Assembly (NCBI GenBank): GCA_014379385.1
Contig: JACMLW010000227.1
Location: forward strand, 1 to 36,764
DNA length: 36,764 nucleotides
Direction of reading: 5' to 3'
DNA from: Phycisphaerales bacterium
Lineage (GTDB): Bacteria > Planctomycetota > Phycisphaerae > Phycisphaerales > UBA1924
Made by a program: the position numbers and the translations under genes
Part shown: positions 1-36,764 of the stretch, in pieces
How positions within the stretch are numbered: the stretch's first letter is position 1
Layout: every line of letters starts with the position of its first letter
The notes under the pieces: model-generated
The model's input: only the letters and a program-made list of their open reading frames with translations
Database searches by the model: none
Told to the model about the DNA's origin: nothing

Positions 1-2
1 GT

Positions 3-374
3 GCTCCAGCGGCCGGTCCGACCGGGGCACATGCTCCGGCGCCCGAGGCTCGAGCCGCCCCCTCAGCCGGCGGATCGCGAGCCGGCCAAGGTGGACGCGG
101 TGCGCAAGGCGGTGGTGGTGGTCGTTCGGGCGGTCGTGGACAACACGGTGGAGAGCCGACTGGCCGTGCCGAATCGGGTGGAAGTGGTGGAGGCGGCGGG
201 CGCGGCTCGCGCGCCGGGAAGCCCGAGGCAAGATCCGAGCCGCGCCCCGCGAAACCCGCGCCGATTCCGGCTGCCGAGAAGCCACCCGCCCCGAAGGCTC
301 CGCGCACGTTGTACGCATTCAGGCGGAAACTGGCGCCCAGCGAGATTGGGAAGGTCAAGGGAAGGGCCGAATAG
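3..374 (+). CDS. C-terminal end of an unidentified protein with Gly/Arg-rich tail (5' end outside window)
   Basis: Reading the third forward frame from the window edge gives 123 open codons that end at TAG (372-374), 19 bases before the dxr start. The visible part is almost wholly low complexity: Ala/Pro-rich, then Gly/Arg-rich (GGRGAQGGGGG, GGSGGGGGRG), then Pro/Ala/Lys-rich, with a short ordered-looking end around LYAFRRKLAPSEIGKVKG. Basic Gly/Arg-rich tails of this kind are common on RNA-binding proteins such as pseudouridine synthases and RNA helicases, but no domain is visible, so no function is assigned. The tight spacing to dxr suggests co-transcription. The same bases also read open in the dxr frame, but that reading looks like an out-of-frame translation of this tail. 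Confidence 0.6.
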   Translation, partial: APAAGPTGAHAPAPEARAAPSAGGSRAGQGGRGAQGGGGGRSGGRGQHGGEPTGRAESGGSGGGGGRGSRAGKPEARSEPRPAKPAPIPAAEKPPAPKAPRTLYAFRRKLAPSEIGKVKGRAE

Positions 375-393
375 CACCGCCCGGTTGGGCTGG

Positions 394-1659
394 ATGAATA
401 GGAACGAGGGTCATTCGTTGCGCGCGCGCCGCCTCATCATCCTGGGTTCCACCGGCTCGATCGGCACGCAGACGCTCGAGGTCGTCGCGCACCTCCGCGC
501 GCTGGCCGATCGCGGCGAAGATGTGCCTTGCTACGAGGTCGTTGGCCTCGCCGCGGGGAGGTCGGCGGACCTTCTCGGGCGGCAGGCGGCTCGCTTCGGC
601 GTGCGCGAGGTCGCGATGGCCTCGCACGATGGTTTGAGTTCAAGCAGCGCGCTCTCGCGATGCACCGTTCGGAGCGGTCGGGACGCGGCCGAGCGGCTCG
701 TGCGCGAGGTGGAGTGCGACGTTGTGCTCGCTGCCATGGTGGGTGTCGCGGGGCTCCCCGCAACGCTCGCCGCGGTCGAGCTCGGGCGCGACGTGGCGCT
801 CGCGAACAAAGAAACGCTTGTCGCGGCGGGGGAGCTCGTGGTGCCCGCGGCTCGGCGGTCGGGCTCTCGACTGCTGCCAGTGGATAGCGAACACTCCGGC
901 GTATGGCAGTGCCTGCAGGGGCTCGAATGCGCTGGCGCGTCCCCGAAGGGCGACGCGGCATCATCGCTGGTCCCGCCGTTCGATGTGTCGCGCCGTGTAC
1001 GCCGGGTGATGCTGACGGCAAGCGGCGGCCCATTCCGCGAGTGGCCCAGCGACCGGGTGCGCCGGGCAACGCCCGCCGAGGCTCTGAACCATCCGACGTG
1101 GAAAATGGGACGAAAGGTGACAATCGACTCGGCGTCGCTCACCAACAAGGCGCTCGAGGTGATCGAGGCGCACTGGCTGTTCGGCCTCCCGGCCGACCAG
1201 ATCGGCGTGCTCGTGCATCCGCAGTCGATCGTCCATTCGCTGGTTGAGTTCAACGACGGCAGCGTCATTGCGCAGCTCGGCGCGCCCGACATGCGCTGTC
1301 CGATCAACTACGCGCTCACCTGGCCGCGCCGTCCTGAGGGCTGCTGCCGACGACTGGATTGGTCCGCGTTCTCGCGGCTTGACTTTGCCCCGCCCGATCT
1401 CGAGCGCTTCCCGGCGCTCGGGCTGGGGTTCGAGGTTTGCCGGCGGGGCGGCACCAGCGGCGCCGTCTTCAACGCCGCCAACGAGGTAGCCGTCGAGGCC
1501 TTTCTTGCTGCGGACGGCGCCATGCCGTTCGGGCGCATCGCCGAGACAACATGCGCGGTCATGGAGGAGCACACCTACCGGCCCCTCTCGTGCATGGGCG
1601 ATGTTCTGGAGGCCGACGCGAGCGCCCGCGCCCTGTCGCGACGGCGGCTGGGGAGCTAG
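394..1659 (+). CDS. dxr: 1-deoxy-D-xylulose 5-phosphate reductoisomerase
   Basis: This enzyme converts 1-deoxy-D-xylulose 5-phosphate to 2-C-methyl-D-erythritol 4-phosphate with NADPH in the cytoplasm. It is the second step of the MEP isoprenoid pathway, which feeds polyprenyl carriers and quinones. Visible landmarks in the 421-residue product are the NADPH-binding loop LGSTGSIGTQT (residues 17-27), LANKETLVAAGELV (about 137-150), the metal-binding D164 and E166 in PVDSEHS, TASGGPF (208-214), HPTWKMGRKVTIDSAS (233-248) and NKALEVIEAHWLF with the expected third acidic ligand E255. The ATG at 394 is chosen because the NADPH motif follows closely and upstream codons are low complexity. About 20 residues (roughly 179-202) are inserted relative to the E. 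coli enzyme. The TAG lies 7 bases before the next gene, so the two are probably co-transcribed. Confidence 0.96.
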   Translation: MNRNEGHSLRARRLIILGSTGSIGTQTLEVVAHLRALADRGEDVPCYEVVGLAAGRSADLLGRQAARFGVREVAMASHDGLSSSSALSRCTVRSGRDAAERLVREVECDVVLAAMVGVAGLPATLAAVELGRDVALANKETLVAAGELVVPAARRSGSRLLPVDSEHSGVWQCLQGLECAGASPKGDAASSLVPPFDVSRRVRRVMLTASGGPFREWPSDRVRRATPAEALNHPTWKMGRKVTIDSASLTNKALEVIEAHWLFGLPADQIGVLVHPQSIVHSLVEFNDGSVIAQLGAPDMRCPINYALTWPRRPEGCCRRLDWSAFSRLDFAPPDLERFPALGLGFEVCRRGGTSGAVFNAANEVAVEAFLAADGAMPFGRIAETTCAVMEEHTYRPLSCMGDVLEADASARALSRRRLGS

Positions 1660-1666
1660 TCCCGTC

Positions 1667-3472
1667 ATGCCCGCAGCGCTCCACGCGAAGCTCCAGAGAC
1701 TCTCGGCCCTGCTCTCGAGCGGCGAGTTCGAGTCCGCCCGCGTGCATCTACTGGAGGTTCTGCGCCATCATCCAAAGAGCGCGGACGCCAACTGCCTTTT
1801 GAGCGCGGTCCTCTTTCACCAGGCCAAGCACGAGCAGTCGCGCTACTACATCGAGCGGGCGCTCGAGCTCGCCCCCGGCGAGCCCAACTACCTCGTCAAT
1901 CTCGGCAAGCTCGAGATGGTGCGGGGCGACGCCGCGGCGGCCATCCGCTGCTTCGAGGGGTCGCTCGGGGGCGATCCCTCGAACCCCGGAGCGCTCATCG
2001 AACTGACGGCGGCGCTCGATGCCCAGCACCGGTACCAGGACATGGCCGAGGTGGCGCGCCGCGGGGTGGACCTGCACCCGCTCGAGCCGCGACTGGTGGC
2101 GCACCTCGCGGTGGCCTTGGTGGCGCTCGGACGCGCCGACGAGGCGGTCGCGGCCTTGGAGCAGGCGCGCAAGGTTATCCATGGCGAGCACACGCTCCTG
2201 ACCACGCTGTGTACGGCCAGCAACTACGACCCGGGCATGACTCCCGAGCGCTCGCGCGAGATGCACGCCGACTACGGGCGGTTGCTCACAGCGCTCCTGC
2301 CGCCGCTCCCACCGCCGACCCAGCCGCACAAGAGTGAGGCGGGGCGCCGCATTCGGGTCGGCTTCCTCTCGCCTGATTTTGTGCGCCACTCGGTGGCGTT
2401 CTTCATCGAGCCCATTCTCGAGCACCTGAATCGCGACGGCTTCGAGATCACGTGCTATCACGTTGGGACCGGCAGCGATGATGTAACTGCGCGCCTCAAG
2501 GTGCTCGCCGGGCGCTGGCGAGACGAGCCGTTCACGCACGAGGTGCTGCTCGCAAGCAAGGTCCGCGCCGACCGGATCGACGTGCTCATCGATCTCTGTG
2601 GGCACATGCGCAACCAGCGGCTCCCCGTGATGCACCAGCGTCCGGCCCCGCTCCAGATCACATACTGCGGATACCCCAACACCACCGGCGTCAAGGCGAT
2701 CGACTGGCGACTCGTGGATTCTCTCTCGGACCCCGCCGGCGCCGAGGCCTGGCACACCGAGCGGCTCGCGCGCCTCGATCCCTGCTTTCTCTGCTACAGA
2801 CCACCTCGGGCGGAGCACGACGGCGAGCTGCCGGAGGTCGCCCCGCCACCCTGCCTGTCGGCCGGGCACACCACTTTCGGGTCTTTCAACGCGCTGCCGA
2901 AGCTCAACACGCCGCTGATTCTCGCTTGGTCGGGGGTTCTTCGGGCCGTGCCCGGCTCGCGCCTCCTCATCAAAAACGCGGGACTCAAGGATGCGCGCGT
3001 GCGGATAGACATTGAGTCCCGCTTTGCGGCCTCGGGCATCGAGGCCTCACGCCTCGAACTCGTCTACTTCACCCCGTCGGCACGCGATCACCTGGCCATG
3101 TACGGGCGGGTCGATGTTGCTCTCGATACCTTTCCCTACCACGGCACCACCACCACCTGCGAGGCGATGCTCATGGGGGTGCCCGTCGTCACGATGTCGG
3201 GCACCATGCACGCGGGGCGGGTGGGGGTGAGCTTGCTCAACGCGGTCGGTTTGCCTGAGTTGATCGCGCGGGACGTTGATGACTTCGTCTCGATCGCTGC
3301 GACGCTCGCCGCCGATCACGAGCGACTCTCGCGGCTCCGCTCCGGCATGCGCGGCCGCCTACTCAACTCCCCGCTCTGCGATGCACCCGCATTCGCGGCA
3401 CGCTTCGGCGATCTGCTCCGCGACCTCTGGCGCCGACGCTGTGGGCCTCCGGTCGGGGCACGATCGGCCTGA
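1667..3472 (+). CDS. TPR-repeat protein with O-GlcNAc-transferase-like (GT41) catalytic domain
   Basis: The 601-residue product has about five tetratricopeptide repeats (residues 1-185) followed by a GT41-type catalytic region (about 225-590), the architecture of O-GlcNAc transferase/SPINDLY. Conserved stretches are RVGFLSPDFVRHSV (H241 sits where the OGT active-site histidine is found), PLQITYCGYPNTTG, FGSFNALPKLNTP (K412 matches the UDP-contacting lysine of human OGT by local alignment), VDVALDTFPYHGTTTTCEA and GVPVVTMSG. Family members transfer a sugar from a nucleotide donor to Ser/Thr, and bacterial ones often glycosylate other proteins; donor and target cannot be read here. There is no signal peptide, so it should act in the cytoplasm. 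It starts 7 bases after dxr and ends 4 bases from convergent gmd. ATG 1667 is the first start after the dxr stop. Confidence 0.9.
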   Translation: MPAALHAKLQRLSALLSSGEFESARVHLLEVLRHHPKSADANCLLSAVLFHQAKHEQSRYYIERALELAPGEPNYLVNLGKLEMVRGDAAAAIRCFEGSLGGDPSNPGALIELTAALDAQHRYQDMAEVARRGVDLHPLEPRLVAHLAVALVALGRADEAVAALEQARKVIHGEHTLLTTLCTASNYDPGMTPERSREMHADYGRLLTALLPPLPPPTQPHKSEAGRRIRVGFLSPDFVRHSVAFFIEPILEHLNRDGFEITCYHVGTGSDDVTARLKVLAGRWRDEPFTHEVLLASKVRADRIDVLIDLCGHMRNQRLPVMHQRPAPLQITYCGYPNTTGVKAIDWRLVDSLSDPAGAEAWHTERLARLDPCFLCYRPPRAEHDGELPEVAPPPCLSAGHTTFGSFNALPKLNTPLILAWSGVLRAVPGSRLLIKNAGLKDARVRIDIESRFAASGIEASRLELVYFTPSARDHLAMYGRVDVALDTFPYHGTTTTCEAMLMGVPVVTMSGTMHAGRVGVSLLNAVGLPELIARDVDDFVSIAATLAADHERLSRLRSGMRGRLLNSPLCDAPAFAARFGDLLRDLWRRRCGPPVGARSA

Positions 3473-3476
3473 GCGA

Positions 3477-4613
3477 TCATTCCGGCCCGCGCTGCCGCTC
3501 GGTGGCATGGCCGGCGTCGCGCAGCGTCTTCTCGCGGCGCGCCAGCTCCAGGTCGTGCTCGACCATCATCGCGGCGAGCTGCTCGACCGTCGTCGTCGGT
3601 TCCCACCCCAGCATTCGCCTGGCCTTGGCCGCATCACCCCGCAGCAGGTCAACCTCCGAGGGTCGGCGGTAGCGAGCATCCTCGGCGACGAAGTCGCGGT
3701 AGTCGAGGCCCACGTGCGCGAACGCGAGCTCGCAGAACTCGCGCACGGCGAGCGTGCGCCCGGTCGCCACCACGTAGTCGTCGGGCGCCGACTGCTGGAG
3801 CATGAGCCACATCGCCCTGACGTAGTCGCCCGCGAACCCCCAGTCGCGTTTCGCCTCGAGGTTGCCGAGATAAACCCTCGGCTGCAGTCCCAGCTTGATC
3901 CGCCCCACCGCGCGGGTGATCTTGCGTGTCACAAACGTTTCCCCTCGCCGCGGCGACTCGTGGTTGAACAGGATCCCGCACGACGCGTGTATCCCATACG
4001 CCTCGCGGTAGTTCACCGTCGCGTGGTGCGCCATGACCTTCGCGACGGCGTACGGCGATCGCGGGTAGAACGGAGTCGTTTCACACTGCGGTGTCTCGCG
4101 CACCTTTCCGTACTGCTCCGACGAACTCGCCTGGTAGTAGCGCACCCGCGCCGCCGGGTCGGAGTCGCGCCCGGTGATGACCTCGTAATCCCTCACCGCC
4201 TCGAGCAGCTTGAGGGCGCCCATCGCCACCGACTCGGCCGTATACACCGGCATGTCGAACGACACGCGCACGTGCGACTGCGCCGCAAGGTTGTATACCT
4301 CGTCGGGCTCGATCTGACGCACCAGCTTCGCAAGCGATCCGGCGTCCGTCAGGTCGGCGTAGTGCAGTGTCATCTGCCCCGCGGCCTGCGCCAGCCGTAA
4401 GTGCGGGTCCACATACAGGTGATCGATTCGCCCAGTGTTGAACGACGATGACCGCCGCAGAATCCCGTGGATGCTGTACCCCTTCCCGATCAGCAGCTCC
4501 AAGAGGTACGACCCGTCCTGGCCAGTAATTCCGGTGATCAGCGCACATCGTGCGCGCACCGCTTGCGCCGGGACGTCCGTGGGCTGTGGCGCATGTGTGG
4601 GGGCGGGGGTCAC
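3477..4613 (-). CDS. gmd: GDP-mannose 4,6-dehydratase
   Basis: This short-chain dehydrogenase-fold enzyme turns GDP-D-mannose into GDP-4-dehydro-6-deoxy-D-mannose, the branch point for GDP-fucose, GDP-rhamnose and related deoxysugars. The 378-residue product shows the Rossmann motif GITGQDG (residues 28-34), [15 protein letters not shown], the catalytic SSSEQYG (163-169), the Y188-x-x-x-K192 pair in SPYAVAK, and [17 protein letters not shown], which is diagnostic for GMD. About 20 residues precede the fold, so a slightly later start is possible. It lies 4 bases downstream of the ALG10-like gene and is probably co-transcribed with it. No GDP-fucose synthase or other 4-keto reductase lies in the window, so the final sugar is unknown. 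Confidence 0.95.
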
Positions 4614-4617
4614 TGGG

Positions 4618-5934
4618 CTACATCGTAATGATCGTGACGACGGCGAGCAGCACCGCCAGAGTCACCGGGCCGGCGACACACGCCGCCATAATGGCCTTTC
4701 GGGCTCGTGGCCCCGCCTCAGCCGGCGGGCGCGTGCGGGCGGCGACCAATGCCAGCATCATCAGAAGGAAGGGCTCGCTGTAGCGCTGCCACGCCTCGTG
4801 ATTCGGCAGCTGCGCCGCGATGAATCCGGCCAAAGCCGCCGACAGAATCAGCCCGTCGCGCCTCGAAATCGCGGCACCCCAGAGAACAACACAAACAGCT
4901 CCCGCCGCCGACCCAGCCACAATGAGCGGCGATCGCTCCGCGAATGTCGGGAACTTCGCGGCTACGTTCCACAGCCCCGACCAGCGACCCGCCTGCATGT
5001 TGTACGACGTCTCCGGAAGCAGGCCAACAGCGAGCCCGACCAAGCCGGCCGCCCCCGCTCCAAGCCGCCAACTCCGTTCGCGCAGCACGCGCTGAATCCC
5101 GGCTCCGGCCCATGCCGCGAAAAAAAGAGAGAAGATGGCAATCAGCGTGAGTATGAACGCCGGTGCCGCGACATTCCCCCCCTGGTGCTGCAGATGGAAC
5201 GAGGGCGGAGTCAACCCGCGCCATAACCAGATGAATCCCGCGACCGCTACGAACGCGGGCAGTGTCCCCAGCCCCACCAACGCGACCCGTCTGAACCGCC
5301 CCGCGCTTGGTTCCAACAAACCGCCTGGTGCAGTTCGGGTTCCGAACCATCCGGCAACCCACAGCGGGGCGGCGGCCCACACATGCGTCTGTCTGACCAG
5401 TACCAGCCCCACCAGCACCATGCCGCCGCCGATTGCAAGCCCGCGCACCGAACGCGCCCGGAGCGCGATTATCAAAACGCCCAAAACACCCAACCAACTC
5501 ATGTTGTCAGGCAGCACCCACGCCGCACTCGCGAGCACGTACATCGAGCAGCAGAACGGGGTGAGCAGCGACGTGGCGCCGCCGGCTCCCGGGCACCTCC
5601 CGCGCCGGTTGGCAACATCCCATGCCAAGAGCCCGATAAGTGGCAAGGTGAATGCCAGCCCGGCCAGGCGCAGCGTCAACTCTCCGGATCCAACCGCTCG
5701 CGTCACCACCGCCATCACAAGATGAAACCCGGGTGTCGTCGCCGAGAGGTAATCCGCCACGTTTGGGCGCGGCAGCTGCGAGGCAAAGGTCTCAATAACA
5801 GGCAGGTGGAACTGGTTCTGATCCGCAGGGGCGCGACCGCCCGTTGGCCAGAACGCGATGCAGATCGCGCCGACCGCGGCGAACGTTAGCACGAACAGCA
5901 GTGGCCGAGCTGCGGGTCGGGTTTCGGGTGGCAT
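4618..5934 (-). CDS. ALG10/DIE2-like polytopic membrane glycosyltransferase (GT-C type)
   Basis: The 438-residue product is hydrophobic throughout, with about ten predicted membrane spans. Several positions resemble eukaryotic ALG10 (DIE2), which adds the terminal alpha-1,2-glucose to the dolichol-linked oligosaccharide. These are an acidic residue before FHLP in the first loop (D38, FHLP 42-45; human ALG10 has DEIFHLP), TTPGFH (66-71; human TLPGLY), VRQTHVW (180-186; human FRQTNIIW), and RYSEPFLL near the C-terminus (human RYFILP). The similarity is read by eye and needs a profile search; a generic polyprenyl-phosphate-sugar-dependent GT-C enzyme is the alternative. ATG 5934 is chosen because the preceding 57 codons lack protein-like character; no clear Shine-Dalgarno is seen. 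It is followed after 4 bases by gmd. Confidence 0.68.
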
Positions 5935-6256
5935 GGTGGGATCGGGGCTGTAGATGGGGAAACTTATCGGTCCGTTGCCACGGGAAAATGTGGGGAGACG
6001 CCAGCGAGGCCTACTGAGGGCGGAGGCCCAGCTTGCGTGGGTCTCGACAACTGCCGATAGGGAGGACGGTTTCGGCGTGGCAACTGGGAAGACTCTGTGT
6101 GGCACCCGGAATTTGCGTGCTTTTAGAGCGGTTCTGACTAGGCTAAGAATCCGGTTCCGTGGTTTTTAGGGCCCAAGGCTAGACGCCCAGCCCTTTGCGC
6201 TCTCGGCTTTGTGCTCCATGTTTATGACGGCCTGCCTGTGATGGGAGGCCACGCCC
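5935..6256. other. Divergent intergenic region without a gene
   Basis: These 322 bases separate two divergent glycosyltransferase units and should hold both promoters. I see no open frame with protein-like composition. There is an AT-richer patch around 6111-6150 (TTGCGT at 6113-6118, TAAGAAT at 6144-6150), but no convincing promoter pair with normal spacing. A strong Shine-Dalgarno, GGAGG at 6244-6248, precedes the ATG at 6257. Weak inverted repeats such as GGCCT/AGGCC (6008-6028) are within chance for this GC content. Confidence 0.5.
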
Positions 6257-7408
6257 ATGATCCACGTCGCGGCCCAACCCCTTTCACTGTCGCAACCGGT
6301 GCTCAACCACCAGGCGCCGGCGGTCCGTGCCGTGGCGAAAACGGTTTGCGTGAGCGTGATCGTCCCGACGTATCGGGAGGCCCAGAGCCTCCCGCATCTT
6401 CTCGCGCGGCTAGACCGGGTCCGGCAGGAGCATCGGTTCGAGCTGGATGTCCACATCATGGACGATTTCAGCGATGACGGGAGCCGCGAAGTGGTCGAGG
6501 CGGCTGGGCTTCCCTGGGTTCATTTCCATGAGCGTCAGGGAACACGGGGCCTGAGTCCCGCCGTACTCGACGGCCTGACGCTTGCACTATCGCCGGTCTT
6601 AGTGGTCATGGACGCCGATCTCAGCCACCCCCCGGAGGTGATTGCGCCGATGGTGGCCGCGCTGGATGAGGGCGCCGAGTTCGTTGTCGGCTCTCGGTAC
6701 ATCCGCGGCGGCTCGACGGATACCGAGTGGACGCTCTATCGCCGGCTCAACAGCCGGATCGCCACCCTGCTGGCACGCCCGCTGACTCGGCTGCACGACC
6801 CGATGTCCGGGTTTTTCGCGTTCCGGCGGAGCCTGCTCGACTCCGCGGGCCATCTGAACCCCATCGGCTACAAGATCGGGCTCGAGCTTCTCGTCAAGTG
6901 CGACGCACAGCATGTGGCCGAGGTGCCCATCCACTTCGCCGACCGTGTGCATGGCGAGAGCAAGCTGACCCTCGCGCAGCAACTCCGCTATATCCAGCAC
7001 CTCAGGCGGCTCTACCTGTTCCGGTATGCCGAAGCGACCCACGTGGCCCAGTTCCTCGTGGTGGGAGCCAGCGGGGTGGTGGTCAACCTCGGGGTGCTCA
7101 CGATCGCGCTGGGCCTTGGCGCTGAACGATTCCTCGCGCTCGCGCTCGGCATCCTGGTGAGCGTCATTGGGAACTTCCTGCTCCACCGACGATTCACGTT
7201 CTCTTACGCTCGGCGGGGCCCCAGACTCGGGCAGTTCGCCGGGTACTGCGTCGCGTGCCTGCTCACTGCGGGGGCGAGCTTCCTCACGTCGATCGCGATG
7301 TCGGGCGCGGTTCCGGATTGGCCGCTGCAGGTCGCCGCCCTGGCGGGGATCGCAGTCGGAACGGGGCTTAACTACCTTCTCGGGCGCTTCGTGGTGTTCC
7401 GCAAATGA
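6257..7408 (+). CDS. Polyprenyl-phosphate sugar synthase: DPM1-like GT2 domain fused to GtrA membrane domain
   Basis: The 383-residue product combines a family 2 glycosyltransferase domain of the dolichol-phosphate mannosyltransferase type (residues 32-255) with a four-span GtrA-like membrane domain (about 262-383). GT2 landmarks are SVIVPTYRE (33-41), MDDFSDDGS (68-76), the metal-binding DADLSHPP (119-126), VGSRY (144-148) and MSGFFAFR (183-190). Such enzymes move a hexose from GDP- or UDP-sugar to a polyprenyl phosphate at the inner face of the membrane, and GtrA domains are thought to help move the lipid-linked sugar across. The start is fixed by GGAGG 8 bases upstream. Its last codons overlap the next gene (ATGA), so the two are translationally coupled, which suggests that this enzyme supplies the donor used by the following GT-C protein. 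Confidence 0.92.
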   Translation: MIHVAAQPLSLSQPVLNHQAPAVRAVAKTVCVSVIVPTYREAQSLPHLLARLDRVRQEHRFELDVHIMDDFSDDGSREVVEAAGLPWVHFHERQGTRGLSPAVLDGLTLALSPVLVVMDADLSHPPEVIAPMVAALDEGAEFVVGSRYIRGGSTDTEWTLYRRLNSRIATLLARPLTRLHDPMSGFFAFRRSLLDSAGHLNPIGYKIGLELLVKCDAQHVAEVPIHFADRVHGESKLTLAQQLRYIQHLRRLYLFRYAEATHVAQFLVVGASGVVVNLGVLTIALGLGAERFLALALGILVSVIGNFLLHRRFTFSYARRGPRLGQFAGYCVACLLTAGASFLTSIAMSGAVPDWPLQVAALAGIAVGTGLNYLLGRFVVFRK

Positions 7409-8997
7409 GGTTTGCCAAGGTGGCGGGCGATCCGGCCGGACGCAACGCCGACAAGCGGCTTGCGCTCTGGGGGCTGGTGGTCGTCGTGCTGGTTGGTCTG
7501 GGCCTCAGGCTCTACCGGCTCGATCACGCGAAGTTCTGGTTTGACGAGTACGCCACGTACGTATTCGCCTCCGAGCCGCTCTCTCGCATCTGGGGGCCCG
7601 ATGCTCGTGTCGAGACCAACCCGCCCCTCTACTACGCGATGCAGCACCTGTGGCTGGCGTTCGGGGACTCGCGCTTCGCGATGCGCACGCTCCCGGCGCT
7701 CGGCGGCGTGTGCTCGATAATGGCCGCGTTCGGTCTCGGGCGAGCGCTGCTGGGATGGCGCGAGGGCCTGGCGACGGCGGCAATCGTCGCGGCGGCGCCG
7801 ACGCACATTCACTTCAGCCGCGAGGCCCGCTGTTACCCATGGCTGGTGGCGGTGGGCACGTTGGCGCTGATCGCGCTCGTGCAGGCCGCGAGGGTGCATC
7901 TCAAGGGATCCGCCGCCTCAGCGGCGGGGACGCGCAGCGCTTCGCACACCAACGAACCGACAGCGCCGCGAACGGCGCTTGTCGCGTGGCTCACGATGTA
8001 CAGCGCGGCGGCCATCATCGCGGTCTACCTGCACAACACGGCGGTTCTGCTGCCGGCGCTCGCATCGGTCTTTGTTGGATGGCTCCTGGTCAGGCGGAAG
8101 GCCCCGCGCCGACTTCTCGCTGGGTGGGTGATCGCAAACGGGGCCATCGTGGCCGCCGGTGCGTGGTGGTTCGTAACTGTCGCGCGGCAGGCCCAGGGCA
8201 CGCTGAGCAACTTCACATGGATGCCGCGACCGACGCCCGAGGTTGTGTACTCGCGCCTGCTCATGGCGTACGACGCGCACTGGTCTGTGAAGCTGCTGAT
8301 GCTGGCGCTCGCGCTGTACGGGGCGTGGATACTCCGCGGGCGCTCGGGCCTGCTTGTTCTGCTAGGGGTGTTCGTCGTCGGGCAGCCGCTGGCGATGTAC
8401 CTGCTCAGCCTTTGGCGCCCGATGTTCGTGACGCGGGTGCTCCTCTGGCCGACGGTGTGCTTCTTTGTGCTGATGGCGGCGGGGCTGGCGACTATCAAGT
8501 CCCCGGCGCGGTTCGCGGGCGCCGTCGTGCTGCTGATGGCGGCGCAGCTCGCCGTGGTGGCGCCGACCTACCCGCTGGAGCGTGCCGAGAGCGGCGTCGC
8601 CGCGTTGGTGGAGCACCTGCGGACAGCGGCGACGCCGGGCGACCTGCTGATCCTCTACCCCCACGAGGAGATCGACTTTGAGCACCAGTACGAGGCCCGC
8701 GATCATCCGCTGAACATCGAAACGGTCGGTGTCCGGCCCGATGATCGCTCCTATCAACTGGATGTGTGGTGCAGGGCGAGACGTATCTCCAAGGGCGAAG
8801 CGATCGGCGCCTTGGAAACCGGCCGCCGGGTGTGGGTCATGACGGCGCGCGACGAGACGGACCCGTTCCTACGGCGGCTGGACCGAGCCGCGCGACGCGA
8901 ATCACCTGTATGGTCAAGTGGCCGGGTGACGCTTCGGTGGTTTGATCGGAATGACGCCGCGGCGATCGGCTCTGTCTTACCGCCGCTCATCAGGTAG
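7405..8997 (+). CDS. GT-C membrane glycosyltransferase, PMT_2/ArnT-like
   Basis: The 530-residue product is a polytopic membrane protein. After the first span, the outer loop has FWFDEYATYV (residues 44-53), with the acidic DE pair typical of GT-C enzymes, and NPPLYY (72-77), a hallmark of the PMT_2/ArnT group. About ten spans follow, and a soluble C-terminal segment of about 100 residues begins near TPGDLLILYPHEEID. Family members transfer a sugar from a polyprenyl-phosphate donor to protein, lipid A or another glycan on the outer face. The ATG overlaps the stop of the GT2-GtrA gene by 4 bases, so the pair probably acts as donor synthase and transferase. The acceptor is unknown, and an undefined GT39/GT83-like assignment is as far as the sequence supports. 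Confidence 0.85.
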   Translation: MRFAKVAGDPAGRNADKRLALWGLVVVVLVGLGLRLYRLDHAKFWFDEYATYVFASEPLSRIWGPDARVETNPPLYYAMQHLWLAFGDSRFAMRTLPALGGVCSIMAAFGLGRALLGWREGLATAAIVAAAPTHIHFSREARCYPWLVAVGTLALIALVQAARVHLKGSAASAAGTRSASHTNEPTAPRTALVAWLTMYSAAAIIAVYLHNTAVLLPALASVFVGWLLVRRKAPRRLLAGWVIANGAIVAAGAWWFVTVARQAQGTLSNFTWMPRPTPEVVYSRLLMAYDAHWSVKLLMLALALYGAWILRGRSGLLVLLGVFVVGQPLAMYLLSLWRPMFVTRVLLWPTVCFFVLMAAGLATIKSPARFAGAVVLLMAAQLAVVAPTYPLERAESGVAALVEHLRTAATPGDLLILYPHEEIDFEHQYEARDHPLNIETVGVRPDDRSYQLDVWCRARRISKGEAIGALETGRRVWVMTARDETDPFLRRLDRAARRESPVWSSGRVTLRWFDRNDAAAIGSVLPPLIR

Positions 8998-9018
8998 ACT
9001 CATTCTCCGGGAGTCCGC

Positions 9019-11052
9019 ATGAACCGCCACTTGGTACTGCAACGCGGTCGGGAACTCGCGGTGTCGGCCGTCGCGGCGTTTGCGTCTTTCACGGCATCCG
9101 CCGCGGGGCGGCAGCCGGTCATCCAGCGGGATGACTACGCCGACTGCCTCGCGGGCATGTGGCTCGGCGAGTGCATCGCCAACTGGACGGGCCTTCGCAC
9201 CGAAGGGCAGCGCCAAGGACCGCCCTTCTACACCGACGACGACTGGCTCACGCCGGTCTTCCCGGGCGGCCCGCTCATCGATTTCGTTATCCAGGATCCG
9301 TGGGGCGCCGACGACGACACCGACATCGAGTATGTCTACCTCCACCTGCTCGCCTCGCGCCAGCCGGTCTCGGGCGCGCCCCTTACGCCGTACGAGATCA
9401 CCGCCGGTTGGCAGGCCCACATCAACCGCATGATCTGGGTGTCCAATCTTCAGGCCCGCACACTCATGTCCCGTGGCGTCCCTCCTCCCGCTTGCGGGAC
9501 CGGCATGGCGAACCATCATCGCCTCATGATCGACGCCCAACTCACCACCGAACTCTTCGGCGCGCTCAACCCCTCCATGCCCTTCGCGGCATTGCAAGCC
9601 GCGGCCATGCCTATCCGGACGACCGCCGCGAGCTACGCCGCGCACGCCTCGCAGCTTTACGTTGTCATGTACTCGCTCACGAGCCAAGTGCCCGTCGCCT
9701 TGTCACCGCGCGACAAGAACATCTGGCTTGTCCAGCGTGCGCGCCGGTATCTTCCCGATACCTCCAAGGCCGCCGATATCGCCGACTTCGTCCTCGCCGA
9801 ATACCTCGATAATCCCGACCCCGACAACTGGGAGTTCACGCGAGATCGTGTCTACGACCGCTATCAGCTCAACGATGAACTCAACGGGTTTGTCTATCGC
9901 GGCTGGTATGAATCAGGCGTGAATCTCGCGACCGGACTCATCGCGCTGCTCTACGGCGAGGGCGACTATCGCCGGACCGTGCAGATCGGCACGCTCAGCG
10001 GGTGGGATTCCGACAACGGCACCGCCACGATGGGCGGCTTGCTCGGCCTGCTGCACGGCTCGCAGTACGTCCGCGACGCTTTCCCCGGCGTCACACTCTC
10101 CGATCGCTTCAACATTTACCGCACACGTGACAACCTGCCTGACTATCTCCCCGCCGATCCGGCCGCGGAGGACACCTTCACGCTCATGGCCCAGCGCACG
10201 CTTCCGATTGTGGAGCGAGCCTTTATCGAGCACGGCGGTCTTGTCTCAGGCGATGGCCTGCGTTGGCTTGCGCCGCCGGAGCGTGTCGCCACACCGGCGC
10301 TCAGCCCATATCACGATGAAGACGCCCGCAGCGCCAACCTCGCTGTGAAGCGCCAAGGCGGCACCATCACAGTCACCACGGGGATCGTTTCAGCACCCCC
10401 GCCCGGGCGGGGCGTCGCCGCCCGAGTCTTCGCCGCGAACGGTCAGGAACTCGATGTCTCAGGGGTCGAGCCGGAGGATTACGCCCGCTGGTACTACTCA
10501 ACGCAGGGCCGCACGCCATCTGTGCCGCCCGGCACGACACAGACTATCCAGGTGACGTACGACCGTGAAATCATCGCCCACACGCTGTGTTTCACCGAGG
10601 GCGACCACTTCGCTTCGGGCCCCGCCGGCGGTTGGTTCGGCTCGGTCCTGTGCGAGGTGCAAGTGGGGGCCGGCGGTGAGTGGATCGCCCCCAGCGGAGT
10701 GCTCTCCGCCGCACTCGATCCCGAAGTGCCCTTCCAGGTTATTGAGTTCACACTCGATACGCCGCTCAGCATCACAGGCCTTCGGCTTAGCGGCCCGATG
10801 GGCGGAGAGCCTGGGGGCGAGGGATTCATCACCTGCGCGGAGCTTGATGCACTATCAGTCCCGCTCGCATCCCTGCCGCGGCCGGCGTTCGATTCCGATG
10901 GTTCCGGCCATCTCGGCATCGACGACCTCGTTGTGTTTCAAGAGTCGCCCATCGACTTGAATGGCGACGGCCTGGCCGATGCCGCCGATGAGCGATTGCT
11001 CGAACACGCGGTGCGGTGGGACGAGGTATCACTGATGCTGCCGCGCAACTGA
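9019..11052 (+). CDS. Exported ADP-ribosylglycohydrolase-family protein with dockerin-like C-terminus
   Basis: The 677-residue product begins with a signal peptide (basic start, hydrophobic core about residues 12-28, ASA-AG cleavage region). The next 380 residues resemble the ADP-ribosylglycohydrolase fold: GMWLGECIANWTG (46-58), an acidic cluster ADDDTDIEYVYL (97-108) and GWDSDNGTATMGGLLG (328-343), corresponding to the magnesium-binding DDT and G-D-x-D-T/N motifs. A beta-rich region follows. The C-terminus (about 625-665) has two calcium-loop-like stretches, DSDGSGHLGIDD and DLNGDGLADAADE, as in dockerin or EF-hand units. Known relatives remove ADP-ribose, but exported planctomycete members could act on other substrates, so the activity is not assured. 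ATG 9019 follows a GGGAG. It lies 21 bases after the GT-C gene on the same strand and may share its transcript. Confidence 0.78.
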   Translation: MNRHLVLQRGRELAVSAVAAFASFTASAAGRQPVIQRDDYADCLAGMWLGECIANWTGLRTEGQRQGPPFYTDDDWLTPVFPGGPLIDFVIQDPWGADDDTDIEYVYLHLLASRQPVSGAPLTPYEITAGWQAHINRMIWVSNLQARTLMSRGVPPPACGTGMANHHRLMIDAQLTTELFGALNPSMPFAALQAAAMPIRTTAASYAAHASQLYVVMYSLTSQVPVALSPRDKNIWLVQRARRYLPDTSKAADIADFVLAEYLDNPDPDNWEFTRDRVYDRYQLNDELNGFVYRGWYESGVNLATGLIALLYGEGDYRRTVQIGTLSGWDSDNGTATMGGLLGLLHGSQYVRDAFPGVTLSDRFNIYRTRDNLPDYLPADPAAEDTFTLMAQRTLPIVERAFIEHGGLVSGDGLRWLAPPERVATPALSPYHDEDARSANLAVKRQGGTITVTTGIVSAPPPGRGVAARVFAANGQELDVSGVEPEDYARWYYSTQGRTPSVPPGTTQTIQVTYDREIIAHTLCFTEGDHFASGPAGGWFGSVLCEVQVGAGGEWIAPSGVLSAALDPEVPFQVIEFTLDTPLSITGLRLSGPMGGEPGGEGFITCAELDALSVPLASLPRPAFDSDGSGHLGIDDLVVFQESPIDLNGDGLADAADERLLEHAVRWDEVSLMLPRN

Positions 11053-11093
11053 TGCGATCGTCAATCCATCCCGATCAGAACTACGGCGACCGG

Positions 11094-11930
11094 TTACCCG
11101 ATGACCGGCGACAGCCCTGCCCCCGGCCTCACCAGCGACACCTTCGTGTACGCCACCTGGAAACCCATCCGCCTCACGTTCCGCTCCGTCGCTACCCCCG
11201 GCCGCGCGCCGATCGTTGCGATCCTCGCCCCACGATCCGCGGCCATCGCCACCCGCTGCGCGATCATCGCGCTCTGAATCCCCCGTCCGCGAAACTCGGG
11301 TAGCACGCTCAGATAGAACAGCGCCGCGATCTCGCCCCGCACCTCCAAGTATCCACCCCCGACGCACCGTTCATTCGCAAACGCACCCAGCGCGGTGCAT
11401 CGCGGGTGGCGAGCACAGCGCTCCGCAAGGTCTACGTCTTCCTCCCGAGCAACAATCCCGGTCGGACAGAAGCCCGTGGCTACGGCGTGCGCAAACGCCC
11501 TCACCAGCGCGCCGTCAGCCGCGTCGATCTCGCGTACCTCTAAGCCGGGTGGTATCGGCGCGGCGAACTCACCGCCGGGCTTCGCCGCGGAATCGGAAAT
11601 ATCCCGATACAGCACGTTGTCGAACATCCGGACCACGAACGCTCGTCTGGCGAGCGACGCGATCAATGTCGGATCGACGTACGGGCAAATCTCAACCCGC
11701 GGCTCAAGCTCGTGCCCCTCGTACCACGCGAGGATCTCGTCCACTTCTTCCGCTGAGACCGGCCCCGACAACCCAATGGCCGTTGCTGTGTTTAGCCACG
11801 TCCCCGGCGCTCCGCGGCACATGACACCGCCGGCAACCGGTCGCGCCTCGTCCGCGATCTCGGCGATCCCGGTCGCCTGCCTTGTCTCTTCAAGCCGGGC
11901 GATCTCAATAAGTTTCCATGGCCGATCCAC
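11094..11930 (-). CDS. GNAT-family N-acetyltransferase
   Basis: The 278-residue product has a C-terminal GNAT fold (about 130-270). The acetyl-CoA-binding motif A is clear: LSVLPEFRGRGIQSAMIAQRV (207-227) with RGRG at 214-217, followed by TIGARPGVATERNVRRMGF, the usual ending helix and strand. The first 120 residues form a separate region (ILAWYEGHELEPRVEICPYVD) like the N-terminal half of two-domain GNAT proteins. The acceptor amine is unknown. The start codon appears to be GTG at 11930; no better ATG precedes the conserved part. It is convergent with the ADP-ribosylglycohydrolase gene (41-base gap). Confidence 0.87.
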   Translation of the reverse strand: MDRPWKLIEIARLEETRQATGIAEIADEARPVAGGVMCRGAPGTWLNTATAIGLSGPVSAEEVDEILAWYEGHELEPRVEICPYVDPTLIASLARRAFVVRMFDNVLYRDISDSAAKPGGEFAAPIPPGLEVREIDAADGALVRAFAHAVATGFCPTGIVAREEDVDLAERCARHPRCTALGAFANERCVGGGYLEVRGEIAALFYLSVLPEFRGRGIQSAMIAQRVAMAADRGARIATIGARPGVATERNVRRMGFQVAYTKVSLVRPGAGLSPVIG

Positions 11931-12034
11931 GGGCTAAGCCTACGAACCGGCCCCGTCCCTACGCAAACCGCAGGATCGAGTGGCTTGAGCCGGATCGCTG
12001 CCCGGGTGCTGACCCGTGAATCGCTTCTTTCTGA

Positions 12035-12063
12035 TTGACACCTCGGCCGCTTTCTATTACATA
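12035..12063 (+). promoter_or_regulatory. Possible sigma-70-type promoter upstream of the dockerin-tagged exported protein
   Basis: A perfect TTGACA (12035-12040) is followed after 17 bases by TACATA (12058-12063), a weak -10 match, in a locally AT-rich patch. The gene start lies about 100 bases downstream. Planctomycete promoter consensus is not well known to me, so this is tentative. Confidence 0.3.
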
Positions 12064-12162
12064 AGGAGATCGAGCCTCGTAATCCAGGGCTTCCGAAAGT
12101 GTTCTCAGTGCGCAGCAGTTTTGCCGCGCCGAGCGATGATCACGTTTCGCATAGGAGGAACC

Positions 12163-13164
12163 ATGAACCGTTTCCAGTTTGCCGCCGCGTCGTTTTCGTT
12201 GGCGGCTGCGCCAGCGCTGATGGCCCAAGGGTTTATGACCGGGTTCGAGACGCCGACCTACACCGGCTCGGCGGCGGGAACGGGGATAGCGGGTCAGGAT
12301 TCGTGGTTCATCCCGGCGGTCGCGGGCAGTATCGACGGCTTGGTCATGACCTACGCGGGCAACGCGTTCGGGCTCCCGGTGAACCCGTCCGGCGGTGGGG
12401 AGCAGCTCCTTGTGAGCCGCTCCAACGGGGGCACGGCCTTCGCTCGTTCTCAGCGCGAGGGAATGACATTCGACACCGTCAGCGAGTTCTGCTACGACGT
12501 GGCCGGCGCGTTCAACGGAACGCCTCCCTCGGCCCAGAATCTCGGTAGTTTCTCCCTCCAGCCGCTCCCAAATCCTGCGATCCCCACGAGCAAGGGCCTC
12601 ATCCAACTCAACACCTGGGTCGACGTCAACAACCCTACGTCCTGGAGCGTGAGCTACCTCGCCTATGACGCGGGGGGCGTCCTGTTTGCCGGCAGCGGAC
12701 AGTTCGCTGGCCCCGAATGGCAAAATCTGCCCCTGAATCACTGGTTCCGAGTCTGCACCACCATCGATTTTTCGTTGAACATGGTCACGTCTGTGAGCAT
12801 TACCGATCTGACGACCAACATCACTGCCTCCGCGGCTCCGATTAACTGGTTCCTCGGCGGCGGTCAGAACTCGACACTCCCGGTCCCGACAGGCGTGCGA
12901 TTCTTTGCGGGCGGTGCCGCGGGCAACATCATGGCCTGGGACAACGCCAACTTCGGCGTCGAGTTGCCGCCGCCATGCCCCGCTGATTTCAACGACTCCG
13001 GCTCGGTGACCAGCGCGGACATCACGTCGTTCCTGTCGGCGTGGTTTGCCGACGTGCTCAACGGCACTACGGTCGCGGATTTCAACGAGTCCGGCGGCAC
13101 CACCTCCGCCGACATCACGGCCTTCCTCGCGGCCTGGTTCGAGGCGATCGCGAACGGGTGCTGA
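12163..13164 (+). CDS. Exported protein of unknown function with two dockerin-like repeats
   Basis: The 333-residue product has a signal peptide (MNRFQFAAASFSLAAAPALMA, cleavage likely after ALMAQ) and a beta-rich, Gly/Asn/Ser-rich body of about 250 residues. The opening GFETPTYT and repeated short strands suggest a lectin- or concanavalin-like sandwich, but no family is recognised. The C-terminal 62 residues hold two tandem units, ADFNDSGSVTSADITSFL and ADFNESGGTTSADITAFL, each followed by AWF, bracketed by two cysteines. This is the dockerin-like tail frequent on exported Phycisphaerae proteins. ATG 12163 is preceded by AGGAGG (12153-12158), a strong Shine-Dalgarno. An in-frame upstream extension to 12016 is open but lacks this signal and a signal peptide. 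Confidence 0.85.
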   Translation: MNRFQFAAASFSLAAAPALMAQGFMTGFETPTYTGSAAGTGIAGQDSWFIPAVAGSIDGLVMTYAGNAFGLPVNPSGGGEQLLVSRSNGGTAFARSQREGMTFDTVSEFCYDVAGAFNGTPPSAQNLGSFSLQPLPNPAIPTSKGLIQLNTWVDVNNPTSWSVSYLAYDAGGVLFAGSGQFAGPEWQNLPLNHWFRVCTTIDFSLNMVTSVSITDLTTNITASAAPINWFLGGGQNSTLPVPTGVRFFAGGAAGNIMAWDNANFGVELPPPCPADFNDSGSVTSADITSFLSAWFADVLNGTTVADFNESGGTTSADITAFLAAWFEAIANGC

Positions 13165-13350
13165 GCGCGGCGGCCAACTGATCGTTTCGGCAACGCATTG
13201 TCCCGCTGGACTGTTTATTCGGCTCACGGGCGTTCGCCGGGCGGCTTTCGGCATTGAGCAAGGTCGGGGGAAGAACTGTCAAGTCCGCGCCCCCTCAGCG
13301 CGCCCGGTTTACACTGAGCGTGCGGGGGATGGGGCTGAAGTGGGAACAGC

Positions 13351-16300
13351 ATGGCCGCGGCGACACCGGAACAAGGAGGTTCGGTCGGGCAAGCATCGTT
13401 GGGGAGCGGTGGAGGTGGCACGCCCCTTTCGCGGGACCGCCAGTTTGCCCACCTTCATCTGCACACGGAATACTCACTCCTCGACGGTGGGAATCGCGTT
13501 GATAAACTGATTTCGCGCGTGAAAGAACTGGGCATGACTGCGGTCGGAATCACCGACCACGGCAACATGCACGGGGCCGTCGCCTTCTATCAGACTTGCA
13601 AGGACAAGGGCATCAAGCCCATCCTCGGCGTTGAGGCCTACGTCGCGCCCGGGGACCGCAAGGACCGCACCTACACCGGTGTCTCCGATGGCGGGTACCA
13701 CCTCGTCCTGCTCGCCGAGAACATCGCGGGCTGGAACAATCTTCTTTATCTCTGCTCCGAGGCATACCTCACCGGGTTTTACTTCAAACCGCGAATCGAT
13801 CGCGACCTGCTCGAGAGACATGCGGACGGGTTGATCGCCATCAACGGCCACCTCGGCAGCGAGCTCGGCGAGTACCTGCTCAGCTACGAGCAGTCCGGCG
13901 AGGAGAAGTGGTGGTTCAAGGCCCTCGACGCCGCGGCGTGGCATGCCAAGACGTTCAAGGGTCCGCAGCCGCGCTTCTACATCGAGCTCCAACGGCACAT
14001 CGCGGAACAGAACTCGATCAACAAGCATCTCATCCGGCTGGCCCGCGAGCTGGCCCTCCCGCTCGTAAGCGACAACGACGCGCACTTTCTCCGGCGCGAG
14101 GACCACGACGCCCACGACACGCTCATCTGCATCTCGATGGGCAAGGGCAAGCATGACACCGATCGCCTGAAGTACCCGCTGGAGCTCTACGTAAAGTCAC
14201 CCGCGGAGATGCGCGAGGTGTTCGAGGCCGAGGGCGAAGCCGGCCGCGAGGCCTGCGACAACACTGTTCGCATCGCCGAGCGGTGCAATGTTGAGCTCCC
14301 GATCGGCGCGAGCCACGCCCCGATGGTGAGGGTGAGGAGGAAGCAGACAGGGGACAGGGGACAGGGGACAGCCAAGCGGACACAAAAAGCTAGCGGGGAG
14401 TGGTCCGACCTGCCGCGCCACGACGATCCCGCCTTCGGCGGCGACCTCACAGTGTGGTACAAGGCCTACTGCGACCAGTTCGAAGCCGTCCCATTCCGCG
14501 TGCCCGACGATGCCGACGCCGATGAAGCGACCCGCCTCAAGGCCGAAGCCAAGGCCGAGTGCGACGCCGCGCTGCGGATGCTCTCCGAAGGCGGCCTCAT
14601 CTGGCGGTATGGGCCAGAAGAAGCCGGCAAACCGGCAGATCAGAATGGCAGCAGGGCCGAGACGACGCCCGTTCAACCCGCTCGCGATGAGATCCGCGCC
14701 CGTCTCGATCGCGAGCTCAAGATCCTCTGCGACAAGGGCATCAGCGCCTACTTCCTCATCGTCTGGGACTTCGTCAACTGGGGCCGCCAGCAGGGCATCC
14801 CCGCCATCGCCCGCGGCTCGGGCGTCGGCACCATGGTCGGCTACGTCATGGGCCTCTCCAACGCCTGCCCCGTGCGCTACGGCCTGCTCTTCGAGCGCTT
14901 CACCGACCCCGATCGCTCCGAATACCCCGATATCGATATCGATCTCTGCCAGGACGGCCGCGCCCGCGTCATCGACTACGTGCGCACCAAGTACGGGCAC
15001 GTCGCTCAGATCATTACCTTCGGGACGCTCAAGGCCCGCGCGGCCATCCGCGACGTCTCGCGTGTGCTCGGCATCTCGCTGCCCGTCGCCGACCGCGTCG
15101 CGAAGATGATCCCCGAGCAGCTCAATATCACGCTCGACGAGGCACTCGAGCAGGAGCCCGATCTGCGCGCGTTGTACGAGGGCAAGCCCGCGGCCCTCGA
15201 GAAGATCAACAAAGATCTCCCCACCGAGCAGAGCGCGCAAGCCGAGCAGCTCCACGCGCTCATCGATAACGCCCGCACCATCGAGGGCCAGGCTCGCCAC
15301 GCCAGCGTGCACGCCGCGGGCGTCATCGTCGCCACGCGTCCGCTCTACGAGGTGGTCCCGCTCTACAAGGCCAGCGGCGCCGGTGAGAACGAGGTCGTCA
15401 CGCAGTGGGATGGCCCCACCTGCGAGAAGATGGGCCTTCTGAAGATGGACTTCCTGGGCCTGCGCACCCTCAGTGTTGTCGAGCGCTGCAAGCAGATGAT
15501 CCGTGAAGGCATCGCCGAAGTCGCCATTTGGGCTGCGGTGGGCCGCGCCAGCGAGCCCGCCGGTCGCGCCACTTCCAGATCCCCCCACCCGCTCGATCTG
15601 GATCGCCTGACCTTCGACGACCAGCGCGTCTTCGAGCTCTTCCGTCGCGGCGACACCACCGGTGTCTTCCAGTTTGAGTCCCCCGGCATGCGCCGCCTTC
15701 TTATGGAGATGAAGCCCGACCGTCTCGAAGACCTCATCGCCGCCAACGCTCTCTTCCGCCCGGGGCCCATGGACCTCATCCCCGACTACAACCGCCGCAA
15801 GCACGGCGAGGACGCGGTGCCGAAGGTCCACGAGATCGTCGATCGCTACACCGACGAGACCTACGGCGTCATGGACTACCAGGAGCAGGTCATGCAGATC
15901 GTGCACGGCCTGGGCGGCATCAAGCTGCGCGACGCCTATTCGCTCATCAAGAATATCTCCAAGAAGAAGCACGACAAGATCGAGAAGGAGCGGCCCAAGT
16001 TCGTCGAGGGCGCGCAGAATCAGGGCCTCTCCAAGCCCGCCGCCGAAGACCTCTTCGAGCTCATTCTGAAGTTCGCGGGGTACGGCTTCAACAAGAGCCA
16101 CTCCACGGGGTACGCCATCGTCGCGTACCAGACGGCGTACCTCAAGACGTTCTTCCCCAACCAGTACATGGCCGCGTTCCTCACATACGAGAGCCAGGCG
16201 AGCAAGGTCAGCGAGTGGATCCCATATCTGGAGGACTGCAAGAAGACGCGGTTTCCCAGTTGGAATCACGCCCCGGCCAAGGTCGGCGTCGAGGTGCGCC

Positions 16301-17658
16301 CGCCCGATGTGAACCTATCGCACGCCGACTTCGCGGTCGTCTTCGAGCCAGGCGAAGAGCGCGCCGCGCATCGCGGCCACGTCCGCTTCGGTCTCAAGGG
16401 CATCAAGGGCGTCGGCGAGAAGGCGATCGAATCAATCGTGCGCGAGCGAGACACTGTGGAGAAGGCGCACACCTTCACATCGATCTTTGATTTCTGCGAG
16501 CGAGTGATGAGCCGCGCCGCTACCGGCTCCGGCGGCGCCATCCTGAACAAGACGACCATGGAAGCGCTCATCAAATCGGGCGCGATGGACTCGCTCCACG
16601 GGCGCGAATGTCGCGCCGCCATGATCGCAACGGTTGAGCCCGCCATGTCCGCGGCACAAAAGATCGCCGCGGACATGGCCGCGGGCCAGGGCGGACTGTT
16701 TGGAATGGGAGGGCTTGGCGCGCCAGAGCCGATCTCCACATCCGCGGCGGCCGCGCCCACAGGCCTCGCCCGCGCCACGCCGTGGCCCGAACTCGAAACG
16801 CTCACGCGTGAGAAGGAGGCCCTCGGGTTCTACGTCTCCAGCCACCCGCTCGAGAAGTGGTCGAACTGGTCGGGCGTCTTCGCTACCGGCACCACCGCTG
16901 CCGCGGCCACCATGCGGCAGGACACGCGCATCGTCCTGCCCGCCCTCGTGCAATCGGTGCGCACGCTGGTGGTCAAGAACGGCCGTTCCGCTGGGCAGAA
17001 GATGGGCATCTTGAGTGTTGAAGACATGCACGGCCCGATGGAGGCGGTGCTCTTCGCCGATTGCTTCTCGCAGTTCGAGCACCTGCTCACCCCCGATGCG
17101 CTCGTGTTCGTGCTCGGCCGCATCGATCTTTCGCGCAGTGGGGGGGGCGGAGGTGCGGCCCGCGGCGGGCGCAACGTCGATTCCGACGGCGCAACCCACG
17201 GAGCAGCAACGGGCGCCGGCGGGAGCGACCCCAAACCCCAGATCGTCGTTGAGCGCGTGGTTCCCATCGACGGGTTGCCCTTGTCCCCGGGTCGTCTGCG
17301 CCTCTTTGTGGATGGACAGCGCCTCAACGGGAGCGGAGCGGCCGCGCTCGAACGCGCGGCCGCGATTCTCAGGCAGTCCGCCGACCCCATGCGCACCGGC
17401 GACGGCGACGCCACTCCCTTCCCCGTCGAGATGCTCATCGATACCGGCGAGCAGTTCGTCATGCTCAACACCGACAAGGCGTGGCGCGTCCGGCTCTCTC
17501 CCGAACTCGCGGCCGAGCTCTCCGACACGCTGGGCAGCGGCTCGGTGCGCGTCGTCGGCGGCATCGCGGTTGAGATTCCCGGCTCCGGCAAGGTCGATCG
17601 TTCCAAGTGGATCAAGCCGTGTGCGAAGCCGAACGGTGCGAAGGTCGGAGCGAAGTAG
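13351..17658 (+). CDS. dnaE: DNA polymerase III alpha subunit (DnaE type)
   Basis: This is the replicative polymerase catalytic subunit, 1435 residues against about 1160 in E. coli. Domains in order: Gly-rich N-terminal extension (1-30); PHP domain with H36-x-H38, ITDHGNMHG, GVEAYV and SDNDAHFL; palm with PDIDID (526-531), carrying two catalytic aspartates; the Q-x-Q-E-Q-V-type fingers region with GDTTGVFQFESPGMR and FRPGPMDLIPDY; the third-aspartate region near VMDYQEQVMQI; the helix-hairpin-helix segment with GLKGIKGVGEKAIESI; and a C-terminal OB-fold region. Extra length comes from insertions: about 327-347 (containing a 7-base repeat), about 640-660 of spacer-like sequence before the palm (near residues 430-450), about 725-748, and a Gly-rich linker near 1263-1292. 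ATG 13351 has only a weak Shine-Dalgarno (GTGGGA). Confidence 0.96.
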   Translation: MAAATPEQGGSVGQASLGSGGGGTPLSRDRQFAHLHLHTEYSLLDGGNRVDKLISRVKELGMTAVGITDHGNMHGAVAFYQTCKDKGIKPILGVEAYVAPGDRKDRTYTGVSDGGYHLVLLAENIAGWNNLLYLCSEAYLTGFYFKPRIDRDLLERHADGLIAINGHLGSELGEYLLSYEQSGEEKWWFKALDAAAWHAKTFKGPQPRFYIELQRHIAEQNSINKHLIRLARELALPLVSDNDAHFLRREDHDAHDTLICISMGKGKHDTDRLKYPLELYVKSPAEMREVFEAEGEAGREACDNTVRIAERCNVELPIGASHAPMVRVRRKQTGDRGQGTAKRTQKASGEWSDLPRHDDPAFGGDLTVWYKAYCDQFEAVPFRVPDDADADEATRLKAEAKAECDAALRMLSEGGLIWRYGPEEAGKPADQNGSRAETTPVQPARDEIRARLDRELKILCDKGISAYFLIVWDFVNWGRQQGIPAIARGSGVGTMVGYVMGLSNACPVRYGLLFERFTDPDRSEYPDIDIDLCQDGRARVIDYVRTKYGHVAQIITFGTLKARAAIRDVSRVLGISLPVADRVAKMIPEQLNITLDEALEQEPDLRALYEGKPAALEKINKDLPTEQSAQAEQLHALIDNARTIEGQARHASVHAAGVIVATRPLYEVVPLYKASGAGENEVVTQWDGPTCEKMGLLKMDFLGLRTLSVVERCKQMIREGIAEVAIWAAVGRASEPAGRATSRSPHPLDLDRLTFDDQRVFELFRRGDTTGVFQFESPGMRRLLMEMKPDRLEDLIAANALFRPGPMDLIPDYNRRKHGEDAVPKVHEIVDRYTDETYGVMDYQEQVMQIVHGLGGIKLRDAYSLIKNISKKKHDKIEKERPKFVEGAQNQGLSKPAAEDLFELILKFAGYGFNKSHSTGYAIVAYQTAYLKTFFPNQYMAAFLTYESQASKVSEWIPYLEDCKKTRFPSWNHAPAKVGVEVRPPDVNLSHADFAVVFEPGEERAAHRGHVRFGLKGIKGVGEKAIESIVRERDTVEKAHTFTSIFDFCERVMSRAATGSGGAILNKTTMEALIKSGAMDSLHGRECRAAMIATVEPAMSAAQKIAADMAAGQGGLFGMGGLGAPEPISTSAAAAPTGLARATPWPELETLTREKEALGFYVSSHPLEKWSNWSGVFATGTTAAAATMRQDTRIVLPALVQSVRTLVVKNGRSAGQKMGILSVEDMHGPMEAVLFADCFSQFEHLLTPDALVFVLGRIDLSRSGGGGGAARGGRNVDSDGATHGAATGAGGSDPKPQIVVERVVPIDGLPLSPGRLRLFVDGQRLNGSGAAALERAAAILRQSADPMRTGDGDATPFPVEMLIDTGEQFVMLNTDKAWRVRLSPELAAELSDTLGSGSVRVVGGIAVEIPGSGKVDRSKWIKPCAKPNGAKVGAK
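14347..14371 (+). repeat. Tandem heptamer ACAGGGG, 3.6 copies, inside dnaE
   Basis: Three full ACAGGGG units and a partial ACAG run without interruption. They encode part of the residue 327-347 insertion in DnaE (around TGDRGQGT). The unit length of 7 means that gain or loss of one copy would shift the reading frame. Confidence 0.9.
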
Positions 17659-17708
17659 CAGCACGCCTCGGTGCTTGCCCATGTTCCCAGAAAGACAGAG
17701 CGGCTTCT

Positions 17709-17730
17709 GCCCGGTGTTTGGCTTCCGGGC
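17709..17730 (+). terminator. Possible hairpin after dnaE
   Basis: GCCCGG (17709-17714) and CCGGGC (17725-17730) form a 6-base-pair stem with a 10-base loop, 51 bases after the dnaE stop. There is no following T tract, so it is not a classical intrinsic terminator. Confidence 0.25.
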
Positions 17731-17746
17731 GGCATCGATAGGGTGA

Positions 17747-17786
17747 GTGCGCGGCGAGCTGCGGCACGCTTTGTGACCGCGCGCAC
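17747..17786 (+). other. GC-rich inverted repeat in the leader of the next gene
   Basis: GTGCGCGG (17747-17754) can pair with CCGCGCGCAC (17777-17786) with a small bulge. It lies directly before the AGGAGAG ribosome-binding site (17792-17798) of the PEP-CTERM gene, where it could affect translation. In such GC-rich DNA it may be chance. Confidence 0.25.
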
Positions 17787-17803
17787 CGCTTAGGAGAGTG
17801 ATC

Positions 17804-18553
17804 ATGTGTGTTTCGATCCGTGCGGCCGCCTGCGTCGCCGCGGCCGGTCTGTGTGCCCCGGTGCTCGCCCAGCCCCAAGACTTTCAGGATCCCATCTCCA
17901 GCACCGGCTTCTTCGGCAACGGCAACCCCATCGGGGCCAACCTGGCAACGACAGAGACGGTGGGCTTGCTCGCGGCATCGCTGCGCGCCCGTGGCGATTG
18001 GTCGTTCATGCTCGCGCGCGAGAACGGCGAGTTCGGCGCGCCGACCTCGGCCTTTCGCGTCTTCGAGTGCGGCCCCATCCCCGTTCGTTTGCAGGACATG
18101 ACCTTCACAGCGCACGCGAAGTGGGTGAACGGAGGTGGCACGAACACAATACCGGAGACGCGGTTTGACGTGAATGCCGCCATCCGTGAGCGAGTCGGAG
18201 CCCTCCCGAGTTTCAACGACCCGATCATCCTCGGGCTCGGGTCGATCAACAACCCGTTGATCGGCAATGGCCTGACAGTTTACAACGAGGCCTTTGGCGG
18301 GCCCGGCCTCGGCCCGGTTCTCGCGGCGGGACGAACGTATTACGTCGAGATGCTCGTGCGGACCCGGATCACGGTCACCGGGTTCACCGAGTTCACGCCG
18401 AGCATCACGGTGACCAACGAGTTCGGCGGAGATCTCAGCCAGGGCGTGTACGACGGATTCGAGGTTATCTTTGGCTATCGAACGGTCCCGGCGCCGTCTG
18501 TCGCGGCGATGCTGCTCCCTCTTGGGCTCGTTGCATCACGACGCAGGCGTTAG
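17804..18553 (+). CDS. Exported PEP-CTERM-like protein of unknown function
   Basis: The 249-residue product has a signal peptide (MCVSIRAAACVAAAGLCAPVLAQ) and a beta-rich body with no recognised domain. It ends in VPAPSVAAMLLPLGLVASRRRR: a VPAPS motif, a hydrophobic stretch and a terminal Arg cluster. That tail is the form of PEP-CTERM sorting signal common in Planctomycetes, predicted to be processed by an exosortase during export. The ATG at 17804 is chosen because AGGAGAG lies 5 bases upstream; a GTG two codons earlier overlaps that site. It follows dnaE by 145 bases but is probably a separate unit. Confidence 0.8.
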   Translation: MCVSIRAAACVAAAGLCAPVLAQPQDFQDPISSTGFFGNGNPIGANLATTETVGLLAASLRARGDWSFMLARENGEFGAPTSAFRVFECGPIPVRLQDMTFTAHAKWVNGGGTNTIPETRFDVNAAIRERVGALPSFNDPIILGLGSINNPLIGNGLTVYNEAFGGPGLGPVLAAGRTYYVEMLVRTRITVTGFTEFTPSITVTNEFGGDLSQGVYDGFEVIFGYRTVPAPSVAAMLLPLGLVASRRRR

Positions 18554-18662
18554 GAAGAGGCGCGACGACGGGATCGGGCACCATTCGCGTTCATCACAGA
18601 TTCCACAATGCCGCAGAGCAAACCCAGCGTAGTGGACCGAAGTCCAGATCAATCGGCGCACC

Positions 18663-18698
18663 CTCTGTGACGTCTCTGTGCTCTCTGTGTCCTCTGTG
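18663..18698. repeat. Four copies of CTCTGTG (CACAGAG on the minus strand)
   Basis: CTCTGTG occurs at 18663, 18674, 18683 and 18692. Read on the minus strand, the tract gives TTCACCACAGAGGACACAGAG and so on, a sequence style seen dispersed in many Planctomycetes and Verrucomicrobia genomes, with translations such as TTEDTESTE. I recall such tracts near GxxExxY-protein genes. No gene of that kind is present here, so this may be a remnant or a dispersed repeat. Confidence 0.6.
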
Positions 18699-18732
18699 GT
18701 GAAGGTGATCAACGTACCCGGACGCAACAGCC

Positions 18733-19359
18733 TCACCCCTCCCACCTCGTCTTGAGCCCGTGCTCCACCTTCAAGAGGTCCAGCACCTTGCCGACCATGA
18801 AGTCGACAAGGTCTTCCACGCGCTGCGGTTTCAGATAGAACCCCGGGTTCGTTGGGCAGATGATCCCGCCCGCCAGCGTCAGCGTCCGCATGTTCTCGAT
18901 ATCGATCAGGTTCAGCGGCGACTCGCGATGGCACAAGACCAGCGGCCGCCGCTCCTTCAGCGTCACCATCGCGGCACGCACCAGCAGGTTCGAGCCCGAT
19001 CCCGTCGCCATCCCCCCAAGGCTGGCGCTCGAGCACGGCAGCACCACCATCCCATCGTGCAGGAATGACCCCGATGCGATCACCGCTCCCACGTCCTTGT
19101 TCGGATGGATGATGAGCCGCTGCGCCGCCGCGGCGTCCGTAATGTCGCCGCACATGGTCGCGAACTCAACGTGCGTGACGCCCGCTTCATCAAAGAGCAG
19201 CCGGCGCCCGTAATCTGTCACGACCAGATGCACCTCGTGCCCTAGCACCAGGAACTGCTCGAGCAGCCGCAGCGCGTACGCGGCGCCCGATGCCCCCGAA
19301 ATCCCCAGCACGAACCGTCGCGGGCGACCTCCTCGTGATGCACCGGCCGGTTCGCTCAT
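18733..19359 (-). CDS. ubiX: Flavin prenyltransferase UbiX
   Basis: UbiX joins dimethylallyl phosphate to reduced FMN to make prenylated FMN, the cofactor of UbiD-type decarboxylases. The 208-residue product has the flavin-binding GISGASGA (19-26), the SGSFLHDGMVVLPCSSASLGGMATG region with the conserved PCS, SNLLVRAAMVTLKERRPLVLCHRESPLN (typical of the family) and the closing CPTNPGFY. Length is normal. No ubiD is visible in the window, so its partner is elsewhere. It is transcribed toward the PEP-CTERM gene and divergent from the lipoprotein gene. Confidence 0.95.
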   Translation of the reverse strand: MSEPAGASRGGRPRRFVLGISGASGAAYALRLLEQFLVLGHEVHLVVTDYGRRLLFDEAGVTHVEFATMCGDITDAAAAQRLIIHPNKDVGAVIASGSFLHDGMVVLPCSSASLGGMATGSGSNLLVRAAMVTLKERRPLVLCHRESPLNLIDIENMRTLTLAGGIICPTNPGFYLKPQRVEDLVDFMVGKVLDLLKVEHGLKTRWEG

Positions 19360-19511
19360 GCTTCGATCCTAGCTGGCACCCCTACCCGTTCAGCAGATTG
19401 CGGCGAACGCATCCGGCCGATAATGACAGCCTCAGGAGGCCCGGAGGGGCTGGATACAGTTCGGGCCTCGCCCCGTCCGACGGGATCGAGGACTTGTTCA
19501 CGGAGCTTGCT

Positions 19512-20342
19512 ATGGCATTGGCGTTTTCTCGACCCCGCACGATTCTCTCAGTTGCCCTTACCGTCGCCGTGGCAGGGAGCGCGCTGTCCCTTTCCGGCTG
19601 TGTCGGCTACACCGCCACGCCCGCCTCGCAGGACGAATCGATTTTCAGCAGCCCCAACGCGCCGGCTACGCACGACCTCATGGCCGTCAGCCTGCGATGG
19701 GTCATCCGCCGCTACCCGCCCAGCGGCGGCGACGGTCGGTACACCATTTGGGACGACCAGTTGCCGACCGAGACCACTGACGACCTCGTTGTCAGCGACC
19801 GGGTTATCCTGAATCTTCCCCGGGGCGTCCGCCGCAGCGTCTACCGCCGCATCCTTGAGCGCGTCAGCCCGCTCGCCCACCCCGTCACGGTCGAAACCAT
19901 CGCAGAAGGCCTTCCCATCTACCACGTTGGGCGTGTCTTCATCACCGGTGACGAGGCCAAGGTCGATATCTTCAAGCCCGTCACCGCCATCGGCAACCGC
20001 TCGCCCTCCGGCGAGCAACTCTACCAGGCCGTCACCGTCCGGCTCCGCGGCGGGTTCAAGCCCTGGCACGTTACCTCCCATCACGTCTGGACCGTCGGCG
20101 CCCTACCCGTGCCGCCACTTGCTTACATGTCGGTTGACGACAACGCGTTCTCCGCGCCGCTCCCGGCCCCCGTCGAAGCCGCGCCGAGCGAGGCCGCGCC
20201 AGAAGCCGGCGCCGTCGAGACATTCCCCGAGGCGTCGAGTATCAGCGAGCCACCGCCGCGGCGGTCGGCACCGCCGCCACAGCCCGCGCCGATCCCGCTC
20301 CCGGACTCCGATGCGGATTCAACGGGCGACGGCCAGCGCTGA
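19512..20342 (+). CDS. Predicted lipoprotein of unknown function
   Basis: The 276-residue product starts with a lipoprotein signal: basic start, hydrophobic core and lipobox LSGC (cysteine at about residue 30), so it should be lipid-anchored. The body (about 50-210) is mixed alpha/beta with the phrase FKPWHVTSHHVWTVGALPVPPLAY; the last 60 residues are Pro/Ala/Glu-rich and probably disordered. No family is recognised. ATG 19512 is preceded by GGAG with 6-base spacing; the longer upstream frame lacks a signal sequence at its start. Its stop lies one base from the convergent dnaB stop. Confidence 0.75.
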   Translation: MALAFSRPRTILSVALTVAVAGSALSLSGCVGYTATPASQDESIFSSPNAPATHDLMAVSLRWVIRRYPPSGGDGRYTIWDDQLPTETTDDLVVSDRVILNLPRGVRRSVYRRILERVSPLAHPVTVETIAEGLPIYHVGRVFITGDEAKVDIFKPVTAIGNRSPSGEQLYQAVTVRLRGGFKPWHVTSHHVWTVGALPVPPLAYMSVDDNAFSAPLPAPVEAAPSEAAPEAGAVETFPEASSISEPPPRRSAPPPQPAPIPLPDSDADSTGDGQR

Positions 20343-20343
20343 G

Positions 20344-22149
20344 TTAGAACGGCGCGCCCTCGTCGTTCTCTTCCCATTTGGCCGGGCCGCCTCCATCGCG
20401 GAAGTTGTTGACGGGACCGGTCTTCTTGCCGGACGTAAACCCGCCGGGACCGGGCGCGCCGCCCGACGCCGGCGGCCGGGACGCGGGATCGCCAAACGCA
20501 CCGCCCCCGCCCTGTCTTTGGTGCGAGCTTGAAGGGCCAGCCTGCCTCATCGGATTCGCCGGGGCCGGTGGCGCTCCGTACCCGCCGCCGCCATACCCAC
20601 CGCCTCCGCCCCCCCCGCCCGCGTACCCGCCGTCCCCCCTCGCGTGGCGCGTTGAGTTCTTGAAGCGGGTGGTGTCGCGGTCCCACGTCAGCTTCACCAC
20701 GTCGGTCGGGCCGTTGCGCTGCTTGGCGATGATGATCTCGGCGACGCCGATCTTCTCCTCGTTCTCCGGGTCGTTCGCCCAGTTCGAGTCGCCCACGTGG
20801 TAGTACTCCTCGCGGTGCAGCAGCGCCACCACGTCGGCGTCCTGTTCAATCGAGCCCGACTCGCGCAGGTCGCTCATCCGAGGCCGGTTGTCCCCGCGTG
20901 TTTCCGGCCCGCGGTTGAGCTGCGAGAGGCAGATGATCGGGATGTCCAGTTCGCGCGCCAGCGCCTTCACGCCGCGGCTGATCGCCGAGACCTCGACCTG
21001 GCGGCTCTCGCGGGCCGCGTTCGGCGCCGTCATCAGCTGCGGGTAATCGACGAACAGGCACTTGAGCTTGTACTGTTGCTTCATGCGGCGGGCGCGGGTG
21101 CGCAGCCCGAGCACGGTGAGGCCCGGCGTGTCATCGATGTAGATTTGAGCCTCGCGCAGTTTGTCGCAGGCGCGCTGCGCCGAGTCGAGCTTGTGCTGCG
21201 CCAGCCGGCCCGAGCGCATCTCATGGCTCGAGATCCCCGAGTACGAGCTCAGCAGACGCTGCGCGATCGCGCTCTTGGACATCTCCAGGCTGAAGAACCC
21301 GACCGCCTGCGGCTCTCCGTGCTTGTGGCCGTAGGGAGTCCCCCCCATCGCGATCTGCTCGGCCAGATTGAGCGCGAGCGCCGTCTTGCCCATGGAGGGG
21401 CGTGCGGCCACGATGATCAGCTCGCCGTTCTGCAGCCCGCTCGTCAGCTCGTCGAGGTCGGTGTACCCGGTGCGGATGCCGCTCACCGCGTGCTCATCGC
21501 GCTCCAGCAGCCGCTCGTACTCGATCTGCAGGAGCGCCTCGAGCCGCTCAGGGTCCGAATCCTGCGACTCCTCCGCGATCTTGAAGATCATCTCCTCGGC
21601 GCCGTCGAGGATCTCCCCGGCGCCGTCCGGCCCCAGCTCCCCCGCGTGGTAGGCGTCGTACGCGATCTGTCCCGCCGCCGCGATCAGCTGCCGCAGCTTG
21701 TACTTCTGCGCCACGATCCGCGCAAAGTGCGGCGCCGCGGCCACCGCCGGCGTCTCGCGCGCCAGCTTCATCAGGTAGTCCGGGCCGCCGACGTCGGTCA
21801 ACACCTCCTTGTCGCGCAGCGATTCGCCGAGCATGACGAGGTTGCCCGCCTGGTGCCGGTCGTAGAGCTGCACCAGCGACTCGTAGATCGCGCCGTGCGC
21901 CGCTACGTAGAACGCATCGGCGCTCTTGACGACGCTCAGCACCTCGCCCGTCACCTTGGGGTCGAGGATCATCGCGCCCAGCAAAGCCATCTCCGCCTCG
22001 GGCGAGTGGGGGGGCAGCTTGTCGAAGAGCTTCCCGAGCTCGATGTTAACCTCGCGGAATCGCTTTGGAGGGCCGCCGCGCCCCTTCCCGTTCGAGCCGT
22101 GGGAGGGGGAGAGGCCGTTCGAGTTTCCGTTAGTTCCAAAGGTGCTCAT
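20344..22149 (-). CDS. dnaB: Replicative DNA helicase DnaB with Gly-rich, SSB-like C-terminal tail
   Basis: The hexameric replicative helicase, 601 residues against about 470 in E. coli. It has an N-terminal DnaB domain (about 44-150, starting PPHSPEAEMALLGAMI), a RecA-like domain with Walker A ARPSMGKT (249-256), Walker B CLFVDYPQLM (364-373), SQLNRGPETRGDNRPRMSDLRESGSIEQDAD (409-439) and IIIAKQRNGPTD, ending near residue 500. A further 100 residues are Gly/Pro/Ser-rich and finish with WEENDEGAPF, an acidic tip with terminal Pro-Phe like that of single-stranded DNA-binding protein. ATG 22149 is chosen because the 78 codons upstream overlap the divergent pdxH and its promoter. About 40 low-complexity residues precede the conserved domain. 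Confidence 0.95.
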   Translation of the reverse strand: MSTFGTNGNSNGLSPSHGSNGKGRGGPPKRFREVNIELGKLFDKLPPHSPEAEMALLGAMILDPKVTGEVLSVVKSADAFYVAAHGAIYESLVQLYDRHQAGNLVMLGESLRDKEVLTDVGGPDYLMKLARETPAVAAAPHFARIVAQKYKLRQLIAAAGQIAYDAYHAGELGPDGAGEILDGAEEMIFKIAEESQDSDPERLEALLQIEYERLLERDEHAVSGIRTGYTDLDELTSGLQNGELIIVAARPSMGKTALALNLAEQIAMGGTPYGHKHGEPQAVGFFSLEMSKSAIAQRLLSSYSGISSHEMRSGRLAQHKLDSAQRACDKLREAQIYIDDTPGLTVLGLRTRARRMKQQYKLKCLFVDYPQLMTAPNAARESRQVEVSAISRGVKALARELDIPIICLSQLNRGPETRGDNRPRMSDLRESGSIEQDADVVALLHREEYYHVGDSNWANDPENEEKIGVAEIIIAKQRNGPTDVVKLTWDRDTTRFKNSTRHARGDGGYAGGGGGGGGYGGGGYGAPPAPANPMRQAGPSSSHQRQGGGGAFGDPASRPPASGGAPGPGGFTSGKKTGPVNNFRDGGGPAKWEENDEGAPF

Positions 22150-22218
22150 CCGTGAGCTCCAGTGTTGCACGACCGGCGCTCCGCGCCGACTATTGACAGC
22201 TTCCCCCACGCACAACCG

Positions 22219-22224
22219 TACACT
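22219..22224 (+). promoter_or_regulatory. Possible -10 element of a leaderless pdxH transcript
   Basis: TACACT lies 8 bases before the pdxH ATG, with no Shine-Dalgarno between them, so transcription could start at or next to the ATG. A TTGACA at 22193-22198 sits upstream, but the 20-base spacing is longer than usual. A similar TTTACACTG occurs upstream of dnaE near 13309-13317. Confidence 0.3.
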
Positions 22225-22232
22225 GCGCCCCG

Positions 22233-22946
22233 ATGCCCAATCTTGACCAGTCCGACGCGATGGACATCGAGCAACACCTACCCGACGACCTCCCGGCCGA
22301 CCCCATGCCGCTGGTCGAACGGTGGCTCGCCGACGCCACCACCCGGCGCGTGCAGCCCAACCCCAACGCGATGGCCCTCGCAACCGTTAGCCCCGCCGGT
22401 GAGCCCGAGGCGCGAATTGTTCTCCTCAAAAAAATCGTCCCCAACCCCGGGTTTGTGGTTTTTTATACAAACTATCGGGGAACAAAGGGTCTTTCGCTTG
22501 CCGCAAACCCGATCGCCGCGGCGGCCCTTCACTGGGACGCTCTTGACCGCCAAGTGCGGTTCCAAGGTCCGGTAACTCGCTCTCCTGTCGGTGAGAGCGA
22601 TGCCTATTTCGCCTCGCGCCCGTGGCTCAGCCGTATCGGGGCCTGGGCGAGCGACCAGAGCTGCCCGATCGAATCACGCCGCGCCCTCGCAGAGAAACTC
22701 GATGCCACCCTCCGGCGCTTTGGCATTGATCCGTCTAATCCGCCCCCGGACAGTGCGGCCATCAAAATACCGCGACCGCCATATTGGGGTGGATTCCGAA
22801 TTTGGGTGCGCCGGCTTGAACTGTGGGTTGGCGGCACCGGTCGGCTGCACGATCGCGCCGCGTGGACCCGTGAACTGATCGCAAATCCGGAATCCGTAGA
22901 TGGGTACCGCGAGTCCCCGTGGGTCGCGACACGTTTGCAACCTTGA
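22233..22946 (+). CDS. pdxH: Pyridoxamine/pyridoxine 5'-phosphate oxidase
   Basis: PdxH oxidises pyridoxine or pyridoxamine 5'-phosphate to pyridoxal 5'-phosphate with FMN and oxygen. The 237-residue product has the family pattern in order: PNAMALATVSPAGEPEARIVLLKK, FVVFYTNYRGTKG (FMN contacts), NPIAAAALHW, RQVRFQGPVTRSP, YFASRPWLSRIGAWASDQS, and the C-terminal WGGFRIWVRRLELWVGG with RLHDR. Length is normal. It is divergent from dnaB with an 83-base gap. No ribosome-binding site precedes the ATG. Confidence 0.95.
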   Translation: MPNLDQSDAMDIEQHLPDDLPADPMPLVERWLADATTRRVQPNPNAMALATVSPAGEPEARIVLLKKIVPNPGFVVFYTNYRGTKGLSLAANPIAAAALHWDALDRQVRFQGPVTRSPVGESDAYFASRPWLSRIGAWASDQSCPIESRRALAEKLDATLRRFGIDPSNPPPDSAAIKIPRPPYWGGFRIWVRRLELWVGGTGRLHDRAAWTRELIANPESVDGYRESPWVATRLQP

Positions 22947-23052
22947 GCACCGCGACTCCACGGCTTCAGCGCGGTCGCGCCCCAAGTCCGATCCGTGATC
23001 ACCCGATGAAATAGGCAGCGCAGCTCCGCCGCGGCTCGGGTTGCCAACTTCC

Positions 23053-24273
23053 ATGAAAGTTCGAAAGGACATCGCGGCGGCCGAAGTAGTCGCCCTGTAC
23101 GACAGGGTCGATGCAGCGCTCTTTGGCGTCGGTGTCGAGACCCAGCCCGCAGTGGCCGCTCGAATCGTCGAGTTGCTCCAGCGCCCCAATGCGCATCTCC
23201 GCGAGTACGGCGACGCCATCAAGGCCGATTGCGCCCTCACCGGCCGCCTGCTCCGCCTCGCCAACTCCGCCCATTTCGCGCAGCGAAGCCCCGTCACCAA
23301 CATCGAACGGGCCTTCGTGCTGCTCGGGATGGAACGCGTGAAGTCCATCTCCATGGGCTTCTATATCGCCCGATCGACGACGGGACCGTCTCAGCGCGCC
23401 CTCTCACGCTGCGTCTGGGGCCAATCCCTCTTCCGTGCCTGTCTTGCGTCCAAGCTCGCCGCTACACAGAGCCCCAACGTCTGCCCCGAGGCCTTCATTG
23501 TCGGTCTGATGCTCGACGCGGGCATCCCGCTCATGGGCCGCATCTTCGGCCCGAACTACGAATCGATAGCCATGGCGCTCTCCCCGCACGAACTCTATCA
23601 AACCGAGCTGAACACCCTCGAGTTCACGCACGTTGACGTTGCCGCCGTGCTCGCCCGCCGCTGGCGGCTCCCCTCGCTGCTCTCCAAAGCGATCACCTGG
23701 CACCACTCGCGACCGCCGAGTGTCGGGCCCGGACAGCCCGGGCCGACGCTCCAGCGCATCGCCTCGTACGTAGGCTCGCTCAGCCTCGACGTTCGCAACT
23801 GCCCCATCGTGCTCTCACCGCTGCCGGCCCCGGCGCGCAGCGAAGTCGCCACGACCTCCGAGGTCAAGTCGCTCGTGAACGAGGCCGCGGCCGAGTTCCT
23901 CGCGATCTCGGCGCTCTTCACCGACGTCGCCGACCCGATCGGCACCCCCGATGAGATCCACGCCCTTCTCCAGCCGCGATTGATCGAGACGCTCGACCAA
24001 CTGCTCGAGAGCGGCGCCGGGGGCCCGCTTGCCGCAAGCCCGGCGGGCTCTGTCTCCGCCCGTGTCGCGGGCGTTGAGGTTCAGCTCGAGACCGCGTCCA
24101 GCGGCGGGGTCACCGCCTTCATAACAGGGGAAGCTGGTGCGAAGCTCCTCTCCTGCACGGTGAGCCCGGGTGAAGAGGACGCTTCATCGATTATGAGAGT
24201 CCTCGGTCTTGAGGACGCCACCCCCGACGAGATCGACGGCCTGATGGCCCGCATCCGTGACCTCGCCGCCTGA
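23053..24273 (+). CDS. HDOD-domain protein
   Basis: The 406-residue product (from ATG 23053; TTG 23041 would add four residues) carries an HDOD domain in its first 220 residues: LYDRV opening, IKADCALTGRLLRLANSAHF, SPVTNIERAFVLLGMERVKSI, EAFIVGLMLDAGIPLM and FTHVDVAAVLARRWRLPSLLSKAITWHH. HDOD domains are HD-like folds that usually lack phosphohydrolase metal ligands and act in bacterial signalling. The C-terminal 170 residues have no recognised domain. Following an untranslated gap of 106 bases after pdxH, it is probably transcribed separately. Confidence 0.85.
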   Translation: MKVRKDIAAAEVVALYDRVDAALFGVGVETQPAVAARIVELLQRPNAHLREYGDAIKADCALTGRLLRLANSAHFAQRSPVTNIERAFVLLGMERVKSISMGFYIARSTTGPSQRALSRCVWGQSLFRACLASKLAATQSPNVCPEAFIVGLMLDAGIPLMGRIFGPNYESIAMALSPHELYQTELNTLEFTHVDVAAVLARRWRLPSLLSKAITWHHSRPPSVGPGQPGPTLQRIASYVGSLSLDVRNCPIVLSPLPAPARSEVATTSEVKSLVNEAAAEFLAISALFTDVADPIGTPDEIHALLQPRLIETLDQLLESGAGGPLAASPAGSVSARVAGVEVQLETASSGGVTAFITGEAGAKLLSCTVSPGEEDASSIMRVLGLEDATPDEIDGLMARIRDLAA

Positions 24274-24438
24274 GGCCAGCGCGCTCGTATCGTGCAGCTC
24301 AGAGCCTGCGCGGCTAGGCGTCAACTCACCACCCGCCTCTCCCTTGGCTTCCGAGTCTCGCCCGACCCGTGTTGTCTCTCCGCGGCGAGCGTAAAGTCGC
24401 GTCGCGCGCCAGTGGCGCTCCGTGGGGATCTCTTCGCA

Positions 24439-24972
24439 ATGCCCACCTCCGTCATCGTTGCCTGTCTGTTCATTATCCTGGCCCGCATCGCCGACGTCAC
24501 GCTCGGCACGCTGCGCACCGTCGCCGTCATCAACGGCCGGCGCTCGGTGGCGTGGGGGCTCGGCTTCTTCGAGGTCCTCGTCTGGCTCGTCGCCGCCTCG
24601 CAGGTCATCGGCACCATCGATCGCGACCACTGGTACTACGCCATCGCCTACGCGCTGGGCTTCGCCACCGGCAACTTCGTCGGCATGACGATCGAGCAGC
24701 ACCTCGCTCGCGGCGAGCAGATGGTCCGTATCTTCAGCCGCAGGGGCCCCGAGATGGCCGCGCTCATTCGAGGCGAGGGGCACGGTGTCACCGAGATCGA
24801 CGGGCGCGGGAAGGACGGCCCGGTGACCATGCTCTTCATCTCCGCCAGACGCAAGGAGGTCCGCGGCCTGCTCCTTCGGGCGCGCGAGCTCGACCCCACG
24901 TGCTTCTACCTCGTGGATGACGTGCGCATCAAGTCGCTGCAGGTCGGCGGCGAGTCGGGTCGCGGGAAATAG
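24439..24972 (+). CDS. UPF0316 membrane protein (DUF5698-DUF2179)
   Basis: The 177-residue product has about three N-terminal membrane spans (residues 4-85) containing ILARIADVTLGTLRTVAVINGRR, the signature of DUF5698, then AYALGFATGNFVGMTIEQHLA, and a soluble DUF2179 domain (about 95-165: MVRIFSRRGPEM, GHGVTEIDGRGKDGPV, FYLVDDVR). This is the usual UPF0316 arrangement; function in the family is not established. ATG 24439 fits the membrane start and has GGGGAT upstream; a longer in-frame extension to 24292 lacks family resemblance. It converges on metG. Confidence 0.88.
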   Translation: MPTSVIVACLFIILARIADVTLGTLRTVAVINGRRSVAWGLGFFEVLVWLVAASQVIGTIDRDHWYYAIAYALGFATGNFVGMTIEQHLARGEQMVRIFSRRGPEMAALIRGEGHGVTEIDGRGKDGPVTMLFISARRKEVRGLLLRARELDPTCFYLVDDVRIKSLQVGGESGRGK

Positions 24973-24988
24973 CGATCATCCGATGCAA

Positions 24989-26674
24989 CTACTGGGCGGA
25001 CGCCGCGATCGGCGCCGGCTCGGCCGGGTCGGCGCGCATGAAGAGCGCCTCGCCCTTGGCGATCTTCGAGCCGGGTTTGACCGAGTACGAGCCTCCCCAG
25101 CGAGTGAGTTCCGCCAGCGGCACGCCCCGAGCCGGCGCGCACTCCCAGCGGGCGAGCAGTTCTCCCATCTTGCCGGGCATCGCCGGGAGCGCCAGCAACG
25201 CCGCGATTCGGATCGCCTCGGCGCAGCTCCAGAGGATCGCGGCGAGTTCAGTCTTTTTCGCCGGCTCGGCCTCCACCTGCTTGGCGAGCTTGAAAGGCTG
25301 GGTCGCATTGATGTACTGGTCAACGAGCGAAACCAGGCGGACAGATTGGCGCAGTCCGTTATCCAGTTCAAGTCGACTAACGTGTTGATCGAGTATGCTC
25401 ACACGTTTCGACGCCTCTTGTTCGAGGGTCGTTGATATGCCTTCGCCAAGACTGAGCCGGGCCGGCTCGACCGGCATCACCGGTACCTCTCCCCCAAAGT
25501 ACTTCTCGATCATGTTCCCCACGCGGCTGGCGCAGTTGCCAATCCCGTTCGCAAGCTCCGCGTTGTACACCTCGACGAACTTCGCGTGCGCAAAGTCCGC
25601 ATCGTTCGCGCCCAGAGGCCCCTGCGTGATCAGGAACCACCGCACCGCGTCCAGTCCGTACCGATGGATATACGCCTGCATCACGTCAAGGTCGATGAAG
25701 TTCCCCAGGCTCTTGCTCATCTTCCGCCCCTCGCGGATCCACCACGAGTGCCCGTAGACCGTTCGGGGCAGCTCCTCGCCGAGCGCCATGAGCAGGCACG
25801 GCCAGATCACCGCGTGGAACCACAGGATGTCCTTGCCGATCACGTGAACACTCGCGGGCCAGAAGCGCCGGCGCTCGGGAGTGTCCACAATGCTCAGGTA
25901 GTTGAAGAGCGCATCGATCCACACGTAGATCCGGTGCCCCGGATCGTCCGGCATCAGGATCCCCCAGCGGGTTGCTTCATCGTCGGTCACGGCGCGACTG
26001 ATGGGGATTGCCTGCAGCTTCTCACGCAAACGCCCCAGCACCTCGTTGCGGCGCGCCTCGGGGAGGATGAACGAAGGGTTTGCCTCGATGTGCCTGAGCA
26101 ACCGCTCCTGGTAATCGCCCAGCCTGAAGAAGTAGTTCTTCTCGCTCCGCTTCACCAGCGGTCGCCCGCTCACCGAGCTGTGGTACCCCTGCTCCTTCGC
26201 CGCGGTCTCGGTGACGTACTCCTCCTGCCCGGGGTCGTACCACCCCTCGTAGTCGCCAAGGTACACATCACCCGTCTTGAGCAGCTTGCGGATGTACGCC
26301 GTCACCTTCTCGATGTGGCGCGGCTGGGTCGTCCGCACAAAGTCGTCGTTGCTCACGCCGACGATCTCGAAGGCCCGCTCGAACTCGGCCGCGTTCCGGT
26401 CGGCCCATTCCAGCGGCGTCATCCGGTGCTCGCGCGCCGAGACCACGACCTTGTCGGCGTGCTCGTCGGTGCCGGTGAGGAAGAAGACACCGCCGTGCCC
26501 CCCCGCGACGCCCTCGCCACGCGCGCCCTCCCCGCCGCCAGCCGGCTCACCCCTTATCAGCCGCTGGAACCGGGCCGCCGCGTCCGCGATCAGCGTCGAA
26601 TAACAGTGCCCGATATGGGGCCGATCGTTCACGTAATAGATCGGGGTGGTGATATAGAACGGCTCTGGCGGCAT
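24989..26674 (-). CDS. metG: Methionyl-tRNA synthetase, zinc-ligand-free form
   Basis: MetRS charges tRNA-Met with methionine. The 561-residue product has the class I signatures YVNDRPHIGH (14-23) and KMSKS (318-322), plus LTGTDEHADKV (66-75) and YVWIDALFNYLSIV. The connecting region between them (GWYDPGQEEYVTETAAKEQG, 144-163) has no CxxC pairs, so it should bind no zinc. A Gly/Glu-rich insertion (about 42-62) lies between the HIGH region and GVFFLTGTDEH. There is no C-terminal tRNA-binding domain, as judged from length and sequence. ATG 26674 is the first start consistent with the fold. It converges on the UPF0316 gene and is divergent from the exported TPR-like gene. Confidence 0.95.
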   Translation of the reverse strand: MPPEPFYITTPIYYVNDRPHIGHCYSTLIADAAARFQRLIRGEPAGGGEGARGEGVAGGHGGVFFLTGTDEHADKVVVSAREHRMTPLEWADRNAAEFERAFEIVGVSNDDFVRTTQPRHIEKVTAYIRKLLKTGDVYLGDYEGWYDPGQEEYVTETAAKEQGYHSSVSGRPLVKRSEKNYFFRLGDYQERLLRHIEANPSFILPEARRNEVLGRLREKLQAIPISRAVTDDEATRWGILMPDDPGHRIYVWIDALFNYLSIVDTPERRRFWPASVHVIGKDILWFHAVIWPCLLMALGEELPRTVYGHSWWIREGRKMSKSLGNFIDLDVMQAYIHRYGLDAVRWFLITQGPLGANDADFAHAKFVEVYNAELANGIGNCASRVGNMIEKYFGGEVPVMPVEPARLSLGEGISTTLEQEASKRVSILDQHVSRLELDNGLRQSVRLVSLVDQYINATQPFKLAKQVEAEPAKKTELAAILWSCAEAIRIAALLALPAMPGKMGELLARWECAPARGVPLAELTRWGGSYSVKPGSKIAKGEALFMRADPAEPAPIAASAQ

Positions 26675-26763
26675 GATGCCCGATTGTAGGAGGAAGCGGG
26701 CGATTGCCCGGCGAACCCCGGCGCTCCGCCGGCCATATACCCTTGGGCACACAGGAGAGCACC

Positions 26764-28485
26764 ATGGTTACGCCGCGCACCCGTCTGGCCGCCTTTGCAC
26801 TTTCTCTCGCCGCGGGGTTGGCGGCCTCGGCCCCCGCAATGGCACAGAACGCGCTCGGCGACGGCACCGCCCTCGAGCGCAACCTCCAAAAGGGCTCACG
26901 CGGCAAGAACAATCCCACGCGCGACATCGCCGCCCAGATCCGCTACCAGAACGCCATCATCACCGGCAACGCCCCCGGAGGCGCCTCGTTCCGTGGCGAT
27001 GTCGGCTACACCGCCGCCGACGAGTTCCGTGGCCACCTTGGCAGCAACGACCTCTTTGACTTCCGGCGCGAGTCTGTGTTCTCCTCCGCGCCCTCTGTCG
27101 GTCTCCGCGGCACCGACGCCCTCCAGTACCAGTTCGATGTCGCCACCGGACAGGGCTCCCCTGCACAGCTCCGCGGCGGTTTGGCGCTCCCGCGCGCCGG
27201 GACCGGCGCCAGCGGCGCCAGTATCGCCGACTTCCGCACAACGTCCGAGTTCGTTTCCACCCAGTCGGTCCGGCCCTCGATCCTCACGTACGTCGCCGGT
27301 CAGGACGGCTCGTCCGGCGTCATCACCGCGTCGCCGCTCATGGGTCTGCGGCTCTCGCCGATGGCGCGCCCGGAGAGCGAGCCCAGGTCAATGTCATCGG
27401 GGATCGGCCTTGGGCCCGACCTAAAGGTTCCTGATCCGGCCATGCGCGGCGGCTTCGTCAATCCCGCTGCCCCGCCCGAGAAGCCCGACGCGGCCGACAA
27501 GGGCCAGCCCCTAGGTGGCGAGCGCGTCGATCTCTCCGCGCCCACCGGCCTGGTCGATCCTCAGGGTAACCGGCTGCCCCCTCGTCCTGAGGGGAACGAC
27601 CAGTCGCTCCCCGCGGGCGTGGAGAGTGGTGGAGCGCCCGCCGTCTCAACGCCGAGCTCGCGGATGGAGGAACTCCGTGAACTGCTCGAGGGCAATCGAG
27701 AGGAGAAAGCGTCCGAGCCCCTCGTGCCACGAAAGCCGGTAGATCAGCTCCCTTCCGAGGCCGACCCCGAGAAGGCCAAGGCCCGGCGCGCAGCCAACGC
27801 CAAGCGTCTGATGGAGATGACCAATCCCGAGGCCGCGGGGATCGACGCGGCGACGATCGAAGAACTCGAGCGATCCCGCCCCAACGCCCCCACCAAGCTG
27901 CTCCCGCCAACTTCGGCCGAGCGCACCCTCTATGCCGAGCACATGACGGCGGGTCAGGAACTCCTTGGCGCCCAGCGGTTCTTTGACGCCGAGGCGCGGT
28001 TCATGCAGGCGCTCGGCGCGGTGCCGCGCGATGTGAACGCGTCCATCGGGCGCGTCCACGCGCAGCTCGGCGCGGGGTTGTTCGTTTCGGCCGCGATGAA
28101 TCTGCGAGCCGTGTTCAGTGCGCACCCCCCGGCCATCGCCAACCGGTACGACTTCACGCTCCTCCCGAGCGCCGAGCGTTCCGGCGTGATCATCGCCCAG
28201 CTTGGCGAGCGAGTGAAGCCCGAGGATTCGCTGATGCGTCGCGAGGGCGGGTTGCTCCTGGCATACCTCGGCTACCAGACCAGCGAGCGAGCACTGATCA
28301 AGAAGGGACTGGAGACCATGGCGCAGGAAATCAATCCTGATGACCGCTCGCAGGTCGCCATGCTCATGCTTCTGCGCCAACTCTGGCTCGAGAAGCCGAT
28401 CGCAGGTCCCAAGCCCGCCACGCCCGACGAGCCCGTGACGGAACTGCCGGTACCGCAGCCCGAGTCTATTAATCCAAGTAAATAA
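26764..28485 (+). CDS. Exported protein with TPR-like C-terminal region, function unknown
   Basis: The 573-residue product starts with a signal peptide (MVTPRTRLAAFALSLAAGLAASAPAMAQ). The first half is Gly/Ser-rich with motifs SFRGDVGYTAADEFRG and LGSNDLFDFRRESVFSS; the middle (about 240-390) is Pro/Glu-rich and probably disordered; the last 170 residues contain helical repeats (MTAGQELLGAQRFFDAEARFMQALGAVPRDVNA) that look like one or two tetratricopeptide units. No named family is recognised. ATG 26764 has AGGAGAG just upstream. Divergent from metG. The stop is followed by a short CCCC/GGGG palindrome with no clear terminator. Confidence 0.75.
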   Translation: MVTPRTRLAAFALSLAAGLAASAPAMAQNALGDGTALERNLQKGSRGKNNPTRDIAAQIRYQNAIITGNAPGGASFRGDVGYTAADEFRGHLGSNDLFDFRRESVFSSAPSVGLRGTDALQYQFDVATGQGSPAQLRGGLALPRAGTGASGASIADFRTTSEFVSTQSVRPSILTYVAGQDGSSGVITASPLMGLRLSPMARPESEPRSMSSGIGLGPDLKVPDPAMRGGFVNPAAPPEKPDAADKGQPLGGERVDLSAPTGLVDPQGNRLPPRPEGNDQSLPAGVESGGAPAVSTPSSRMEELRELLEGNREEKASEPLVPRKPVDQLPSEADPEKAKARRAANAKRLMEMTNPEAAGIDAATIEELERSRPNAPTKLLPPTSAERTLYAEHMTAGQELLGAQRFFDAEARFMQALGAVPRDVNASIGRVHAQLGAGLFVSAAMNLRAVFSAHPPAIANRYDFTLLPSAERSGVIIAQLGERVKPEDSLMRREGGLLLAYLGYQTSERALIKKGLETMAQEINPDDRSQVAMLMLLRQLWLEKPIAGPKPATPDEPVTELPVPQPESINPSK

Positions 28486-28657
28486 CCCCAGAACCGGGGG
28501 ATCTCGAGTGTGTTCGTGCGGCCGCGGCCAGTATAGCCATGTTGGCGACGAGATTCGTTTTCGCCCGACGCTTCCTATGTAAGGTGTATGTTGATATTAT
28601 CGTGCCACCCGCGGTCTCTTGCCTGCTTGGCCGGCCCCACCTGTCCCCCGCATTGTC

Positions 28658-29344
28658 ATGCCACACGGAATCCGCGACATGCCGGCCGACCTTTCGTCCG
28701 AGCCCGCTGTTCGCGAGCTCGTCGAGATGGCGTTGAGCCTCACCGTCGGGGCTCCCACGCTCCCTCCGTTGCCGGAGCACGCGGCCACGCTGCGCGACTT
28801 CATCACCGATGCCTCGCTCGCGGCCCTTTGCGATGAGCTCTCTCGCGCGACCGGCGCCCCCATCTGGCTCGAAGACCGGAACGGCGAGGCCATCGTGCCC
28901 CGGCGCGCCCACGACGGGCACCGCTCAACCGCTGCGTGGGAGTTTATTGCGCACGAAGCGGCCCACAAGAGGGCCGCGCAGCTCGCGGGGCGCACCTACG
29001 ACCCCGTCGCCGAGCTCTTTGCCGTTCCCCTGCGCGTTTCGACGGGCACGCTGGGTCACCTCATCATGGCCGGCGGAGAGAACGGTGGGTATGGGGAGAG
29101 TGACAGTGGGGGGGGGGGGCGGCGGGTCTTGGTGGGGGGCTGGGAGTGGTTGAGCCGGCTGACTCGGCTCTGGACGACCAGCGTCGCCACCGCGTCACGA
29201 ATCGGTCGCTCGAGATCGCGCTCACGCGTCTCGCCTCGGCCATCTCCGAAGGGTGCGAGGCGCAAGTGGCGCTGCGGCGGCGAGTGCTCGAGCTGGGCGC
29301 GCTGCACCGACTCAGTTCGCTCCTCGTGCAGACCGAGGACGTGA
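28658..29344 (+). CDS. 5' part of a PocR-like/GAF/PP2C regulatory phosphatase, frame lost at a G12 run
   Basis: Residues 1-150 look like a sensory domain: LRDFITDASLAALCDELSRATGAPIWLEDRNGEAIVP and PVAELFAVPLRVSTGTLGHLIMAGGE resemble PocR-type domains (two-helix opening, then a PAS/GAF-like sheet). At the run of 12 G (29108-29119) this frame continues into sequence of shadow type (Arg/Ser/Trp-rich) that stops at 29344, while the real downstream domains are in another frame. One more G, two fewer, or a -1 ribosomal slip would join them to a 634-residue protein. The start is uncertain: ATG 28658 or ATG 28679; a TTG at 28619 is also open. No clear ribosome-binding site is seen. Confidence 0.65.
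   Translation: MPHGIRDMPADLSSEPAVRELVEMALSLTVGAPTLPPLPEHAATLRDFITDASLAALCDELSRATGAPIWLEDRNGEAIVPRRAHDGHRSTAAWEFIAHEAAHKRAAQLAGRTYDPVAELFAVPLRVSTGTLGHLIMAGGENGGYGESDSGGGGRRVLVGGWEWLSRLTRLWTTSVATASRIGRSRSRSRVSPRPSPKGARRKWRCGGECSSWARCTDSVRSSCRPRT
29108..29119 (+). repeat. Run of 12 G at the frameshift point of the PP2C gene
   Basis: Twelve consecutive G bases inside a Gly-rich linker. Frame analysis shows codons before the run and the GAF/PP2C codons after it differ by one base. The frame used downstream has a TGA at 29101-29103, so it cannot extend upstream of the run. Confidence 0.95.
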
Positions 29345-30561
29345 ACCGTCTGCTCAACGTTGCCCTCGATCTTGCGATCGAGGTGCTCGGCGTGGACGCC
29401 GGCTCCATCGCCGTGATCGAGGAAGACCGCGACGAACTCGTGGTGATGGGCTCGCGGAACTTGAGCGAGACTTGGGTGGTGCAGTCGGCGCTCCTCTCGC
29501 ACGGCGGCGCCCTCCGCAAGAACGCGCTCGCCGGCGAGATTGTGTGGGTCAACGATCTGGCCGAGGACGAGCGGACGATCAACCCGGAGGGCGCCCGCGA
29601 GGAGAAGCTGTGCAGCCTCCTCTCCACAGGCCTGATGGACCAGGGCCGCCCCATCGGGCTCATCCGCCTCTACACCCGCTCGCCGCGCGAGTTCACACCC
29701 GCCGAGCACGGCCTGCTCCGCTCCATTGCTGATCAGTCCGCCGCGGCCGTCATGAACGCCCGCCTCAAAAAACTGCGCGAGGAGAACGAGAGGGTCGCGC
29801 GCCAGGTCAGCCTCGCGGCCGATGTCCAGCGGCGCATGCTGCCGCGATCAATGCCCGAAAGCATGGTGTTCGATATCGCCGCGCGATACATCCCTTCCTT
29901 CGAGCTCGGCGGTGATTTCTACGACTTCATCCCGCTCGGCGGCCATCTCGGGATCGCGGTGGGCGACGTCGTCGGCAAGGGCGTCGCCGCGGCGCTGCTC
30001 ATGTCCGCCGTGCGAGCCAGTCTTCGCGCCCACGCCCAGGATCTGTACGACCTCGATGAGGTGTGCTCGCGCGTGAACGCCGCCCTCGCCGCCGACACCC
30101 GCGACTACGAGTTCGCCACGCTCTGGTACGCCGTCATAGACCCCGTCACGCTCCGCCTTACCTACTGCAACGCCGGCCACAACCCCTCGATGCACTTTCG
30201 CGTCCGCAAGGACCGCCCCGTGGGCGAGCAGGACATCGCCGAGCTCGCCGAGGGCGGCATGGCCCTGGGCATCGACAAGCTCCATCGCTACGACCGCGGC
30301 ACCGCCTACCTCGCCCCCGGCGATGTGCTCTTCGCGTACACCGATGGCCTTACCGACGCGATGGATTTTTCCGGCCAGCGCTTCGGCAAGGCTCGGCTGC
30401 GCGCCACCCTGCTCGAGGCGATGAACGCGCAGCGAAATGGGGGGGCGGAGGTCACCGCCGCTTCGATCATCGAGCGTGTGTTCTGGCACCTCCGCCAGTT
30501 CTGCGGGCTCGCGCCCCGCAGCGACGATATTTCAGTGGTGGTGATGCGCGTCCGCGGCTGA
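29146..30561 (+). CDS. GAF plus PP2C-type (SpoIIE/RsbU-like) serine phosphatase, 3' part
   Basis: The readable product is 471 residues from GTG 29146, but this is probably the C-terminal part of the gene beginning near 28658. It has a GAF domain (about 45-195: LLNVALDLAIEVLGVDAGSIAVIEED through LLRSIADQSAAAVMNA), a coiled-coil-like linker (LKKLREENERVARQVSLAADVQRRMLP) and a SpoIIE-type PP2C domain (about 235-470) with GGDFYDF, GDVVGKGVAAALLMS, NAGHNP, FAYTDGLTDAMD and RSDDISVVVMR, so both metal-binding aspartate regions are intact. Such enzymes dephosphorylate anti-anti-sigma factors in stress or developmental signalling. No partner switch genes are adjacent. Internal initiation at this GTG would yield a phosphatase lacking the first sensor. 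Confidence 0.88.
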   Translation: MVEPADSALDDQRRHRVTNRSLEIALTRLASAISEGCEAQVALRRRVLELGALHRLSSLLVQTEDVNRLLNVALDLAIEVLGVDAGSIAVIEEDRDELVVMGSRNLSETWVVQSALLSHGGALRKNALAGEIVWVNDLAEDERTINPEGAREEKLCSLLSTGLMDQGRPIGLIRLYTRSPREFTPAEHGLLRSIADQSAAAVMNARLKKLREENERVARQVSLAADVQRRMLPRSMPESMVFDIAARYIPSFELGGDFYDFIPLGGHLGIAVGDVVGKGVAAALLMSAVRASLRAHAQDLYDLDEVCSRVNAALAADTRDYEFATLWYAVIDPVTLRLTYCNAGHNPSMHFRVRKDRPVGEQDIAELAEGGMALGIDKLHRYDRGTAYLAPGDVLFAYTDGLTDAMDFSGQRFGKARLRATLLEAMNAQRNGGAEVTAASIIERVFWHLRQFCGLAPRSDDISVVVMRVRG

Positions 30562-30587
30562 GGCGCGATGCAACTGCAAACGGCCGC

Positions 30588-30908
30588 TCACGCCGCGTAC
30601 GGGCGGTGCGGCCCGTCCTCGGGCACCAGTTCGAGCCGGAAGTGCTCATCGATATCGGTCTTGAGGCCGGTGAGCTTCTCTTGCATGGCGTCCAGCGTCC
30701 GTTCGAGGCTGCGCGTCAGGTCAAGGGTGGCGATCACGCCGCTCTCTTCGCCGTCGTTGTGCAAGCGGAACATCGGGCGCTCCGGTCGCTCGCTGAGCTG
30801 CTTGTGCAGCCGCGAGACGGCCTCCACTGGGAACTTCAAGGGGTCACCCCCGCTCCATCCGGTCGCGATCTCGGCAACGCAATCTCGGCGCAACTTCAGC
30901 TTGACCAT
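30588..30908 (-). CDS. Small protein of unknown function
   Basis: The 106-residue product is charged and soluble (MVKLKLRRDCVAEIATGWSG ... GVIATLDLTRSLERTLDAMQEKL ... FRLELVPEDG), with a predicted helix over the ERTLDAMQEKL segment. No family is recognised. A GGGAG lies upstream of the ATG with good spacing, the composition is protein-like, and no better gene covers the stretch. It converges on the PP2C gene with a 26-base gap and precedes plsY on the same strand after 188 bases. Confidence 0.65.
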   Translation of the reverse strand: MVKLKLRRDCVAEIATGWSGGDPLKFPVEAVSRLHKQLSERPERPMFRLHNDGEESGVIATLDLTRSLERTLDAMQEKLTGLKTDIDEHFRLELVPEDGPHRPYAA

Positions 30909-31096
30909 GTCCGGGGCTCCCTCTCCCGGTCGCGCGTAGAGCGTGCCGGTTCCTTCAAGGTCGGATCAACCGGCCATTGGGTGAAGTGCTATCGGCTGCC
31001 GGGTTCGCGCGGTGCCCTCCTTCCACGCAAGACCCGCCCGACTTTCCTGACTTGCCGCGCTTCTCGGACCGGTGAACGTCCGGAATGCCCGCCTGG

Positions 31097-31879
31097 TCAG
31101 GGTGCGCCCTGCGGAGGCGGCGGGGGCGCGGCGGCGGAGACAGGCAGGGCCGCCGATAAGTCGGCCGCTGCCGCCGGGTACTTCCGCCCGATCTTCGGCT
31201 CCGTCCTTGTCCGCAGCCGCACGATGTTCGCGCGGTGTGTCCACAGCACCAGCACGCCGAGCAGCGCGGTCACCGCCACATAAGGCCAGCCCCACCCCGG
31301 CCCCCACCACCACCGCGTCTGATTCTCGGGCTTCACCAGCCCCGCGACCTCCATCACCCGCGTGGTGATCAGCGCCCACACCGGCAGGCTCACCCCAGCC
31401 GCGCACGACGAGGCGCTCACGTACCGCGTTGCGAGGATCATCACCAGCCAAACCACCAGAGCGCCCGCGGCGATGACCGTGAGCACCGGGAACACGCCCA
31501 GCATCGCGCCCAACCCCGTCGCCACGCCCTTGCCGCCCTTGAACCCCAGCCACACCGGGAAAACATGCCCCAGCACCGCGCTCACCGCGCCCGCCTGCCA
31601 GAACAGCAACTCGTCCCAACCTCCCTCGCCCCGAGAGTTGATGAGCCCGCTCCACCACCCGATCGCCAGCGCCGGCAACATCCCCTTCATGACGTCCAGC
31701 ATGAAGCAGAGCGCCGCCACGCGCCGCCCCAGCACGCGCCCCACATTCGTCGCGCCGATATTTCCCGACCCGTGCTGTCGAATGTCCACGCCCCGGGCAA
31801 AGCCGATCATCAGCCCGAACGGGATCGACCCCACCAAGTAGGCACCTGCGCACGCCAACGCCCACTGCGCAGTTGTCAC
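31097..31879 (-). CDS. plsY: Acyl-phosphate glycerol-3-phosphate acyltransferase PlsY
   Basis: PlsY moves an acyl group from acyl-phosphate to glycerol 3-phosphate, the first membrane step of phospholipid synthesis. The 260-residue product has the family motifs GSIPFG (17-22), GSGNIGATN (37-45) and FKGGKGVAT (113-121), with several membrane spans and a Pro/Ala-rich tail. The GTG start at 31879 overlaps the tmk stop (GTGA), which implies translational coupling. An upstream in-frame extension to 31969 runs inside tmk and lacks family character. The matching plsX is not in the window. Confidence 0.94.
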   Translation of the reverse strand: MTTAQWALACAGAYLVGSIPFGLMIGFARGVDIRQHGSGNIGATNVGRVLGRRVAALCFMLDVMKGMLPALAIGWWSGLINSRGEGGWDELLFWQAGAVSAVLGHVFPVWLGFKGGKGVATGLGAMLGVFPVLTVIAAGALVVWLVMILATRYVSASSCAAGVSLPVWALITTRVMEVAGLVKPENQTRWWWGPGWGWPYVAVTALLGVLVLWTHRANIVRLRTRTEPKIGRKYPAAAADLSAALPVSAAAPPPPPQGAP

Positions 31880-32664
31880 GCGCCCCCCCCGGCTCTGCCG
31901 GACTTGAGATGGGCCGCGGGCGGCAGCACCCTCAGCCGATCGATCAGCGCCGCCACCAGCGATTCCCAAACCCGCTCCTCATCCACGCTCGCATCCACCA
32001 CGATGTATCGCCCCGGATCATCCGCCGCCTGCCGCAGATACCCATCGCGCACCTTCCGGTGAAACGCCGCACCCTTCGCCTCCATCCGGTCCAGCAGCGG
32101 GCTCAGCCGCTTCGCCGCGGCCATCTCGTCAAGGTCGAACACCACCACGATGTCCGGCATGAGCCCGTGCGTCGCCATCCGCGCCACCGCCGCGATCTGC
32201 GACGCCGGAACGCCGCCCGCCGCGCCCTGGTACGCCATCGTGCTCGGAACGAACCGGTCCGCCAGCACGAACTCGCCACGCCGCAGCCCCGGCATGATCC
32301 GGTGCTCCACCAGCTCGGCGCGGCTCGCCATGTACAGCAGCGTCTCGCACGTCACGCCCATATCCGTCAGCGAGCGATCCAGCAGCACCTCGCGGATTCG
32401 CTCGCCCACCTGCGTCCCCCCGGGATCGCGAACCTCGCACAGCGTCAGCCCCGACGCCGTCGCCAGTCGCGACAGCCGCCGAAACTGCGTGCTCTTGCCC
32501 GACCCATCGGGGCCCTCGAACACCACGAAGCGCGCAGCGAGCCCCCGCACCCACGCGGCCGCCGCGACCGTTCCCGATTCGTCTCCCGCCCACCCCTGTC
32601 CCGCCGCGCTTCCCTGCATGGCTGTCGCTCTTTCGTATGCACCCTCACGCCCCGCCTGCGCCAT
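31876..32664 (-). CDS. tmk: Thymidylate kinase
   Basis: Tmk phosphorylates dTMP to dTDP for DNA synthesis. The 262-residue product has Walker A GPDGSGKS (51-58), the DRX-type motif LADRFVPSTMAYQG with the substrate-binding DR, and a lid-like region near EAKGAAFHRKVRDGY. The first 42 residues are extra compared with usual family members, so the start is uncertain: ATG 32664 is taken, ATG 32619 is equally possible. The C-terminal end overlaps the plsY start by 4 bases. It follows the zinc-ribbon gene by 21 bases and is probably in the same operon. Confidence 0.94.
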   Translation of the reverse strand: MAQAGREGAYERATAMQGSAAGQGWAGDESGTVAAAAWVRGLAARFVVFEGPDGSGKSTQFRRLSRLATASGLTLCEVRDPGGTQVGERIREVLLDRSLTDMGVTCETLLYMASRAELVEHRIMPGLRRGEFVLADRFVPSTMAYQGAAGGVPASQIAAVARMATHGLMPDIVVVFDLDEMAAAKRLSPLLDRMEAKGAAFHRKVRDGYLRQAADDPGRYIVVDASVDEERVWESLVAALIDRLRVLPPAAHLKSGRAGGGA

Positions 32665-32685
32665 CTTACTCAGATTCGGCTTTGT

Positions 32686-33150
32686 TCAAATCCGGTGACC
32701 GCACTCGGGGCACATCGGCTCGCGCAGCCCGCTCAGTGCGTACTGGCACCGTCCGCAGCGAGTCACGCCATCTCGCACGCCCCGCCGCGGCCCCATCCTC
32801 CCATGACACCGAGCCCATGGCAGCAGCCACCACGCCCCGGCGAACGCCATCATCCCCGCGCCGGCCGCCGCGAGGTCCGGCCCCCGACGCCAGGCAAAGT
32901 TGCACGCGGCAGTGACCACGTCGTTGCCAAAGAACGGCCCACTATTGCCGACCGCAATCACGCCGCTCTGGAAGTACGCGCACCCCGCTCGCTTCCCGAT
33001 CTCGAACGCCCGCATCGAGATATCCCACCGATGCCGCTCCATGACGTACGCGAAGGTCGTCCCGAACAGAAGCATCGCCAGCGAAAACCGCATGGCCGCG
33101 CTCCATCGCTTCCTCCGCCGGATCAAGCTGTCGGCATGGCGAGCGTCCAT
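32686..33150 (-). CDS. Small membrane protein with C-terminal zinc ribbon
   Basis: The 154-residue product has two predicted membrane spans (about 19-36 and 93-112) and ends in RCGRCQYALSGLREPMCPECGHRI, a CxxC...CPxCG zinc ribbon. Planctomycete genomes carry many small membrane proteins with such a tail; function unknown. It starts 3 bases after the preceding gene's stop, and the two proteins share the tail pattern CGxC...LRGLREx-CPxCG, so they are probably distant paralogues in one operon with tmk and plsY. Confidence 0.75.
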   Translation of the reverse strand: MDARHADSLIRRRKRWSAAMRFSLAMLLFGTTFAYVMERHRWDISMRAFEIGKRAGCAYFQSGVIAVGNSGPFFGNDVVTAACNFAWRRGPDLAAAGAGMMAFAGAWWLLPWARCHGRMGPRRGVRDGVTRCGRCQYALSGLREPMCPECGHRI

Positions 33151-33153
33151 TCC

Positions 33154-33555
33154 TCAGAATCCTCGCCCGCACGCCGGGCACTTCGCCTCACGCAGGCCGC
33201 GCAGCTCCGTCCCGCAGTGCCCGCAGCGCGTCGCCCTGGCCCCGCGCCACCGTCCGTGCCTTACCTTGGGGAACACCAGCATGGCAATCAGCACCGCCGG
33301 CGCATACGCCACCGCCGCGCCGAGCGCCGTCGCTACCCAGTGAACCCATCGCGGGTTCCGCAAATAGTTGAGTCCCAGGATCTGCCCGCCAAGGCCCCCT
33401 TTGGCGTCCATTAGCCCCGCCCATTCGGCCCCGCGCAGCAGCTCACGCTGAAACAACAGCTCCAGCCAACTCGAAACCAAGGCCAGCACCAAGAAGGCCG
33501 CGCCAGCGGCCGCAACGCCAGCAATGAATCGCCCGCACCCTCGCATCAGTTGCAT
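33154..33555 (-). CDS. Small membrane protein with C-terminal zinc ribbon (paralogue-like)
   Basis: The 133-residue product from ATG 33555 has two membrane spans (about 9-33 and 73-95) and ends in RCGHCGTELRGLREAKCPACGRGF, a CxxC...CPxCG zinc ribbon. It is followed after 3 bases by the similar protein above. The frame is open to 33609, but the stretch before the ATG shows no protein character. Function unknown. Confidence 0.7.
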   Translation of the reverse strand: MQLMRGCGRFIAGVAAAGAAFLVLALVSSWLELLFQRELLRGAEWAGLMDAKGGLGGQILGLNYLRNPRWVHWVATALGAAVAYAPAVLIAMLVFPKVRHGRWRGARATRCGHCGTELRGLREAKCPACGRGF

Positions 33556-33584
33556 GATACCGATGGGGGGCGGCCGCGCCGCCA

Positions 33585-34268
33585 TCACCGCCGGCGCCGT
33601 GCCCCCCACAGGCCCACTCCAATCAGCAGCGCCCCCATCACGCCCGGCGCCGGCGCCGACGTCGGCCCCAGCATTGGCGCGTTGACCTCATTGGTTCCGC
33701 CGCCGCGCAGCGTTCCCGTGCTCAGCGCCCACTGTGTCGCATCGGTCTCCAGCCAGATCAGCGCGCTCATATCCCCAGCGCCGAGCTGGCTCCCCAGCCC
33801 GCTCAACTCCCACTGCGCTATGGGCGTCCCCTCGAGAAGCCGCGACATGAAATATGGGTCTCCATCGAACCACTCGGAGAGCCCATCCCCCGATCCCGAC
33901 AGCCCGCTCGCGTCCGCACCCGCATCTCCGACGATCACTCCCTCCCACGCCCCGCCCAGCATGATGTGCTCGATCGCCTGTGTATTCCCCGCATCCGCCT
34001 GCACGCGGTACTCAAACGCCAACCAGTCCGACCCCGGCAGCAGGTACACCGTGCTGTGCATCACGCCGCTGGGCGCGCCCGCGAACGGCTCGCTGCTCGT
34101 CGCCACCACGTTCGCGGCAGTAAAGTACCACGGCCGCTGCGACGAGTACTTCGGCGTCTCCGTCACCACGAAGTGATCCTTGTACGCCGAGCCCCCGATC
34201 GCGATCGGCCCCCCAACGGCCGCTGCGCCCCAAACAAGCTGCGCCGCACACGCCCAAAGGCTTTTCAC
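33585..34268 (-). CDS. Exported PEP-CTERM-like protein of unknown function
   Basis: The 227-residue product from GTG 34268 has a signal peptide (VKSLWACAAQLVWGAAAVGG) and a beta-rich body (AYKDHFVVTETPKYSSQRPWYFTAAN ... VMHSTVYLLPGSDWLAFEYRV) with no recognised family. It ends APAPGVMGALLIGVGLWGARRRR, a PEP-CTERM-like tail of motif, span and basic end. The GTG start is supported by GGAGGTG (34273-34279) directly upstream. It lies 29 bases before the zinc-ribbon gene on the same strand and may share a transcript. Confidence 0.78.
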   Translation of the reverse strand: MKSLWACAAQLVWGAAAVGGPIAIGGSAYKDHFVVTETPKYSSQRPWYFTAANVVATSSEPFAGAPSGVMHSTVYLLPGSDWLAFEYRVQADAGNTQAIEHIMLGGAWEGVIVGDAGADASGLSGSGDGLSEWFDGDPYFMSRLLEGTPIAQWELSGLGSQLGAGDMSALIWLETDATQWALSTGTLRGGGTNEVNAPMLGPTSAPAPGVMGALLIGVGLWGARRRR

Positions 34269-34694
34269 AAGGCACCTCCGTTTATCACGCGCAACGCCCT
34301 GCTGTGGGGGCGACAGCGCAGCGATACCGCCGCGCTCGTGCCCAATCTCGGCACGTGTAAACGGTCGCTTGAGGCGCTCCACACTGACGATGCACTTCCC
34401 CTGCCTAGATATCAATACCGCGCCCGACCAATCAGCGGCATAGGCACTCTCACCACGTTGCGCCTAGCAATTCATCTGGTGGAACGGGCGCCCCCGCCTG
34501 TACGCGCCGGGCCCCCTCACGCAGTCTCAGAGCCGCGGATATCCCCTTCCGATCCAATTCCCACGACAGTGTGTCGGTGGTGCATGTGCAGCCCGCGGAG
34601 TGGGGCCGAGTGGGGGAGCAGCGCGATCTCCCCAGGCTCTCGTAAACGATTACGACCGGCAAACCCGGGGAGAATCCGTCGAGTTGCGAGCAGC
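34269..34694. other. Intergenic region, no convincing gene
   Basis: These 426 bases lie between the SIMPL gene stop and the PEP-CTERM gene on the minus strand. The latter's ribosome-binding site is at 34273-34279. An 82-codon frame (34450-34698, minus, GTG start overlapping the SIMPL stop as GTGA) is open but its composition is not protein-like. A nested inverted repeat is noted separately. A possible -10-like TTTACAC on the minus strand lies near 34357-34363; no paired -35 is convincing. Confidence 0.5.
34627..34673 (-). other. Nested inverted repeat downstream of the SIMPL gene
   Basis: TCTCCCC (34627-34633) pairs with GGGGAGA (34667-34673), and between them CGTAA (34641-34645) and TTACG (34650-34654) form an inner perfect hairpin with a 4-base loop. 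It lies 22 bases after the SIMPL stop, where a transcript end of the rsmE-SIMPL unit would be expected. There is no T tract. Confidence 0.45.
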
Positions 34695-35507
34695 TCACTC
34701 TGAAATACGGTACGTCACCGTTACCATCGCCTCGATGCGCACGTCCCCGGGCTCGATGGGTGTTCCGCTCCCATCCGCCATCGCCATCGTCTCCATGCCG
34801 CGACGGTACATCGGCCGCACTACGTCAATGCCCCCTTCCGATATCTCCTGAATCCCGTCCAGCCGCACGCTCACCGCCGACGATAGCACCTGTGCCTTCC
34901 GACGCGCCTCGTGCGCCGCCTGCTCCAGCGCCTTGCTCCGCTGCTCCAGGTCGTCCTTGAGCTCGAACCACACCCCATCGAGCTGATTCGCACCGGCCTT
35001 CAGCCCCGTATCAATCACCGATCCCACCGATCCAAGGTTGTCCAGCCGCACCTGGATCGTGTTCGACGCCTGATACCCCGTGATCCGCGGAAACATCATC
35101 CCGTCGCGCGGCTCATCGTGCGCGTACACCGGTTGCAGCGACACCGTCGAAGTCTGCACCATCATCCCCGGAAGCTTCAGATCCTCGATCGCTTTCAAGG
35201 TCGCCTGCAATACGCGGCTCACTTCCTCCTGCGCTTGTGCCGCGGTTTGCCCCTGCGCCACCGCGCCCAGCCGGACTGTCGCGCGGTCCGGGCGGGCCGT
35301 CACCACCCCGCGACCCGTTACAGTGAGCACGGCGGGTGACAACCGTGCCGGCCGCCGTTCCCCCTCCGGCTGCACCACAGTTTCGCGGGCCGACTCATCC
35401 GCGCCCCGAACCGAGGCGATCGCCGCGCTCCCAATCGAGGCGCTCGCAAAGAGCGCCACCATCGCCACGCCCCGTACTCCGCTGTATAACCGGTTATCGG
35501 TGTTCAT
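34695..35507 (-). CDS. Exported SIMPL-domain (DUF541) protein
   Basis: The 270-residue product from ATG 35507 has a signal peptide (NTDNRLYSGVRGVAMVALFASASIG...) and a SIMPL domain (about 55-270): LTVTGRGVVTARPDRATVRLGAVAQGQTA, an amphipathic helix AQEEVSRVLQATLKAIEDL, VQTSTVSLQPVY, GYQASNTIQVRL and the closing EAMVTVTYRI. SIMPL proteins are periplasmic or surface proteins of mostly unknown role. AGGAGA precedes the ATG. It follows rsmE by 8 bases and is probably co-transcribed. A longer frame to 35660 lies inside rsmE and is rejected. Confidence 0.9.
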   Translation of the reverse strand: MNTDNRLYSGVRGVAMVALFASASIGSAAIASVRGADESARETVVQPEGERRPARLSPAVLTVTGRGVVTARPDRATVRLGAVAQGQTAAQAQEEVSRVLQATLKAIEDLKLPGMMVQTSTVSLQPVYAHDEPRDGMMFPRITGYQASNTIQVRLDNLGSVGSVIDTGLKAGANQLDGVWFELKDDLEQRSKALEQAAHEARRKAQVLSSAVSVRLDGIQEISEGGIDVVRPMYRRGMETMAMADGSGTPIEPGDVRIEAMVTVTYRISE

Positions 35508-35515
35508 GTCGTCTC

Positions 35516-36364
35516 CTACGGGTTGCCCCCGCCCACCGTTCGCCCAGCCTCTTCTCGAGACTGTGCCCCCTTCGCCCTCGCCCACTCCGCCGCCATCACC
35601 ACAGCGCACGCCGCCACCGCCGCCACCTCGATCCGCATGATGTGCGGCCCGAACGCGCACACCGTCGCGCCCGCCTCGCGTGCGAGCCTCAACTCCTCCT
35701 TCGTGAATCCACCCTCCGGCCCCACGAGCAAGCGAATCGCCCCCACGCCACCATCCGCCCGCCCACCCGCGCGCTCTGTTTGATACGGCACGCCCGTCGA
35801 ATCGGCGACCACGAGCCGCCCCGCCTTCGCGTCCATCAACACCTCGGGCACGCTGATCTCACTCCCGATCCTCATTACCCACGGCCGCCCGCTCTGCTTC
35901 GACGCCTCCACCGCGCGCCGCTCCAGCCGCTCCAGCTTGCTCTCCCGTGGCTCAACAACCCCGTGCGCCGTCGCCAGCGGCCGCCACGCCGCGGCCCCCA
36001 CCTGGCTCAGGCCATCGACTAGATCATCAGTTCGCTGACCCTTCGGCGTCGCGCTGCACACCTCGATCACCGGGCTCGCCCGCTCCTCGCGCCCCAGCGA
36101 AAGCAGCCGCACCACCAGCTCGCCGGCGCGTCTCCGCGCCCCCAACCCCGCCGTCCCGGCCGCATCCATCGGCAGCACCAGGGCGATCCCCACCATCCCG
36201 GCGCCATCCAGTAGCTGCACCACCTCGCCGCCTTCCACCCGTTTCACACGCGCCGCATGGTGCGCCTCTTCGCCGGTGATCACCAGCGAGTCCCCCGCCC
36301 CCACACCGATCGGCAAATTCGTGTAGATTCGATGCACGCCTGACCCGCTCCCATTCCAAGCCAT
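35516..36364 (-). CDS. rsmE: 16S rRNA (uracil-1498-N3)-methyltransferase RsmE
   Basis: RsmE methylates U1498 of 16S rRNA using S-adenosylmethionine; it is a SPOUT-fold enzyme. The 282-residue product from ATG 36364 has the N-terminal PUA-like part (HRIYTN, HHAARVKRVEGGE), EASKQSGRPW (153-162), the SAM-binding GPEGGF (215-220) with TKEELRLAREAGA, and GPHIMRIEVAAVAA at the knot (usually ILRxETA). A variable linker region of Gly/Arg-rich residues lies around 68-82. A GTG close to HRIYTN is an alternative start. First gene of a unit with the SIMPL protein. Confidence 0.92.
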   Translation of the reverse strand: MAWNGSGSGVHRIYTNLPIGVGAGDSLVITGEEAHHAARVKRVEGGEVVQLLDGAGMVGIALVLPMDAAGTAGLGARRRAGELVVRLLSLGREERASPVIEVCSATPKGQRTDDLVDGLSQVGAAAWRPLATAHGVVEPRESKLERLERRAVEASKQSGRPWVMRIGSEISVPEVLMDAKAGRLVVADSTGVPYQTERAGGRADGGVGAIRLLVGPEGGFTKEELRLAREAGATVCAFGPHIMRIEVAAVAACAVVMAAEWARAKGAQSREEAGRTVGGGNP

Positions 36365-36615
36365 GTCCGAGGTCAGCCCGACCCAGCCCACACCTAAGCC
36401 CGATAATCCCCGATCTTCACCCCCCGCCTACCACCCACCGATCCCTGCCGCAAACCACCCTTGAGTCCGCCGCGGCCCGCGCCGATGTAACCCGGTGCGC
36501 ACCCATTCGTTCGCAGAGCGCCCTAGTCGCCACTTCCACACAGGACCGCACCCGACGCGGGTGAAAAGTAGTAGGGCGCTGTCGACCGCCGCAAGCCACG
36601 ACCGCTGATAAAGGT

Positions 36616-36764
36616 ATGGTCCAGACCGCCGCACAACTCACCCAGGTCGATGAGCTCGAATCGCGAGTTGATCAGCTGCTGCGCGATGTGGATTCCACCA
36701 CCGAGCGTGTCACGCACCGCCTCAGCGATGAGCCGCCTCCACCACCCGAGCCCAAGCCCGCTCA
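36616..36764 (+). CDS. N-terminal part of an unidentified protein (cut by window end)
   Basis: From ATG 36616 the frame stays open to the window end (49 full codons). The start MVQTAAQLTQVDELESRVDQ is followed by LLRDVDSTTERVTHRL, a heptad-like acidic helix suggesting a coiled coil, then a Pro-rich stretch (DEPPPPPEPKP). AAGG lies just upstream. It is divergent from rsmE with a 251-base gap in which I see no other gene. No function can be given from this fragment. Confidence 0.5.
   Translation, partial: MVQTAAQLTQVDELESRVDQLLRDVDSTTERVTHRLSDEPPPPPEPKPA

Follow-up and report, generated by a model that had tools for sequence, protein, structure and literature searches.

A frame break at a lineage-specific poly-G run in a sensor-phosphatase gene of a Phycisphaerales bacterium, best read as slippage in a normally intact gene

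The window analyzed here, a stretch of 36,764 nucleotides from a Phycisphaerales bacterium (contig JACMLW010000227.1), contains on the plus strand a sensor half and a phosphatase half that are recorded in two different reading frames. The N-terminal sensor half (28658..29107), a distant PocR/GAF-like domain that can be aligned with the N-terminal parts of 29 orthologues, belongs to a frame that is open from ATG 28658, or from the alternative in-frame TTG 28619, and passes through a run of exactly 12 G residues (29108-29119, flanked by T29107 and C29120) to a stop at 29344. The C-terminal half (29104..30561), with its GAF_2 and SpoIIE/PP2C phosphatase domains, lies in a frame that opens at 29104, right after a TGA at 29101, and extends to the stop at 30561; the first start codon in this frame is a GTG (29146..29148), which is preceded by GGTGGGGGG. 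The unshifted product that starts at ATG 28658 is 228 amino acids long and ends with an out-of-frame tail encoded by 29120..29344.

The original prediction placed the switch between the two frames exactly at the G12 run, and this is confirmed both by the open reading frames and by a codon-usage frame test, which maps the shift to the run and finds both halves to be strongly coding; the test was trained on the genes of the window and was right in 84 of 84 calibration windows taken from its own training genes. The offset of the sensor half relative to the GAF and SpoIIE/PP2C half is a -1 shift, that is, one base, and, as originally proposed, the addition of a single G joins the halves; the common frame is restored whenever the run has 13 or 10 bases modulo 3. 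Apart from this offset, both halves are undamaged, with no further stop or lesion in either of them.

In Pfam searches, the C-terminal half matched GAF_2 (E 2.3e-16) and SpoIIE/PP2C (E 5.9e-46), the latter (PF07228) with 157.3 bits against a cut-off of 25, and its translation contains the motifs GGDFYD, GDVVGKG, YTDG and SDD, which are the metal-binding Asp motifs of SpoIIE/PP2C. Judged by the domain score and these motifs, this half is a predicted SpoIIE/PP2C-type phosphatase. Assignment of the sensor half is less direct. It had been described as PocR-like, but the domain itself has no match to PF10114, and Pfam gives only GAF matches below the threshold; the part of the description that holds comes from four order-level orthologues (L027, L030, L033 and L036), the N-termini of which match PocR PF10114 with E-values from 1.7e-9 to 8.7e-8. 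Thus, the PocR label appears reasonable for the sensor in the window, albeit indirectly, via these orthologues. The domain order, sensor-GAF-PP2C, is the same as in GAF-SpoIIE/PP2C regulatory phosphatases of the RsbU/RsbP/SiaA kind, but the N-terminal sensor is divergent, and a search of the gene against NCBIfam yielded no equivalog, the match to SiaA, at 27.7 bits, lying below the cut-off of 700.

The phosphatase was found in all 61 genomes searched. The closest orthologous loci from other genomes, 29 in total, at the family and order levels, were read for frame, and every one of these encodes both halves in a single stop-free frame of about 540-850 amino acids, including the N-terminal domain. 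Because all 29 orthologues carry both halves in one frame, the locus in the window corresponds to one gene with a frame offset rather than to two genes. Comparison with related genomes, which the original prediction suggested as a check, accordingly identifies the intact form as the norm (29/29). The closest orthologue, from genome G015, is 58% identical to the sensor half and 67% identical to the GAF and PP2C portion; a contig scan for the phosphatase turned up no sister species but just two distant relatives, at 35% and 26% identity.

Alignment with the 29 orthologues shows that the linker between the halves is about 28 residues longer in the window than in these relatives. The Gly-coding insert comprises the 83 bases at 29080-29162, of which 60% are G; its GC skew is 0.69, compared to -0.11 and -0.06 on the flanking sides. 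No run longer than G7 is present in the linkers of the 29 orthologues; the G7 run itself occurs in G009 (L021), and a G run is lacking from the linker of the closest orthologue. Within this set of aligned sequences, both the insert and the G12 run are lineage-specific. The sole other stretch of the window that is as G/C-skewed as the linker insert, 20557-20620, belongs to a minus-strand gene for a DnaB-like helicase (20344-22383), of which it encodes the Gly-rich C-terminus.

All other runs within the window are no longer than G/C8, and when the window was shuffled 100 times with its dinucleotides preserved, the observed count of G9 matches was reached in 4 cases (mean 1.06). In the whole genome (3.12 Mb, assembled in 227 contigs), there are 42 G/C tracts of at least 10 bases, about one per 74 kb, of which 16 are at least 12 bases long. 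The distribution of the lengths has a slowly decaying tail (14 tracts of 10 bases, 12 of 11, 8 of 12, 3 of 13, 1 of 14, 3 of 16 and 1 of 17), and there are, in addition, 52 runs of exactly 9. Under a strict test, for which the sequence had to be clearly coding on both sides of the tract, 10 of the tracts of at least 10 bases are in frame and 3 are shifted; for runs of exactly 9, the respective numbers are 18 and 2. The gene in the window falls below the strict margin on the downstream side and is classified as shifted by a looser test. The genes with in-frame tracts, named here from their translations without a family search, include YidC, LysC, SerC, GatB, LigA, TsaE, IspE, NadE, Asd, SerS and CysS, with a G14 run in TsaE and a G13 run in LysC. 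Because many housekeeping genes carry similar tracts without a break in frame, the G12 run reflects a property of the genome as a whole and is not a dedicated switch of the gene in question. Furthermore, length calling in the assembly is not generally poor, as most tracts of about this length, or longer, are in frame.

True mid-gene breaks number three among the tracts of at least 10 bases, with the gene in the window included, and one among the runs of 9, which is the trend expected for slippage. A run of 10 G/C bases (L048 1501-1510; G000:C48 ~7376-7386) breaks a CapD-like Polysacc_synt_2 enzyme, both halves of which match PF02719; a 12-base run (L049 320-331; G000:C55 ~319-331) breaks a membrane-anchored protein, the upstream half of which has no Pfam match; and a 9-base run (L116 702-710; G000:C12 ~14354-14364) breaks an FGE-sulfatase-like protein, with both halves matching PF03781. 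Five other apparent frame shifts (L042, L114, L096, L155 and L232) turned out to be gene junctions and were discarded, with overlapping TGATG at the junctions of L042 and L114. A further shift, L088 in G036 (G036:C1 ~404819), was also rejected as a tract break. This gene is dnaX-like and adjoins a C10 run, but the slip is of the dnaX type and lies away from the C run: a stop closes the first frame shortly downstream of an A-rich site (AAKKR*), and the rest of the gene is in another frame, an arrangement that resembles the known programmed slip of dnaX.

Across the genomes of the family, the number of G/C tracts of at least 10 bases varies between genera from 0 to 94, with 69 in the single-contig genome G036. 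Among the tracts examined in four relatives (G036, G017, G020 and G030; the first 30 tracts for three of these genomes, many in unclear or intergenic places), 13 that are clearly coding are in frame and none is broken mid-gene, a small sample. The tracts of G017, G020 and G030 are located mostly outside clearly coding sequence. At G000:C132:9918-10029, long poly-G and poly-C blocks alternate at close spacing, and G017 and G041 have similar arrangements towards the ends of contigs. Such blocks, often located close to a contig end, might reflect artefacts of the assembly or breaks at which hairpins form.

Such G runs readily gain or lose bases, whether in the living cell or in the course of sequencing. 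The most plausible explanation of the break in the window is slippage at the G run, which is specific to this lineage, in a gene that, judging from its orthologues, is normally intact. Probably, poly-G expanded here incidentally, and the run slips at the level of the DNA, such that its length was either miscounted in the assembly or is mixed in the population. Under this scenario, the linker between the domains of a gene for a PocR/GAF-like sensor, GAF and SpoIIE-type PP2C phosphatase would have gained a G-rich expansion that codes for Gly, and DNA-level slippage, the presumed cause, would alter the length of the G12 run within this expansion. The slippage would take place either in the replicating cells, so that run lengths would differ within the population, or at the stage of amplification, sequencing or assembly. 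The recorded consensus would then represent an out-of-frame length that is presumably not the sole or not the true one. Copies with a run length that fits the frame would encode the full-length phosphatase, those with the recorded length would encode only the sensor fragment and no phosphatase, and no selected switch has to be assumed. This reading is favored by the intact frames of all 29 orthologues, by the position of the frame change at the run, by the conservation and strong coding signal of both halves, by the restriction of the insert and the run to one lineage, and by the 42 long tracts found genome-wide. Because such tracts are general in the genome and the family, housekeeping genes included, an incidental expansion is the simplest account of the G12 run. 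A purely technical origin is, however, disfavored by the predominance of in-frame long tracts in the same assembly, the G13 and G14 runs among them, and the break could also be fixed. Spurious Illumina indels are reported to occur in homopolymers in the Tatajuba paper (PMC8808543), and indel rates of 1e-4 to 1.6e-3 per division have been measured for G/C tracts of C. jejuni (PMC8355987), so that the literature lends weight to a technical and a biological cause alike.

Among the alternatives, a selected switch is the likeliest, followed by a fixed break and, as the least likely, a programmed slip. As a contingency locus comparable to bvgS, the G12 run would be an on/off switch of the phosphatase, and hence of the regulon downstream of it, among the cells of the population, which seems possible but rather unlikely. 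The run is a frame-setting homopolymer within a coding sequence, as in phase-variable genes, its length and base agree, exactly or nearly, with those of known switches (G8-G12; PMC8355987), and there is a precedent in a sensor gene, the C6/C7 tract of bvgS (PMC1891110). The other three broken genes, which encode the CapD-like enzyme, the secreted FGE-like protein and the membrane-anchored protein, lie outside the core set and are in part related to the cell surface, and none of about 11 tract-bearing core genes is broken; but that all 4 broken genes are non-core is not significant (~0.15, a hypergeometric estimate with hand-classified genes), and for the same reason core-gene depletion was dropped as evidence for real frameshifts as opposed to assembly errors. 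Moreover, the run is absent from all 29 orthologues, and the tracts are not concentrated in contingency functions but are found in housekeeping genes, such as GatB, LigA, YidC, SerC, LysC, TsaE, SerS and CysS, as well. In the literature searched, we found no report of phase variation in Planctomycetota. That the lineage employs expanded poly-G/C tracts as reversible switches of signaling and surface genes (the sensor-phosphatase, the CapD-like and the FGE-like genes) is, similarly, a tentative and rather doubtful proposition.

A fixed frameshift, which would make the gene either a recent pseudogene or a source of two separate proteins, with the phosphatase translated from GTG 29146, is improbable. 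It would take the assembled sequence as recorded, and the G-rich GGTGGGGGG is located upstream of this GTG at a Shine-Dalgarno distance, but none of the 29 orthologues is split, and the TGA at 29101 together with the overlapping sensor frame makes for an awkward arrangement. Any loss would have to be very recent, given that neither half is damaged and each has a strong coding signal. The sensor-less phosphatase initiated at the internal GTG, which the original prediction had envisaged for the off state, finds no support, given that this codon has no conserved counterpart in the linker of the nearest orthologue (L010). Still less credible is a programmed slip, a -1 ribosomal frameshift or slippage of RNA polymerase on the G run that would yield a short sensor along with the full-length phosphatase. 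The offset is in the -1 direction, the run supplies slippery GGG codons, and the frame scan is capable of detecting a probable genuine case elsewhere, namely, dnaX of G036. Against this possibility, the slip site and the frame arrangement are found in 0 of the 29 orthologues, and the predicted fold of the surrounding RNA is no more stable than that of shuffled sequences (MFE z 0.31), although simple hairpins may form. Because the run is not conserved and the local fold is unexceptional, a conserved programmed frameshift is unlikely, and the ribosomal slip site contemplated at the outset is, thus, not borne out. In addition, strong slippage on G runs would damage the products of the core genes that contain in-frame tracts of at least 10 bases, and transcriptional realignment usually occurs on A/T runs (PMC3711429).

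The closest parallel to a switch located in a sensor gene is bvgS of Bordetella pertussis, a histidine kinase gene in which C6/C7 phase variation has been proven by mixed populations and phenotype (PMC1891110). As in bvgS, a G/C homopolymer lies inside the coding region of a signaling sensor gene, so that a one-base change truncates the protein, and, as in B. pertussis, the genome is GC-rich, with many G/C tracts longer than 8. Unlike the C6 tract in the kinase, the G12 run is located in the linker of a phosphatase and is known from one assembled sequence. In the contingency loci of C. jejuni, poly-G/C tracts are concentrated in genes for surface structures, and their variation has been measured (PMC8355987). 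The shared feature is an intragenic G/C run, the length of which sets the frame on or off (8-12 bases in C. jejuni), but in the present genome, known from the assembled sequence alone, the tracts occur equally in housekeeping genes.

The G12 run can, accordingly, be regarded as a candidate on/off switch. If the run length varies in cells, the signaling phosphatase and its targets would be switched stochastically. If, instead, the recorded length is an assembly error, some genes that are recorded as split in assemblies of this kind may, in fact, be intact, which would be a warning, as long G/C tracts are common in the genomes of this family.
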